Shown piece after piece: positions 1 to 64,000 of a stretch of 64,000 nt of DNA. Position 1 is the first letter of the stretch; every line of letters starts with the position of its first letter. The notes below the pieces were generated by a model. The model ran no database searches. It was given only the letters and a program-made list of their open reading frames with translations, and had not been told where the DNA came from. Source of the DNA: Drouetiella hepatica Uher 2000/2452 (GTDB lineage: Bacteria > Cyanobacteriota > Cyanobacteriia > Elainellales > Elainellaceae); the NCBI GenBank assembly GCA_019359505.1, contig JAHHHD010000003.1, positions 1 to 64,000 on the forward strand. The letters run 5' to 3'. Position numbers and translations under genes: made by a program.

Positions 1-50
1 ACCCTTTTTTTTTTTTGTCGGGGCCGCCCCCCCCCCCCCACTTCCAAAAA
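1..50. other. Low-complexity contig edge
   Basis: A run of 13 T is followed within a few bases by a run of 13 C. Two long homopolymers this close together are unlike anything else in the window. They probably reflect poor base quality at an assembly end. No gene or signal is readable here. Confidence 0.5.
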
Positions 51-187
51 ACTATGCCAGATCAATTAATTGGTGATCCTAAGCACTGAGCTGCAAAGCT
101 ACGCAAGTTCCTCTAACCAGGATTTTTAGACAGGACTTTGACCAAAATCTCAAGCTCGATCGCCTTATCCCAATTTACTTCCCCTCC

Positions 188-547
188 ATGCTGATCCAAA
201 AACTCTCCGATTGCCCAGAATTTATTGCTGGAGATGGAACTCGGCTACGGGAACTGCTTCACCCTGATAAGCAGACGATCGCCATTCGCTATAGCTTGGC
301 TCACGCGATCGTTCCCCCTGGACAAACTTCAGTTCCACACGCTTTGACCACAACAGAGGTGTACTACATCCTGAGTGGAGTCGGCGAGATGCACATAGAC
401 AATGAGACACAGCGCATAGAACCAGGTGATGCAGTGTATATTCCACCTAATGCCAAGCAATTTGTGCATAATTACGGCTCTGAACCGCTGATCTTTGTGT
501 GCATGGTTGATCCTGCATGGCGGCAGGAAGATGAAACAATCTACTAA
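188..547 (+). CDS. Small cupin-domain protein
   Basis: This 119-residue protein is a single conserved beta-barrel cupin. The first cupin motif is visible as PHALTTTEVYYILSGVGEMH (about residues 51-70) and the second as PGDAVYIPPNAKQFVHNYG (about 79-97). The usual metal ligands are His and Glu in motif 1 and His in motif 2, and H52, E57 and H94 are candidates. Related small cupins bind a metal ion and act as isomerases, dioxygenases or sugar-binding proteins, so the substrate cannot be inferred. It has no signal peptide and is probably cytoplasmic. It stands alone, with the next gene about 300 bp downstream. The ATG at 188 is the first start in the frame. Confidence 0.8.
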   Translation: MLIQKLSDCPEFIAGDGTRLRELLHPDKQTIAIRYSLAHAIVPPGQTSVPHALTTTEVYYILSGVGEMHIDNETQRIEPGDAVYIPPNAKQFVHNYGSEPLIFVCMVDPAWRQEDETIY

Positions 548-566
548 TTTTTAGCGTTGGCTATTT

Positions 567-600
567 TTTGTGAGGCTACAAGAGGCACACGCCTCACAAA
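567..600. terminator. Hairpin downstream of the cupin gene
   Basis: Perfect 10-bp arms TTTGTGAGGC and GCCTCACAAA enclose a 14-nt loop, 20 bp after the cupin stop codon. The position suits a transcription terminator or mRNA-end stabiliser, but no clear T-run follows. The rest of the gap to 841 holds only short reading frames that look like chance. Confidence 0.4.
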
Positions 601-841
601 TCGTAGGGTGCGGAGTCTGTTTCAAGAGTCCGGTGCAACGGTTGTTGGGCAAGGAGAGCTTGGAATAGTTCGCGATCGAATCGCGATCGAAAATTCTGCC
701 GCCTGTAATAGCGCCGTTTATAATGGGCGTGGCTCCTGAGTTAGGTGATAGATGGCACGTTTTAGGGAATTCTAATCTTGAAGACCCGTCGAATTTTTGC
801 CCACTGTCCTTAAATATTTACAACAGTTCCCTTTTGCCACC

Positions 842-1642
842 ATGCAAGTAGCCCTCCCATCTTCCACTAGCCGCTACACTGCCCTGATTTTGAAGCTGAC
901 GGGTGTCATCTTGATCTTGGGTGTGCTGCTTGATTACGTCGTTCTATCATTTCCGCCCAATTTTAATAATTTTGACTGGCTTGTTGGCTTGATTAACGAA
1001 TGGGTAGGGCGTGGTACGGTGCCGCTGTTAGGTGTTGCGTTTATCGTGTTCGGCACCTGGATCGATCGCACTTCCGGTCATTCTCCAGCCGATCGCAGCG
1101 CCCTAATGACGGGCGCTCTCGTTCTTTCGCTGCTGTTAGGAATTATTTTTTTGCTGTTTGTACCTCTACACTTCAACAGCAGCCGCCTGTCTAGCGCCGC
1201 ATCAACCCGGCAAATTAATGACCAAGCTGCTCAGGCTCAGCAGCAGCTTGAAGCCACTCTAGCGCAGCAGAAAGCCAAGGTGACCGCTCTGCTAGCGAAC
1301 CCCCAACAGGTAGCGCAGTTGCAGCAGCAGCTAGACAGCGCCGAAATTCCTGCCGATCAGCAGGCACAGTTGCAGCAGCTCAAAGACACGCTGCAAAAGG
1401 TTAAAGCTGATCCAAAAGTGCTGGATCAAGAAGTGGACAAGGCGCGATCGCAAGGCATGAGCCAAATCCAGCAGCAGCAGCAACAGCAGCTTGATCAGGT
1501 GCAGGGGCAAATGCGCAACTCTAGAAATCAGGCGACGCTTAACAGTTTCCTGCTTTCGATCGGCTATTTCATAGTGGCAGCAACGGGGCTGGGAACTGCT
1601 AGAGCAGGGCGAGTGAAATCGTCGAGACGATCGCGAAAGTAG
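842..1642 (+). CDS. HpsJ-like membrane protein
   Basis: Of about 266 residues. The N-terminal half has three hydrophobic segments (roughly residues 14-38, 60-78 and 90-112). A hydrophilic, glutamine-rich stretch predicted to be a coiled coil follows (about 120-225, with an eight-residue Gln run), then one more membrane segment before a basic tail. The layout and the opening SRYTALILKLTGVILILG resemble HpsJ of the hormogonium polysaccharide loci, a family found widely in filamentous cyanobacteria. That assignment comes from family memory and is moderate. A TTG at 797 would add 15 residues, but the ATG at 842 places the first membrane segment normally. No other hps genes are nearby. Confidence 0.6.
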   Translation: MQVALPSSTSRYTALILKLTGVILILGVLLDYVVLSFPPNFNNFDWLVGLINEWVGRGTVPLLGVAFIVFGTWIDRTSGHSPADRSALMTGALVLSLLLGIIFLLFVPLHFNSSRLSSAASTRQINDQAAQAQQQLEATLAQQKAKVTALLANPQQVAQLQQQLDSAEIPADQQAQLQQLKDTLQKVKADPKVLDQEVDKARSQGMSQIQQQQQQQLDQVQGQMRNSRNQATLNSFLLSIGYFIVAATGLGTARAGRVKSSRRSRK

Positions 1643-1693
1643 TGGTTTCTGCCCGTAAGACTGCTGCTGTAGCTGGTAATGTGCAGCATACGT

Positions 1694-1780
1694 AATTAAG
1701 TTAGGACGAGTTATTTTTTGAGAGCCGCGCTCCGCGCGGCTCTCAAAAAATAACTCATTGGATCTAAGCGCGTAGCGCTA
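1694..1780. repeat. 87-bp palindromic repeat, copy 1
   Basis: A 23-bp perfect stem (1708-1730 with 1734-1756) closed by the loop TCC, with short conserved flanks. The same 87 bp recur at 34481-34567 with three mismatches. This copy lies between two convergent genes, where it could serve as a bidirectional terminator. Confidence 0.85.
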
Positions 1781-1805
1781 CAGCAATTGATCAAAAACAG
1801 CAAAC

Positions 1806-3371
1806 CTATTTTTCTTCCCCTTGCAGCACATCTTCCAACAGGGGAACCAGCTCTTTATTCAACCGTCCGGCTCGGACAAATTCTGCATAGGTATCGGCTT
1901 CGATCGCCAGGAGTTCTCCACGTAGCTGCTCAGCCATAAAGTCCCGTAGATCAGGATACTCATCCCGCAAGGTTTCGATTTTTGTCTTCAAGGTTTCACT
2001 CTCCCCTTTGAGCAGCGCTTCCTGATAACGATAGAACTCTGGCTCAATTCCAGGTCGGGTGTCCGCTTGCAAGTGTTGAAGGGCGCGATCGAGCGCCACG
2101 TTACGAGCTACCAGCTCTAAATACTCCTCTCGCATCGGCTGATCTCCCAGTAGATTGAGCCACTGAAGCAAGGGTTTGACCGTTAGACCTTGTGCCAGCA
2201 ACGTAAACAACACCACACCAAACACAGTTGCAATGACTGTTTCACGTTCGGCTATTACTGTAGGTACGCTCAGCGCTAAGGCAATCGATACAGCTCCTCG
2301 CAAGCCGCCCCACCAGAGGACGGTCTGCTGGGGCAAAGAGATCGTTTCAGTGGGAGCGAAACGGTTGCAGAGACTGCTGAGAACAAATGTAGCGATCGCT
2401 CGTGCCACCACCATTCCAGCGATCGTAATTGCAATAATTCCCGAATTGTTCAGGACGCTGTCGAAGTGAATTTGATCGCCAATTAGCAAAAAGACGATCG
2501 AATTGACGAAGAAAGACAAGAACTCCCAGAACTCAGACACAATCACGCGAGTTCTGGGACTCATACCGATGCGGGAACCAAAATTTCCTAAGATTAAGCC
2601 AACGCTCACAACCGCGATCACCCCAGAGCCACCCAGTTCTTCGGTAACGAGATAGGTACCATAGGCAGATACTAATGTAATAGATTGTTCCACTAACGGC
2701 AAATCAAATCGCTGCGTTACATAGGAAATGCCGAAGCCAACGACGCTACCCACCGCAAGACCAATGCCAACTACCGTAAAAAGCTGAGTTAGTACCGACT
2801 GGACTCCTAAATTTGCTGTCCCTAAAGGCAACGCCACCAGTAAACTAAAGGCAACGACTGCCATCCCGTCATTAAACAAGCTTTCGCCCTCCATCAATAC
2901 AGAAAGGCGTTTTGAGACTCCCAATTCTCGGAATAAAGCTGTTACTGAAACTGGATCGGTTGCCGATAAGCTAGCGCCAATCAGCAGCGCTGTGGTCAGA
3001 GACATTCCTGCTAACTGGTTGAGTCCCAAAGCCACTCCAGCAATAGAAATACCTACGCCAACGATCGCATATAGACAAATAGGCAGCAAATCCCGTTTGA
3101 GGTCTGACCATTTAAGGTTCCACGCTGCTTCAAACAAGAGAGGAGGCAGCAAAATAGTCAGAATCAATGCGGGAGAGAGATCTACCAATCGCACATCCAG
3201 AAACGCTAATCCGGTGCCAACGATCACCAACAGCAGAGTGTAAGGAATTTGACGAAACCATCTTAAAACCTGGGGAAGCGTTGCAACGGTTAAAGACACC
3301 GAAAGCACTAAAAGAAATTGCTTCAGGTGGGCTTCGATTGCCGCTTCACCCACTGCAGAGTCGATCGTCAT
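1806..3371 (-). CDS. Na+/H+ antiporter, CPA1 family
   Basis: This 521-residue protein has about 12 hydrophobic segments in the first 400 residues and a charged cytoplasmic tail of about 120 residues. Family landmarks are visible: ILLPPLLFEAAW in the early helices, the ion-binding-region motif ASLSATDPVSV and FNDGMAVVAFSL (about residues 135-175), and WWGGLRGAVSIALALSVP (about 350-370). It exchanges Na+ (or K+) for protons across the plasma or thylakoid membrane and contributes to salt and pH tolerance. Cyanobacteria carry several such NhaS/NhaP-type paralogues, and I cannot say which one this is. It is transcribed toward the palindrome at 1694-1780. The gene upstream on the same strand is about 65 bp away. 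Confidence 0.9.
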   Translation of the reverse strand: MTIDSAVGEAAIEAHLKQFLLVLSVSLTVATLPQVLRWFRQIPYTLLLVIVGTGLAFLDVRLVDLSPALILTILLPPLLFEAAWNLKWSDLKRDLLPICLYAIVGVGISIAGVALGLNQLAGMSLTTALLIGASLSATDPVSVTALFRELGVSKRLSVLMEGESLFNDGMAVVAFSLLVALPLGTANLGVQSVLTQLFTVVGIGLAVGSVVGFGISYVTQRFDLPLVEQSITLVSAYGTYLVTEELGGSGVIAVVSVGLILGNFGSRIGMSPRTRVIVSEFWEFLSFFVNSIVFLLIGDQIHFDSVLNNSGIIAITIAGMVVARAIATFVLSSLCNRFAPTETISLPQQTVLWWGGLRGAVSIALALSVPTVIAERETVIATVFGVVLFTLLAQGLTVKPLLQWLNLLGDQPMREEYLELVARNVALDRALQHLQADTRPGIEPEFYRYQEALLKGESETLKTKIETLRDEYPDLRDFMAEQLRGELLAIEADTYAEFVRAGRLNKELVPLLEDVLQGEEK

Positions 3372-3435
3372 ATTCTAATTCCTAGAACTTCATAGGCAAT
3401 ATTACTGATCTGTCCACCAGATAGCAACTTTTTGC

Positions 3436-5058
3436 TTACGATCGCTTCTCCACCCAAACCGAGACCGAGCCACCATTGCAACGAAACTCTCCCCAACCAT
3501 CCTGATTTGTATAAATGGATTCTTTGACATGTTCAGTCAGGTCATAGAAAGCAGTGTTGGGCTTACCGACCTCCATCCACTTGCTGCCGCCTGACGCGTC
3601 ACTCATAATCACCGCCATTGCTCCTGGATGCTGTTCTGTGCCGAGTCGCGTCCAGCCAATGATATCTGGGTGATCAAAGTAGTCATACTGCGCGCCATAG
3701 GCAAAGTTTTTGCGCGCAAACAGGAAGCGATCGAGAATCCACTGGTGCGAATCCATCCAAATTTCGTAATCGTTACCGTCTCTGCCTTTATCCTTATAGT
3801 GGGCACCGTAGTAATCGCAGTGAAAGATACAGGGATATCCTTCTGCACGCAGTAGCGTAATGGCATAGGCTAGCGGCTTAAACCAGGATTCCACCATCGA
3901 TTCCAAAGCTTGCAGCGGCTGAGTGTCATGGTTATCGACAAACGTAACGGCAAACAGGGGCAGGTTCTTCATCAAGCTGTTGTCGAGGATCAATCGCATA
4001 TCAAATCTGCCACCCGACTTGCTGGCCCGGTAGAAGTTGTAGTGGAGCGGCACATCAAACAGGTTCAATCTGCCACCCGCGTTACCGATGTACCAGCTCA
4101 ACGTACCAAAGTCTTCCGTCCAGTATTCACCCACGCAAAATAGGTTTCGTTTTGTGTAATTTTCTAGGTGATCGAGCCAGTCGTTGAAGAAGTCTCCCTG
4201 AATATGTTTAACGGCATCTAGGCGAAAGCCATCGACTCCCACCGTGTCCATAATCCACTCGCCCCAATACTTCAGCTCACCCCGCACCTGGTCATTATTC
4301 ATGTCCAGATCGCAACCCATCAGGTAATCATAATTGCCCGATCGCAAGTCTACCTTATTCTCGAAGTTTTTATCCTTCATGCGGTAAACAGCACGATAGT
4401 TAGGATCGTTGCTGTTGTAGTCTACTGAGTCAAAGTGCGTCCAGTTCCATTTCATGCTGGAGTAGGTATTCCCCCGACCTGGAAAGTCAAACTTTGTCCA
4501 GGACTTAATTTTGTAGCTATCGCCTAAAGGACGGTTGCGATCGTTCGGATCAAACGGGATGATCTCAAATTCCTCCTCAGCATCACCCCCCATTTTGTGA
4601 TTAAAGACAACATCCGCATAAACCTGTAATCCTGCCTGCCGCGCCGCCTCTACAGCAGCAACATATTCATCTTTGGTGCCGTATTTGGTGCGAACGCTGT
4701 CTTTCTGATTAAACTCTCCTAGATCAAACAGGTCATAGATACCATACCCCACATCAAACTTGCCGCCGTTGGCTTTATAGGCAGGCGGCATCCAGAGGGC
4801 AGTAATCCCTGCATCTGCCAGCGCCTTAGCCTCTTGTTTTAAGCGGTTCCAGTGGTTGCCATCACTAGGGGTATACCAGTGAAACCATTGCATTAAAGTA
4901 CCGTTAAACTCAGCCTCCGCCTTTTTCTCAGCGAGGTTAGCGGCATATTCTTCCAGCCACTCCTTCAAGTAAGTTTTGGCATCTGCTAAGACGGCTGGGT
5001 TCAAATCTTTACCCAGCGCTTTAAATCGTTGCTGTAACTGTTGAAATGGGTTGCTCAT
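3436..5058 (-). CDS. Alpha-amylase, GH13 family
   Basis: This 540-residue glycoside hydrolase cleaves alpha-1,4-glucan and so would act on glycogen or maltodextrins. All four GH13 regions are present: DVVFNH (I), GFRLDAVKH with the nucleophile Asp (II), CVGEYW with the acid/base Glu (III) and FVDNHDT (IV). There is no signal peptide, so it should be cytoplasmic, as in the GH13_5 group. An extra N-terminal segment of about 50 charged residues precedes the barrel, which starts near LMQWFHWYTPSDGNHW. It lies downstream of ccmO on the same strand with a gap of about 80 bp, so read-through from the carboxysome operon is possible. I see no functional link. Confidence 0.9.
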   Translation of the reverse strand: MSNPFQQLQQRFKALGKDLNPAVLADAKTYLKEWLEEYAANLAEKKAEAEFNGTLMQWFHWYTPSDGNHWNRLKQEAKALADAGITALWMPPAYKANGGKFDVGYGIYDLFDLGEFNQKDSVRTKYGTKDEYVAAVEAARQAGLQVYADVVFNHKMGGDAEEEFEIIPFDPNDRNRPLGDSYKIKSWTKFDFPGRGNTYSSMKWNWTHFDSVDYNSNDPNYRAVYRMKDKNFENKVDLRSGNYDYLMGCDLDMNNDQVRGELKYWGEWIMDTVGVDGFRLDAVKHIQGDFFNDWLDHLENYTKRNLFCVGEYWTEDFGTLSWYIGNAGGRLNLFDVPLHYNFYRASKSGGRFDMRLILDNSLMKNLPLFAVTFVDNHDTQPLQALESMVESWFKPLAYAITLLRAEGYPCIFHCDYYGAHYKDKGRDGNDYEIWMDSHQWILDRFLFARKNFAYGAQYDYFDHPDIIGWTRLGTEQHPGAMAVIMSDASGGSKWMEVGKPNTAFYDLTEHVKESIYTNQDGWGEFRCNGGSVSVWVEKRS

Positions 5059-5136
5059 TTTTCTGAAGGAGGTTTGGGAAGAGTTACAGAGAACTCTATA
5101 CCAAAACTGTTTCTCTTCAGAGTCAGCTACGTAACC

Positions 5137-5898
5137 TTATTCTTCGCGGTTCGGCAGTTCTTCTGGAATAGATATTTGCCGAAAATCGGGTATTTCCAGC
5201 CGTTCTTGCTCTACCAGCTCCTTCTGAGGCTGCTTTAGCTCAAGGGGTAAGGCGATCGGTACGGCTTGTTCGATCCAGCAGCTGGCGATCGGCAATGTGT
5301 CTTCCAGATCTTCCAGCGGTCTGGGAATCACCATGACGGCATGAAGTTCGCCAATCCGTTCTGCCTCATGCATCCCCACTTCTATTGCCATAGCTACATT
5401 GGCAACCTGCCCCCGAATAATGGCGGTGCATAAGCCATCTCCCGTCACCTCGTAGGCAGCAAGCTGCACATCCGCAGACTTCAACATGGCATCGGCTGCG
5501 CCCACCATTGCCGGAAAACCGCGCGTTTCCAGCAGTCCGATCGCCATATTGCTTAGGAGGCTATGACCTTGCTCAGCCGCATACTTCGAGAGACGATTGC
5601 TGATGGGTAGCACCACCTCCAAGTTAGGCATGGGGCGGGCAACAATCGTCTTGGACACCAACTGCCCAAACTTCTCGGCAACGTCAGCCCCAGCCTCTAC
5701 CGCCAGCCGAACATCCGAGATGTTGCCTCTAATGACCGCCGTGCAGAAGCCGCTACCCGTCTTTTCGTAGCCCACTAGCCGAACTGATGCCGATTTCAGC
5801 ATCATATCTGCGGTGCCCACGATCGCAGGAAAGCTGCGGGTAGAAACCAGACCTAACGCACTGCCTTCTGGAATGGGCGATCGACTGAATGAATTCAT
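5137..5898 (-). CDS. ccmO: Carboxysome shell protein CcmO, tandem BMC domains
   Basis: About 253 residues with two bacterial microcompartment (BMC) domains in tandem. The first starts at ALGLVSTRSFPAIVGTADMM and the second at AIGLLETRGFPAMVGAADAM; each continues with the typical alpha/beta pattern and the GxGxCTAxIRG pore-side segment. CcmO is a pseudohexameric or trimeric shell component needed to build beta-carboxysomes. A C-terminal tail of about 50 residues follows the second domain. The ATG at 5898 is preferred over an upstream TTG at 5922 because it precedes the first domain with a short leader. It is the last gene of the ccm operon and follows ccmN by about 95 bp. Confidence 0.93.
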   Translation of the reverse strand: MNSFSRSPIPEGSALGLVSTRSFPAIVGTADMMLKSASVRLVGYEKTGSGFCTAVIRGNISDVRLAVEAGADVAEKFGQLVSKTIVARPMPNLEVVLPISNRLSKYAAEQGHSLLSNMAIGLLETRGFPAMVGAADAMLKSADVQLAAYEVTGDGLCTAIIRGQVANVAMAIEVGMHEAERIGELHAVMVIPRPLEDLEDTLPIASCWIEQAVPIALPLELKQPQKELVEQERLEIPDFRQISIPEELPNREE

Positions 5899-5992
5899 GA
5901 CAAATCCCGCTATTGCAGGCAACGTCAGCCTGTGTATCTCATCTCAGTATAGAGCTTCAGCCCAGGACACCATTCATGATCCTAATGCAGGT

Positions 5993-6556
5993 TTATCCTG
6001 ATGTCGGTTCAGATGGCGGGATGATCAATTGCTCAGATGCCTGCCGATAGGGAAACATCGTCACCAGGATCTTTTCTAGATAGGTGCGCCCATAGATCGG
6101 CGGCTTGGGCGATGACCCATTCTGCACCGGATCGTTCTGAGTTGCGGCAGGCGGCTCGATAAATTCGCCGCCCTGCCCGTTCAAGTCAATCTGACGGCTC
6201 TCGTCTCCTATCAGAGAACCAGATGCGACGACTTGCTGTGGGGCGATCGACTGATTGAGAAGAGTGACCGCCGAGCCAATACAGGCATTTGCGCCGACCG
6301 TGACCTGACCCACAATCAGCACACCGCTCCCCAGCGTTACACCTGCTTCAATCATTAAGTTGCCCTGGTAGGCATGAAGAATCGCGCCAATGCCCACACA
6401 AACGCCCGCGCCGACCACAAGCCGACACCCTGGATCGGCTTGCAGCAAAACTCCTGACGCGATTGCCGCCGTCGGATGAATCGTAACATCGCCAGTCACA
6501 AAAAACTGCGAGTCATGAATCAAATGCGGTGCAGGCGATCGGATGGGGGGATTCAT
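5993..6556 (-). CDS. ccmN: Carboxysome adaptor protein CcmN
   Basis: About 187 residues. The N-terminal two thirds is a left-handed beta-helix of hexapeptide repeats (for example VTIHPTAAIASGVLLQADPG). After a Pro/Asn-rich linker comes a short amphipathic C-terminal helix, YGRTYLEKILVTMFPYRQ, which matches the known CcmN encapsulation peptide. In model species the helix domain binds CcmM and the peptide recruits shell protein CcmK2, linking the Rubisco core to the shell. The ATG at 6556 is chosen over a TTG at 6565. It sits between ccmM (about 50 bp upstream) and ccmO. Confidence 0.92.
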   Translation of the reverse strand: MNPPIRSPAPHLIHDSQFFVTGDVTIHPTAAIASGVLLQADPGCRLVVGAGVCVGIGAILHAYQGNLMIEAGVTLGSGVLIVGQVTVGANACIGSAVTLLNQSIAPQQVVASGSLIGDESRQIDLNGQGGEFIEPPAATQNDPVQNGSSPKPPIYGRTYLEKILVTMFPYRQASEQLIIPPSEPTSG

Positions 6557-6608
6557 TACGCTCAATTCATCGTTGCCTCATAGCCTTCATAGCCTTTATA
6601 GCCTCAGC

Positions 6609-8318
6609 CTAAGGGCGTTGAATCATCAGCTCTAAAACCCGTCGCTTGGTCTTAGTATCTACTCCCACTAGACGAACGTATTTGCCGGAATTTTCGTTCA
6701 CGCAGGACTCTAGAGCCGACAAAACATCGGTATCGCGACTGCTCTGAATGGGAGGGCAGGTCGTCCAAGAGCTAGTCTGAAAATGTCGCTTGTCCGCATG
6801 TTCAGCCGAAACTCGATACCCTTGAGACAGAAGTTGACGCACTTGGTTTACCACTTCGGCACTCAGCTTACCGGACGCTTGCTTGTGGCTGCCGTTATTA
6901 GCCGACTGGCTGCTGGGCTTGCTCGACGAGTAGCTGCTAGAAGCAGACGAGTGGCTGGGTGCGGTCGTTACTGTTTTGTCTGCTGGACGCTGAATAATCA
7001 TTTCTGAAACGCGCTGCTTGGCTTTGGTATCGATACCAAAGAACCGAACATATTCTCCTGCATGTTCTATCAGGCAGCTTTCTAGAGCCGCGATCGCATC
7101 GCTCTCCCGATTGGCTCGAATCGGCGAACAGCTTGTCCAGGAACTTGTCTGGAAACGGCGCTTATCAGCATGTTCTGTGCCAATCAGATAGCCCTGAGCC
7201 ACAAACTGACGGATCTTGGCGATCGCTTCACCGCTGAGCTTTGTATTAGTCGGAGCTGCCTGTCCACGGCTGAAACCACCGCTAAATCCACCGCCAGACC
7301 CACCGCTAGCCTTGACGCTGGGCGCTGGAGCCGCCGCACCACCTGGGCGCTGAACCATCATTTCTGAAACCCGACGCTTTGACTTGGTATCAATGCCAAA
7401 TATGCGAACATATTCACCAGGATGCTCAGCTACGCAGATTTCCAGTGCGGAAAACACGTCAGCTTCACGATGGCTCTGAATGGGCGTACAGCCATACCAG
7501 GAGCTAGTTTGAAAATGGCGTTTGTCGGCGTGTTCTGAACCGATCTGGTAGCCCTGAGCAAGAAGCTGGCGAACCTGTGCGACAACGGCGGAATCAAGAC
7601 GAGCAGTAGTTATCATGGGACTGTTTGAGATAGAAGAACTGGTTTTTCTGACAGAATCGGCGTTAACAGAATCGGCGGTGTAAACTTTTTCGAGCTGCTG
7701 ACGAATGGGCGCAATCCCAGCAATGTCTTGATGATGCCCCGATCGCAGGGCTTGATTGGCTCCCACCATATGAGCCGCAAACTGAGCATCAGCTTCCTGC
7801 ACAGGGGGTAAGCGATCGGCTTGCTCTTGTGAGGTGATAATCGACCCGGACGGCACAAATTTTCCGGCAGCAATTTCCACATCTTGAATCAGCGCATGCA
7901 TCATAACAATGCAGCCATCGCCAATTCGGGCATTAATCACGGTCGATCGGAAGCCAATAAAACAGCCATCTCCCACAAAGGCTGGCCCATGAACCAGAGC
8001 CATATGGGTAATCGACGTGTTTTTGCCAATCCAGATCGAGTAGGGATGCTGATCATCCCCCAAAACTCTCCCTTGCCCCAGACCATGAATAACAACGCCA
8101 TCCTGGAGATTGGTGCCCTCTCCAACATACAAAGACCCTCCTTCCTCTGCCCGCATAGAAACTCCGGGGGCAACCAGCACATTTGCGCCGATCGCCACAT
8201 CGCCAGCGATGCTAGAGAAAGAATGGATGTGAGCGGTCTGATCGATTTTGGGTTGCATCAGACTATTGGGTGCTGAGGCGTATGGAGTATGTGAAGCAGC
8301 AGAGCCGCTGACAACCAT
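6609..8318 (-). CDS. ccmM: Carboxysome scaffold protein CcmM, three SSUL domains
   Basis: This 569-residue protein organises Rubisco inside the carboxysome. Residues 1 to about 215 form a gamma-carbonic-anhydrase-like beta-helix. His78, His105 and His110 are in place as possible zinc ligands, so the domain may be active. Three Rubisco-small-subunit-like (SSUL) domains follow at about 241-325, 361-445 and 485-569, separated by Ser/Gly-rich linkers. Each SSUL domain carries a Cys pair 18 residues apart (277/295, 397/415, 521/539), the spacing of the redox-controlled disulfide described in CcmM. A ribosome binding site AGGAGA precedes the ATG. Met235, just before SSUL1, is a candidate internal start for the short M35-type form. 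Confidence 0.96.
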
Positions 8319-8554
8319 AGGAATTTCTCCTAACTAAGTAGCAGCCTTAAACTGCCCCAAGACTTGAGCTGCCTCAAAAACAGAGTACAGCTTCAGGCTG
8401 CCATAAAAATTAGGGCTGCCATAAAAGTTAAAGTGCAGCTTGAAGCTGTCATATTTATAAAACGTTGCTGAGCGGACAAGGCTGCTGAGCAGCGAAGTAT
8501 GTAGGAGGACTATAGGAAGGTGATGAGGCGATCGTTCCCGAATCGCCACACCTT
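8319..8554. other. Spacer between ccmL and ccmM
   Basis: A 236-bp gap inside the operon. It contains degenerate copies of GGCTGCCATAAAA (two within 8395-8430) and similar GCAGCTTGAAG/GCTGCC words. A 71-codon open frame spans it, but it is repetitive and has no recognisable family, so I do not call it a gene. The spacing is unusually long for this operon, so an additional promoter for ccmM-ccmN-ccmO or an mRNA processing site is possible. Confidence 0.4.
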
Positions 8555-8857
8555 CTACCGATCCTGGTCTCGCTTACTGTAGAGTCGCTGGTTTCCGATG
8601 CTTACCGTGTCAATAATGCCCACAATTAGCGCATCAAGTGGGCGCGCTTCGCTGCTGGAAGACTGACGTGCAGCGCTTCCTCGGCTCACCAAAACCCACT
8701 CATCCAGTCCAGCCCCTACACTATCTGCCGCGACCTCATACTCAGACAAAGGCAAGCCGCCTTCATCAAGAAACTGCACTAACAGAAACTTGACTCCGGT
8801 CAGGCTTTGCTCTTTGTGATTACTGACCACCGTGCCGCAAACTCTAGCAATTTGCAT
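8555..8857 (-). CDS. ccmL: Carboxysome vertex protein CcmL
   Basis: This 100-residue EutN/CcmL-family protein begins MQIARVCGTVVSNHKEQSL, the classic opening of the pentameric vertex protein. The conserved DSVGAGLDEWVLVSRGSAAR segment is present at about residues 46-65, and the C-terminal part DALIVGIIDTVS follows. Pentamers close the twelve corners of the icosahedral shell. The frame stays open 47 codons further upstream, but that extension has no resemblance to the family and overlaps the end of ccmK1's spacer, so the ATG at 8857 is used. It is the third gene of the ccm operon. Confidence 0.95.
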   Translation of the reverse strand: MQIARVCGTVVSNHKEQSLTGVKFLLVQFLDEGGLPLSEYEVAADSVGAGLDEWVLVSRGSAARQSSSSEARPLDALIVGIIDTVSIGNQRLYSKRDQDR

Positions 8858-8888
8858 GAGAGCTAATAAGATCCTGCTGATTACGATC

Positions 8889-9230
8889 TTACGGGCGACC
8901 GATCGGACGGATACCGCTAACGCTCTCCCGGAATGCTTCAACTGCCTCGGTGTAACGGATAGGCAGGACATACTCCAAGTTTTCGTGAGGACGCGCAATG
9001 ATGTGAGTAGACAAAATCTGTCCGCCGTTTACCCGCTTAACGTTTTCAATGCCAGCCGCGACTGAAGCTTGAACCTCAGACACATCGCCTCGCACGATCA
9101 CGGTAACGCGACCGCTACCAATTTTTTCGTAGCCCACCAGGGTAACGCGAGCCGCTTTCACCATCGCGTCTGCTGCTTCCACTACTGCTGGGAAACCTAG
9201 GGTTTCAACCATTCCAACTGCAATTGCCAT
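8889..9230 (-). CDS. ccmK1: Carboxysome shell protein CcmK1
   Basis: This 113-residue BMC-domain hexamer subunit forms facets of the carboxysome shell. The whole domain is canonical: [20 protein letters not shown] at the start, the pore region [20 protein letters not shown] and the closing [18 protein letters not shown]. It differs from the neighbouring CcmK2 by TLGF instead of TRGF near the start and by a tail about ten residues longer ([14 protein letters not shown]). Both differences also separate CcmK1 from CcmK2 in Synechocystis. It lies 82 bp downstream of ccmK2. Confidence 0.94.
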
Positions 9231-9312
9231 CGTACTTTCTCCCTTCCAGTGATTGCTTTAAACTTAATCGCGCTGAGAATTTCAGCGACTTCTAGCCATC
9301 AAACCGTTCTAT

Positions 9313-9621
9313 CTAGGAACGGAACTGATCTACCGCTTCGGTGTAGCGAATTGGCAGCACATACTCTAGGTTCTCATGCGGACGCGCAATAATGTGAGTC
9401 GAAACCACTTCGCCACCATTCACTCGCTTTGCACACTCTACCCCAGCCGCAACAGAAGCCTGAACCTCGGACACGTCGCCCCGCACAATCACGGTGACGC
9501 GACCACTCCCAATTTTCTCGTAGCCCACTAGAGTGACACGAGCCGCTTTCACCATGGCGTCTGCCGCTTCGACTACCGCAGGGAATCCCCTGGTTTCAAT
9601 CATTCCTACCGCAATTGGCAT
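9313..9621 (-). CDS. ccmK2: Carboxysome shell protein CcmK2
   Basis: This 102-residue BMC protein is the major hexameric shell subunit of beta-carboxysomes, with a positively lined pore thought to pass bicarbonate and ribulose bisphosphate. The sequence from [20 protein letters not shown] to [13 protein letters not shown] is canonical in length and content. It is the first gene of ccmK2-K1-L-M-N-O. The operon starts from a 468-bp region shared with the divergent ndhF gene. No rbcL, rbcX, rbcS or ccaA is in this window. Confidence 0.95.
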
Positions 9622-10089
9622 CGTCTATCTCCCGCAACAAATAGAAACTCTTAGTTAAATGCTGTCTAAAAACTTCGACGGAATAACCGATCGTTAAATC
9701 TTTGTTAAGGCATTTTCAGAATCCCCAGATCTAACAATACTAGGGTTGTTTAACGTTTGCAATATAAAACAAAATGATTGTAATTTATGTGAGTTATAAA
9801 ATACGTTTATCTGTACGGATCATTTTTAGATAAAGTTCTGCAAGCCAGGTTGGCTAAATATTAGCCAACCTGGGTCGTGCTAGTATTTCGTTAATAAACT
9901 GTGAGATTTCCTTACTTCTCTCTCTTACTTTTCTCTCTAAGTATCTGGCTCTGTACGTATCTCAAAGAGGTCACGAGCTAGTCTGCGGAGCTACCCTCCA
10001 CCCTCAGCCTACCTCCATCGCCTAGCCACTGCTCGGACTGGGTTGGCTTTTATAAGAAATAAATTCAATAAGAAATCTAAGACAAATTC
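9622..10089. promoter_or_regulatory. Divergent ccmK2 / ndhF control region
   Basis: A 468-bp non-coding region that must hold the promoters for the carboxysome operon and for ndhF-ndhD. It is AT-rich near 9740-9830. Almost exactly at its centre is a perfect palindrome with 13-bp arms and an ATA loop (9845-9873). Both gene sets serve CO2 concentration, so shared regulation here is plausible, but I recognise no defined CmpR/NdhR site. Confidence 0.6.
9845..9873. promoter_or_regulatory. 29-bp palindrome midway between ccmK2 and ndhF
   Basis: Arms CCAGGTTGGCTAA and TTAGCCAACCTGG pair perfectly around ATA. The element lies 223 bp from the ccmK2 start and 217 bp from the ndhF start. It has no T-run, so it could be an operator, a boundary between the two transcription units, or part of a leader RNA. 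Function is not shown. Confidence 0.55.
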
Positions 10090-11970
10090 ATGATTGAGCT
10101 TTTCTCACAGACTAGCTGGTGGGTTCCCGTTTACGGCTTGATCGGCGCGGTCATCACTCTGCCCTGGTCAATTGGTCTAGTGCGTCGCACGGGATCTCGA
10201 CCTGCGGCATATCTCAACGTGCTAATGACCGTTTTGGCGCTGATCCATAGCTCCATATTGCTATGGAGCGTTTGGGATTTGCCTCCAGAGCGATTGCTGA
10301 TTCCCTGGCTCCACGCTCCTGGGTTTAACATTTGGCTGACCCTCGTGACTTCCAGAATTAGTGTCGGCGGCACGGTGATCATCGCAGGTCTGAGCCTGCT
10401 GGCTCAAGTTTTTGCCTTGGGCTACATGGAAAAAGATTGGGCATTGGCGCGTTTCTTTGGGCTGATGGGAGTCTTTGAGGCGGCGCTGAGCGGCATTCTC
10501 CTCAGCGATTCGCTGTTCTTTAGCTATGCACTACTGGAGATTTTGACCCTCTCTACCTACCTGCTGGTGGGCTTTTGGTACGCACAGCCTCTAGTCGTCA
10601 CTGCGGCAAGAGACGCATTTCTTACTAAGCGAGTGGGCGATCTACTGCTGCTGATGGGCGTAGTCACGCTCTCGTCGGTTGCAGGCAGCCTGGACTTTAC
10701 GCACCTCGCTATTTGGGCAGAAACGGCTCAGCTTTCGCCCCTAGTGGCAAACTTGATGTGTCTAGCCCTATTGGCAGGGCCAGTAGGTAAATGCGCTCAG
10801 TTTCCGCTGAATCTATGGCTGGATGAGGCAATGGAAGGCCCTAACCCAGCTTCGATCTTGCGAAACTCGGTGGTGGTTGCCTGCGGAGCCTATGTGCTGA
10901 TTGCGCTTCAGCCTGTGTTGGCGCTCTCTCCGCTGGCGCTGACGACGCTGACGGTGCTGGGGGCGATGACAGCGATCGGGGCTTCTTTGGTGGCGATCGC
11001 CCAAATTGATATCAAACGTGCTCTATCTCACTCCACTAGCGCCTATTTAGGTCTGGTGTTTTTGGCGGTTGGGATGCAGCAAGATGAGATAGCGCTGCTG
11101 TTCCTTTTCGTTCATGGGTTAGCTAAAGCGCTGCTGTTCATGAGTACCGGGTCAATTATTTTGACCACCAGCACTCAAGACTTAACTGAAATGGGCGGAC
11201 TTGCCTCTCGGATGCCCGCAACTACGGCAGCCTACGTTGTCGGTGCGTTTGCCTCCATTGGGCTGCTGCCGTTGGGCAACTTTATGGCAATGGTGGAGTG
11301 GGCAGAGGCTGCCTGGATCTCAGCGCCTTGGTTACTGGGTGTGCTGATTACAGTCAATAGCCTGACGGCTTTTAACTTGGTGCGAGTCTTTGGGCTAGTG
11401 TTTTGGGGAGAGCCAAAGGTTAAGACGCGCCGTGCCCCAGAGGTAGGCTGGCTGATGGCGGTGCCTATGGTGACATTGACCATCTTTAACTTACTGACCC
11501 CGTTTATTCTGCAAAAGTTTTATATCTTGCCCACTTGGGATGATTCAAACCTTAGTCTGGTGGTAGTACTGGTGCTTTCTAGTCTGTTGGGCTGCGGTTT
11601 AGGCGGATGGCTCTACCTCAGCCCTCAGCGACCCAAGCTGGCTGGCGCAGTTGCGGCTCCGTTACGCGAAGTATTTGCCGATGATTTCAAGATGAACCGT
11701 CTCTATCAGCTCAGCGTTGTATTTGCAGTCTTGCTAGGATCTCGTATGGCGGCGTGGTTCGATCGCTACATTGTGGATGGTCTGGTCAACTTTGTGGGTG
11801 TCGCCTCAATTTTTGGCGGCGAAACGCTGAAGTACACGATCTCTGGTCAGTCGCGGCATTATTTGCTGACGGTGTTTATCGGCATTCTGCTATCCATTAC
11901 GGTCTTGAGCTGGACGTTTTGGGAGTGGTCGCCCGATCTCCATTCCTTGGCAATTAGAGTTCAGCCCTAG
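10090..11970 (+). CDS. ndhF4: NDH-1 subunit NdhF of the CO2-uptake type, probably NdhF4
   Basis: This 626-residue, multi-spanning membrane subunit belongs to the NuoL/NdhF proton-pumping family. The antiporter core is visible as LFFSYALLEILTLSTYLLVG, then GPVGKCAQFPLNLWLDEAMEGPNP and the lysine-containing IAQIDIKRALSHSTSAYLG. C-terminal helices (SRHYLLTVFIGILLSITVLS) follow a lateral-helix region. Divergent NdhF3/NdhF4 copies pair with NdhD3/NdhD4 and CupA/CupB in NDH-1MS complexes, which hydrate CO2 at the thylakoid membrane. Location beside the ccm operon and the following ndhD match, as I recall, the ndhF4-ndhD4 arrangement of Anabaena, hence the symbol. F3 is not excluded. No cupA/cupB gene is in the window. 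Confidence 0.85.
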   Translation: MIELFSQTSWWVPVYGLIGAVITLPWSIGLVRRTGSRPAAYLNVLMTVLALIHSSILLWSVWDLPPERLLIPWLHAPGFNIWLTLVTSRISVGGTVIIAGLSLLAQVFALGYMEKDWALARFFGLMGVFEAALSGILLSDSLFFSYALLEILTLSTYLLVGFWYAQPLVVTAARDAFLTKRVGDLLLLMGVVTLSSVAGSLDFTHLAIWAETAQLSPLVANLMCLALLAGPVGKCAQFPLNLWLDEAMEGPNPASILRNSVVVACGAYVLIALQPVLALSPLALTTLTVLGAMTAIGASLVAIAQIDIKRALSHSTSAYLGLVFLAVGMQQDEIALLFLFVHGLAKALLFMSTGSIILTTSTQDLTEMGGLASRMPATTAAYVVGAFASIGLLPLGNFMAMVEWAEAAWISAPWLLGVLITVNSLTAFNLVRVFGLVFWGEPKVKTRRAPEVGWLMAVPMVTLTIFNLLTPFILQKFYILPTWDDSNLSLVVVLVLSSLLGCGLGGWLYLSPQRPKLAGAVAAPLREVFADDFKMNRLYQLSVVFAVLLGSRMAAWFDRYIVDGLVNFVGVASIFGGETLKYTISGQSRHYLLTVFIGILLSITVLSWTFWEWSPDLHSLAIRVQP

Positions 11971-12056
11971 ATCTGGTTTGCTCTGGAGCTGTTTTTTGGG
12001 CGATCGGCGGTGACGTAAACAAGTTTAGTCATAAGGACAGGAGCCGTAGGTTAGGA

Positions 12057-13649
12057 ATGCTGAGTGTTTTAGTTTGGGTTCCCATTGTTGGCGCGATTTT
12101 AATTGCGGTATTGCCTGAGTCTGGAGTGCAGACCCGATCGCGGCAGGTGGCGCTGGCGATCGCGGGTCTCACCTTGCTTTGGACGGCTTACCTGTTGATT
12201 CAGTTTGATGTCACTGAACCGGGCTGGCAGTTTCAAGAGTCGCTGCCCTGGATTGAGAATCTAGGGCTTGCCTATCAGATGGGCATTGATGGTCTTTCCC
12301 TGCCGCTGCTGCTGCTGAACAGCTTGTTGACGGCGATCGCCATTTTTTGCACCGATTTGAATATCAACCGTCCGCGACTCTACTACAGTCTGATGCTGGT
12401 GTTGAGTAGCGCGGTGGCAGGAGCGTTTTTGGCGCAGAATCTGCTGCTATTTTTCCTGTTCTATGAGATTGAGCTGATTCCGCTGTATCTAGTGATTGCG
12501 ATCTGGGGCGGGGCGCGGCGCGGCTATGCGGCTACAAAATTTTTGATCTACACAGCAGCTTCAGGTGTGCTGATCTTGGTGGCTTTCTTTGGGCTAGCGC
12601 TGGTTAGCGGTCTTTCTAGCTTTGACTATGAGGCGTTGCGATCGCACACGCTTCCCCTTTCGACTCAACTTGTCTTGCTGATAACGCTGCTGATCGGCTT
12701 TGGCATTAAAATCCCGATCGTTCCTTTCCACACCTGGCTACCCGATGCCCACGTCGAAGCGCCAACCCCCGTTTCCGTTCTGCTGGCAGGGGTCTTGCTG
12801 AAGCTGGGAACCTACGGCTTGCTCAGGTTTGGTCTGGGGCTGTTTCCTGAAGCATGGAACATCATTTCGCCGGGATTGGCGGCGATCGCTGTAGTCGGCG
12901 TCCTGTATGGCTCTTTGGCGGCGATCGCGCAGACCGACATGAAAAAAATTGTTGCCTACAGTTCGGTTGGGCACATGGGATACATCATTTTAGCGAGCGC
13001 TACTGCTACACCCTTGAGTCTGGTGGCAACGATCGCGCAAATGGTCAGCCATGGTTTGATTTCGGCAATGCTGTTTTTGCTGGTGGGCGTGGTCTACTCC
13101 AAGACGGGAACTCGCGATATTAATGTGCTGCGCGGCTTGCTTAGCCCAGAACGCGGCTTGCCTTTGGTCGGCAGCATGATGGTGATCGCAACGATGGCGA
13201 GTGCTGGAATTCCGGGCATGGTGGGCTTTATTGCCGAATTTTTAGTCTACCGCAGCAGTTTTCCAGTCTTTCCGGTACAGACGTTGCTGTGCATGATCGG
13301 CACAGGGCTAACCGCCGTCTATTTCTTGATGCTGGTCAATCGCGTGTTCTTTGGTCGCTTGCCCGAAAGTTTGTCCAACCTCCCTAGGGTCAAATGGCGC
13401 GATCGCATTCCGGCTGGGATCATTGCTGCCCTCGTCATCCTTTTAGGCATTCAACCCAACTGGATGCTGCGCTGGAGCGAACAAACGGCTACGGCAATGG
13501 GGATGAACAGCGAGGAGCGCGTAGCCGAAATGAAGCGGATGGAGGCTGCCCATGAAATTGCAGAGGGCGAAATGACACAGCGTTTAGAAAAAGCTATCGA
13601 AGCCCCCGAAGTGAAAGTTTCGGTATCCCAAGATCGATCGCATTCTTGA
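12057..13649 (+). CDS. ndhD4: NDH-1 subunit NdhD of the CO2-uptake type, probably NdhD4
   Basis: This 530-residue protein of the NuoM/NdhD family is a second proton-channel subunit of NDH-1. Diagnostic stretches are LGLAYQMGIDGLSLPLLLLN, LLFFLFYEIELIPLYLVIAIWGG with the essential Glu, GFGIKIPIVPFHTWLPDAHVEAPT, and AIAQTDMKKIVAYSSVGHMG. It lies 86 bp downstream of ndhF on the same strand, so the two are almost certainly co-transcribed. With NdhF it forms the variable arm of NDH-1MS-type complexes that use electron flow to drive CO2-to-bicarbonate conversion. A hydrophilic tail of about 60 residues at the C-terminus is somewhat long for the family. Confidence 0.87.
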   Translation: MLSVLVWVPIVGAILIAVLPESGVQTRSRQVALAIAGLTLLWTAYLLIQFDVTEPGWQFQESLPWIENLGLAYQMGIDGLSLPLLLLNSLLTAIAIFCTDLNINRPRLYYSLMLVLSSAVAGAFLAQNLLLFFLFYEIELIPLYLVIAIWGGARRGYAATKFLIYTAASGVLILVAFFGLALVSGLSSFDYEALRSHTLPLSTQLVLLITLLIGFGIKIPIVPFHTWLPDAHVEAPTPVSVLLAGVLLKLGTYGLLRFGLGLFPEAWNIISPGLAAIAVVGVLYGSLAAIAQTDMKKIVAYSSVGHMGYIILASATATPLSLVATIAQMVSHGLISAMLFLLVGVVYSKTGTRDINVLRGLLSPERGLPLVGSMMVIATMASAGIPGMVGFIAEFLVYRSSFPVFPVQTLLCMIGTGLTAVYFLMLVNRVFFGRLPESLSNLPRVKWRDRIPAGIIAALVILLGIQPNWMLRWSEQTATAMGMNSEERVAEMKRMEAAHEIAEGEMTQRLEKAIEAPEVKVSVSQDRSHS

Positions 13650-13777
13650 AGTAATCTGAAATAATTGAGGGGCAATCTGCGGCTGAGCTGGAATCCAGCA
13701 TCAGTCGGGTACATTGCTATAGGTTGTTATACTGAGATCGCGCCATACCTGGCTTTAAAAGCCTTTACTTTGAGTCT

Positions 13778-16453
13778 ATGCAGCCCACCGACCCTAGCAA
13801 ATTCACCGAAAAAGCCTGGGAGGCGATCGTCAAATCCCAGGATGTTGCCCGTCGTTTTCGGCACCAGCAGCTAGAGGTCGAACATCTGGCGATCGCGACC
13901 CTCGAACTAGAAGGGACGGTGAATGCCATGCTGACTAAGGCGGGAGCAGATCCGGTAAAGCTGAAGCAGCAGATGGAAGCCTTTGCTCAGCGTCAGCCCA
14001 GGGTTGCTGCCGATGGACAGCTTTATCTGGGACAAGGGCTAGACACCCTGCTAGACAATGCCGAAGCCTCCCGCAAGTTTTTTCAGGATGACTTTATCTC
14101 TGTCGAGCATTTGTTGATTGGGCTTGCCGAGGACGATCGCGTGGGTCGTCGTCTGTTCCGCAGTTTGGGCGTGGAGCCTAAGCAGCTTGAAACCGCCATT
14201 AAAGCCATTCGGGGTAGCCAAAAAGTTAAGGATCAGGCTCCAGAATCTAGCTATGCGGCGTTAGAAAAGTATGGACGCGACTTAACCGAGCAGGCAAGAG
14301 CCGGAAAACTCGATCCGGTGATCGGTCGAGATGAAGAAATTCGGCGGGTGGTGCAGGTGCTATCTCGCCGCACCAAAAACAATCCTGTGTTGATTGGGGA
14401 ACCGGGCGTGGGCAAAACGGCGATCGCTGAAGCCTTGGCGCAGCGGATTGTTAACGGCGACGTGCCAGAATCTCTAAAAGGAAGGCAGTTAATTAGCCTG
14501 GATATGGGGGCTTTAATCGCTGGAGCCAAATATCGCGGCGAATTTGAGGAGCGGCTACGAGCCGTTTTGCGAGAAGTCACGGGTTCTGGCGGACAAATTG
14601 TGCTGTTCATCGACGAGCTGCATACCGTCATGGGTGCCGGGGCGGCTCAGGGAACGATGGATGCAAGCAACTTGCTAAAGCCGATGCTGGCACGAGGCGA
14701 ACTGCGCTGCATTGGCGCGACAACTCTGGATGAGTATCGCAAGTACATTGAAAAAGATGCGGCGTTAGAACGTCGATTTCAGCAGGTTTATGTGGATCAG
14801 CCTTCGGTAGAAGACACGATCTCAATTCTGCGGGGACTCAAGGAGAAGTACGCCACCCACCACGGCGTCAAGATTTCGGATTCGGCATTGGTTGCCGCCG
14901 CCACCCTATCCGATCGCTACATCAGCGATCGCTTTTTGCCCGATAAGGCGATCGACTTGGTGGACGAAGCTGCCGCCAAGCTGAACATGGAAAACACCTC
15001 TAAGCCCGCAGAGCTGGAAACCATTGAGCGTCGCTTGCGCCAGCTCAAGATGGAGAAGCTGTCTTTAGAAGGAGAAGGGCAGCCTGCTGTGGCGATCGGA
15101 GCCTATCAAGGATCGAGAGAGCGGCTGGAGAAAATAGATCAAGAAATCAGTGATCTAGAACAACAAGAGGGTGACTTTAACTTGCAGTGGGGGTCTGAAA
15201 AACAGCTGCTAGATGCTATTAATGCCCTCAAAGAAGAAGAGGAGCAACTGCGTCGTCAAATTGACAAAGCTGAGCGAGGATATGATCTGAACACAGCCGC
15301 CCAGCTCAAGTACGGCAGGCTAGAAGCCGTTCATCGTGACCTGGAAGAAAAAGAAGCCAGCTTGGTAGAAATACAAAAGCAAAGCCGATCGCTGTTGCGA
15401 GAGCAGGTGACAGATGCTGATATTGCCGATATTGTCGCCAAATGGACAGGCATTCCGGTAACGCGATTAATGGAATCCGAGCGCCAAAAGCTATTGCAAA
15501 TGGAGCGTTATTTGCACCAGCGCGTCATCGGTCAGCAGGAGGCTGTAGAAGCAGTTTCAGCCGCGATCCGACGCGCCCGTGCAGGTATGAAAGATCTGGG
15601 TCGTCCGATCGGCTCCTTCATGTTTTTAGGTCCGACAGGTGTGGGGAAAACCGAGCTGGCGAGAGCGTTGGCAGAATGCCTGTTTGACACTGACGCGGCT
15701 CTGGTGCGGCTAGATATGTCGGAGTATATGGAGAAAAACTCCGTGGCGCGGTTAATCGGCGCACCGCCGGGGTATGTCGGCTATGAAGAAGGCGGTCAGC
15801 TTTCTGATGCGATTCGGCAGCATCCTTATTCTGTGCTGTTGCTAGATGAAGTCGAGAAAGCTCATCCAGACGTGTTTAATATCCTGCTGCAACTGCTGGA
15901 TGACGGACGCATTACCGACTCCCAGGGACGCACTGCGGATTGCCGCAATACCATTGTGGTGATGACGAGCAACATCGGCAGCGAACATATTTTAGATGTG
16001 TCAGGGGATGAGGCAAAGTACGAAGAGATCCAAAAGCGGGTAATGAATGCTTTGCGATCGCATTTCCGTCCCGAATTCCTCAACCGTGTAGACGACATCA
16101 TCCTCTTCCACCCCCTCAGCATTCAGCAATTGCGCCAAATTGTGAGCATTCAGCTTCGGCGCGTACATCGTCTGCTGGATGACCAAAAAATTGGACTAGA
16201 GCTGACGGTTGCTGCGCAAAACTTCATTGCAGACGTAGGCTATGACCCCGTATATGGGGCACGTCCGCTGAAGCGCGCCATCCAGAAGCTGATCGAAAAC
16301 CCGATCGCCACCAAGATATTAGAAAACGCCTTTGTTGAAGGTGACATCATCCAAATTGAAGTGGTTGATCACAAGCTAACGTTCGTCAAAAAATCGCCTG
16401 TTGTGGGCAATGCACCTGCGATCGTTCCTCAAGCTTTGGCGGCTGAAAACTAA
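13778..16453 (+). CDS. clpB: ATP-dependent disaggregase ClpB
   Basis: This 891-residue Hsp100 chaperone dissolves protein aggregates together with DnaK. The order is standard: N domain (about 1-150, two Clp_N repeats), AAA+ domain 1 with Walker [10 protein letters not shown] and Walker B LFIDELH, a coiled-coil M domain (about 400-530, rich in Glu/Gln/Leu), AAA+ domain 2 with GPTGVGKTE and LLLDEVEK, and a ClpB-type C-terminal domain. The ClpP-binding loop of ClpA/ClpC is absent, as expected. Cyanobacteria usually have two clpB genes, and I cannot tell which this is. It starts about 130 bp after ndhD on the same strand and seems to have its own upstream region. Confidence 0.95.
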
Positions 16454-16518
16454 AAGAACACTTTGCGCTGAACACTTTGCACTACGGTAAAGCCATCGAG
16501 GTCGCATAGGAGAAAGCC

Positions 16519-17205
16519 ATGCAAACTCAGCCAAGCTATCACAAGCCTGAAGAATCTGTCCCTGAAGAACCGACCTTGGCGGAGTCTGCGCTCAAACGCT
16601 ACACGCCCGAAGAATATTTACGGCTGGAGGAAACTGCGGAATTTCGCAGCGAGTATCGAGATGGAGAAATTACGCCCATGACGGGAGGTTCAATTAACCA
16701 TAATCGTATTGTGGGCAGCATCTATGCTTATTTAAAGTTTGCGCTACGCGGTAAAAATTTGGAGGCCTTCACAAGCGATTTGCGTCTCTGGATTCCGACC
16801 TATCAGCTCTATACCTATCCGGATGTCATGGTGATTCAGGGCGAGCCTGTCTTTCAAGCCAAAAGAACTGACACGGTCATGAACCCTTGTCTAATTGTAG
16901 AAGTGCTGTCAAAATCAACTCAAACCTACGATCGCACCCGCAAGTTTAAGTTCTACCGATCGATCGCTGCACTTCAGGAATATGTGCTGGTTGATCAATA
17001 TGCGATCGAGATTGAGCATTATACTCGGCTAGAAGATAATTCTTGGCGGCTGCGGGACTATGGAGCTGATACACAGAGCCTTACACTTTCCTCAGTGGAG
17101 CTGGAGATCGCGATCGCCGATCTCTACGAAGGCGTGAATTTTGACCTTCAAGACCCTGAAGCCGCACCTTCTGAAGCACAAGCTGAAGAACAAGCAGCAA
17201 CTTGA
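16519..17205 (+). CDS. Uma2-family protein, putative PD-(D/E)XK nuclease (DUF820)
   Basis: This 228-residue member of the large cyanobacterial DUF820/Uma2 family has a restriction-endonuclease-like fold. The domain spans about residues 27-190: YTPEEYLRLEE, SEYRDGEI with an early Glu, the YPDVMV Asp, LIVEVLS with the second acidic residue, and YDRTRKFKFYRS. These expanded families have no settled role; transposon-derived nuclease activity is assumed. A charged tail rich in Glu, Ala and Gln ends the protein. A ribosome binding site AGGAG lies just before the ATG. It follows clpB by 65 bp with no obvious connection. Confidence 0.85.
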   Translation: MQTQPSYHKPEESVPEEPTLAESALKRYTPEEYLRLEETAEFRSEYRDGEITPMTGGSINHNRIVGSIYAYLKFALRGKNLEAFTSDLRLWIPTYQLYTYPDVMVIQGEPVFQAKRTDTVMNPCLIVEVLSKSTQTYDRTRKFKFYRSIAALQEYVLVDQYAIEIEHYTRLEDNSWRLRDYGADTQSLTLSSVELEIAIADLYEGVNFDLQDPEAAPSEAQAEEQAAT

Positions 17206-17239
17206 GCAACGTCTCTACTCGTTCCGAACCTCAATCAAG

Positions 17240-17268
17240 TTGCAAGTCGTACTCATAACGAGTATGAT
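17240..17268 (+). promoter_or_regulatory. dps promoter with overlapping inverted repeat
   Basis: A sigma70-type promoter reads TTGCAA, 17 bp, TATGAT. An inverted repeat TACTC-ATAAC-GAGTA (17250-17264) fills the spacer and enters the -10 box, a position suited to repression. The dps ATG lies 36 bp further on, after an AAGGAGA ribosome binding site. The regulator is unknown; a PerR- or Fur-like protein would fit the target. Confidence 0.55.
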
Positions 17269-17304
17269 TAATTGAGTGAAGGATTCACAAGGAGACTCAG
17301 AGCA

Positions 17305-17784
17305 ATGACCGCTACTCTACAAAACCCGACTGCCAGCATTGTTAGCACCCTTAACCGCGAACAAGCCAACGCCTTAGTTGCGTACCTTAACTATAAAAAA
17401 TATCACTGGCTGACTTTTGGCCCCTTATTCCGCGATCTGCACCTGCTGTTTGAAGAGCAAGGCGGCGAAGTCTTTGCCATGGTAGACGAGCTAGCCGAAC
17501 GTAGCCTGATGCTAGATGGCAAACCCATCGCTGACCCGGCTGACTACCTGCGGACGGCAACAGTTACTCCCTCAACAGGCGAGCTGGCAGTGCGCGATAT
17601 GGTGGCAGAAGCGATCGCTACCCACGAGCTGATCATTAGCGAAATGCATGAAGATGCGGCGATCGCCAATGACGCAGGGGATATTGGCACGGCTGACCTG
17701 TACACGCGCTTGGTGCAAGTTCATCAAAAGCACCGCTGGTTTTTGAAAGAGCTACTCAGAAAAGGGGACAACCTCGTGTCTTAG
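17305..17784 (+). CDS. dps: Dps-family ferritin, DNA-protecting protein
   Basis: A 159-residue ferritin-like four-helix protein. Dps dodecamers oxidise Fe(II) with peroxide, store iron and shield DNA. The family pattern is visible: NALVAYLNYKKYHWLTFGPLFRDLHLLFEE (about 24-53), containing the His and Asp ferroxidase ligands, then FAMVDELAERSLMLDGKP with the conserved D-E. A helix rich in Glu/His and the closing HQKHRWFLKELLRK follow. The ATG at 17305 is used because AAGGAGA precedes it at the right distance; an earlier non-ATG start at 17272 would overlap the promoter. It is transcribed alone and ends before a strong palindrome. Confidence 0.92.
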   Translation: MTATLQNPTASIVSTLNREQANALVAYLNYKKYHWLTFGPLFRDLHLLFEEQGGEVFAMVDELAERSLMLDGKPIADPADYLRTATVTPSTGELAVRDMVAEAIATHELIISEMHEDAAIANDAGDIGTADLYTRLVQVHQKHRWFLKELLRKGDNLVS

Positions 17785-18141
17785 TTGGATACAGGGTAGC
17801 CCTTGAGAGGTGAGGATTTTTAGTGGCGTGGGCAAAGCCCACGCCATTAAAAATCCTCACCTAAGTACCACTACCAGACACAGTTAGAGCGACATAGTTT
17901 TTGAGAGAAATACGCTGCACACCTTTCAAAAAGTAAGCGTTGCTGATGTACCTGTAGCTTGGACATTCCGCCCACACTACAGGTACATTTTTATTCAGAA
18001 ATTTCCTAGATCACGCGATGTGCGACTCTTTTTCTAAGGCTCTTGATCTATGTGGGACAGGCATCTTGCCCGTCCGAATCTGGGGAGGCAAGATGCCCAT
18101 CTACAAGACTTTCAGACCAAGTTGGACGTCGCGTTAGATCC
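17785..18141. other. Gene-free stretch after dps
   Basis: This 357-bp gap between two convergent genes holds the long palindrome at 17808-17862. It also has a partial inverted repeat around TGTACCTGTAG / CTACAGGTACA (17947-17986), and GGCATCTTGCC / GGCAAGATGCC near 18059-18097. All look like transcript-end structures. I see no gene. Confidence 0.5.
17808..17862. repeat. Long palindrome, 26-bp stem, AAA loop
   Basis: Arms from AGGTGAGG... to ...CCTCACCT pair over 26 positions, with one G-T wobble and the inner GC-rich part GGCGTGGGC / GCCCACGCC. Loop is AAA. It is immediately downstream of dps and probably ends that transcript. The architecture is the same as the palindromes at 1708, 19728, 34492, 41203, 56615, 58749 and 59203. 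Confidence 0.8.
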
Positions 18142-19470
18142 TTATTTCACAGTGCCGTCTGGCATTGTTGTATTTGACAAAGTAGCATTGCCTAAGTCAA
18201 CCCCAAACAGATTAGCTCCTTTGAGTTTTGCCCCTGTTAGATCCGCGCCGTCGAGATTTGCGTCACTGAGATCCACGCCACTGAGATCAGCATTGCGTAG
18301 ATTTACGCCGCTGAGGTCGGCTCCCTTGAGGCTGGCGCTCTTGAGGTTGGCGAAAGATAAATCGGCACTGCTTAAATCCGCGCCGATAAGTTTGGCGTTG
18401 CTGAGATTGGCAAACGAGAGATCGGTCTGGCTCAGGTCGGCATTGCTGAAGTCGGCTGCCGTCAGATTGGCGAGGGATAAGTCGCCGCCTTTGAGATCGG
18501 CACTATTAAAATTGGCATTGCTCAGGTTAGCAAAGAACAGCTTGGCATCTCCCAAACTGGCTCGGAAAAACTCGGCACCGCTTAAGTTAGCAAATGACAG
18601 ATCCGCACGATTGAGCGTTGCCCGAAATAGTTTGGTGCCGCTAAGGTTGGCGCGGCTGAGATTGGCATCGCGCAAGTCAGCATCGCGCAGGTCAAGATTG
18701 CTCAGCGTCACGCGACTTAGGTCGGCGCTGCTCAAGTCGGCACCTACGAGAGAAATCACCGGAGTTTTGCTGTCAATCAAATAAGACTCTGCTAAAAACT
18801 TGAGCAGAGCCGCTTTCCGCTGGCTGTCTAATTGTTCGAGCGTGGCGATCGTCTCTTGCTTTGCCTGAGTCCGAATGTCACTGCCTTCTAAAGATGTTTT
18901 CAAATCCCGATTTACAACGAAAGCATGAATCTTGTCCTGATAGTCTGCTAATAGTTCTTGCTGCGATCGCCTTACTGCTGGCTGCGGATTAGAGCGCCTC
19001 ATCCGGGTCGGTTCATCTGCTATGTACGTCGGCTCAGAGGCATACAGGTCACTGTCAACTGCTTCTGGCACAGTTGCACCAGAGGTATCATCTATATTGG
19101 AAGCATCCATATTGGAAGCATCCGTTGCACTGGTGGCATCAGGATTGACGCTAGAGTCGCCGCCCACAGCGCCATCCACAGCGCCATCCACAGCGCCATC
19201 CACCAGATCAGAGCTGACAGGTGTCTCGATCGCAGTAGGGATAGGGGGGCGATCGATATAGACAGGCTCATCGGCAATCTGTATCGCCTCTATGGGTCTA
19301 GAAGGGTTCTGCTGAGATTGACCCGGTGGCAGGGGAGAGCGATCGTCCTGTATTGATTCGGATGAGAGCGTTTTGGCGATCGAAACTCCCTGAGACTGCA
19401 CCAAAAGCAGGGAAACGACCAGCAGTTTTAGGGAGGGCCACCAAGTTTGCTTCAATTTTTCTCTAGACAT
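18142..19470 (-). CDS. Secreted or membrane-anchored pentapeptide-repeat protein
   Basis: Of about 442 residues. The start is a basic then hydrophobic segment (KLKQTWWPSLKLLVVSLLLVQ), a signal peptide or membrane anchor. A long acidic and Ser/Pro-rich linker comes next, including three GAVD repeats near residues 90-105. The second half is about 35 pentapeptide units of the A(D/N)LSxA type, such as SADLSRVTLSNLDLRDADL, expected to fold as a right-handed beta-helix. Cyanobacteria have many such proteins of unknown role. The repeats create a long open frame on the opposite strand, which is an artefact. The ATG at 19470 is chosen for its compact signal; an ATG at 19512 also exists. Confidence 0.85.
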   Translation of the reverse strand: MSREKLKQTWWPSLKLLVVSLLLVQSQGVSIAKTLSSESIQDDRSPLPPGQSQQNPSRPIEAIQIADEPVYIDRPPIPTAIETPVSSDLVDGAVDGAVDGAVGGDSSVNPDATSATDASNMDASNIDDTSGATVPEAVDSDLYASEPTYIADEPTRMRRSNPQPAVRRSQQELLADYQDKIHAFVVNRDLKTSLEGSDIRTQAKQETIATLEQLDSQRKAALLKFLAESYLIDSKTPVISLVGADLSSADLSRVTLSNLDLRDADLRDANLSRANLSGTKLFRATLNRADLSFANLSGAEFFRASLGDAKLFFANLSNANFNSADLKGGDLSLANLTAADFSNADLSQTDLSFANLSNAKLIGADLSSADLSFANLKSASLKGADLSGVNLRNADLSGVDLSDANLDGADLTGAKLKGANLFGVDLGNATLSNTTMPDGTVK

Positions 19471-19905
19471 GTTGAATAGCCGGGATGGGAGGAGAATGGG
19501 TAGTGCTGGCATCAAGTAACTCTTTTAATCATTACCTGATGAGAAATTAGAGATAAGTAAATGAGACATAGTTGAGAACTACGTCATTATTATTTTTAAA
19601 TAGAGGTACGATCGATTCAGGATTACATCCGGATGAATGATCAAAGTTAATGACGGTCATTCGCTTAATTTAGCTCCCGCTGTCCTGGCTTAATTTTGTG
19701 AATTTATAGCTGTCGCCAGTTTGCTTAGGACATTTTGGGTGGGGCGCTTCGCGCCCCACCCAAAATGTCCCCGTCCTCACCCCTTTGGCGGTTACCATAG
19801 CAATCATTACGAAGTTCTAGCTGCAAAAGCGCTACACCGGAGAAGTCGATCCCTTGCTCGATTTCCTCTAACGAATTTCCCCAACGCATCGCTTTTAACC
19901 ATTTG
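19471..19905. other. Divergent intergenic region with palindrome
   Basis: This 435-bp gap between divergent genes is AT-rich from 19516 to 19700. It contains the palindromic repeat at 19711-19777, which cannot be acting as a terminator for converging genes here. No further gene is visible. Confidence 0.45.
19711..19777. repeat. Palindromic repeat family 2, copy 1
   Basis: A 20-bp perfect stem (19728-19747 with 19751-19770, inner part GGTGGGGCGC / GCGCCCCACC) and loop TTC, with flanks TGTCGCCAGTTTGCTTAG and CCCGTCCT. The same unit recurs at 41183-41248. Confidence 0.85.
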
Positions 19906-21429
19906 ATGAGTAAAAACTCCCCTCGTCGATCGCCACGTTCACGCCCTTCACGTCCTGCAAAAAAGGTGTCTCGCTGGCTTGCCAAAGCGATGTCTTCATT
20001 GCGGAACAGAGTCAGAGGCATACTGCAATGGCTGCGTCCCCACCAGCCCATGGGCGTAGGGCTACTATTACTTTGGGTGATTGGCTCTCTGCTGGTGATT
20101 CGAGTGCTTTCAGGAGAATTTCAGACAGGTCAGAGTCAGACGGGTGATCGCTCCCAGTTTGAATCTGCTTTTCAATGGGTTTCTCAAATAGGGGCTTCTG
20201 ATACTGATGCGCGAGCTAGCAAGTTTGGGATCAACCAAATGACTTATAACCGCTGGCGGCGATCGCAAAATCAGCCTTATCGGAATGTGAGTGAAATCAG
20301 CGAAGGTGAAGCCAAAAGACTCTACCAGACTTACTGGCAGCAAGAACATTGTGGCAGCTACGCGGCTCCGCTAGATGCTACCTGCCTCGATACGATGGTT
20401 AGTTTCGGTATGAGCGGCTCCCGTTCAACGACGGAAAGATTCTTTTCAAACCTGCCTACTGATCCTCAGGCAGCGGCGATCGCGGTTCTCAATCGCCGTA
20501 TAGATTATCGTCAGCAGCTCGGCACAAGATATGGAGACCAGTCACCTAACTCCCAAACGCCACTTCGCGGTCAGTATCCGCATTCTGCGGGGCAATCTCA
20601 AGGGCGACAATCTCAAGGGCAGCTCCCACGATCGCTCCAGACTGGAGTTGCACAAGGATTGAGGCGTGATCAAGAGCTGCTTGCCCAAGTCGAAGCCTAC
20701 CGTTCGCCTCAGCCCTCTGGTTCTCTATGGGCAGCCGGATCAACTTTTTTGCAGCGGCTAATTTTTCCCTCTGGCACTTCATCCAGTTCACCATCGCCAC
20801 AACTGCTTTCATCTGACCAAATTCGCGCTAACGCAGAACCCTTCACTGTTGAAGTCTGGATTACCCTAGAAGACGGCACTTCTGCACCCGCCACTGGCAT
20901 TGTGGTTGCTGACGGATTGATTCTCACCAATGCCCATGTGGTTGAGGGTAATCCGCGACCTACCATCCACACGCGCGATCGGCTGCAAAATGAGCAAACC
21001 TACAGCGGACAGGTCATTGCAGACGATCGCAGCGTCGATATGGCGCTCATCCAGATCTCTGCCAGGGGATTGCCGATCGCCCCTTTAGCGGACAGCACGG
21101 CTCAGGTGAAAGTGGGAGACACTGTATATGCGTTAGGTTCTCCAGTGGGCTTTCATTGGAAGTTAACCACGGCAAAAGTGATTGAAGTGCAGAGTCAATG
21201 CGGTCTTCCAGGATTGAAGTGTATTCGGATGCCGCGAAATTTCTTGCACCCCGGCAACAGCGGCGGCCCCCTGCTTGACGCAACTGGAATGGTGATTGGC
21301 ATCAACCGAGCCGTACAGGGCAGTACAGGCGAGGGAGTCAGCATTCCTGTTGAAGAAATTAAGCGCTTTCTACAGGAGGAAGGACTGCGATCGGCAGCAC
21401 ATAAGCCTGATCTCTCCAACCTGACTTAA
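19906..21429 (+). CDS. GH108-like / trypsin-like serine protease fusion protein
   Basis: A 507-residue protein. A basic N-terminus and one membrane helix (about 49-66) come first. A domain of about 100 residues (about 83-205) follows, resembling glycoside hydrolase family 108: KFGINQMTYNRW and GEAKRLYQTYWQQEHCG. The catalytic Glu of the usual EGGY motif is missing, so it probably binds rather than cleaves. After a Gln/Ser-rich linker a trypsin-like S1C domain (about 295-495) has the full triad: His344 in LTNAHVVEG, Asp378 in DMALIQI and Ser452 in PGNSGGPLLD. There is no PDZ domain. It may be a membrane-anchored periplasmic protease targeted to peptidoglycan (inference). Confidence 0.8.
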   Translation: MSKNSPRRSPRSRPSRPAKKVSRWLAKAMSSLRNRVRGILQWLRPHQPMGVGLLLLWVIGSLLVIRVLSGEFQTGQSQTGDRSQFESAFQWVSQIGASDTDARASKFGINQMTYNRWRRSQNQPYRNVSEISEGEAKRLYQTYWQQEHCGSYAAPLDATCLDTMVSFGMSGSRSTTERFFSNLPTDPQAAAIAVLNRRIDYRQQLGTRYGDQSPNSQTPLRGQYPHSAGQSQGRQSQGQLPRSLQTGVAQGLRRDQELLAQVEAYRSPQPSGSLWAAGSTFLQRLIFPSGTSSSSPSPQLLSSDQIRANAEPFTVEVWITLEDGTSAPATGIVVADGLILTNAHVVEGNPRPTIHTRDRLQNEQTYSGQVIADDRSVDMALIQISARGLPIAPLADSTAQVKVGDTVYALGSPVGFHWKLTTAKVIEVQSQCGLPGLKCIRMPRNFLHPGNSGGPLLDATGMVIGINRAVQGSTGEGVSIPVEEIKRFLQEEGLRSAAHKPDLSNLT

Positions 21430-21482
21430 CGCCATACCCTTTTGCCTTCCCGCATTTATTGTTGTGCGCTTACACGCGTTGG

Positions 21483-22310
21483 CTATACGCCGGGTCTAAT
21501 CACAAAATCGTCAAACCAGGCATGTTCAGCAGAACCTTCGCTAGGCTGATCGCTCTCTGCAAATAGCCCTACCTTGACGGGACCTTCAGGCAAATTGCAG
21601 GAAGTCTCAAAATGACGTATCCAGGGCGTTTTTTCGTTCTCACGAATTTCAGAAAGTAATCTGCCCTTACTGTAGGTCAGCCTAAACTCTACTTGGGTTT
21701 TGGGATGCCAAGGCAAATCAATTAAGTCCTCTGGTGTTCTGGAGTCTACGCCGTCAGTTTCCTTTAGGAGAACCACAACAATCTGCTGCATGATATTGAA
21801 CTCAATAACGACTTTGCAATAATTATCGAGGTCATTAAACAGCAGAATGCCTGCCTGCCCAAAAGCCTTTTCGTTATAAAAACCGACTTTGCACTGCACC
21901 TGAAACCCTTCTGTAAGTCGGTACCCTACCCGATAGAGAATAGGGACAGGAGTTTGTCCGTGATAGGTGTCGGGAGTGCGGTAGAATCCGTGACCTTGAT
22001 AGCGGCGCATGTCTAAGCGCCCCTCCAAAAGCTTCCAATCAGATGGAGACTCATTTACCCAGTAATATCCGGGCTTCAAAGTTGATCCCTCAAAACCATC
22101 GGTGAATATTTCATCAGGTTGAGATATCTGAGTAGATGGAGAGCTTTGAGTAAATTGAGATATCTGAGTAGGCTGAGAGCTTTGAGTAGGCTGAGATATT
22201 TGAGTAGGCTGAGACACTCTAGAAGAACGCGCGTTTACAAGAGTAACAGCCTGCACGGTTCCAAAGGCAGTTGCCATTAAGACAAACTCTCGTCTTCCTA
22301 TCATTGCCAT
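21483..22310 (-). CDS. Exported DUF1349-like protein with TQIS-type repeats
   Basis: A 275-residue protein. It begins MIGRREFVLMATAFGTVQAV, a signal sequence with a twin-Arg-like start. Next is a tandem repeat of about seven SQPTQI(S)-type units (about 32-66). The rest (about 70-275) looks like a concanavalin-type lectin/glucanase fold of the DUF1349 group: GYYWVNESPSDWKLLEGRLDM, FGQAGILLFNDLDNYCKVVIE and ending WFDDFVIRP. Members are thought to bind carbohydrate, but the ligand is unknown. The repeats are also clear at DNA level (TGAGTAGGCTGAGA, 22160-22215), and their number may vary between strains. It converges with the upstream protease gene. Confidence 0.65.
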   Translation of the reverse strand: MAMIGRREFVLMATAFGTVQAVTLVNARSSRVSQPTQISQPTQSSQPTQISQFTQSSPSTQISQPDEIFTDGFEGSTLKPGYYWVNESPSDWKLLEGRLDMRRYQGHGFYRTPDTYHGQTPVPILYRVGYRLTEGFQVQCKVGFYNEKAFGQAGILLFNDLDNYCKVVIEFNIMQQIVVVLLKETDGVDSRTPEDLIDLPWHPKTQVEFRLTYSKGRLLSEIRENEKTPWIRHFETSCNLPEGPVKVGLFAESDQPSEGSAEHAWFDDFVIRPGV

Positions 22311-22615
22311 AATACTTTTCCTCCGCTGTTAGATTCCATCATCCACCTACAGATTTTTCGGCAGCTTCCGTAAAACCCGTCAGATCTGAGTTTAGGTCTG
22401 GGCTATGGGCGAAACTGCTCTCAAAAATTACCTAAATCTTCATCAGGATGCACTCTGGAATACAGCCATTGATCCCAGTCACGGAAGCCAGGATTTTTAA
22501 CTGAACGTAGATATATTGCCTCAGGCTTTTCTATATTAATCCACTCTATTTAGCTTCCATCTCTACCTTAAGACGGTGGCGCTTGGAAAGCCTTCCTGAA
22601 AGTTGAGACAAACAG
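22311..22615. other. Intergenic region without recognisable features
   Basis: 305 bp between two minus-strand genes. I see no gene, repeat or strong hairpin. It presumably holds the promoter of the exported protein gene. Confidence 0.4.
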
Positions 22616-24349
22616 CTAACTGAGTCTTTCTCTAATTTGTCCGGGTCTACCCCATAGTACGCGCTCCTGCTTATAGATCACCATTCCGGGCTTTGCGCCC
22701 TTGGGCTTGTAGACAAGCTTGGGTTCTGTATAGACCACCGGAGCCTGATCGCCTTGGCGCGCCCGACTGTAGTAAGCCGCCAAGTCTGCCGCGCACTGTA
22801 GATCGATCGCATCGGCAACGGCTCCAGGCTCTAGGCGCAGCAGCACATGGCTTCCAGGAATCTCTTGAGTGTGGAACCAAAGATCGTAATCTCCGGCGAC
22901 GCGGAACGTCAGCTGATCGTTCTGACGGTTGTTGCGACCAATCAACACCTCGAAACCATTGGGAGTGCGATCGCGCAAAAAGTTCGTCGTTTCAGCCGCA
23001 CCCGTATTCCGGTAGCGCTGCTCAGGATCATCCATGTAGCTTTGCTGAATCAGCTCCTCGCGGATTTCTGCCAGAGACACCAGATCTTCGGGATTGATGT
23101 ACTGATCAAACTGAGCGATCGCCACCTCAATTTGCTCCAGGTAATGAATCTCAGCCTGAACTTCCGCTAACAGCGGCTCTAGGGCAAGGCGCGATCGCTT
23201 TAGCTTTTGGTGCCGCTTGTAGAACGCCTGAGCATTCTGTACGGCGTTCTTTTCAGGATTGAGCGGAATCTGGACAGGCTGCTCGGTGGTAAAGTCAGTC
23301 AGAGTAATTTGCTTCATTCCGGGCTGCCATTCATGCAGGTAGGCCATCAGCAAATCAGCCTGTTCGCGGTACTGGTCGGCATTGTCTGACTGTTGTAGCC
23401 GCGACTGAAAATCTTTTGCCTTCACGTACAGCTTTTTCAGAATATTGCTCAACTTTTGGCTAATTTGGTGCCGCAACTGAGAAAAGTCCTGCTGGTTTAG
23501 CTCATCGGTATAGTAGCGATTTAATAGCGCCTGCACCGTTTTCTCAGGTCGCTCTATGCCCCAACCCATGACCGTGTAACCTGACGATCGCCATCCCGGC
23601 TGAAACTGCTCCTGCTCTAGTCCGTTCAGCCAGGTTTGCCAGCCCTGAAAGAGCTGCTGCCAATCCAGTGCCGTCAGCGTTTCGGTAGACTGCTCAGGGT
23701 CTAGCCCTGCCGCGTCAATCATCGACAGCACCAGCGCCGAACTTAACCCGCGATAGCATTTAATCAAATTTCGTCGCAGCGATCCCGGAATCAGGCTCAA
23801 CCGCTCTTGCCAGCGCGATTGAGATTCCGTTAACGTCGGCACAGCATCCGTTAGCGCCGGGGGAAATTCGTAGGGCTGACCAGTTTGGATGGGTCGGACT
23901 CTGGACTGCTGAGCGCTGACCTGATGCGCCGCCGTCACAATTAGATCCTCTTGATTGGTCAAAATTACGTTGCTGTAGTTGCCCATGATTTCGACATAGA
24001 GATGCCAGAGGGCGCTATCTCCGGGGCGGCGGGCGAACTGCAAGTCTATCACCCGCTCCCAGGGAGAGAGGGGAACGATCGCCACCAGTGCCAAACTGCC
24101 CAACTGATGCCGTAACTGCTGGCTAAAGGTAAAGGTATCGGGTAGCCGAGGCGGCGGGTCACCCATACAGACGCGAGCCGCCTGGGGATGCCAGGAGAGG
24201 GTGAGCCAACCCCGCTGATCTAGGGTGCGGAGCGCTAGGGCGATCGTGTGGCGATCGATCTGATACACCTGCTCCAGCCGAGCCGGAAGCCAATCGGCTC
24301 TGAGTTCGGCACAGGCAGCCATTAAGGTTGTAAAGTCTACAGGTTGCAC
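22616..24349 (-). CDS. rqcH: NFACT-family protein RqcH
   Basis: This 577-residue homologue of bacterial RqcH (formerly fibronectin-binding protein A) binds stalled 50S-nascent chain complexes and recruits tRNA-Ala to add alanine tails marking the peptide for degradation. The NFACT-N domain is at about 1-220 (opening DFTTLMAACAEL, IMGNYSNVILTN near 120), followed by helix-hairpin-helix and coiled-coil parts (about 280-420). The NFACT-R domain is at about 455-560: GFEVLIGRNNRQNDQLTF and DLWFHTQEIPGSHVLLRL. The length is normal. It stands alone, divergent from the RemA-family gene. Confidence 0.93.
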   Translation of the reverse strand: MQPVDFTTLMAACAELRADWLPARLEQVYQIDRHTIALALRTLDQRGWLTLSWHPQAARVCMGDPPPRLPDTFTFSQQLRHQLGSLALVAIVPLSPWERVIDLQFARRPGDSALWHLYVEIMGNYSNVILTNQEDLIVTAAHQVSAQQSRVRPIQTGQPYEFPPALTDAVPTLTESQSRWQERLSLIPGSLRRNLIKCYRGLSSALVLSMIDAAGLDPEQSTETLTALDWQQLFQGWQTWLNGLEQEQFQPGWRSSGYTVMGWGIERPEKTVQALLNRYYTDELNQQDFSQLRHQISQKLSNILKKLYVKAKDFQSRLQQSDNADQYREQADLLMAYLHEWQPGMKQITLTDFTTEQPVQIPLNPEKNAVQNAQAFYKRHQKLKRSRLALEPLLAEVQAEIHYLEQIEVAIAQFDQYINPEDLVSLAEIREELIQQSYMDDPEQRYRNTGAAETTNFLRDRTPNGFEVLIGRNNRQNDQLTFRVAGDYDLWFHTQEIPGSHVLLRLEPGAVADAIDLQCAADLAAYYSRARQGDQAPVVYTEPKLVYKPKGAKPGMVIYKQERVLWGRPGQIRERLS

Positions 24350-24652
24350 AGAGGATGAGAGAGATAAAGAGTATTGCGGGAAAAGTGATTTAAGCGCTCA
24401 AAACCCTAAATTTTTGATGAAGCATTTCATCATTTAAGTCAAGAGTTTTAAGGAATTGAGAGGTTTAAGTTCTGAACTTTCTAAATTTAAGTTGAGTACA
24501 GTACCTTAAGATTCAGGGTGTAACCGCCAAACTTTCTAAAAATTGAGAATATTTCTGTCTTTGGATAGAGTGATGTGGTTGTAGGTCAATATTTTTCCCG
24601 ATAACATAAAAAGGCAACAAGGTTCCTGATCGGCTACGAAAACGGGTTACTT
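24350..24652. other. Divergent intergenic region, rqcH / RemA-like gene
   Basis: A 303-bp AT-rich region between divergent genes, presumably with both promoters. I see no hairpin or repeat I would name. Confidence 0.4.
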
Positions 24653-24919
24653 ATGGATATTAAGCTCATAAACATTGGATTTGGCAACATTGTGTCTGCC
24701 AGTCGGGTCATTGCAATCGTAAGCCCAGAGTCAGCTCCGATCAAACGAATCATTACAGATGCTCGTGAACGCAATCAGCTCATTGATGCGACCTATGGTC
24801 GTCGGACGCGAGCCGTCATCATTACAGATTCAGGACATGTTGTGCTCTCGGCCATTCAACCTGAAACAGTTGCAAATCGCTTTGTGGTCAGTAAAGATAT
24901 GGCAGGAGAAGATAAGTAG
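24653..24919 (+). CDS. RemA-family (DUF370) DNA-binding regulator
   Basis: An 88-residue protein of the DUF370/RemA family. The opening [22 protein letters not shown] and the block [18 protein letters not shown] are conserved throughout the family. In Bacillus RemA activates biofilm matrix genes and forms ring-like oligomers that bind DNA; in cyanobacteria its targets are not known to me. The ending lies about 100 bp before gmk, and the pairing of this family with guanylate kinase is a common gene order in bacteria, so they may be co-transcribed. Confidence 0.88.
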
Positions 24920-25018
24920 CTCGGTTCAATAAAATCGATATCTTGCAAAGTCAACAGTGTTTTGTAGAATCAACAGAGTATACTGAACTACATTTGGCGA
25001 TCGCACAACGGTACAGAT

Positions 25019-25588
25019 ATGGCTAAAGGTAGACTAATTGTACTGACTGGACCCAGCGGTGTCGGCAAAGGTACGTTGCTGCAATCCCTGTTTGCGCGTC
25101 ATCCAGAACTGTACTTATCCACTTCTGTGACCACCCGTGCGCCTCGTCCGGGGGAGATCCACGGACAGCACTACTACTTTGTCACGCGTACCGAGTTTGA
25201 ACGCATGGTGGCAGAGGGCGACCTACTGGAGTGGGCAGAGTTTGCCGGAAACTGCTACGGTACGCCTCGCCGCCCCGTAGAGGAGCAAATTCAGCAAGGG
25301 CGATGGGTTGTCCTAGAACTTGAGCTTCAAGGCGCTAGACAAATTCACAAAAGCTTTCCAGAGGCGCTGCGTGTTTTCATTATGCCGCCTTCGCTGACCG
25401 AGCTGGAGCAGCGCCTACGCAACCGAGGGCAGGATACTGAAGAGGCGATCGTCCGTCGTTTGAAAACTGCTAGAGCTGAAATAGCAGCCGTTGACGAGTT
25501 CGATTTTCAGGTCGTTAACGATGATTTAGACAAAGCGCTACACCGCATTGAACAAGCTTTGTTTATGCCGATCGCCAGCGGTGCGTAA
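25019..25588 (+). CDS. gmk: Guanylate kinase
   Basis: This 189-residue enzyme phosphorylates GMP to GDP in purine nucleotide recycling. The P-loop LTGPSGVGKGTLL lies at about residues 8-20. The GMP-binding segment follows as TSVTTRAPRPGEIHGQHYYF with the conserved Arg, Tyr and Glu residues, and the lid region includes LRNRGQDTEEAIVRRLKTA. Length is normal for the family. The ATG at 25019 is the only good start. It follows the RemA-family gene and precedes the accessory repeat region. Confidence 0.95.
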   Translation: MAKGRLIVLTGPSGVGKGTLLQSLFARHPELYLSTSVTTRAPRPGEIHGQHYYFVTRTEFERMVAEGDLLEWAEFAGNCYGTPRRPVEEQIQQGRWVVLELELQGARQIHKSFPEALRVFIMPPSLTELEQRLRNRGQDTEEAIVRRLKTARAEIAAVDEFDFQVVNDDLDKALHRIEQALFMPIASGA

Positions 25589-25623
25589 ATAAAGCTTGCA
25601 GCAGAAGCTCATCAAGCAAATTG

Positions 25624-25740
25624 GGGCGATCGCTCCTCTCTTAAACTACCCTGCTGTCAGGCAGAGCCGAAAGCTTGGGAAGGGTGAGCGATCGCACTCT
25701 GCAACAAAGATTACTGGGATAAATCTATGCAAAGTTGAAA
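25624..25740. repeat. Accessory-region repeat, copy 1
   Basis: Contains GGGCGATCGCTCCTCTC..., CTGCTGTCAGGCAGAGCC, AAGCTTGGGAAGGG and GCGATCGCACTCTGCAACA in the order also found at 26792-26955 and partly at 27797-27873. A 72-codon open frame spans it but consists of repeat sequence, so it is not called as a gene. Confidence 0.75.
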
Positions 25741-25849
25741 ATTGGGAGAGGGTGGGAGCGATCGCACGATTAGCAATTAAGCACACAGGCGCAGTTCTCT
25801 CTGACAAGAATTGATAAACTGTTGATCGGAACTCTGAGGTCAAAGACCT

Positions 25850-26065
25850 ATGCTCAAGAACTCTTCAACGATTAGCATCTCTTCTGAAATAATGGGCGGC
25901 ACTCCGGTTTTTGCTGGCACTAGGGTTCCTGTGCAGACGCTTCTGGATTATCTTAAAGCTGGAGAATCGATCGACGATTTTTTAGATGGATTTCCAACGG
26001 TGGCTAGGGAGAAAGTGATCACCTTTCTAGAGGAAGTAGGAAAACGGTTCATTAGCGTAGCATAA
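25850..26065 (+). CDS. DUF433 protein, solitary antitoxin-like
   Basis: A 71-residue DUF433 protein: ISSEIMGGTPVFAGTRVPVQ followed by LLDYLKAGESIDDFLDGFPTV is the family signature, a winged-helix-like fold. DUF433 proteins are usually the antitoxin of a pair with a DUF5615 PIN-like toxin directly downstream. Here no toxin follows; the next gene, 42 bp on, is another DUF433 antitoxin. It may have lost its partner, or it may bind the DUF5615 toxin at 26386. An upstream HIP1-containing repeat borders it. Confidence 0.82.
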   Translation: MLKNSSTISISSEIMGGTPVFAGTRVPVQTLLDYLKAGESIDDFLDGFPTVAREKVITFLEEVGKRFISVA

Positions 26066-26107
26066 AATAGTGGAATGACATGAAGCTATTGTTGAGATGA
26101 TTTTACT

Positions 26108-26389
26108 ATGGTTCAAACCACAGAGCACCTTTATATCGTCAGAGATGAGCAGATTCTAGGCAGTGAACCAATTATTAAAGGAACGCGTACACCTGTTAGG
26201 GCAATTGTTGAGACTTGGCGCATGGGAATTGCCCCTGAAGAGATTTCAAAGGGATTACCCCACCTCACCCTTGCACAAATATTCAATGCGTTGAGTTATT
26301 ACAGCGATCATCAAGATGAGATTAACGCTTATATTGAGCGAAACCGCATCCCCGATGACTTAATTGATCCATTAGTGATCGATCTATGA
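26108..26389 (+). CDS. DUF433 antitoxin of the DUF433/DUF5615 pair
   Basis: A 93-residue protein with the DUF433 pattern: VRDEQILGSEPIIKGTRTPV, then IVETWRMGIAPEEISKGLPHL and a C-terminal helix ending DPLVIDL. It overlaps the downstream toxin gene by 4 bp (ATGA), the arrangement typical of type II toxin-antitoxin operons. It should neutralise the toxin and repress the operon. Sequence identity with the DUF433 gene just upstream is low beyond the motif, so this is not a recent tandem duplication. Confidence 0.85.
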   Translation: MVQTTEHLYIVRDEQILGSEPIIKGTRTPVRAIVETWRMGIAPEEISKGLPHLTLAQIFNALSYYSDHQDEINAYIERNRIPDDLIDPLVIDL

Positions 26390-26733
26390 GTAGCCTATTT
26401 ATTCGTCTGTATCTGGACGAAGATGTCAATGTATTGGTGGCAGATTTACTGAATGCGAAAGGATTTGATGCTTTAACCGTAAGAGATGCGGAGCAACTTC
26501 AGGCAAGTGATGAAGAGCAACTTGCCTACGCAGTCAATCAACAAAGGGCATTTGTTACCCACAACCGTAGTGATTTTGAAGAACTTATCCAGACTTATTT
26601 TGATGCAGAACGAAAGCACTATGGCGTAATTTTAGCTGTCCGTCGTTCGCCTCAAATAATTGCACAGCGATTATTGGCAATTTTGAACCAAGTCACAGCA
26701 GATGAGATGGAAAATCAGGTTCGATATATCTAA
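26386..26733 (+). CDS. DUF5615 PIN-like toxin
   Basis: A 115-residue PIN-like protein. Acidic residues of the putative nuclease centre are visible: RLYLDEDVNVLVADLL at the start, EEQLAYA in the middle and VTHNRSDFEEL (about residues 58-68). Proteins of this group are predicted RNases partnered with DUF433 antitoxins. The 4-bp overlap with the antitoxin supports this. The gene is followed by the second accessory-region repeat. Confidence 0.85.
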   Translation: MSSLFIRLYLDEDVNVLVADLLNAKGFDALTVRDAEQLQASDEEQLAYAVNQQRAFVTHNRSDFEELIQTYFDAERKHYGVILAVRRSPQIIAQRLLAILNQVTADEMENQVRYI

Positions 26734-26791
26734 TTATTCAGTTAGACGGCTTGCTTTTGGGTTTCCAAGTGCGAAGTTGAAAACCTGGATG

Positions 26792-26955
26792 GGCGATCGC
26801 GCTCTGCAACAAAAATCACTGGGATGAATTTATGCAAAGTTGGAGAGGGGGCGATCGCTCCTCTCTTAAACTAATCTGCTGTCAGGCAGAGCCGGAAGCT
26901 TGGGAAGGGTGGGCAATCGCGCTCTGCAACAATCACTGGGATAAATTCATGCAGG
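26792..26955. repeat. Accessory-region repeat, copy 2 (double)
   Basis: Holds two copies of the word GC(G/A)ATCGCGCTCTGCAACA(A)... (26792 and 26912) around the CTCCTCTCTTAAACTA...CTGTCAGGCAGAGCC part. It matches 25624-25740 over most of its length and 27797-27873 partly. Confidence 0.75.
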
Positions 26956-26990
26956 GAGATTGAAGGAACGATCGCCCTACAACCTTAAAA

Positions 26991-27485
26991 TTAAGCTTCG
27001 TTGACGACATCCAAAATCTTGTTGTACAAGGCTGTGGACACTCTAAATTCTGATGTTGCAATCAGGGCATCCATCAAGGGTCTAACGGCAACAATTAGAT
27101 TTTTCCCCTTTGCCTCAATTAGGATACCTAATAATCCAGTAATCCTAATGCCTAAGCGATCGGCTTCTGCTCTGCCACGACGCTCATCAATCAAGAGCAG
27201 ATCTGCATCAAGCTCTAGGGCAAGAGCGATCGCCTCAGACTCTCCAGGATCTAGCTTCACCTCGTCTTGAAGACGTTCAACGATTTCGCGGCTAATCACC
27301 TGTCTGACTTCAACCCAAGGAACTGTCTGAATTTCGAGAGTTCCCGGAACAGGAGGATCGATATCAGCAAGTTCTCGATAGACTGCTTCAGGAATTGTGA
27401 CTTGATCGTAAAGCTGGGGCAAAAGTTGTAGGTAGTGAATTGCCGCTAAATTTGTGATGGCTGACGTATCGCTAACAACAGTCAC
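26991..27485 (-). CDS. DUF3368 PIN-domain toxin
   Basis: A 164-residue PIN-fold protein of the DUF3368 family: VVSDTSAITNLAAI with the first Asp, LDPGESEAIALALELDADLLLIDERRGRAEA with the central acidic cluster (about residues 77-107), and ITGLLGILIEAK. PIN toxins are Mg2+-dependent RNases. It starts at a GTG that overlaps the stop codon of the upstream antitoxin gene (GTGA), so translation is probably coupled. Partner: the UPF0175 antitoxin at 27482-27730. Confidence 0.88.
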   Translation of the reverse strand: MTVVSDTSAITNLAAIHYLQLLPQLYDQVTIPEAVYRELADIDPPVPGTLEIQTVPWVEVRQVISREIVERLQDEVKLDPGESEAIALALELDADLLLIDERRGRAEADRLGIRITGLLGILIEAKGKNLIVAVRPLMDALIATSEFRVSTALYNKILDVVNEA

Positions 27486-27730
27486 AATCGTCCCAATTCA
27501 CGTAAGTTTTTCAGATCTAGGTTAAAGTCTTCGACATCATAGGGGTAAAGTGGAATGCTGCGCTGCTTTAGAAGCTGACGAAAGGTGTTAGGGGGCATCT
27601 CTGCTAACTGACTGGCATAGCCTAGCGTCAGACGACCTGTTTCAAACAGGTGCAGTGCAATTTCTTGGCGAAACTCGCTTGGGGTGAGGTGAGATGCTTG
27701 CAGGATTTCGTCCGAGATTACGACACTCAT
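27482..27730 (-). CDS. UPF0175 antitoxin
   Basis: An 82-residue UPF0175 protein: LTPSEFRQEIALHLFETGRL then LGYASQLAEMPPNTFRQLLKQRSIP is the characteristic helix-turn-helix-like segment. UPF0175 proteins act as antitoxins to DUF3368 toxins, and the 4-bp overlap here shows the pair is intact. It probably binds the operon promoter just upstream, in the 27731-27800 region. Confidence 0.88.
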   Translation of the reverse strand: MSVVISDEILQASHLTPSEFRQEIALHLFETGRLTLGYASQLAEMPPNTFRQLLKQRSIPLYPYDVEDFNLDLKNLRELGRL

Positions 27731-27796
27731 AACAGGGTTACCTTGCCAATAATGCTTTCAGAGTAACCCAAAACCCTCTAGCCTGACAGAGATCCA

Positions 27797-27873
27797 GCGA
27801 TCGCGCTCTGCAACAAAAATCACTGAGATGAATCTATGCAAAATTGGAGGGTGGGGCGATCGTTCCTCTGTAA
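27797..27873. repeat. Accessory-region repeat, copy 3 (partial)
   Basis: Begins GCGATCGCGCTCTGCAACAA and continues with a close copy of the ATCACTG(A/G)GATGAAT(C/T)TATGCAAA segment; it ends near GGGGCGATCGTTCCTCT. It lies upstream of the UPF0175/DUF3368 pair. Confidence 0.7.
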
Positions 27874-28013
27874 ACCACAACTTGGCGTGGAATCTTGGAG
27901 GTAATCGAAGAAGTCAGCTAACGGTTCTAGTCAGCGGCTACCGATCGCTTTAAAACTCATCCAATCGACTTAGACCAGTCCGCTGCACTAGAATCGTTAT
28001 GCTGCATCAACTT

Positions 28014-28673
28014 CTATTGAAAGTAGAAATCGTTAAAGAAAACTCCTTTACCATCTAAATTGTCTACACAAAAAGGTAGAAGCTTACCATTCCAGGGCGC
28101 ATCGGGGTTAGGCTTCTGAATAACAATCTGTCCTCCCTGACCTGCTGTGGGTGAGTAGTTCGCCGCGAGTCTAGAGCATTCATCATGAGTAAGTTGAGGG
28201 TTATTGGTGTCAACTTGAATACGCTTGCCATTACCTAGGGGCGTTTCACTCACACGATGAGGTGGAAGAGCAACCACGCTGGGACTAGGTGACGAGTTCG
28301 CTGTAGTGCGAATATTTTGATGCGCATATTCTAAATTCGTTTGATATTCAACCGCTTTTTTCTGGGCAGTCTCATAATTCGGACTAGCCTCAGGGACAGC
28401 TTTCATAAGATTAATAGATTGTTGCCAGGAAGCTGCTACCTTAGTCCACTCCTCAGATGTCTTAGCTGTCTGTGCGAGTTTTGCAGCTTCCATCGCCTGA
28501 TTGACCGCATCTCTAAATGAATTAGCCTGTGTAGATTGATTTGAGGCTGTTGATTCAATAGCTTGAGGACTATTCGGTTGTGCTTCTGGCGCTGGATTAT
28601 CAGAAATACAACCAGTTGTAGATAGAATCAAAGCCTCTGTGCATACTGCAAGAACACATACATTTATTCGCAT
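28014..28673 (-). CDS. Putative lipoprotein, unknown function
   Basis: A 219-residue protein with a short N-terminal hydrophobic region ending LSTTGC, a plausible lipobox with Cys22. A Ser/Thr/Pro-rich stretch follows, then a helical segment (about 50-120, EEWTKVAASWQQSINLMKAVP) of the kind seen in small cyanobacterial TPR-like exported proteins. The C-terminal 90 residues carry two Cys and aromatic residues. No family function is known to me. It is in the accessory region and has no operon partner. Confidence 0.6.
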   Translation of the reverse strand: MRINVCVLAVCTEALILSTTGCISDNPAPEAQPNSPQAIESTASNQSTQANSFRDAVNQAMEAAKLAQTAKTSEEWTKVAASWQQSINLMKAVPEASPNYETAQKKAVEYQTNLEYAHQNIRTTANSSPSPSVVALPPHRVSETPLGNGKRIQVDTNNPQLTHDECSRLAANYSPTAGQGGQIVIQKPNPDAPWNGKLLPFCVDNLDGKGVFFNDFYFQ

Positions 28674-28839
28674 TACAATTTCTCACGGCTATTGGTGTAC
28701 AAACATAGATGCTCAACGCATACAGCCTATTTGTAGTATTCCCAACCGATCGCTTCAGCGGACGCAGGTACCTTTGAAATCCATGAAGCAAATTTCATGT
28801 TCCACTGCAACACGGTTGTTATGTCTCTTTGATTTATTC

Positions 28840-29559
28840 TTACTTTCGCGCTGCACGGAATTTAAGGAAAAATGATACCTCATTCAGTTGCTCATATATA
28901 TCATTGCTTGCTAGCAACAACTTTTCAAAAGGATCGTCCTCATCTTCTTGCTTCACAAATGCCCACTTCCACATTCGTCCAACACTATGCGCTTCAGCAG
29001 TACGAAAATTATCGTCAATCTCTCTAACATATTTCTCAAATTGATCAATAGACTGTTCTAAAGCCTTATTCCACTCCTCAGCCTCCTCTATCTGCTTTTC
29101 ATCGGCTATTTTCCATGTATCTACAACCTTTTTAAATGCTCTAAGCCTGCTTTTTGCTCCAGAGAAGCTCTCATATTTATCTGGACAATATAACAGTACT
29201 TTAAGACCCATCAACTTGTCCCACATTGCTCGAAGTCGTATGGCTGTATTACTTGAGGCTATGTATCGTCCCATACGAAGGGAGAAAAAACCGTCGATTT
29301 CTCCTCCCTTGTATTCACGATTTGTCTCATCTTGAATAACTTTAAGATCACTTTGTAGGGCTACGTCTTGCAGATATATATCAAAAAAGGCAGAGAAAGA
29401 TTGACGGAATTTTGGATACCCTTCTAGAGCATTAAAAGTGTCTTCAAGGGAAATAAAAGGCCATTGATGAATGTGATGGTCTAATCGATATTGATTTAAC
29501 AACTGATCAAATTTTCTGGCATCTAATTCTGTTAAAATTTTGAATTCAGTAGCCTTCAT
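28840..29559 (-). CDS. Hypothetical protein of the accessory region
   Basis: A 239-residue, largely alpha-helical, charged protein without signal peptide or membrane segments. I do not recognise a family. It is rich in Lys, Glu, Phe and Trp. Codon use looks more AT-rich than in the neighbouring core genes, and HIP1 sites are absent in it, which suggests acquisition from elsewhere. It lies between a lipoprotein gene and an Xre regulator gene on the same strand, with about 290 bp to the latter. A HEPN-like helical fold is possible but not shown. Confidence 0.6.
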   Translation of the reverse strand: MKATEFKILTELDARKFDQLLNQYRLDHHIHQWPFISLEDTFNALEGYPKFRQSFSAFFDIYLQDVALQSDLKVIQDETNREYKGGEIDGFFSLRMGRYIASSNTAIRLRAMWDKLMGLKVLLYCPDKYESFSGAKSRLRAFKKVVDTWKIADEKQIEEAEEWNKALEQSIDQFEKYVREIDDNFRTAEAHSVGRMWKWAFVKQEDEDDPFEKLLLASNDIYEQLNEVSFFLKFRAARK

Positions 29560-29671
29560 GAGATGAAAACCTAGTAGTGTGCATCATAGGGGTGAGAGAC
29601 ATAACTATTGATTAGGCTGAATCCCGTCGGGGTATTCACTCAATTGGCGCATTAGCCCAAATATTTTTCGC

Positions 29672-29695
29672 CTAATTCCTGAAATAGGGAATTAG
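29672..29695. repeat. Inverted repeat in the accessory spacer
   Basis: CTAATTCC and GGAATTAG arms, 8 nt apart. Related CTAATTC words surround it, including the stronger palindrome at 29733-29768. Confidence 0.5.
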
Positions 29696-29732
29696 ACTAA
29701 CCTCTTTTCCGCATGATACTTCTTACCTGCTG

Positions 29733-29768
29733 ATTAGCCCGAAAAAATCATGATTTTTTCGGGCTAAT
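29733..29768. repeat. Perfect 36-bp palindrome without loop
   Basis: ATTAGCCCGAAAAAATCA reads identically on both strands about the centre at 29750/29751. There is no loop nucleotide. It lies downstream of the Xre regulator gene and upstream of the unknown gene at 28840-29559, so it may be a terminator (T-runs in both orientations) or a protein-binding site. Confidence 0.7.
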
Positions 29769-29851
29769 TCTTGCTAAAGCTCTGCCTAATTCGCCTAGTG
29801 CAAGATTAGAGCGATCGCTCTCCATAATCTCCAAAAGTAGTTAGTAATCAG

Positions 29852-30088
29852 CTATTCCTTGGGAGCAGCAAACTCGTCGGGCATTTCTTCCAGCGTCCAG
29901 CCCATCAACCGACAGAGCCGCTTTACCTCGCGGGGAGTCATTTTTGGCTCATACAAGCCTGTTTCCCAATTGCTGATGGTTTGAACGGTTTTGTCGAGTG
30001 CCGCAGCAATTTCTCTCTGCGTCAAACCCAATTCTTCTCTACGCTTTCTTAGCGGAGATTCTTTATCTTGCTGTGGTTCTTTAGTCAT
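29852..30088 (-). CDS. Xre-family transcriptional regulator
   Basis: A 78-residue protein that is one helix-turn-helix domain: LRKRREELGLTQREIAAALDKTVQTISNWETGLYEP (about residues 12-47), with charged ends. It lacks a sensor domain. Regulators of this size control toxin-antitoxin or mobile-element genes. Repeated CTTATATAAC sites and an AACCC...GGGTT inverted repeat directly upstream suggest autoregulation. The nearest possible target on its own strand is the unknown gene downstream. Confidence 0.85.
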   Translation of the reverse strand: MTKEPQQDKESPLRKRREELGLTQREIAAALDKTVQTISNWETGLYEPKMTPREVKRLCRLMGWTLEEMPDEFAAPKE

Positions 30089-30104
30089 GCTTTGTTAAAG
30101 AACA

Positions 30105-30152
30105 CTTATATAACCCATATTGACAAACGGGTTTAAAGTCTGCTTATATAAC
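30105..30152. promoter_or_regulatory. Candidate operator of the Xre gene
   Basis: CTTATATAAC occurs twice (30105-30114 and 30143-30152, 38 bp apart), with an inverted repeat AACCC...GGGTT between (about 30112-30133). The upstream position and symmetry suit binding by the Xre protein. Inference only. Confidence 0.4.
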
Positions 30153-30366
30153 TTTTATGGATAAGTGATCCAAGATTTTCGGGCGATCGCCAGCCAGCGT
30201 TTGCCTTGAAAGCCTTTGGTTCGTTCCTTAGTTTCTCATCAATTCAGCGATTTACGGTCTTTTGTCCTCGCAATGCGGCGAGTTAGCTGCGTTCGTCTGT
30301 GAACGAGAGCCGCCTTGCAATCCTACCCATCCCCCTAGCGCGATCGCCCGATCGCCCCCATTTCCC

Positions 30367-30549
30367 ATGTCTTACTCCGAGATTTTGTTTCCCTGGTGCA
30401 TCATTCTCTGCTTGCCCAACGCCCGCACGATCGTCATAGAACGCTTTCGCCGCCGCAGCGATGCCGAGGCGTATCTGCGAATACTGCGCCAGATTAACAC
30501 TGAGGCAACCTACAGCATCATGTTCGATTGGGGCGATCGGCGCTCTTAA
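30367..30549 (+). CDS. Small conserved-looking protein
   Basis: A 60-residue protein beginning MSYSEILFPWCIILCLPNAR and ending in MFDWGDRRS. The ATG at 30367 is preferred over an upstream start at 30262, which would add 35 low-complexity residues. The central stretch TIVIERFRRRSDAEAYLRIL suggests a small alpha/beta fold. I recall similar short proteins in other cyanobacteria but no function. It is 54 bp upstream of the sugar-acid kinase gene on the same strand. Confidence 0.5.
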   Translation: MSYSEILFPWCIILCLPNARTIVIERFRRRSDAEAYLRILRQINTEATYSIMFDWGDRRS

Positions 30550-30603
30550 TTAAGACCAGCACATATTATCGTGAATAGATTGTCCCTCGCTCCCCATCTC
30601 CCC

Positions 30604-31932
30604 ATGCCTACCCCAAAAATCATCGTTCTCGACGACGACCCCACTGGTTCCCAAACCGTTCATAGCTGCCTCCTGCTCATGCGTTGGGATGTGGAAACGC
30701 TGCTGTTGGGGCTACGGGATGCCGCACCGATTTTCTTTGTGCTGACCAACACGAGAGCCATGACCGCCGAGAATGCCCTGCACACCACGCGAGAAGTTTG
30801 CCAGAACCTAAAGCAGGCATTAGCGATCGCCCAGATCACCGATTTCCTGATCGTCAGCCGCTCCGACTCGACGCTGCGAGGACATTACCCGGTGGAAACC
30901 GATGCGATCGCCCAAGAGCTAGGCTCCTTTGACGCCCATTTCCTCACGCCAGCATTCTTTGAGGGCGGACGGTTCACAAAAGACAGCGTGCATTACCTGA
31001 TGGTGAACGGCGTGCCGACCCCCGTACATGAAACTGAGTTTGCCAAAGATTCGGTGTTTGCCTTTAGCCATAGCTATCTGCCGGACTACGTGGAAGAGAA
31101 AACCGAGGGCAAGATCAAGGCAACCCAAGTCGAGCGGATTTTGCTGGAGGACGTGCGATCGGATCAGGAGGCGCTGCGTCAGCGGCTAATTCAGTTCCAC
31201 GATAACCAGTGCGCCGTGGTCGATGCCGAAACGCAAGAAGATCTCAACCAGTTTGCCGCCGCGATCCTGGCTGCCGCCTCGCAGGGCAAGCGGTTTTTGT
31301 TTCGCAGCGCGGCAAGTCTGCTGACGGCGCTAGCAGCCCTGCCACCCCAGCCTGTTCCCTCCGAAGACATGGCATCCTACACGCGCAACGGTAAGCCCGG
31401 AGCTGTGATTGTCGGATCTCACGTTCAGAAGACGACTGAGCAGTTTGAGGAATTGCTCAAGGCAGAAGCGATCGTGGGCATTGAGATTGAGGTATCCCGG
31501 CTGCTGGAAGATTTGCAGGCGCGATCGCGCCTGCTCCAGGAAGCTCTAGAACAAGTCCATGCCGCCCATGCCGAGGGCAAAACCCCTGTGATCTACACCA
31601 GTCGCCAAGAGCTGAGCTTTGACGATGTTCAAACCCGTCTCGACTTTGGCACCGCCGTTTCTGACCTGCTGATGGACATCGAAAAGGGCTTGCCTGCCGA
31701 TATCGGCTTTTTGATCAGCAAAGGCGGCATCACCTCCAACGACACTCTTAGCAATGGACTTGCATTAACCGCCGCCCGTCTGCTGGGTCAAATTTTGCCC
31801 GGAGTTTCCGTCATTATCACGCCCGACGACCATCCCCAGTTTCCGAAAATGCCCGTGGTGCTGTTTCCGGGTAATGTGGGCGATCGCCATGCCCTAGCTG
31901 CCGCCTATCAGCGATTGCGGGGAAAGGGGTAA
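30604..31932 (+). CDS. Four-carbon acid sugar kinase family protein (OtnK/DUF1537)
   Basis: This protein of about 442 residues belongs to the DUF1537 kinases that phosphorylate four-carbon sugar acids such as threonate. The N-terminal substrate domain has IIVLDDDPTGSQTVHSC (about 4-20) and VSRSDSTLRGHYPVE (about 88-102); the C-terminal nucleotide-binding part has AVIVGSHVQKTTEQFEELL and ISKGGITSNDTLSNGL. In other bacteria the kinase sits with dehydrogenase and aldolase genes, but here none is near, so the substrate is uncertain. An upstream GTG at 30571 is possible; the ATG at 30604 fits the family start better. Confidence 0.85.
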   Translation: MPTPKIIVLDDDPTGSQTVHSCLLLMRWDVETLLLGLRDAAPIFFVLTNTRAMTAENALHTTREVCQNLKQALAIAQITDFLIVSRSDSTLRGHYPVETDAIAQELGSFDAHFLTPAFFEGGRFTKDSVHYLMVNGVPTPVHETEFAKDSVFAFSHSYLPDYVEEKTEGKIKATQVERILLEDVRSDQEALRQRLIQFHDNQCAVVDAETQEDLNQFAAAILAAASQGKRFLFRSAASLLTALAALPPQPVPSEDMASYTRNGKPGAVIVGSHVQKTTEQFEELLKAEAIVGIEIEVSRLLEDLQARSRLLQEALEQVHAAHAEGKTPVIYTSRQELSFDDVQTRLDFGTAVSDLLMDIEKGLPADIGFLISKGGITSNDTLSNGLALTAARLLGQILPGVSVIITPDDHPQFPKMPVVLFPGNVGDRHALAAAYQRLRGKG

Positions 31933-31965
31933 CATAAAGGCGTTCCCAGTTCTAACCTGCTTTGA

Positions 31966-32787
<822 letters not shown>

Positions 32788-32952
32788 CCCCGCTCCCCAC
32801 TCCCAAACATCCTGCTCACCCCTCGCGCACTGCGAAGATCTATCTACTGCGAAGATCTATTACAGGGCGGCACAAAAAAGTCCGATCGCCTGGTTCAAAA
32901 ATCCCATCTCAAGCTATAGTTCAGTCCACTGCTCCATTTATTTCGGCAACGC

Positions 32953-33765
32953 ATGAGTCGCATTATTGTTATTACGTCTGGCAAGGGTGGAGTTGGCAAA
33001 ACAACTTGCACCGCTAATCTGGGAATGGCGCTTGCCCAACGCGGTCACAAAGTTGCTGTGGTGGATGCCGATTTTGGATTGCGCAACCTGGATCTATTGC
33101 TGGGTCTAGAAAACCGCATCGTCTATACCGCAGTTGAGGTTTTGGCAGGGGAATGTCGCCTAGAGCAGGCTTTGGTGCGAGATAAACGTCAGCCCAATCT
33201 GGTGCTGCTGCCTGCCGCCCAGAACCGCACCAAGGATTCTGTCTCGCCCGACCAGATGAAGAAGCTGGTAAATGCCCTGACCAAAGTTTTTAGCTACATC
33301 TTGATTGACAGTCCGGCCGGAATTGAGATGGGTTTTCAGAACGCGATCGCCCCAGCTAAAGAAGCCCTCGTCGTTACTACGCCGGAAATCTCTGCCGTGC
33401 GAGATGCCGATCGCATTGTCGGGCTGCTAGAAGCCAACGGTATCCGCAATGCCCACCTGATTATTAACCGCATCAAGCCTGCGATGGTGGCACAAGACAA
33501 AATGATGTCGGTGAAAGATGTGCAGGAGATTCTGGCGATTCCTCTAATTGGCGTGATTCCCGACGACGAGAAAGTGATTGTCTCCACCAACCGAGGGGAA
33601 CCCTTAGTTTTGGCGGCTGAAGCCAGCCAGAGAGGACTGGCAGGGCAGGCACTCCAAAATATTGTTCGCCGTCTAGAGGGTGAGACAGTCCCGTTCTTAG
33701 ACCTAACTCCTCCCGCTGATGACTTTTTGGCGCGGCTCCGTCGGCTCTTTCGTCCCACCGAATAG
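32953..33765 (+). CDS. minD: Septum-site determining ATPase MinD
   Basis: This 270-residue ParA-type ATPase binds the membrane, recruits MinC and is displaced by MinE. The deviant Walker A motif SGKGGVGKTTCTANLG is at about residues 9-24, followed by VVDADFGLRNLDLLLGLE and DSPAGIEMGFQNAI. The C-terminal amphipathic membrane-targeting helix is visible as DFLARLRRLFRP. Length and order are standard for the family. The gap before it contains two copies of CTGCGAAGATCTAT. Confidence 0.96.
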   Translation: MSRIIVITSGKGGVGKTTCTANLGMALAQRGHKVAVVDADFGLRNLDLLLGLENRIVYTAVEVLAGECRLEQALVRDKRQPNLVLLPAAQNRTKDSVSPDQMKKLVNALTKVFSYILIDSPAGIEMGFQNAIAPAKEALVVTTPEISAVRDADRIVGLLEANGIRNAHLIINRIKPAMVAQDKMMSVKDVQEILAIPLIGVIPDDEKVIVSTNRGEPLVLAAEASQRGLAGQALQNIVRRLEGETVPFLDLTPPADDFLARLRRLFRPTE

Positions 33766-33861
33766 CCGCCTTGTCAACCAGTCTCGTCAAGCCGCCTCAC
33801 CCAATCCCACCGAATAGCTTCTTCTATTCATCGCCTGTCCATGCCTTTCAGATGTCCGCCC

Positions 33862-34326
33862 ATGTTGCAAGAACTCCTCGATCGCCTTTTTTCCCGTGGC
33901 ACGGCTCAAAAGACCAGCCGGGAGACGGTCAAACGTCGCCTACAAATCCTTCTAGCCCACGATCGCGCCGATCTCTCCCCGGCAGTCATGGAAAAAATGC
34001 GACAGGAAATTCTGGAAGTCGTATCGCGCTATGTAGAAATTGACCCCGATCATTCGGAGTTTTTGCTAGAGAGCGACCAGCGCACCACCATCTTGACCGC
34101 AAATTTGCCGATTCGAGGGGTCAAAGAAGTCCCTGATGCTCCGAAGATTGCAGATTCAGCCGCAAATAGAATCCCAGAGGCGACTAGCTCGACCCTGCCC
34201 CCCGCTGAACCCTCAGCCGATTCTCCGCCTGACGTTTTAGATCTTTCAATGCTGGATGCGATCGATGCAGCGATCGACCCCAAAACGATCTCCAGCCCTT
34301 CTAATGAAGGCAGACAGACACTCTAG
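33862..34326 (+). CDS. minE: Division topological specificity factor MinE with long C-terminal tail
   Basis: The first ~90 residues are MinE: the opening [13 protein letters not shown] membrane-binding helix, [17 protein letters not shown] (the anti-MinCD segment) and [25 protein letters not shown]. MinE drives MinD off the membrane and sets up Min oscillation. Here about 65 more residues follow, rich in Pro, Ala and Ser and ending [20 protein letters not shown]. Typical cyanobacterial MinE is about 90-100 residues, so this copy has an unusual disordered tail. The ATG at 33862 gives the conserved start; an ATG at 33841 would add seven residues. Confidence 0.92.
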
Positions 34327-34327
34327 T

Positions 34328-34438
34328 AGAACTTACGCATCTGTCCCCTAAATTCCCCAAATTTGAGGAACTTTGAACTCCGGCTCCCCCAGAATTGGGG
34401 GTTGGGGGGCAGATTTCGCTTCAATTTGCGTAAGTTCT
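34328..34438. mobile_element. MITE-like element, 12-bp terminal inverted repeats
   Basis: Perfect terminal repeats AGAACTTACGCA (34328-34339) and TGCGTAAGTTCT (34427-34438) bound 111 bp. The interior contains a CCCCCTAAATTCCCCAA... / ...AGAATTGGGGGTTGGGGG pair of the type scattered through cyanobacterial genomes, also seen at 50564-50735. There is no coding capacity. It is directly downstream of minE. Confidence 0.75.
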
Positions 34439-34480
34439 GTCTGGTTCTGCTCCTGCTGAAAAGCTCGTATGGCATTACTT

Positions 34481-34567
34481 AATTGAGTTAGGACGAGTTA
34501 TTTTTTGAGAGCCGCGCTCCGCGCGGCTCTCAAAAAATAAATCATTGGATTTAAGCGCGTAGCGCTA
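34481..34567. repeat. 87-bp palindromic repeat, copy 2
   Basis: Matches 1694-1780 at 84 of 87 positions, including the 20-bp inner stem and loop TCC. One mismatch breaks a pair in the outer stem. It lies between the MITE and the phosphatase gene. Confidence 0.85.
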
Positions 34568-34681
34568 TACCTAAAAGATTTCAGAATCTCAAATCCAAAA
34601 GGTTTCGCCTTAATGAAATCTTGGCAGCCCGTTAATGACCAGTTGGTAGAGTTTTCTCATCTACTGGTTGTTACCAACATC

Positions 34682-36277
34682 ATGAACTGGCACCCTTCTT
34701 CAGATCAACAGCCTTCACCTCTGCATTTTCTACCGTCAACCTTCAAGCGGCGTGACCTTCTTCGGGGAGCGGGCGTTCTAGCAGGCTTGGCTCTCACAAG
34801 TCAGTTTCCGCAGCGCGTCGTAGCCCAGCCCAAATTTTCCAGCTATCCCTTCACCCTCGGAGTTGCCTCCGGTGATCCCATTCCAGATGGCGTAGTGCTA
34901 TGGACAAGGCTTGCACCCGATCCACTCAACGGCGGCGGCGTGTCTAATTCCAGAATTGCGGTGCGCTGGCAGATTGCCGCCGATGAAAACATGCGGCAGA
35001 TCGTCAAGTCTGGAACCGAAGTGGCGATCACAGAATTAGCCCACTCCGTTCATGTTGACGTGCGGGGGTTGAAGCCCAATCGCCCCTACTGGTATCAGTT
35101 TAAGTCGGGTGGCGAAGTGAGTCCGATCGGTCGGACTCGCACCGCACCCTTGCGCAACCAGACACTCAACCATATGCGCTTTGGGTTAGTCAACTGTCAG
35201 GACTGGCAGAATGGATACTATACCGCCTACAAACACCTGGCAGAAGAAGAGCTAGATGTCGTGCTGCATGTGGGCGACTATATCTATGAGTATGGACCTG
35301 AACCAGGCGGCCCTCGTCAGCACAACAGCCCTGAAATTAGGACTCTGGCAGATTATCGCAACCGTCATGCGCTGTACAAAACGGATGTCAATCTTCAGGC
35401 AGCTCATGCAGCGTTTCCCTGGATTGTGACCTGGGACGACCACGAAGTTGAAAATAACTATGCTGACGAAATCTCTGAGGACAGCGATCCCGTCACAGAG
35501 TTTGTCCTCCGCAGAGCCGCTGCCTACCAGGCGTATTACGAACATATGCCGTTGCGGAAGTTCTCCTTTCCCAATGGAGCAGATATGCGGCTGTATCGTC
35601 GGTTGACCTACGGCAACTTGGCGCAGTTCAACGTTTTGGATACGCGCCAATACCGCACCGATCAGCCCTGCGGCGATGGCTTGAAGCCGCTGTGTGAAGA
35701 GGCTCTTGACCCTAATGCCAGCCTGACCGGAGCTGCACAAGAGCGCTGGTTATTTGAAGGCTTACAGCGATCGTCCGCCCAGTGGAATGTCTTGGCTCAG
35801 CAGGTGATGTTCTCTCAGTTCGACTTTGATGCCCGTCCAGAAGTTCAGGCGTTTAACGTCGATCAGTGGGATGGCTATGTTGCTGCCCGCAACCGCATTT
35901 TGTCCTTCTTGGAACAGCAGCAGCCCTCGAATCCGATCGTTCTGGCGGGTGATATTCACTCAAGCTGGGTGCATGACATCAAAAAGGATTTCAGCAATCC
36001 CAATTCCAAAACGCTGGGCACCGAGTTTGTGGGAACCTCAATTTCCTCAGACTTTCCTACGGCGTTTCTTCAGCCTGTCACCCTGGCGCTGTCCAACAAC
36101 CCACACACGAAGTTTTTCAACGGGGCGCTGCGGGGCTACGTCCGGTGTGATTTAACGCGCGATCGCTGGCAGAGCGACTATCGGGTCGTTTCCACGATCG
36201 CCGAACCTGAAGCAACGATCAGCACTGGTGCCTCGTTTGTTGTAGAGGATGGCAAACCCGGCGCTCAGCGGGCTTAA
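34682..36277 (+). CDS. phoD: PhoD-type alkaline phosphatase
   Basis: About 531 residues. A twin-arginine signal (FKRRDLLRGAGVLAGLAL, about 22-39) sends the folded enzyme to the periplasm. The catalytic domain shows the N-terminal strand domain VASGDPIPDGVVLWTRL and the metal site: NCQDWQNG, HVGDYIYEYG with Asp, WDDHEVENNYA with Asp and His, LAGDIHSSW with Asp and His. PhoD enzymes use Ca2+ and Fe3+ to release phosphate from mono- and diesters. An earlier ATG at 34613 exists, but the ATG at 34682 places the signal closer to the start. No Pho box was identified. A hairpin ends the transcript. Confidence 0.9.
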   Translation: MNWHPSSDQQPSPLHFLPSTFKRRDLLRGAGVLAGLALTSQFPQRVVAQPKFSSYPFTLGVASGDPIPDGVVLWTRLAPDPLNGGGVSNSRIAVRWQIAADENMRQIVKSGTEVAITELAHSVHVDVRGLKPNRPYWYQFKSGGEVSPIGRTRTAPLRNQTLNHMRFGLVNCQDWQNGYYTAYKHLAEEELDVVLHVGDYIYEYGPEPGGPRQHNSPEIRTLADYRNRHALYKTDVNLQAAHAAFPWIVTWDDHEVENNYADEISEDSDPVTEFVLRRAAAYQAYYEHMPLRKFSFPNGADMRLYRRLTYGNLAQFNVLDTRQYRTDQPCGDGLKPLCEEALDPNASLTGAAQERWLFEGLQRSSAQWNVLAQQVMFSQFDFDARPEVQAFNVDQWDGYVAARNRILSFLEQQQPSNPIVLAGDIHSSWVHDIKKDFSNPNSKTLGTEFVGTSISSDFPTAFLQPVTLALSNNPHTKFFNGALRGYVRCDLTRDRWQSDYRVVSTIAEPEATISTGASFVVEDGKPGAQRA

Positions 36278-36292
36278 GATCGTAAATTGAGT

Positions 36293-36328
36293 AACCTGTG
36301 GGATAGCAGGATGCCCATCCCACAGGTT
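36293..36328 (+). terminator. Hairpin after the PhoD gene
   Basis: AACCTGTGGGAT and ATCCCACAGGTT pair perfectly around AGCAGGATGCCC, 15 bp past the stop codon. A strong transcript end without a long T-run. Confidence 0.6.
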
Positions 36329-36434
36329 ATTCCACCCACAATCCTACCCCTAGGGAGCATCTAGGCAAGGCTGGCAGTGAATCCAGAGTTAGTGCTAGCT
36401 TTAAGTTCAGAGTATTGCGCGAGAGCTATGCGTT

Positions 36435-36665
36435 ATGTCTTCTACATCTGTCACTACGATCGTCAAAATGCTCGAATCTCTGCCTATTGAAGTTCAAGAC
36501 CGAGTTGCAGAGCACCTCCGGGAGTACATTGACAATCTACAGGATGAAATTAGGTGGGATCAATCTTTTCAACGAACTCAGTCAAAGCTTATTACTGCTG
36601 CACAACAAGCCAGACAGGAGATCGCTAAAGGGCACGCAACCGCAATGGATTATGACCAGCTATGA
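36435..36665 (+). CDS. Antitoxin of a RelE-type pair
   Basis: A 76-residue, mostly helical protein (VKMLESLPIEVQDRVAEHLREYIDNLQDEIRWDQSF), typical of cyanobacterial antitoxins placed before RelE/ParE-like toxins. A C-terminal stretch (AQQARQEIAKGHATAMDYDQL) would wrap around the toxin. It overlaps the toxin gene by 4 bp (ATGA), as expected for a co-translated pair. The partner toxin is truncated by a stop codon (next entry), so this antitoxin may now be a relic or act as a decoy. Confidence 0.8.
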   Translation: MSSTSVTTIVKMLESLPIEVQDRVAEHLREYIDNLQDEIRWDQSFQRTQSKLITAAQQARQEIAKGHATAMDYDQL

Positions 36666-36925
36666 AGTCGGCTGTTCTTCCATCCTTTTGGGTTGAATAT
36701 CGGCGGTTGAATATCGAAATTAGGCAGAGTACAAGGAAAGCGTACCGACTTTGGGAAGAGAACGCGTTTCATCCATCCTTACATTTTAAGTGCATCAACA
36801 GTGAAGAAAAAATCTGGTCTGTCAGGATAACGCGAAGCCATCGAGCACTTGGAGTATTAGAAGGCGACACAGTGACGTGATTTTGGATTGGCAGTCACGA
36901 CGACTATGAGCGTTTTTTCTCATGA
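36662..36925 (+). pseudogene. RelE-type toxin interrupted by an in-frame TGA
   Basis: The open part (72 residues, to 36880) reads SFWVEYRRLNIEIRQSTRKAYRLWEEN, then HPSLHFKCINSEEKIWSVRITRSHRALGVLEGDTVT and a TGA. In this toxin family the next residues, from memory, are W-FWIGSHDDYER. Reading through the TGA gives exactly FWIGSHDDYERFFS and then a stop at 36923-36925. A single TGG-to-TGA change therefore explains the truncation. The lost part includes residues near the RNase active site, so the toxin is probably dead. Confidence 0.78.
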
Positions 36926-36942
36926 GTTGCGGTAGAGGGTGT

Positions 36943-40266
<3,324 letters not shown>

Positions 40267-40615
40267 ACTTGACTCTCCAAACGTCGCCGCAACCGCTGCT
40301 AAAAAACCAGAAAAAAGTTCTCTGGAGATTCCCCAGAAGGCGCAGTTCCTTCTGCAATGCTGGACTTATTGTAGCGCTCAGAGGCTAGAGAATTAAGGGA
40401 CGAGCAGCTAAGCGGCTATTTCGCGGTCAGGGCTGACCGAGGTGCAAAGCGTTAGATCTGTCTTAGAGGCGATCGATTCTAGGAAACAGGCTGCCCTCAG
40501 ATAGAGAAATTCCTAAATCAATCAGGATACTCTTGCACATAGGCGGTCGAGGGCAAATTGGCTCTGTGCAATCTATATCTGTGTGCAATCAACATCTGAT
40601 AGGAGGGAAGAGCGC
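40267..40615. other. Divergent intergenic region, SNF2 / ferredoxin
   Basis: 349 bp between divergent genes. It should hold both promoters. I see no repeat or strong hairpin. The last bases carry an AGGAGGGA ribosome binding site for the ferredoxin gene (40601-40609). Confidence 0.45.
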
Positions 40616-40921
40616 ATGGCAGTATCGTACCAAATCAGGCTAATGAATGAGAGTGAGGGCATCGACCAAACGGTGGAAGTCCCGGATGACGAATATGTTT
40701 TGGCAACTGCCGAAAGTGCAGGGATGGAGCTTCCTTCCTCCTGTCGTCAGGGGGTTTGCTCAACTTGCGCTGGAAAGCTAGTCACAGGCACTGTTGATCA
40801 AGCCGATCAGTCATTTCTGGAAGAGGAGCAAATTGCTGCGGGCTATGTTCTAATCTGCGTTGCCCACCCGACCTCAGACTGCACCATTCTGACGCACAAA
40901 GAAGAAGAACTAGCAGGTTGA
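40616..40921 (+). CDS. 2Fe-2S plant-type ferredoxin
   Basis: This 101-residue soluble electron carrier has the four cluster-binding cysteines in the usual pattern, [13 protein letters not shown] (Cys-x4-Cys-x2-Cys) and LICVAHP, at about residues 36-70. The sequence differs from photosynthetic PetF: the loop is [11 protein letters not shown], and the C-terminus [12 protein letters not shown] is longer. It may serve a dedicated redox partner. The ATG at 40616 follows a strong ribosome binding site at 40601-40609; an upstream start at 40583 would include it and is rejected. Confidence 0.93.
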
Positions 40922-40927
40922 TCTGAA

Positions 40928-41170
40928 ATGAGCAAAATTCTAGAGGCTACTATGACATTCGATCGCATCTTAATCCAATCGCAAGCCTTATTTGAGCGAG
41001 CTATTGTTGTTCCACCAGAGCCGCCTTTACCGCCCCAGCCGATGCCTCAACCCATTCCCCAGCCGATGCCAGATCCACTGCCAGACCCGCTACCGCCATC
41101 GCCGCTACCCGATCCCTATCCACCCTCAATTCCCATGCCTGAAGAACTGCCTGAACCTATTCGGGATTGA
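40928..41170 (+). CDS. Short proline-rich protein
   Basis: An 80-residue open frame 6 bp after the ferredoxin stop codon. The first 27 residues look ordinary (MTFDRILIQSQALFERAIVV); the rest is a Pro-rich run with PQPxPxP and DPLP repeats. The spacing argues for co-transcription with the ferredoxin gene. No family is recognised. If the first codon is the ATG at 40952, the product is 72 residues. It may be real, or a chance frame created by the short-period DNA repeat. Confidence 0.45.
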   Translation: MSKILEATMTFDRILIQSQALFERAIVVPPEPPLPPQPMPQPIPQPMPDPLPDPLPPSPLPDPYPPSIPMPEELPEPIRD

Positions 41171-41182
41171 GCAACCTATAGG

Positions 41183-41248
41183 TGTCGCCAGTTTGCTTAG
41201 AGCATTTTGGGTGGGGCGCTTCGCGCCCCACCCAAAATGCCCCGTCCT
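41183..41248. repeat. Palindromic repeat family 2, copy 2
   Basis: Same unit as 19711-19777: TGTCGCCAGTTTGCTTAG, then a stem with inner GGTGGGGCGC / GCGCCCCACC, loop TTC, then CCCGTCCT. In the outer stem an A-T pair of copy 1 is G-C here. It separates the convergent ferredoxin operon and pnp. Confidence 0.85.
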
Positions 41249-41375
41249 AAATGCCTTGACGGTTGCTCCATACACCCAAGGCTGTACAGATAAGCAGGCA
41301 TTAACTAGGGGCTTGGCAGTGCCAAGCCCCTACTCTATCAAACCTTGCTATGGGAGACAGACACGTCAAACGACA

Positions 41376-43526
41376 TTACTTCTCAGTTGAAGCTCGCGCA
41401 GCAGAAGCTTCGTCTGGGTGAATGCCTAACCGCGTCAGGTTAACCCGACCGCGATTGTCGATTTCTCGAATCTTGACGATCACCTCATCGCCCATTGCCA
41501 CCTCATCTTCCACCTTGCCAACGCGATAGTCTGCCAACTGCGAGATGTGAACCATGCCTTCTTTACCGGGAAGGAATTCCACAAATGCACCGATCGGAAT
41601 GATCCGCGTTACCTTGCCGACGTAGACATCGCCCGCGCTAAGCTTGCGAGTCATGCCTTCAATAATGGCACGCGCCTGCTTCGCCTTGACTCCATCGATC
41701 GCAGAAATGGTAACGGTACCGTCGTCGTCAATATCCACCTTGGCTCCCGTCTGCTCGGTAATGCCCTTGATGGTTTTTCCACCTGGTCCAATCACCATAC
41801 CTATCAAGTCAGTGTCGATCTTGATGGTCAGCAGACGAGGCGCATAGGGAGACATATCTGAGCGGGGTTGGTCGATCGTCGCCAGCATTTTCTCCAAAAT
41901 GTGGATACGAGCAGGTTTAGCCTGATTGATCGCATCCGCAATGACGCTGATGGGCAATCCGCTAATCTTCATGTCCATTTGCAGTGCCGTGATGCCGTGA
42001 TCGGTACCCGCAACCTTGAAGTCCATGTCGCCCAAGAAGTCTTCAATGCCCTGAATATCCGTCAGGATACGGACTTCTTCGCCCTCCTTAATCAAGCCCA
42101 TTGCTGCACCGCTGACAGGTTTGGTAATGGGAACGCCAGCATCCATCAAGGACAGCGTTGAGCCACAGACCGAACCCATAGAGGTGGAACCGTTGGAAGA
42201 GAGCACTTCAGACACCACCCGAATCACGTAAGGAAAATCTTCCTTGGAGGGCAGGACAGGCACCAAAGCCCGCTCTGCCAAGGCACCATGCCCCACTTCC
42301 CGCCGACCGGGCGATCGCATAGGCTTCGTTTCTCCCACCGAGTAGGGCGGGAAGTTGTAGTGATGCATGTAGCGCTTTTCTTCGTCCGGATGCAGGTCAT
42401 CCATATCCTGCGCGTCGCCCGGAGTACCCAAAGTCGTGACAGACATCACCTGCGTCAGACCCCGCTGAAACAAGCCACTGCCATGAACTCGATTGGGCAA
42501 AACTCCCGTCCGGCAGGAGATGGGGCGCACTTCGTCCAGCTTGCGTCCATCGACGCGGACGTTATCTTCCACAATTTGGCGACGCATCAGCTTCTTGGTG
42601 ATGCCCTTGAAGGTATTGCCCAGCGCCTTAGAGTTTTTCGCCGCCGCAGCGCGAATTGGGTCTTCTTCAGGCATTTCGGCAATCGCCGTCACCACAGTCG
42701 CCTTCACCTCATCCAGAGCCGCCTCGCGCTCAGACTTGGTGAGCGAGAATTGAGCCAAGATTTGCTTCACAGCATCGTTGACGCGATCGCCAATGAAGTC
42801 TTCCAGCGTCGGATCAACCGGAGGCTCTGTCTCCTGTACCAGCTCGATACCCAGCTCTGCCATCAGATCGCGCTGTGCCTGGATCAGGTCAGCCACCACC
42901 TCGTAGCCAAACTCGATCGCCTCAATGATGTCCTGCTCAGGCAGTTGATTAGCGCCCGCCTCGATCATGATCACGCCATCGGGTGAGCCTGCGACGACCA
43001 GATCCAGATCGCCCGCCTCAATTTCACTGTAGGTGGGATTGATGATGAAATCATCGCCGATCAAACCTACCCTGACAGCCGCCATGGGACCATTAAACGG
43101 AATCTTTGCCAGCATCGTGGCGATCGAAGCTCCCGTCACCGCCAACACATCGGGCGGCACTTTCTCGTCCATGGAAAGTGTAGTAGCCACAATTTGGATA
43201 TCATCTCGCAACCAGCCCGGAAACAGCGGACGCATGGGGCGATCGATCAAACGGCTAATCAGCGTAGCCCGCTCTGGCGGACGACCTTCTCGGCGCAAGA
43301 ACCCTCCCGGAATTCGTCCGGCTGCATATAGTCTTTCTTCGTAATCAACCAGCAGCGGCAGGAAATCAATTCCTTCTCGACCCGATGCCCGCGTTGCTGT
43401 CACCAAAACTGCGGTGTCGCCGGACTCTATCAACACCGAACCGCCTGCTTGCGGTGCAAGCAGACCTACTTTCAGCCTAATATCCCTTCCATCGAAGGAT
43501 ATCGACTTGTCTATTTCGTTGATCAT
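41376..43526 (-). CDS. pnp: Polyribonucleotide nucleotidyltransferase (PNPase)
   Basis: This 716-residue 3'-5' exoribonuclease degrades RNA by phosphorolysis and, in cyanobacteria, also makes heteropolymeric tails. It has two RNase PH domains (about 10-230 and 300-550; landmarks [20 protein letters not shown] and [21 protein letters not shown]), a linking helical domain, a KH domain ([15 protein letters not shown], about 565-580) and a C-terminal S1 domain ([30 protein letters not shown]). The sequence is complete and canonical. Long open frames on the opposite strand are shadows of the GC-rich coding bias. Confidence 0.96.
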
Positions 43527-43610
43527 GAAGCGCCCAATCCTTGGCTAATGTCCTCTTTTTTCTTCTGAGGCAATCGTAACACTGATATTGGGATAGCGCT
43601 TCATTAAGGG

Positions 43611-43692
43611 GTGATGGGTGGATGGGGTGATGGGTAGATGGGGTGATGAGTGGATGGGGTAAGGTTTATCCACTCATCCACCCATCCACTCA
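43611..43692. repeat. Tandem GGTGATGGGTGGAT-type repeat with hairpin
   Basis: Degenerate units of GGGGTGATGGGTGGAT are followed by the reverse complement of the last units. A core hairpin pairs GATGAGTGGAT (43645-43655) with ATCCACTCATC (43668-43678). It lies between the end of the TM-helix protein gene and the start of pnp on the same strand, so it may be a terminator for the first or a leader element for the second. Confidence 0.55.
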
Positions 43693-43699
43693 TCTACTT

Positions 43700-45379
43700 C
43701 TACCGTGCTCTGCCTTTAAAGGAATCGAGCCATTCCCGAACTTGATCGCCAGCAACATCTCGTCCACCCAAGCCAAACGCCAGGGCGATCGCCACGGCAA
43801 TTGCGCCTAAGAGCAAACCAAAGGCAAGGTTGACAATGCTGCTAGCAATACCCATTTGCTGTAACGCCATTGCAGTCACGAGAGCAATGATGGCAATCCG
43901 CGCCGTTTGACCCAAGATCTGCGCTTGGCTATTGCCCGATGCGGTAATGAGCTGGAAGGCAAGATTGGCAAGGTATAAGCCCACGCCAAAGATCACCACG
44001 CCCACCAAGACACGAGCCGCAACGGCAAGAATACCGTTAACGATCGCCGTCAGCACAGGCAGCCCAATCACTTCGGTTGCGGCAACCGCACCAAACAAAA
44101 GGATGCCCACTAAGACGACGATGCCCGCAATCTCTGAAGGCGTGCGTCTTGGCAGCGGCGGAGTTAGCGCCTGTCTAGAGGCAACCTCTTCTTCCGCCAA
44201 AATATCTTGAGGATAGGGAGGCGTGACCACCGGAGTCGGAATCGGCGGCAGACCCAGCCAGTTAAAGATATTGTCAAAGCCAATGCTAGTGAGGATGCTA
44301 GCCACCAGATCGGCAACAAACCGTCCGATGACGTAGAACAGAACCAGAATGAGCGCTGCGGTAAAGATCTGCGGCAGCGTCGTCAGGATTTGCTCCAACA
44401 TACGGGTCGCAGGGGCAGAGATCGCCTGAACATCTAGGGCGTTGAGAGCCGCGATCGCCGTTGGAATGAGCACCAGCACATAAACGATCGTGCCGAGCAG
44501 TGCCGAGAGCGACATGCCTCCCGTTGAGCGGGTTAAGCCAACTCGTCTGCCGAGTTGATCAGTGCCAACTGCCGCCAAAAGATTGGTGACAATGCCCCGC
44601 ACGACTCGCGCTACTAGCCAGCCCACAGCCCCAATAATGACTGCCGTCAGGATCTTCGGTAGCGCCGAAAGCACTTGATTCAGCAAGTTCTGGACGGGAG
44701 CTAGCGGCCCTTGAAGATCCAAGACATCCAGGATCAGCGGCAGGAAGAATAGCAGAATAAACCAGTAGAGGGCATTTCCCAAGGTTTCGTTCAACAAAAA
44801 CGGACTAGCTTCGCCCGTTTGGGAAGATAGGCGATCGTCTAAGTTAAACCGCGCCAGACCTCTTGTTAAAATCGTCTTAGACAGGGTTGCCAGCAGCAGC
44901 GCCACACCCAGCAGCAGCGCAGCGCTACCCAACTTGGGTAAATAGCTAAAAATTTGCTGAAGGAAGCTATTCAGCGGTGCCGATACCGATGTCAGGTTGA
45001 GGGCATTGAGGAAGGCGACGATCGCAAACGCCATGATGACCCAGAACACCAGCAGCGAGAGCCACTTCTCGATCGGGGGCGAATCGGCTCCGGCAGGTCG
45101 TCCGGTCATCCAGTTAGCAATGCGATTGTCAATACTGGTGCGATTCAGAAGACCTTTGACGACTGAAGCCACCACCAGCGCCACCAGCCAGCCGATAATC
45201 AGGAGAGCGATCGCTCCCAAAATACTGGGTAAATAGGTGCCAATCTGGGTGAGAAATCCCGGTTGAACAAGCTGCACTGAACTCGGCTGAGCGGGGGCGG
45301 CGTTAACCTGGGCTAGCCAGAAAACAGGAGACGTTGGTTGCCAGAGAACACTTGCAGGTGAGTACCAAAAATGATCCAT
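43700..45379 (-). CDS. Membrane protein with repeated TM-helix domains, MscS-like
   Basis: A 559-residue integral membrane protein built from at least four copies of the conserved TM-helix unit found N-terminal to some mechanosensitive channels: YLPSILGAIALLIIGWLVALVVA, LLGVALLLATLSKTI, ALPKILTAVIIGAVGWLVARV, TLPQIFTAALILVLFYVIGRFVADL. It ends with VREWLDSFKGRAR. No true MscS beta-domain is apparent. Similar multi-repeat proteins are common in cyanobacteria and annotated as mechanosensitive ion channel related. Role in osmotic release is inferred only. Confidence 0.8.
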   Translation of the reverse strand: MDHFWYSPASVLWQPTSPVFWLAQVNAAPAQPSSVQLVQPGFLTQIGTYLPSILGAIALLIIGWLVALVVASVVKGLLNRTSIDNRIANWMTGRPAGADSPPIEKWLSLLVFWVIMAFAIVAFLNALNLTSVSAPLNSFLQQIFSYLPKLGSAALLLGVALLLATLSKTILTRGLARFNLDDRLSSQTGEASPFLLNETLGNALYWFILLFFLPLILDVLDLQGPLAPVQNLLNQVLSALPKILTAVIIGAVGWLVARVVRGIVTNLLAAVGTDQLGRRVGLTRSTGGMSLSALLGTIVYVLVLIPTAIAALNALDVQAISAPATRMLEQILTTLPQIFTAALILVLFYVIGRFVADLVASILTSIGFDNIFNWLGLPPIPTPVVTPPYPQDILAEEEVASRQALTPPLPRRTPSEIAGIVVLVGILLFGAVAATEVIGLPVLTAIVNGILAVAARVLVGVVIFGVGLYLANLAFQLITASGNSQAQILGQTARIAIIALVTAMALQQMGIASSIVNLAFGLLLGAIAVAIALAFGLGGRDVAGDQVREWLDSFKGRAR

Positions 45380-45815
45380 ATTCTTACCCTTATGAGCTAA
45401 TACAGGGCTAAATTTGACGCAGAAGTAAGATCCGAGAATTATCAGAGGCTAATAATCTCGTGACCTTTTCGCAGCTTGAGGTCAACAGGCTGCTGATTAA
45501 GCACAGCCCGGAGGACAGTAAGCGGCTAGAAACTGACTCATGCGCTGATAGAACTTTAAGGCTTAAGAGGTCATAAAACTAGCAAACACCGTTACACTAT
45601 TTCGCTGATCAGAAGCTAGCTTCCGCTTTTATGCTGAAATAGGCTTGAAAATAGCAGAGTTTTTTTTATATAAATTTAGAAAGGCAGCCTGCCTATGTCA
45701 GCTCCATAATTTCAATAAACCTCTTGCAGATTGGATTGAGTGGGAGCTATGCCCCCACTCAATCCAATCTAGAAATCCTAATCTGCAAGAGATCTAATAT
45801 TCTTTGTGAATTCTC
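45380..45815. other. Divergent intergenic region with nested inverted repeats
   Basis: A 436-bp AT-rich region. Apart from the small element at 45721-45791 I see no gene or RNA. It should hold promoters for both flanking genes. Confidence 0.45.
45721..45791. mobile_element. 71-bp MITE-like element with nested hairpin
   Basis: Terminal repeats CTCTTGCAGATT (45721-45732) and AATCTGCAAGAG (45780-45791). Inside is a second, overlapping inverted repeat with 17-bp arms AGATTGGATTGAGTGGG / CCCACTCAATCCAATCT (45728-45770). The left ends overlap, so two alternative hairpins can form. No coding capacity. Confidence 0.65.
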
Positions 45816-46259
45816 ATGCCATCTGAAGCGTTTGAACAGTCGATCCAAATCTATGCCAGCGCCACTGCCGTAGAGCGATGCATCACGGATCTGACCTTAA
45901 TGCACCGCTGGCTGAATCCTGCCCTGCGCTGTGAGCCGATCGGCAAGTGGAGTACGGAGCTAGGCAGCAGGAGCCGCTTTGTGATTCAAGTGCCTTGGGT
46001 GAAACCGACCCTCAAAAGCGTAGTTGTGGAACGAGAGCCGGGATTAGTGGTCTGGGAATTTAGCGGCTTTTTTAAGGGACGCGATCGCTGGGAGTGTCAG
46101 CCCAACAAGCAAGGCACTCTTTTAGTCAATCGCTTTGAGTTCAATATTCCTAATCCGCTGGTGCGCTATGGGTTCAATACCTTTGCCGCTAACTGGACGA
46201 AGCAAGACATGCAGGAGCAGCTCCGCCGATTGAAACGAGTTGCAGAAGAGAAAATCTAG
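45816..46259 (+). CDS. SRPBCC-family protein (START-like domain)
   Basis: A 147-residue protein with the START/Bet v1-like cavity fold: QSIQIYASATAVERCITDLTLMHRWLN near the start, SRFVIQVPWVKPTLKSVVVE in the middle and a long C-terminal helix WTKQDMQEQLRRLKRVAEEK. Such proteins bind hydrophobic ligands. The ligand and pathway are unknown. The gene converges with the LuxR-type regulator at 46267, leaving 7 bp between the two stops. Confidence 0.85.
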   Translation: MPSEAFEQSIQIYASATAVERCITDLTLMHRWLNPALRCEPIGKWSTELGSRSRFVIQVPWVKPTLKSVVVEREPGLVVWEFSGFFKGRDRWECQPNKQGTLLVNRFEFNIPNPLVRYGFNTFAANWTKQDMQEQLRRLKRVAEEKI

Positions 46260-46266
46260 ATGTTGT

Positions 46267-46869
46267 TTAGCTCTTCTGTTTAACGTAGATATTCTTCATG
46301 TGCTTCTTGACGGTATTGGGCGTGATGTGCAGCTCTAACGCAGTTTGCTTATAGGTGTATCCCATGCGGTGAAGTACCCAAACTTCTTTTTCACGCGGCG
46401 TTAAGCCATATCGTTCTGATTCTTCGATCGCCATATTTCTAATAGCCTGATGTCGATCTTCTATGGTGATCAGGAGGCAAGAGTGTTCAAAAGATTCTAA
46501 CTTTAGCCATCGCACTCGAATATGAAAAGCAGAGCTGTCTGTAAAAATCTCAGATTCAATCAGCCACTGCTGTTCAGGAAATAAATTACGGCTATGAATT
46601 AAGGACTGGCAAACGTGCCAGATTTCTCCAGGCACTAGCTCAATCAACGACTGATTTTGATTGAGCTGCTGCAAAACTCGACGGGCGCGATCGTTTGCAT
46701 ACAGCACTTCTTTTTGATCAGTCAATATTAAGATGCCATCCATAGAGTCTTCAATACTTTTTTTAAGGATTGAAGATTGCTCTTGGCCTGAAGAAAAGAA
46801 TGTTTTAGATAAGATTGTTTGCCCGGTCTGAGTCGTTAAACCTTGGGGAGGATTAAGAGTACTTTTCAT
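46267..46869 (-). CDS. LuxR-family regulator with PAS-like sensor
   Basis: A 200-residue protein. A PAS-like domain (about 35-140: SIEDSMDGILILTDQKEVLYANDRARRVLQQL) is followed by a LuxR-type helix-turn-helix (about 150-197: YGLTPREKEVWVLHRMGYTYKQTALELHITPNTVKKHM). The HTH is canonical except for a short final segment. There is no phosphoacceptor domain, so the PAS domain probably senses a ligand or redox state directly. It is downstream of the CheA hybrid gene on the same strand, 289 bp away with a strong palindrome between, so it is most likely transcribed separately. Confidence 0.85.
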   Translation of the reverse strand: MKSTLNPPQGLTTQTGQTILSKTFFSSGQEQSSILKKSIEDSMDGILILTDQKEVLYANDRARRVLQQLNQNQSLIELVPGEIWHVCQSLIHSRNLFPEQQWLIESEIFTDSSAFHIRVRWLKLESFEHSCLLITIEDRHQAIRNMAIEESERYGLTPREKEVWVLHRMGYTYKQTALELHITPNTVKKHMKNIYVKQKS

Positions 46870-47099
46870 TTTAGGGGGCTTGAATGAATACCATCACTTT
46901 CTATCAAAAATTCTGGTCAAGCCATCACCCGCAGGGGTAAACATTAGTGGATAGTTTACTGACACCCAGAAAAAATCATGCGATGCAAGTGTAACACTGC
47001 GGTATCTGCTATGGCGATCGCGCCATGATTGATAGCGGTTGGGGCATGAGTATCTGCCACTTGGCAATGAAGTGGGGAGCATTGCTGATCTTCATGCGT

Positions 47100-47140
47100 G
47101 ATTTTTTGAAAAGGGCGCGTTGTGCCCTTTTCAAAAAATC
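47100..47140. terminator. Strong hairpin after the CheA gene
   Basis: 17-bp perfect arms GATTTTTTGAAAAGGGC / GCCCTTTTCAAAAAATC around a 7-nt loop, with T-rich tracts on both strands. It lies 18 bp beyond the CheA stop and is a likely intrinsic terminator of the cluster. Confidence 0.7.
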
Positions 47141-47158
47141 CAAACAATCACGCCCAGA

Positions 47159-50100
47159 TCAAGGAGCCATGAGTTTCTCGATCGCCCCCAAAAATTCCTG
47201 CTCTAGATAGGGCTTGGTGAAGTAGTCTGCCGCTCCTAATTTCAGCGCTAGCCAGCGATGTTTATCATTGCTGCGGGAGGTCAACATGACCACCGGGATC
47301 TCTGAAAGCTGAGGATCTTGACGGCGATAGCTGAGGAATTCAAAGCCATTCATGTTGGGCATTTCAACATCGCAGATCACGAGCTTTACAGATGCGTGAC
47401 GCAACTGATCGATCGCCTCCCATCCGTCTCTCGCTTGCAACACGCGAAAACCTGCTCTTTCAAGTGAAAGCGCCAGCGTTTGCCGCAGAGTCGTAGCATC
47501 GTCTACCACAAGAATGGTAGAAGTTTGTGGTCTGATTGCAACAGGTTTATGGATTGCGGGAGTGCTGCTCAGTTTTTCTCCCAGAGAAAGCAGTGTTGCC
47601 CCATCGATGACAGGCACAAGGCTACCGTCTCCCAAGATGGTGCAACCATAGGCATAGCGGGGAGGGGTGATGGCAGTCCCAAAGGGTTTGACAATCAGTT
47701 CTTGCTCATTAATAAGGCGATCGACCTCTAGCGCAAAAATCTGCTGTTCTTGACGCACAATCAGCAGAGGTAATGCCCAATCATCAGGGGAGGAAACGAC
47801 AGTCAAAGCTCTGCCAGGAGCCGTTTCAGGTAATGGACAGTGATAGTCCAATAGATCACCTATTCGATAGGTAGGAATGATCTGCTCCCGCCAATAGAGA
47901 AAGCGCTGTGCCCCAGATTGCTTAATCTGGTCGGCTTGAGGCGTTAAGACTTCTTCAACGCTGTCAGCCGATAGCGCCACCGCACTTGTCCCCACGAGAC
48001 AAATAATCAGTTTGGCGATCGTCAAAGTTAAGGGCAAGTGCATCATAAAGGTCGTGCCTTTGCCGGGTGCAGAAGTTACGGTGACGCTGCCTTTGACGGC
48101 TTGAAGCTGCGATCGAACCACATCTAGCCCAATGCCCCGCCCTGACAATTCACTCACCTGGACAGCGGTTGAAAAACCAGGTTCAAAAATGAATTCAAAT
48201 AGCTGATCTGGAGAGGTAAAAATGAGCTGATCGGCAGATAGCCAGCCCAATTCAAAAGCTCTGCTCCGAATGCGATCTAAGTTAAGTCCTCGACCATCAT
48301 CTTTAACTTCCAAAATCGTCTGATTGCCTTTGTAATAGGCCCGAATTTCTAGCTGACCCTGTTCAGATTTACCTTGTTGAAGCCTAATAGTGGCTGGCTC
48401 TATTCCATGATCAAAAGCATTCCGCACTAGGTGCAGCAGTGGGTCATAGAGCTTTTCTAGAATTGCTTTATCAATAAGAATATCTGTTCCCGTTAGCTTC
48501 AGATTTACAGGCTTATGATAGGTTGTAGACAGATCTCTCAAGACGCGAGGAAGGCGGTTTAAGACTTCTCCCACAGGCAGCATTCTTGCCCATCTAAACT
48601 CATTTTGAATGTGAGACAGCGTTTGCTTTTGCTGATCTAAGATGCGGTTTGACTGTCGGGCAAACAGCGCAACATCGTCGATCGACTCCTCAATCTGAAC
48701 GACATTTTCAAGCAGCTCCTGAAATTGAGAATAGAGCGATCCATAACGATCCATTTCTAGAGAATCAAACTCTACCCAACTGGGATTAGACACAGGAAAA
48801 TTTAGGGTGCCCGTGATCAAAGAACTTTCTTCCTGAGTTTCCAGTGTTCCATTTCCCACGATCGCAGTTCTTACATCAGGAGCATCCTCTTTGGGATTGC
48901 TTAGCAATTGATCCGATCGTTCCTGTAACTGAATCACCGTAGCTTGAAACCTAGAGAATCGATTGCGCAACTCTCGCAAGACGCTTTGAAGCTGTTCATT
49001 TTGCAGCGACAGCCCCTCGCGATCGATCATCAGTTCGCCTGTCAGGTTATTCATCCGTTCTAGCCGTTCCGAATCCACTCGGACGGTAAGCGGAGCAACG
49101 GGCAATTCTGTCTGGCGGGCAGCTGTACGAGCAGGGTAATAGAGTTCAGCAGAGCGGCTGACTTGGAGCGCTCCGCTTACTTCTTGCGGAAAGTTTGGAG
49201 GCGTAGCTTCAAATCCATCTGGGTCTACGGCAGCATTAACGATCCACTCTGCATCAATGGTTTCTGGGCTGTTAGGGCTTAAGGGATTAGAGCTTAAAAT
49301 ATTAGGGCTTAAAGCATCGAAAGTTTCAAGCTCAGCCTCAACCGTGATACCGACTGTGATACTGTCCTGCTGAAAATCTTCTGTTAGTGCAAATGAGTCA
49401 TCAGCTTCTGACAGATCAGGAATATTGGGTGAAGGCTCAGAGCGATCGTCCTCAAATTCTGTTTCAAAAACGACATCACGGGTATCAATCAGGTTTTCAA
49501 ATTCGTTTTCAGTGGCTTCATCAAATTCACGCTCAAATTCATGATCGAATTCATCGCCAAATACATTACCAAACACATTTTGAAGTAGAGGAATTGCGGC
49601 TAGAGCTTCTACCTGTGAGTCTATTTGTAGATCTGCTTGTGAATCTGCTACGTGAGTTACTGTATCCAGTAAAGTGCCATCTGCTAGCGCCAACAGCATT
49701 GCTGAAGGTTTAATTAATTGAGTGCGATCGCTCAGCGCTATCTGCCTACTGCGTTCAAAATCAGCTAACGCCAGTCGAGTAATTTCCAGAGCGCGATCGG
49801 GATGGTCATCTAGCGCACCACCCACTGTTTCAGCAATGATTCCTAAAGCGGGCAGACTAAGCATCTCAGCAAATCCTGCAAACACCTCTAGCTGTGCCCG
49901 CAACTCCCCCGCCACTTCGTAGTCTTGAGGACATGCCACCACTGCCGCCAAATGTTCCAGCCCTTGCACGACATCGACTTCCAAAATAGAGGAAAGCATG
50001 TTCACGCCCATATCAGAGGAGCTGGGAACATAGCTCTCAGTTTGCAGCAGGGCATCGCCGCAATATTGCTCAATCTGCGTCAGAATCGGATCAGCGATCG

Positions 50101-50458
50101 CCAACACGGCTTCGGAATCTAAATGACCTGTTGTAATTTGCTCCATCAGCGGCAGTCGCAGACAGTCGTAAGCGCGCAAAAGCTGACTCTCTAGCTGAGT
50201 ATCTATCTCTAACGTTTCGCTGTAGAGCGCCTTAAAGATGTTTTCCAGACGGTGAGCGAGGGTGGCGATCGCTTCTAAGCCAACGCTAGCCGCGCCACCC
50301 TTAAGAGAATGGGCAGCCCGCATCAGATTATGAACCTCGGCAGTGCTGCGACCTTGGCTAAGGCTGAGTAAACCCGTCTCAATAATTTGCAATAGCTCAG
50401 GAGCTTCTGCGCTAAAAAACTGATAAGCTTGGTCGCGAATATCGGGATTAATTGCCAT
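47159..50458 (-). CDS. CheA-type hybrid histidine kinase with response-regulator domain
   Basis: A 1099-residue kinase, similar in layout to PixL/PilL-type CheA proteins of cyanobacterial motility clusters. Order: Hpt domain (1 to about 110, His50 in RAAHSLKGGAASVG), a second Hpt-like helical segment (about 130-240), a long acidic linker with F-G-D-E-F-type repeats (about 265-335), dimerisation helices (about 470-660), HATPase (LVRNAFDHGIEP, DDGRGLNLDRIR), a CheW-like domain (about 810-960) and a receiver domain with phospho-Asp in LVICDVEMPNMNG and FTKPY. It would phosphorylate the CheY at 56933 and the PatA-like protein. Confidence 0.92.
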   Translation of the reverse strand: MAINPDIRDQAYQFFSAEAPELLQIIETGLLSLSQGRSTAEVHNLMRAAHSLKGGAASVGLEAIATLAHRLENIFKALYSETLEIDTQLESQLLRAYDCLRLPLMEQITTGHLDSEAVLAIADPILTQIEQYCGDALLQTESYVPSSSDMGVNMLSSILEVDVVQGLEHLAAVVACPQDYEVAGELRAQLEVFAGFAEMLSLPALGIIAETVGGALDDHPDRALEITRLALADFERSRQIALSDRTQLIKPSAMLLALADGTLLDTVTHVADSQADLQIDSQVEALAAIPLLQNVFGNVFGDEFDHEFEREFDEATENEFENLIDTRDVVFETEFEDDRSEPSPNIPDLSEADDSFALTEDFQQDSITVGITVEAELETFDALSPNILSSNPLSPNSPETIDAEWIVNAAVDPDGFEATPPNFPQEVSGALQVSRSAELYYPARTAARQTELPVAPLTVRVDSERLERMNNLTGELMIDREGLSLQNEQLQSVLRELRNRFSRFQATVIQLQERSDQLLSNPKEDAPDVRTAIVGNGTLETQEESSLITGTLNFPVSNPSWVEFDSLEMDRYGSLYSQFQELLENVVQIEESIDDVALFARQSNRILDQQKQTLSHIQNEFRWARMLPVGEVLNRLPRVLRDLSTTYHKPVNLKLTGTDILIDKAILEKLYDPLLHLVRNAFDHGIEPATIRLQQGKSEQGQLEIRAYYKGNQTILEVKDDGRGLNLDRIRSRAFELGWLSADQLIFTSPDQLFEFIFEPGFSTAVQVSELSGRGIGLDVVRSQLQAVKGSVTVTSAPGKGTTFMMHLPLTLTIAKLIICLVGTSAVALSADSVEEVLTPQADQIKQSGAQRFLYWREQIIPTYRIGDLLDYHCPLPETAPGRALTVVSSPDDWALPLLIVRQEQQIFALEVDRLINEQELIVKPFGTAITPPRYAYGCTILGDGSLVPVIDGATLLSLGEKLSSTPAIHKPVAIRPQTSTILVVDDATTLRQTLALSLERAGFRVLQARDGWEAIDQLRHASVKLVICDVEMPNMNGFEFLSYRRQDPQLSEIPVVMLTSRSNDKHRWLALKLGAADYFTKPYLEQEFLGAIEKLMAP

Positions 50459-50491
50459 AGACTGATTCCCTTAACCAATTCTGCTTGACTA

Positions 50492-50551
50492 GGTTGCTTC
50501 AAACGGGGTTGCTTCAAACGGGGTTGCTTCAAACGGGGTTGCTTCAAACGG
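50492..50551. repeat. Four tandem 15-bp repeats upstream of the CheA gene
   Basis: GGTTGCTTCAAACGG is repeated perfectly four times (50492-50551) and a fifth copy starts as GGCTGCTTTAGAGGA. Remnants (GGCTGCTTTAGGCTGCTTCAAAG) occur near 50743-50770. The array lies 34 bp upstream of the CheA start codon and is probably variable in copy number. Confidence 0.85.
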
Positions 50552-50563
50552 GGCTGCTTTAGA

Positions 50564-50735
50564 GGATGTTTGAAAAGTGAAAATTGCTACCCAAACTGCC
50601 CCCTAAGTCCCCCAATTCTGGGAGACTTTCGTTCGCTTGCGTGTGCGAAGCACGTAGCCGATTTTTGTTCAAAGCCATCCAGAATTGGGGGGTTGGGGAG
50701 CAAATGCAGAACATTTGATACTTTTACAAACATCC
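50564..50735. mobile_element. 172-bp MITE-like element
   Basis: Terminal repeats GGATGTTTGAAAAG (50564-50577) and CTTTTACAAACATCC (50721-50735) match except for one base gap. The interior has CCCCCTAAGTCCCCCAATTCTGG ... CCAGAATTGGGGGG, the same internal theme as the element at 34328-34438, and a small GCTTGCGTGTGCGAAGC hairpin. No coding capacity. Confidence 0.7.
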
Positions 50736-50762
50736 GTTTAAATCGGGCTGCTTTAGGCTGCT

Positions 50763-52163
50763 TCAAAGGTCGCGCTCTAAGCTCTCAATAATTTTGGGCG
50801 ATCGATTACGGAGTAAGACAAACAGCAAACCTCCAGCCCCAAGATATAGCAGGAATAGATAAGGGAACACGTTGTAAGGGAAAGCAGGAACCGGAAAGAA
50901 ACTGCCTGCGATCGGGATCAGCATAAACATAACGCCCAGGAAAGACAGCGCGATATGGTGTGCCCGAAGCTGACCACATCGAGCCATATAGACAGGTGCA
51001 GCGATCGAGATGAGGACATAAGCTGTCAAAAATCCGTAGGTGCAAAGCGTTCCCAGATAACCATAAATATCTAAATCTCTTATGTTGAATAGCGCCATTG
51101 AACTAGCAAGCAAAAACGACACTACTGCCGACATAGAAATCGCAAAATGGGGAGTCTGGTTGTAGGCATGAACTTTACCCATGGATGCAGGATAAAAGCT
51201 ATGGCGAGATAACGCAAAAATGATTCGCCCTCCTGCATTAAAGCTGGCAAGCATACAGCCAAGACAACTCATTGAGATGCCCACACCCAGGATCAAACCC
51301 AAGACATCGGCACCAGCCAGCGTCGCCAAAACATTCAGAGGATTACCACTTTCGTTCAAGGGACTTGAATAGCCACGAAATCCTAGAATTTCCACATAGG
51401 AGATAAAAATAAAGAAAAGACCGCACAGCCCCGTACTCCAAAGCAAAGAGGGGGGAATAAATTGAGTGGGCGACTTTGCCTCAGCTCCCAAAGTCGCTGC
51501 ACTTTCAAATCCTACGAAACTGAGAACCGCAACTACCATGCCTAGGCTAATTCCACCGGGTGTAACATCCTTAAGCGTGAGCTGAGCTGTATCAATGGCA
51601 AAACCCTGATGCCCTAGTACCAGCACTGCCAAAACTATGATAATTCCGACTGAAATTAGCTCTAGCACCAGCATCAAAATAGTGGAGAGCTGGATATCGG
51701 TATAGGCGTAGTACCAGGAGATGCCAATGCAGATGGCATAGAGAACGATCGAAGGAATCTCCAGCCCCAGGTCAGCCAGCACAATATGAAAGTAGTGGGC
51801 AAAGCCCCCTGCTTCGGCAACGACCAGAGCCAGATAAGCCAGGGTCAGCGCCCAGCCACAGATGATTCCAGCCGTTGAGCCTAGACCTCTGGCAACATAG
51901 AGGTATAGCGCTCCTGGAGCAGCAGAGCGGCGGGCAAAGACATTGATATTGAGACCCACAAACATCAACCCGACTGTGGCAATGACAAAAGCCAGCCAAG
52001 TGCCATTCCCCGCATTACCAAATACCAATGGGGCATTGAGGGCGGCTGTTAGAGTGGGCGCAATCAGAGCGATCGATTGCGCCAGAATTTCTGGAAAGGA
52101 GAGGCAATTGGAGCGTAAGCTCACCAGTCCCGGCGTTGCATTGAGTCTTGAATAGGTTGCCAT
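50763..52163 (-). CDS. APC-family amino-acid/polyamine permease
   Basis: A 466-residue transporter with 12 predicted membrane helices. Landmarks of the APC superfamily are ALNAPLVFGNAGNGTWLAFVIA (helix 1 region), GALYLYVARGLGSTAGIICGWAL and VAVLSFVGFESAATLGAEAKSPT. It would import an amino acid or amine by proton coupling. It is placed between the sensor-like gene (50 bp upstream) and the CheA gene of a chemotaxis-type cluster, unusual company for a permease. A link between uptake and signalling is suggested by position only. Confidence 0.88.
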   Translation of the reverse strand: MATYSRLNATPGLVSLRSNCLSFPEILAQSIALIAPTLTAALNAPLVFGNAGNGTWLAFVIATVGLMFVGLNINVFARRSAAPGALYLYVARGLGSTAGIICGWALTLAYLALVVAEAGGFAHYFHIVLADLGLEIPSIVLYAICIGISWYYAYTDIQLSTILMLVLELISVGIIIVLAVLVLGHQGFAIDTAQLTLKDVTPGGISLGMVVAVLSFVGFESAATLGAEAKSPTQFIPPSLLWSTGLCGLFFIFISYVEILGFRGYSSPLNESGNPLNVLATLAGADVLGLILGVGISMSCLGCMLASFNAGGRIIFALSRHSFYPASMGKVHAYNQTPHFAISMSAVVSFLLASSMALFNIRDLDIYGYLGTLCTYGFLTAYVLISIAAPVYMARCGQLRAHHIALSFLGVMFMLIPIAGSFFPVPAFPYNVFPYLFLLYLGAGGLLFVLLRNRSPKIIESLERDL

Positions 52164-52213
52164 ACATTAACCTCTAAAGAGTGAGTCCTTGTGCGTCAGA
52201 GACTGCTGGAGCG

Positions 52214-52969
52214 TTATGCAGATGCGGCTGTCGTACCCAGTGCGTTCGCAAAGACAGCCCGTTTGTCAAAGGTGGCGGTAGCGATTCGAGCATAGGAAGA
52301 CACCCATTTAAAGAGGTCAGCCGTACTCCGAGAGATGGGAACTTTGGAAAACAGGATAATTGCGAAAAGATTTCCAGAAGGCAACATTCCTCCAAAGCCC
52401 ACGACAGACTTAATTCCATAGGGGATTACAAAATCTTTTTGAGCGGGAATATGAGCGCTTCCCAACGCATCAGGAACATAGAACACGTTAAAGTTGGTCT
52501 GATACAAATCTACAAGCAGCTCTGGATCAGGTTCCAGAACAGCAGTAATTTCCAATCCAAATTGTTGAATCAATTGTGAAATCATTGGAGCGCGTTCGAT
52601 GAAATCTTTATCCACAAGCGGAATTGCTCGGTGTCCGCTCGATTCACGCCTGAGGTTCCAATGGGGTTCATCCCCGGCGGTCGCTAAGAGCGTCAAGCAT
52701 TTGGTTCCTAGAGCGATCGATCGCCCTCCCAAAATTTCGCGAGCAGATTCTTGAAGTTCTTCATTCAGCTGTCGATAGGGATAGGTTCTAAAGAACCGAA
52801 CCAGTGCACAGGCAGATTCATTGGTTTGGGGATCAATGAGGTTCTCATACAAGTAGCGAACCATGCGTTCGGCTACTTCCTCCATACTTCTCGCATTGGC
52901 ATCCATGTTGCGGAGCGCAATTGCGCAATCGTTCATATCTTTGTTTGCAAAGTTTCCGAGGTCAAACAT
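52214..52969 (-). CDS. Stand-alone sensor-like domain protein
   Basis: A 251-residue protein that begins MFDLGNFANKDMNDCAIALR and contains ALVRFFRTYPYRQLNEELQ, CLTLLATAGDEPHWNLRRES, GHRAIPLVDKDFIERAPMIS, and ending VGFGGMLPSGNLFAIILFSKVPISR. I recall this module as an N-terminal, otherwise unnamed input domain of hybrid kinases and GGDEF proteins, related in look to GAF. Here it stands alone, 29 bp after the MCP gene and 50 bp before the permease gene, so it may feed a signal into the MCP/CheA complex as a separate ligand-binding partner. Confidence 0.7.
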   Translation of the reverse strand: MFDLGNFANKDMNDCAIALRNMDANARSMEEVAERMVRYLYENLIDPQTNESACALVRFFRTYPYRQLNEELQESAREILGGRSIALGTKCLTLLATAGDEPHWNLRRESSGHRAIPLVDKDFIERAPMISQLIQQFGLEITAVLEPDPELLVDLYQTNFNVFYVPDALGSAHIPAQKDFVIPYGIKSVVGFGGMLPSGNLFAIILFSKVPISRSTADLFKWVSSYARIATATFDKRAVFANALGTTAASA

Positions 52970-52998
52970 AGCTATTGCACCTGCGTAATGGATTTTAG

Positions 52999-55872
52999 TT
53001 AGCTCACCTTAAATTGACCCACACCCTCTTGCAGCAGTTGCGCCACCTTTTTCAGTTCCTCAAAAGAAGACGAAACCTGGCTGGCATCTTGCGAAGTTTT
53101 ATTGGCGCTGGCTGCCACATCTTTCATGGTTTGAGTCACGGTTTCGGAAGCCTGAGACTGAGTGACGGTTGCTTGAGCGATCGCCTCCACCAGTTCACTA
53201 ATCTGAGCGCTGACAGCCGTAATTTTGTTCAAACTTTGGCGCGTTTCATTCACAAGCTGAGTTCCTGTGACCACCTGCTCAATACCCGATTCCATCGCCG
53301 TCACCACTTCGCTAGTTTCTGTCTGAATATTGCTGACCAGCTTGCGAATTTCTTCGGTTGCCTCGGCGGATTGACGTGCCAGCGATCGCACTTCGTTTGC
53401 CACCACCGCAAAACCTCGCCCCTCTTCTCCAGCCCTAGAAGCCTCAATAGAAGCATTGAGCGCCAGCATGTTGGTTTGCGCAGCAAAGGCGCTAATTAAC
53501 TCCACCACCTTGGAGATCTTTTGGGAAGATTCTCCCAGATGTTTAACCTTCTTTGCCGTATCGGCAACCGTAGAGCGAATCACCTGAATCCCTGCAACAG
53601 TGCGGTTCATGACGGCATCTCCTTCTTCCACCGTTTGTGCCGCTTGCTGTACCGCCATCTCTGCTTGCTCAGCGCTGGCGGCAACCGACTGCACCGTATT
53701 CGCCATACCCTTCACAATTTCTAGCGCGGCAGAAATTTCCTCTGCTTGCTGCAAGGCATCTACCGAGAGGGCTTGAACAGAGGCTTCATTGTTACTGGCA
53801 GTGGCTGTCACCTGGTTAGTCGCTTCTTGCACTTGCAGAACAATCTTCCGCAGGCTGCTGACTGTGGCGTTGTAGGAGTCAGCGATCGTGCCAATTTCAT
53901 CTACCGTCACCTTTGCCCGAATCGTCAAGTCGCCTCGGCTAATCGGATCAACCTCCATCAGCAGCTCTAGCGCCCGTCTTTGTAAACTTTCTTTTAACTG
54001 ACGCTGTTCTGCGGCAAGTGCAGTGGTTTGCTCTAGCAAATTAATCCGATAAATGGAGAGTCCTATCTCATTGCCCAATCGCTTCAGGAAGCTAATTTCT
54101 GACTCTTGCCAATGACGATGAGCCGCACAAGAATGTCCAATTAGCAGTCCAAACAGCTGCCCCCCACCAAAAACGGGGACAACAAGATTAGACTTAACCT
54201 CCAGACGCTTGAGCATCTGCAAGTGATCGGGATGTAAATCTGCCGCAAATACATCCTGAGCAACGATCGTTCGCCCCTGTCGATATTGTTCCAGCAAATC
54301 ATCTGGAATACAGGTATCGTCAACATTGCCTTGCAGGGCACTTGTCCAACCTGTATCCACTGATTCAGAGACTATTCCGGCTTTTGATTCTGTGTTGAAG
54401 CGATAGATAACCACGCGATCGAGATTAAGAATCTGTCGAGCGCCCTCAACTGCCTGATCAAAAATATCTTGTAAATCCGCAGCGCTTACCACTCCCGAAC
54501 CTTTTGCGGCTGTTAGCAGACGTTCCTGCTGCACTTCAAAGATTTGCGCCACCAGAGCATCCTGAAGCCGAGCCGCCATGCTGTTGATGTTTGTCCCCAA
54601 GGAGGCAATTTCGTCTGATCCTTGGACAACCAAACGCGTGTCAAGTTCTCCTTGACCAATTTTTTCTACCGCATCTGCCGCAGATAGAATCGGACGGGTG
54701 GCGCGGTTAGCAATAGCTGAGGCGATCGCCCCAATCAGCAACGTCGCAATACCCACCCCCAAAATCAAAATCAGCAGCAGTTGACGCTGGGGCGCAAAAG
54801 CAACTGCCGTATCCACGGCAATTATTGCCCTCCAACCTAGATCGGGCAATCCTTGCATTCGCACAGGCGGCGCATAGGCAATCAGCTGCTCCTTATTGGA
54901 TTTAGTATTGCGAGAAATCACCGTGCTCAGCTGATTCGTCCCCTCAAAACCTGCAAGCGCCGGAAAAATTTCTTGAGGTTCGATCGCCTTAAAGTCACCC
55001 TTGCGCGTATCGGCTTCGCCAGATGAGAGCTGTTTGACATAGGCTCCTTCTGGGCCAATAAAAGCTTCTCCAGCGCCATCGATCAGATAGTACTGGGTTC
55101 CGGGCGTAGCATAACTTCTGAGCACCTCTTCTAGAGCGCTCACTGGCATTCTGGCGCGAATCACGGCGATCGGTTCACCCGTATCCTTATCTTTGACCGT
55201 AGAGGCTGAAAATACGCTAAAAATACCGGAGACATTGGAAATTTCAGGCTGACCTAGAATCGGGCCATTGGCTTTAAGCGCGGCTTGAAAGTAGCGGCGA
55301 TCGCCCAGGTTATTAATCGGTTCTCCGTCGGTTTGGGCAATCACATTTCCCTTGAGATCTAAGAGGGCAATGCTGTCATAGATGGTGTAGCTTCGCTTGA
55401 TCCGGTTAAGGGCTGCAACTCTGTCGCGGTTTGAGGCTCTTGCTCTGAGATCCGGATCGATCAAAATATCCAGCCCCGCCATCACCTGAATATCGCTGAA
55501 ACGATCGCGCATGAATTGGTTGACCTTGCTTTGCAGATCAGCCGCCCTCACTTTCTCAAATTCCTCAACTTGAGCCGTGACGGATTGATCGGCAAAGTAA
55601 TAGGCAACTCCCCCAATGGTCAAAACTGGAGCGGTTCCAATTAAAAAGGCGATCGCAGAGGCTTTGGTTCTGACACTCAGATCTCTCCACCACCGAGATT
55701 TTTGTAATTTTGCCGATCGTCCTGTCTCCTCCAAGCCAGCTAATTGAACCGGATGAAGCGCCGGAGAAGATTCTTCCCAAACGGTGTCAGAAACAGTATC
55801 AGATTTAGGAATCACGAGAGGAGAATCCTGTGGAGAAGCTTCAAGATTGGGTTTGGGGAACATCTGGGTCAT
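52999..55872 (-). CDS. Methyl-accepting chemotaxis protein with dCache and GAF domains
   Basis: A 957-residue receptor. Order: cytoplasmic leader (about 60 residues), TM1, a periplasmic dCache-like sensor (about 100-370, [18 protein letters not shown] and [10 protein letters not shown]), TM2, HAMP (about 390-450), GAF domain (about 470-620), second HAMP-like segment and the MCP signalling domain with the hairpin tip [20 protein letters not shown]. The layout is like PixJ/TaxD receptors, but the GAF segment reads [22 protein letters not shown] with Asp where bilin-binding relatives have the chromophore Cys, so it is probably not a photoreceptor. Confidence 0.9.
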
Positions 55873-55992
55873 AATATAAACCTCATCAAAAACTCAAAAT
55901 CAAAAACTCAAAGTGTCAGATCAATTCAGCAAAAGGAACGTTAGAGGATAAGAACTAGGCTCAGTTCCATCCTTAAGTTCTTTAAGGGAAGA

Positions 55993-56571
55993 CTAGGGCA
56001 TTGCCTCAGCGATCGCTTCTCCATCCAAAACTGCCAGCATGTCATCGCTCAAGTTCCACCAATATCCGCGCAGAAATTGCGTGATCTCTGGCGTAGCAGC
56101 AGAAAGGGATAAAGCCTGAATCTGATGAGGATCACACCACTCCATCTCACCAATTTGACTAACCACCAGCCCCAATGTCCGGCTTTTAGCAGATGCAGAC
56201 CTAGAAGCAGGGCTAGCAGGCAGACGAATTTGCAGCACAACTGCTGCATGGGCTGAAACAGCCTGCTGCTCATACCAGGGAGCTAACCCGCACAAGTGGC
56301 AAAGGTCAACCATCCACAGCACTTCTCCTCGCCAGTTATAGACACCCATGACCCAGGTGGGCATATGGGCAATGGGGACAATTTGACCGATCGGTACCGT
56401 CAATACTTCAGTCATCTGCCCTACCGACAGCAAAACCGGAGTATTTAACAGGCGGAGTCGCAAAAATTGTTCAGTGTTAGCTGGAATCGAAGCAGGTGTG
56501 GGTTCGATTCCAGTTTCAATTTCAGCCGCAGTGGGCGATAGGTAAAAATCAGTCGCAGAAGAATCAGACAT
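55993..56571 (-). CDS. CheW-like adaptor protein
   Basis: About 192 residues with one CheW domain (about 50-175): LLNTPVLLSVGQMTEVLTVP, WVMGVYNWRGEVLWMVDLCHLCGL and TLGLVVSQIGEMEWCDP. It would couple the MCP at 52999 to the CheA kinase at 47159, like PixI in phototaxis clusters. The frame is open further upstream to 56670, but that extension is the translated palindrome at 56615-56673 (NFCLRGARSAPLKQKF), so the ATG at 56571 is used. Confidence 0.88.
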   Translation of the reverse strand: MSDSSATDFYLSPTAAEIETGIEPTPASIPANTEQFLRLRLLNTPVLLSVGQMTEVLTVPIGQIVPIAHMPTWVMGVYNWRGEVLWMVDLCHLCGLAPWYEQQAVSAHAAVVLQIRLPASPASRSASAKSRTLGLVVSQIGEMEWCDPHQIQALSLSAATPEITQFLRGYWWNLSDDMLAVLDGEAIAEAMP

Positions 56572-56614
56572 AGAGCTTCTCAAGCTAAAAGATTTTTTGG
56601 TGGTGCTGATCTCT

Positions 56615-56673
56615 GGGATGAATTTTTGTTTGAGAGGGGCGCTTCGCGCCCCTCTCAAACAAAAATTCATCCC
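56615..56673. repeat. Long palindrome family 3, copy 1 (28-bp stem, TTC loop)
   Basis: Perfect 28-bp arms (56615-56642 and 56646-56673) from GGGATGAATTTTTG... to GGGGCGC, loop TTC. On the minus strand it is preceded by GGCATTGCTTAATG. It matches 58749-58807; both differences in the stem are compensated in the other arm. It lies just upstream of the CheW gene, within its 5' leader. Confidence 0.9.
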
Positions 56674-56711
56674 CCATTAAGCAATGCCGATTTTTTAGAC
56701 CTAGATTTTTG

Positions 56712-56909
56712 GGCGTTGCTGAATCTTGGCGTTGCTGAATCGAAACATGAATCTGTCTGAGCTGTCAGTTCTCTCGCCCTCTTTCTTGCTTGCCGCAGGC
56801 ACTTTTCTTGCCTACCGCAGACGCTAAACCCCGATTCCAGGGAACTTCCAAACCCTTCAAAGTCCCCCAAAATCGACTGGGGGCATTCATCCTTATATTC
56901 AGCAACGCC
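56712..56909. mobile_element. MITE-like element with GGCGTTGCTGAAT ends
   Basis: GGCGTTGCTGAAT occurs at 56712-56724 and 56728-56740, and its reverse complement ATTCAGCAACGCC at 56897-56909. AA(C/T)GCCGATTTTT follows the right end and also occurs to the left (56681-56696). GGCGTTGCTGAAT is, from memory, an end sequence of cyanobacterial IS elements. No transposase is inside. Confidence 0.65.
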
Positions 56910-56932
56910 GATTTTTACGCTTAGCTTACTGC

Positions 56933-57298
56933 CTAGCTTTTCATCAGATTTTTAATTGTGCGCATCAGTTCTGCTTGGTCAATCGGCTTGGCAAGATAGG
57001 CATCTGCCCCCTGTTTCATGCCCCAAAATTTGTCCATCTCGCTGCCTTTAGTAGAGCAAAGCACCACAGGAATATCGCTGGTATCAGCTTCAGCCTTGAG
57101 CTGACGACACACCTCAAAGCCGCTGCAACCCGGTAGAACCACATCTAGAACAACAGCATCAGGCTTTTGCTGCGTAATGGTGGCGATCGCCTCTTCTCCA
57201 CTCTGAGCAACCAGAACATTAATGCCTCCCTGCTGCAAACAGTGGATCAAAATTTGCATATCTGTTATCGAATCTTCAACGACTAGCACAGTACCCAT
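56933..57298 (-). CDS. CheY-type single-domain response regulator
   Basis: A 121-residue receiver domain: opening GTVLVVEDSITDMQILIHCL with the acidic pair, phospho-acceptor Asp in AVVLDVVLPGCSGFEV, and conserved Lys in YLAKPIDQAELM. There is no output domain, so it acts by protein-protein contact, like PixH in pilus-motility clusters. The ATG at 57298 begins the domain directly; a longer frame to 57355 overlaps the end of the PatA-like gene and adds unrelated residues. Confidence 0.93.
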   Translation of the reverse strand: MGTVLVVEDSITDMQILIHCLQQGGINVLVAQSGEEAIATITQQKPDAVVLDVVLPGCSGFEVCRQLKAEADTSDIPVVLCSTKGSEMDKFWGMKQGADAYLAKPIDQAELMRTIKNLMKS

Positions 57299-57354
57299 GG
57301 CAGTGACCTCAATAGAACAATAGGGCAGATGAGAAAAGCATGATGAGAAGAGCA

Positions 57355-58632
57355 TTAAGAAGACAGATCAGCCGCCAGAGAACGGTTTGTCTGTGGTTGC
57401 AAATGCTGACGAACAACCCGAAGAACAGCCTCAGCCTCTAAAGGCTTACTGAGAAAATCTGATGCACCCACAAAATTCGATCGCAAACGGTTGGCATAGC
57501 CGTCACTGCTGGTCAAAATGACGATCGGCGTATGCCGAAATAAAGAAAGCTTGCGCAACTGCTCACAAATTTCATGCCCGTTGGCGTTGGGCATCATCAG
57601 ATCCAGAAAAATAAAATCAGGCTTGCGAGCTAGCAAAATGCCGATCGATCGCAGCCCATCATCTACTCCTATAAACTGATAGCCCGCAGAAGTCAGCAGC
57701 TTCTCCATCATGTGGCGCACCAAAAAGCTGTCATCGACACAGGCGATCAGCTTTTGCTGCATGACTTGAGGCACGACTCGCTGGGCAGGTAAAGCATTAC
57801 AGGGATAGCGCGGAGTCGGCAAATCAGGAATCTGAATCAGCTCTATCCAACCTAGTTGAATAAAAGGCAATAGAGACAAAGTGACTTCCGTAACGTCCCG
57901 TCGCATTTGTACTGCCAGATCTTGTAGCGTATGCTGTCCATTCAATAGCGTCACTAGATTTTGATAAAATGCCGCAGAAGTCTGTCTTTGAATCTGTTCA
58001 GCTTGCCGAATCACAGGCGCTTTTTGGGGCGAATAGTTGCCAAGCTTAGCGTCCTGCCAGGTCTGCCAGCGCACCTGTGCCCTTGCCGTAGCTTTTTCTA
58101 ATTTAATGAGGCGAAGTCGCGTTGATAGGAGATTATTCTCATAAACTTGGTCGGTGAGTGTACCAGCCTGAAAGATTTCAAACAGTATGTCAACAATGTT
58201 AGACAGAATGACTTTGGCGGCTTGCTCGTCGGTGATTTCTTGTCGGGAAACCCATAAATTTAGCAGCGCATATTCCCAGCCGATCGCACAATCAGAGGCG
58301 CTAAGATACTTTAGGTCTGATATCCATGCGTCTTCTTGTACAGATTCTTGTATAGAAAATGTTGTGGAGGTGTGGACTTTTAGTTGAGCGTTTTGAACAG
58401 CTTCAGTTTTTTCAACAGCCTCAGCTTTATGACCCATTTGTGTAGTCTTACGAATACCGTGCAGAATTAAATTTCTACGCCAACGCTTGACGGGATGTTC
58501 GCCCCCGGTTGCATAAACGATCGAGCCTTGGGACAAGTAGAATCTCCACTGCCGATTAGCTGAGTCCGTACGTATTAATTGACCGCTGAACCGAAGCTGT
58601 CCTAAATTCCTCAAAAAATAAAGATGTTTCAC
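57355..58632 (-). CDS. PatA/PixG-like response regulator with DUF4388
   Basis: A 425-residue protein. The N-terminal region (about 1-130) is a DUF4388 domain (LGQLRFSGQLIRTDSANRQWRFYLSQGSIVYATGGEHPVKRW), the middle is helical with a winged-helix-like part (LLNGQHTLQDLAVQMRRDVTEVTLSLLPFIQLGWIEL), and the C-terminal receiver domain has FIFLDLMMPNANGHEI and SKPLEAEAV. PatA-type regulators act in heterocyst patterning and in phototactic pilus control (PixG). It is the first gene of the minus-strand cluster PatA-like, CheY, CheW, MCP. Confidence 0.9.
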   Translation of the reverse strand: MKHLYFLRNLGQLRFSGQLIRTDSANRQWRFYLSQGSIVYATGGEHPVKRWRRNLILHGIRKTTQMGHKAEAVEKTEAVQNAQLKVHTSTTFSIQESVQEDAWISDLKYLSASDCAIGWEYALLNLWVSRQEITDEQAAKVILSNIVDILFEIFQAGTLTDQVYENNLLSTRLRLIKLEKATARAQVRWQTWQDAKLGNYSPQKAPVIRQAEQIQRQTSAAFYQNLVTLLNGQHTLQDLAVQMRRDVTEVTLSLLPFIQLGWIELIQIPDLPTPRYPCNALPAQRVVPQVMQQKLIACVDDSFLVRHMMEKLLTSAGYQFIGVDDGLRSIGILLARKPDFIFLDLMMPNANGHEICEQLRKLSLFRHTPIVILTSSDGYANRLRSNFVGASDFLSKPLEAEAVLRVVRQHLQPQTNRSLAADLSS

Positions 58633-58748
58633 GAACTAAGCCTCTGGGAGCGGAGGGGAAGATATCACCCGATATCAAGAGCTATTTTGATCGCAAAATA
58701 ACTTGCTAAAAATCAGTTCATGGTTCAAATGCGGCATTGCTTAATCGG

Positions 58749-58807
58749 GGGATGAGTTTTTGTGTGAGAGGGGCGCAAAGCGCCCCTCTCACACAAAAAC
58801 TCATCCC
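58749..58807. repeat. Long palindrome family 3, copy 2 (28-bp stem, AAA loop)
   Basis: Perfect 28-bp arms (58749-58776 and 58780-58807) with loop AAA, preceded by GGCATTGCTTAATCG. Compared with 56615-56673, two stem base pairs have changed from A-T or T-A to G-C, in both arms each time. Confidence 0.9.
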
Positions 58808-59157
58808 TAAAGTCAGCCTTAGAAGGCATAACCGACATCAGGGCAAGCCGAAGACAAAATTTTCCTTAGTTCTACGAGAAAATCTTTGAAAGGTAGTTGC
58901 TGCACCTATGCTGCTTTTCGGAAAGCAGACCCTCTGCGGCTAAATTTCGCCTAATCTAAGTTTTGCTTAATCTCAAGTCCACAGGGTCAGTCAGTTGCAC
59001 CCGATCTATGGAATACCTTTCCACTAAAGCACAGGATTCTGAGAGTTGCCTCGCGATCGCCAATGATCGTCACTGAAATTAATCAAATCTTTATGGACAA
59101 AAGAAGATTTCTACGGACATCCCGATCGCCATAACCTCCAGCAAGTCTCATTTTGCA

Positions 59158-59202
59158 ACAAAGCCGAAAAAAGCCCGCCTGCGACGGTTTTTTCGGCTTT
59201 GT
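59158..59202. repeat. Hairpin with A/T tracts upstream of por
   Basis: Arms ACAAAGCCGAAAAAA and TTTTTTCGGCTTTGT (15 bp) flank a GC-rich 15-nt centre. It resembles a bidirectional intrinsic terminator and is directly adjacent to the next palindrome. Confidence 0.7.
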
Positions 59203-59239
59203 TGGGGGAGTTCGCGCCCTGCGGGCGCGAACTCCCCCA
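59203..59239. repeat. 17-bp palindrome, TGC loop
   Basis: TGGGGGAGTTCGCGCCC and its reverse complement pair perfectly around TGC. It abuts the previous hairpin. Same architecture as the other long palindromes of the window. Confidence 0.8.
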
Positions 59240-59335
59240 TATGAAATCCATAATGATAACTGCTGCTAAACCTCACGAAAGATTGAGTAGAGGCTCAGCA
59301 GTATGAGATCATAGATTTCATTGAATGGCGATTAA

Positions 59336-60322
<987 letters not shown>

Positions 60323-60347
60323 CGTGCTTGGGTGGTGTTTCAAATGC

Positions 60348-60390
60348 GTTGTTTATTTTTGGGAAAGCCTTTTCCAAAAATAAATAACAA
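60348..60390 (+). terminator. Hairpin after por
   Basis: TTTATTTTTGGGAAA and TTTTCCAAAAATAAA pair with one G-T wobble around a short loop, 25 bp beyond the por stop. It has A/T tracts on both sides, as in intrinsic terminators. Confidence 0.6.
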
Positions 60391-60491
60391 GCCTAGAACA
60401 TTACCCGTGCTTGAATGGCAGTCTTGAGTGACAGACTTCTTCTATACTCAGCAAGTACTATAGGCAACACAAGCGATCGGGGCATCAGGCA

Positions 60492-61409
60492 ATGAGAGAG
60501 ATGAGGGCAGACAGCAAGGTAGATTTAACTCCGGCAGACCAGAGCTGTCCGCCATTCTCATTGATTATCCCGGCTTACAACGAGCAGCTGGGCATTGCTC
60601 CAGTTCTAGAGCATTTGCAGGGCATTCTGAATGCCGCACAGTGCGAGTACGAGATTATTGTGGTCAACGATGGCTCAACAGACGATACGGGCAAGCTGCT
60701 GCGATCGCATCCCGGCATTCGGCTAATTGAGCATCGTCGTAATTTAGGCTATGGCGCAGCGCTCAAAACGGGAATTCGCAACGCTAAGCATTCGCTAATC
60801 GTCATCACCGATGCAGACGGCACCTACCCCAACGAACGAATTCCAGAGCTGGTAGCGTTAGCGCCTCAGTCGGACATGGTCGTGGGAGCCAGAATTGGCG
60901 CTAACGTGCGCTATTCAAAAATTCGCCGCATCCCCAAATGGTTTTTGGTCAACTTTGCTCAATGGCTCACTCAGTCCAAAATTCCCGATCTCAACAGCGG
61001 CTTGCGGGTTTTTCGCAAAAGCACGGTCGAGCGGTTTCTGAATATTTTGCCCAACACCTTCAGCTTTACCACCAGCATCACGGTTGCCATGCTGATGAAC
61101 AACTATTTAGTGCATTACGAGCCGATCGACTATCACATGCGGGTCGGCAAGAGCAAGATTAAGCCGATTCGCGACACGCTACGGTTTGTGCAGTTGATTC
61201 TACGCACAGGAGTCTATTTTGCTCCGCTGCGAGTATTCATGCCGCTTGCAGGCATCTTCTTTGCCGGATTTCTATTCACCTTTTGCCAAGATTTGTTTGT
61301 GCGGGAAGATTTGACTGAGCGCACTCTGATTTTACTCATTGCCTCCACGCAAATTGCGATGTTTGCTCTGTTGGCGGACATGATTGACAAACGAACCGGG
61401 AAGTTGTGA
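60492..61409 (+). CDS. Family 2 glycosyltransferase, dolichyl-phosphate-mannose-synthase type
   Basis: A 305-residue membrane-linked glycosyltransferase. The GT-A domain has SLIIPAYNEQLGIAPVL (about 23-39), VVNDGSTDDTGKLL, and VITDADGTYPNERIPEL with the DxD metal site (about 98-114). Two C-terminal hydrophobic segments (about 247-268 and 278-298) anchor it in the membrane. It would transfer a sugar from a nucleotide to a polyprenyl phosphate or a glycan. The acceptor is unknown. It is a single gene; the following 1 kb is non-coding. Confidence 0.9.
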   Translation: MREMRADSKVDLTPADQSCPPFSLIIPAYNEQLGIAPVLEHLQGILNAAQCEYEIIVVNDGSTDDTGKLLRSHPGIRLIEHRRNLGYGAALKTGIRNAKHSLIVITDADGTYPNERIPELVALAPQSDMVVGARIGANVRYSKIRRIPKWFLVNFAQWLTQSKIPDLNSGLRVFRKSTVERFLNILPNTFSFTTSITVAMLMNNYLVHYEPIDYHMRVGKSKIKPIRDTLRFVQLILRTGVYFAPLRVFMPLAGIFFAGFLFTFCQDLFVREDLTERTLILLIASTQIAMFALLADMIDKRTGKL

Positions 61410-61529
61410 CCTGTTTATTTCGGGAATCTTTTGGTTACATTCACAGTCTGCCCCTACCGCTATATGTAGCGTCTAGAAAGAACATATCATCCTAAATGTG
61501 GAAAGTTTTGCTGACCATTTTAATCTCTA

Positions 61530-61573
61530 TAAATGCCTGAAATTCTTGCTAAGAGAGGCTTTTAGGCATTTAT
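61530..61573. terminator. Hairpin after the glycosyltransferase gene
   Basis: ATAAATGCCT and AGGCATTTAT form a 10-bp stem with a loop of about 24 nt, some 120 bp downstream of the stop codon. A possible terminator. Confidence 0.4.
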
Positions 61574-61626
61574 ATAAATTTTGGTCAGATCTAGGAATTT
61601 ATAGCAGGTTCAGAGCGCGTTATTTC

Positions 61627-62013
61627 CCCTGGTAAGCCCTAAAGGTTACATATTTTTCGTCGAGCATTGTGCTGAGGTGTTTGCACTGAAAGCGTTTGAG
61701 CGATCGCCCTTGCATTTGCTCAGGAATTCTCTAGATTTGCAAGTTTCATCAATACCCCAGGTATGACCCAAAAGTTAGGGCGATTGCTCTTTCCAAAAAG
61801 TTACTATTTTTCACTTCAAAGGCTCAGGTATGACTCAAAAGTTACGTCTATTGAGGGGAGCGATCGTTCTCCCTGTTGAAGTCTAGCCTTTTTATCAAGC
61901 TGTCTGCGCCTTCCATAGTTTTAGGGTCAGGTTACACGTCAATATCCCTGGTTTGACCTAAAAATGCCCCTGGTTTGACCGAAAAATACCTTTGATACGT
62001 TCCAAAAGTTACA
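61627..62013. repeat. Iteron-like repeat cluster
   Basis: Units of 22-24 bp close to CCCTGGTATGACCCAAAAGTTACA occur at 61627-61650, 61756-61779, 61823-61846, 61946-61967, 61968-61989 and 61990-62013 (the last diverged). The final three are head-to-tail at 22-bp spacing. Partial copies (CAAAAAGTTAC near 61793-61804) lie between. All are in the same orientation, toward the primase-like gene. The arrangement is that of Rep-protein iterons. Confidence 0.7.
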
Positions 62014-62363
62014 TTGCGCAGGACTACACTGCCGATTGCTCATGGGTTTCAAAAAAAGGTTACAAGTTTGATCTCTTGATCATTTGATCGGTGGGGCTTT
62101 CTAGACCCCTGTAACCTTGCTGCTACATTGACTTTGGATTAACAGATCAAAAGCTGAAGTTCTTCAAATCCAATTAAAAACCCTAACTCTATTTGAGTCA
62201 GGGCAAAAGTCCATTCCGCAGAATGGAGGCTGGGACTTAATCTCAATTGAGCTTGGCGGCTTTGAGTTAAGTCACATATGTGTTGCTATATCCATAGTAA
62301 AGTCAACGGGTTCGCAATTGCAATACAAGCGATCGCATCCCGCAAGTTGATCTTATTTTGTGG

Positions 62364-62400
62364 GGCACTCCATTCTGCAACTCTTCAAGTGTGGAGTGCT
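62364..62400 (+). promoter_or_regulatory. Hairpin covering the ribosome binding site of the primase-like gene
   Basis: GCACTCCA (62365-62372) can pair with TGGAGTGC (62392-62399), plus one outer G-T pair. The right arm contains GGAG, the ribosome binding site 9 nt before the GTG at 62406. Closing the hairpin would hide it. Confidence 0.45.
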
Positions 62401-62405
62401 GTTGT

Positions 62406-64000
62406 GTGTCTATACGTTCATCTGCTGTAAGTCTATCTGCTACAAATTCATTTCAATCCGTTGAGGATCAGAGCGATCGCTTTTTCAATCTGTTCCCTCA
62501 CCGATTCGACTATATTTATGCCGAGCACCCTGAGCCTGCGCGATCGCCCAATTGGCAGACTGAGCGAAGACATCCTCTGTCAAGCCGAGTTTTTCAGCAG
62601 GGTCGCTACTTGTTTGGCGTTCGCTTTGGCACTCAAACTCAGTATTGTCTATTGGATATTGATAGAGGCAGCATCTATCATCCTCAGAGCGATCCGTTAG
62701 CCCTTTCACGAATTAGTGCAGCCCTAGAAGCCGTTGGGTTAGAAAGTTATGTAGCTTGTACCAGTTCCTACTCTGGAGGGCTTCACCTTTACTTTCCCTT
62801 CGTTGAATCTCAAAATTCCTGGGAATTGGCGGCGATCGTCACAGCCCAGCTTGAAAATGCAGGCTTCTCGATCAAACCAGGTCAGCTTGAAGTTTTTCCT
62901 AATCCCAAAACCTATGTTGAAGGCTGTCCCAGCCTATTCAATGCCCACAGATTGCCCATGCAAGCGGGATCTTATCTGCTTGATGAGAGCTTTCAGCCTG
63001 TCTGGAGCGATCAGATGCGCTTTCTAGATCAATGGGAGTTTATCAAAAATCGAAATTCGATCGATCGCAAAACAGTCAAGCGGCTTCTTAAGCAGGTTAA
63101 GCGCACCCAATTTAGAGTTTCTGGAAAAGCGGATAAATTTATCGGCGATCTGAATGCCGAGATTGAATTGGGCTGGACTGGTTCAGGACAGACCAATCGC
63201 CTCTTGGGTCGTATTGCCATGCGCGCCTATATTTTTCATCACGTAATTTCTGGCGGTGCGCCTCTGGAGGGCAAGGCGTTAATTGATGAAATTGTGAATA
63301 CCGCTCAGTCTTTACCTGGCTATCGCGACTACTGCAATCATCAGCATGAAATTGAGCAGCGGGCAGAAGAGTGGGCAAGATGTGTACAAGGTAGCCGATA
63401 TTTTCATTACGGAGATCTAAAGGGGAAATATAAGGCCAAGCAGGAAGATGTCATTGCGATCGCCGATCTCCCCAACTGGAATCAGCATCAATCTGGCTCA
63501 GCCCGCGATCGAATTCGTAGAGCGATCGCAGATCTGTTGGAAAAAAACAGTTTGCCTATAGGAACAACAGCTCGGTTTCATGCCTTGATAGGTTACGGAA
63601 TTGGCGGAGGTTCTCTTTATCGCCATCGTGATCTTTGGCATCCTACTGAATTGGTTGAATTTACAGAGGAGCTTACAGAAATAAATCAACCTGTGGAAAA
63701 CCCCCCGCACCCCCCAAATCTTAGTAAGCCTGAGAAGTTCGATTGCGAGGAAGTCGCATCGAACTCTCATAGTCTTACAAGCTTATTATCTACATCAGGC
63801 GGTAATGGTATTTCTGACAAAGGGTTGAGCGATCGCACCTCTGAGATATCTTTGGCAGGTGGTAATTCGTTTCTAGACGGTTCTCTGTCTTTACATCGGA
63901 GGCAACAATACCTGGCTTCAGGCGATCCAATCCTGGTAGCGGAGGCTCTGACTTGGATGAAGGCAAGTTCTGGTGTTTCCGAACCTGGATTCAAAGCTGA
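62406..64000 (+). CDS. Primase-like (AEP-type) protein, cut by the window edge
   Basis: At least 531 residues; the frame is open to the last base, so the C-terminus is missing. GTG start with GGAG at good distance; no in-frame ATG occurs near. The N-terminal part shows motifs like archaeo-eukaryotic primase/Prim-Pol proteins: YCLLDIDRGS with Asp84 and Asp86, then SSYSGGLHLYFPF with His127. Further conserved-looking blocks are GQLEVFPNPKTYVEG, FNAHRLPMQAGSYL and ELGWTGSGQTNRLLGRIAMRAYIFHHV. A Ser-rich, probably disordered segment begins near residue 425. I recall related proteins of unknown function in many cyanobacterial chromosomes and a likeness to plasmid replication proteins. It may start replication or recombination at the iterons upstream. 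Confidence 0.75.
   Translation, partial: MSIRSSAVSLSATNSFQSVEDQSDRFFNLFPHRFDYIYAEHPEPARSPNWQTERRHPLSSRVFQQGRYLFGVRFGTQTQYCLLDIDRGSIYHPQSDPLALSRISAALEAVGLESYVACTSSYSGGLHLYFPFVESQNSWELAAIVTAQLENAGFSIKPGQLEVFPNPKTYVEGCPSLFNAHRLPMQAGSYLLDESFQPVWSDQMRFLDQWEFIKNRNSIDRKTVKRLLKQVKRTQFRVSGKADKFIGDLNAEIELGWTGSGQTNRLLGRIAMRAYIFHHVISGGAPLEGKALIDEIVNTAQSLPGYRDYCNHQHEIEQRAEEWARCVQGSRYFHYGDLKGKYKAKQEDVIAIADLPNWNQHQSGSARDRIRRAIADLLEKNSLPIGTTARFHALIGYGIGGGSLYRHRDLWHPTELVEFTEELTEINQPVENPPHPPNLSKPEKFDCEEVASNSHSLTSLLSTSGGNGISDKGLSDRTSEISLAGGNSFLDGSLSLHRRQQYLASGDPILVAEALTWMKASSGVSEPGFKA

What the first reader, a model, noticed from the sequence alone, without database searches (positions are those of the whole stretch)
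56615..58807. Two long palindromes whose stem differences are compensated
56615-56673 and 58749-58807 each have a perfect 28-bp stem and a 3-nt loop (TTC, AAA). They differ at two stem positions, and each time both arms changed so pairing is kept (A-T to G-C, T-A to G-C). They share an outer GGCATTGCTTAAT flank. Independent drift would break pairing; here either structure is under selection, or one arm is copied from the other during replication or repair.
Basis: seen in the sequence. Interest (0 to 1): 0.62.

Follow-up and report, generated by a model that had tools for sequence, protein, structure and literature searches.

The report
Jumping DNA hairpins with self-copied arms
The two palindromes are copies of a short mobile DNA element found in this and related cyanobacteria, and their two arms most likely stay matched because one arm is now and then copied from the other, so paired changes here need not mean a working RNA.

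Summary
In detail: two hairpins with perfect 28-bp arms differ at two stem pairs, both compensated. They belong to a dispersed ~90-bp MITE-like family with ends GGCATTGCTTAATC / GGCGTTGCTGATTTTA and 8-bp target duplications (27 of 59 rows at >=7/8). Copy 1 has a perfect GATTTTTT duplication, and same-genus genome G002 lacks the insert. Two ISAs1-type IS loci in another relative have the same kind of ends and duplication.

Compensation exceeds chance: 60 paired changes against a shuffle maximum of 36. They concentrate next to the loop and at the stem base. In a set chosen by its left end only, pairs 5-24 hold 35 paired and 11 one-sided cells of 647, while tip pairs decay like the right end.

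Paired transversions and indels, loops in both orientations, and one copy whose right end repeats the left favour arm copying by template switching, a known mechanism. Selection is not excluded. I did not find this family described in the open papers searched.

The parts
56591..56598 (.). left 8-bp target duplication of copy 1, GATTTTTT
   Evidence: identical to 56689-56696
56599..56614 (.). copy 1, end of the GGCGTTGCTGATTTTA type (here GGTGGTGCTGATCTCT)
56615..56673 (.). copy 1, hairpin core: 28-bp arms, loop TTC
56674..56688 (.). copy 1, end of the GGCATTGCTTAATC type, reverse complement (CCATTAAGCAATGCC)
56689..56696 (.). right 8-bp target duplication of copy 1, GATTTTTT
   Evidence: insert absent from G002
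58733..58748 (.). copy 2, end of the GGCATTGCTTAATC type
58749..58807 (.). copy 2, hairpin core: 28-bp arms, loop AAA
58808..58823 (.). copy 2, degraded right end (TAAAGTCAGCCTTAGA where TAAAATCAGCAACGCC is usual); no target duplication recognised
   Evidence: one search placed the right end elsewhere and found no duplication (0 of 8)

Best explanation
Each palindrome is the core of a ~90-bp non-autonomous mobile element (MITE-like) with ends of the kind found on an ISAs1-type insertion sequence and 8-bp target duplications. The arms stay complementary while their sequence changes because a nascent DNA strand sometimes folds back at the loop, is primed by a few loop-proximal bases, and copies the other arm (quasipalindrome template switching). 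A one-arm mutation is then either erased or put into both arms. The primer zone next to the loop is not corrected; copying can overshoot into the element's end, and the loop can be turned round. Shown: the family, its ends, target duplications, one empty site, the excess of paired changes, their position in the stem, both loop orientations. Inferred: that replication template switching is the agent, and which transposase moves the element.
For: Excess of paired changes: 60 cells in pairs 7-24 against mean 22.5 and maximum 36 in 2000 shuffles. End-ascertained G020 set, 35 hairpin-bearing of 48 sites: one-sided change per site 11/1294 in pairs 5-24, 15/280 in pairs 1-4, 19/410 in the right end without L203; mid vs end p=5e-6, tip vs end p=0.72. 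Transversions are 14 of 33 distinct paired substitution states in pairs 5-24, like changes in the ends (41 of 111, p=0.68), whereas a route through G-U would give transitions. Paired indels: one T in L036, two bases in L146. Loops TCC and GGA both occur with marker 15G and with 15A, ends fixed in orientation. In L203 the right end repeats the left end's GCTTAACAGGG. L317: four paired substitutions in pairs 5-24, two of them transversions, and no one-sided change in pairs 1-24.
Against: Raw one-sided counts exceed paired ones in every genome. 15 of the 35 paired cells in the G020 set are one state shared by a subfamily and 6 are another, so independent events are fewer (12 distinct states, three of them one 3-bp deletion); one-sided events, 11 cells in 6 copies, are of the same order. 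The zone borders were chosen after seeing the profile, and many tip changes are C/T at CpG, so hypermutability could mimic an uncorrected tip. Changes at asymmetric end sites go to the partner arm's base in 32 of 68 cases, only mildly above one third, and some of these rows have doubtful orientation. A second family in the same genome shows 1 paired and 15 one-sided cells of 920 in its 40 best copies. Only one clear overshoot case was seen.
Confidence: 0.66

Rival explanations
1. The hairpin is selected after insertion, as an RNA (mRNA stabiliser, processing site, small RNA) or as a DNA cruciform or protein-binding site, and second-site mutations restore pairing.
For: Mid-stem pairing is kept far better than the ends. 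Copies lie near genes; the two in the window sit in a gene cluster of chemotaxis type. L038 has a nearly perfect stem although both ends have decayed (9 of 24 end sites changed).
Against: Transversions and paired indels are frequent among paired changes. Loop inversion and the L203 end are not expected. Tip pairs, which a folded hairpin needs, decay at the rate of the end. Copy 1 is absent from G002. No Rfam match at the gathering threshold in the window. The stem is followed by no T run, so it does not read as a terminator (by eye).
Confidence: 0.18
2. Pairing is kept only through transposition: perfect palindromes transpose better, or arms are equalised while the element moves, and copies at rest simply decay.
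For: Many paired states are shared by subfamilies (15 copies share 15 G>A); decayed copies exist; the young second family has mostly one-sided changes.
Against: Copies with decayed ends keep stems that are perfect or nearly so (L033, L036, L038). 23 of the 36 distinct paired states in pairs 7-24 occur in one sampled copy each, although unsampled relatives may carry them.
Confidence: 0.11
3. Assembly artefact: short-read assemblers equalise the two arms or mis-orient the loop.
For: 8 of 48 G020 sites lie within 80 bases of a contig end, i.e. the contig stops in or near the palindrome. A k-mer graph with k below the arm length cannot orient the loop (own reasoning).
Against: 28-bp arms are too short to hold a bubble at k of 21 or more (own reasoning). 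The same assemblies keep many arm mismatches. Target duplications match across the hairpins. Joining halves of different copies would make mismatches. No closed sequence was available to check: none in the plasmid collection.
Confidence: 0.05

Closest known systems
MITEs of cyanobacteria (Nezha, named in PMC3733652; 147 MITEs of Anabaena sp. 90, PMC3542288)
   Same: short, non-coding, multicopy, inverted ends, duplicated target
   Different: this family has a near-perfect hairpin core with 28-bp arms; I did not compare sequences with Nezha or the Anabaena set
ISAs1-family insertion sequences
   Same: two loci in G029 have transposase pieces of this family between ends GGCATTGCTGAAT / GGCGTTGCTGAAT with 8-bp duplications CATTTAGA and AAACGTGC
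   Different: the palindromic element codes for nothing; its own genome's ISAs1-type genes do not show these ends
REP / REPIN elements
   Same: dispersed hairpins in which compensatory changes on both sides are common (passage of PMC3116915)
   Different: no GTAG/CGTC tag seen; ends with 8-bp target duplications instead; RAYT not searched for
Quasipalindrome template switching (E. coli reporters, PMC7202029; yeast, PMC8604942; RNA hairpins, PMC8794818)
   Same: homogenised arms, inverted spacer, multi-base footprint
   Different: here read from natural copies of one mobile family in cyanobacteria; not observed as an event

Membership tests
MITE | short, non-coding, dispersed copies | tested here: met
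   ~90 bp; 58 matches from 40 scored of 184 candidates in the own genome
MITE | terminal inverted repeats | tested here: met
   imperfect ends GGCATTGCTTAATC / GGCGTTGCTGATTTTA; 59 of 97 rows have both
MITE | target-site duplication | tested here: met
   27 of 59 rows (25 of 57 without duplicate rows) at 7 or 8 of 8; null about 0.05%
MITE | empty site in a relative | tested here: met
   copy 1 absent from G002; tested for the window copies only
MITE | moved by a transposase of an IS with the same ends | tested here: inconclusive
   ISAs1-type loci with such ends in G029, both with a split reading frame; none recognised in G000, G002, G003, G020
REP/REPIN | GTAG or CGTC tag at the foot of the hairpin | tested here: not met
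   conserved flanks are the ends above, read by eye
REP/REPIN | RAYT (REP-associated tyrosine) transposase | not tested
   no search run
Intrinsic terminator | stem directly followed by a T run | tested here: not met
   sequence of both copies, by eye; no terminator scan run
Quasipalindrome template switching | changes that make the arms more complementary, including indels and multi-base tracts | tested here: met
   the multi-base tract rests on L203 alone
Quasipalindrome template switching | inversion of the spacer | tested here: met
   loops TCC and GGA with the ends fixed, in both marker backgrounds
Quasipalindrome template switching | shown to arise during replication | not testable with these tools
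   needs a reporter assay

The most novel reading that the evidence does not exclude
The family is a natural, replicated record of template switching in bacteria: dispersed hairpins whose arms are homogenised except for about four loop-proximal pairs that act as primer, so that base-pair covariation as strong as in a functional RNA arises and persists without selection on structure. Covariation alone would then mistake such elements for structured RNAs, and the copies would let switch rate, primer length and tract length be measured.
Probability: 0.4. Interest if true: 0.62.

Novelty: new member of a known kind. Interest (0 to 1): 0.42.

Why it matters
Compensatory change is the usual proof of a functional RNA stem. 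Here it appears in mobile hairpins with target duplications and is most likely produced by a copying process. That cautions against calling structured RNAs from covariation alone, and it gives many natural copies on which the proposal that template switching maintains hairpins can be measured; the authors of PMC8794818 call their own evidence for maintenance circumstantial (discussion read).

Tried and rejected
Rfam scan of the window: no match at the gathering threshold. Shared insertions between G000 and G002, G003, G020: only matches above 150 bp were listed, giving three locus pairs (L138/L027, L168 with L030 and L022 which are one place, L151/L047) and no clearly shared insertion; L138 and L027 carry elements in opposite orientation upstream of the same gene, and L168/L030 is a weak match to a fragment. 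So no orthologous comparison was possible. Transposase with the same ends in the own genome: none recognised among the PF01609 and PF13808 loci. Plasmid collection: no match. Asymmetric end sites turning into the partner's base: 32 of 68, inconclusive. The second hairpin family was dropped as a rate estimate because its 40 copies are the best-scoring of 278 candidates. That G020 is Phormidium tenue FACHB-886 and G003 the MAG JACQYI is inferred from equal contig lengths.

Rows dropped before counts: one search collapsed 147 hit clusters to 97, which also removed some distinct copies with identical cores. One search set aside 21 of 97 rows without a recognisable hairpin. One search excluded 5 of the remaining 76, leaving 71. 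One search used 35 of 48 sites, six of them cut in the right arm. One search skipped 5 of 127 end halves, after leaving out halves cut by more than two bases. score only the best 40 candidates per genome, so those samples lean to intact hairpins. Alignment inflates some one-sided counts: L019 lost the same two bases in both arms but is scored as seven one-sided cells, and two of the 15 one-sided cells are the two halves of one paired T deletion in L302.

Full report
Observation. Both palindromes are as described: perfect 28-bp arms, 3-nt loops, two compensated stem differences. Twenty first-order Markov resamplings of the window gave no perfect arm above 12 bp. The common flank is in opposite orientation in the two copies.

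What it is. A search of the own genome (6.4 Mb, 87 contigs) gives 58 matches from 40 scored of 184 candidates, many of them the two strands of one palindrome. Copies share outer ends GGCATTGCTTAATC and GGCGTTGCTGATTTTA around a hairpin with arms of about 28 bp. Of 97 rows collected from four genomes, 59 have both ends, and in 27 of these the flanking 8-mers agree at 7 or 8 positions, against about 0.05% in offset controls (two copies appear twice, so 25 of 57). Copy 1 has GATTTTTT on both sides. Genome G002, of the same genus, lacks copy 1 and also a neighbouring element at 56712-56909 with related ends. Two loci of relative G029 carry ISAs1-type transposase pieces between ends of the same kind, with 8-bp duplications CATTTAGA and AAACGTGC. 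Eleven PF13808 loci in G000, G002, G003 and G020 show no matched pair of such ends that I could see, so the mobilising enzyme is inferred. The end GGCRTTGCTGAATH occurs in 52 of 60 genomes searched, the own one included. The exact apex GAGAGGGGCGC-N3-GCGCCCCTCTC was found in 26 stretches of the named genome collection, 17 of them from Phormidium tenue FACHB-886; three of the others (L121, L123, L126) are labelled as non-cyanobacterial and were not examined.

Compensation. In 71 copies, compared with five subfamily consensus sequences that I chose by eye, paired / one-sided cells are 39/62 of 732 in G000, 6/9 of 79 in G002, 29/57 of 382 in G003 and 21/32 of 731 in G020. But in pairs 7-24 the 60 paired cells exceed each of 2000 shuffles of right arms within genome and subfamily (mean 22.5, maximum 36), and one-sided cells pile up near the loop and at the foot of the stem. 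Shuffling does not remove relatedness; 23 of the 36 distinct paired states in that zone were seen in one copy only.

A less biased sample. Because score only the best 40 candidates, I collected all 48 places in G020 that match the left end alone with at most one mismatch; 35 carry a hairpin. Pairs 5-24: 35 paired and 11 one-sided cells of 647. Pairs 1-4: 7 and 15 of 140. Foot of the stem: 2 and 25 of 116. Right end: 24 changes of 425 sites, or 19 of 410 without L203. One-sided change per site is thus 0.85% in mid-stem, 5.4% at the tip and 4.6% in the right end; mid versus end p=5e-6, tip versus end p=0.72, mid versus tip p=5e-6. Cautions: 15 of the 35 paired cells are one state shared by a subfamily and 6 another; the zone borders were set after seeing the profile, and the two data sets overlap; many tip changes are C/T at CpG.

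Copying or selection. (1) Transversions make 14 of 33 distinct paired substitution states in pairs 5-24, like changes in the ends (41 of 111, p=0.68), but 7 of 44 one-sided mismatches (p=0.019); a route through G-U would give transitions. (2) Paired indels: one T lost from both arms in L036, two bases lost from both arms in L146, two bases lost from both arms in L019. (3) With the ends fixed in orientation, loops read TCC or GGA with marker 15G and with 15A, so the loop has turned round more than once or recombined. (4) In L203 the right end reads GCTTAACAGGG like the left end, while its outermost bases stay of the right type. (5) L317 carries four paired substitutions in pairs 5-24, two of them transversions, another at pair 2 and a paired 2-bp deletion, with no one-sided change in pairs 1-24. 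(6) Two elements have lost the hairpin but keep both ends and an 8-bp duplication: L098 in G000 and L308 in G020. Against: decayed copies exist; the family around 1708 and 34498 shows 1 paired and 15 one-sided cells of 920 in its 40 best copies, with loops 32 TCC, 6 GGA, 2 TCT; only one clear overshoot was seen.

How it most likely works. The tip pairs act as primer when a nascent strand folds back, the rest of the arm is copied from its partner, and the strand returns to the template; this would explain an uncorrected tip, a corrected middle, paired indels and rare overshoot. Loop inversion needs a variant in which both arms are crossed. All this is inference from the pattern; no event was observed.

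Literature seen. PMC8794818 (outline with abstract, and discussion): template switching can create and maintain RNA hairpins. PMC8604942 (abstract and introduction): switching homogenises inverted-repeat arms and inverts spacers; earlier proteobacterial evidence is cited there. PMC7202029 (passages): E. coli quasipalindrome reporters. PMC3116915 (passages): compensatory changes in REPINs. PMC3733652 and PMC3542288 (passages): cyanobacterial REPs and MITEs. The mechanism is therefore known. I did not find this element described in searches, which cover open-licence papers only; Elhai et al. 2008 on very small mobile repeats in cyanobacteria was not held and could describe relatives.

Context. 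Copy 1 lies between a response-regulator gene (56933-57355) and a CheW-like gene (55993-56568); copy 2 lies upstream of another response-regulator gene (57355-58632); a methyl-accepting protein gene follows at 52999-55872; all four are on the - strand. Whether the insertions affect them is untested.

Noticed in passing
window 1708-1756 and 34498-34540: Two copies of a second, more uniform hairpin family (core GAGTTATTTTTTGAGAGCCGCGC); at least 40 copies in the own genome, with loops in both orientations.
   Followed up: partly
window 19728-19770 and 41202-41240; L053, L054: A third hairpin family (GGACATTTTGGGTGGGGCGC). L054 differs from L053 by a compensated C-G to T-A pair (GGATAT...ATATCC).
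   Followed up: no
window 17808-17862 and 59203-59239: Further long near-perfect or perfect hairpins of unknown family.
   Followed up: no
window 56704-56917: A second MITE-like element (56712-56909) with ends GGCGTTGCTGAAT and flanking GATTTTTG / GATTTTTA, 15 bp beyond copy 1's duplication, with an extra internal end at 56728; also absent from G002.
   Followed up: partly
L192, L196, L202, L204, L205, L304, L305, L306 (G020): 8 of 48 end-matched sites lie within 80 bases of a contig end, so this assembly tends to break at the palindrome.
   Followed up: partly
L098 287-322 and L308: Elements reduced to their two ends: the hairpin is gone but the 8-bp duplication remains.
   Followed up: no
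L121, L123, L126: The exact hairpin apex also occurs in records labelled Chloroflexi, Dormibacteraeota and Phytomonospora; chance, mislabelling or transfer not examined.
   Followed up: no
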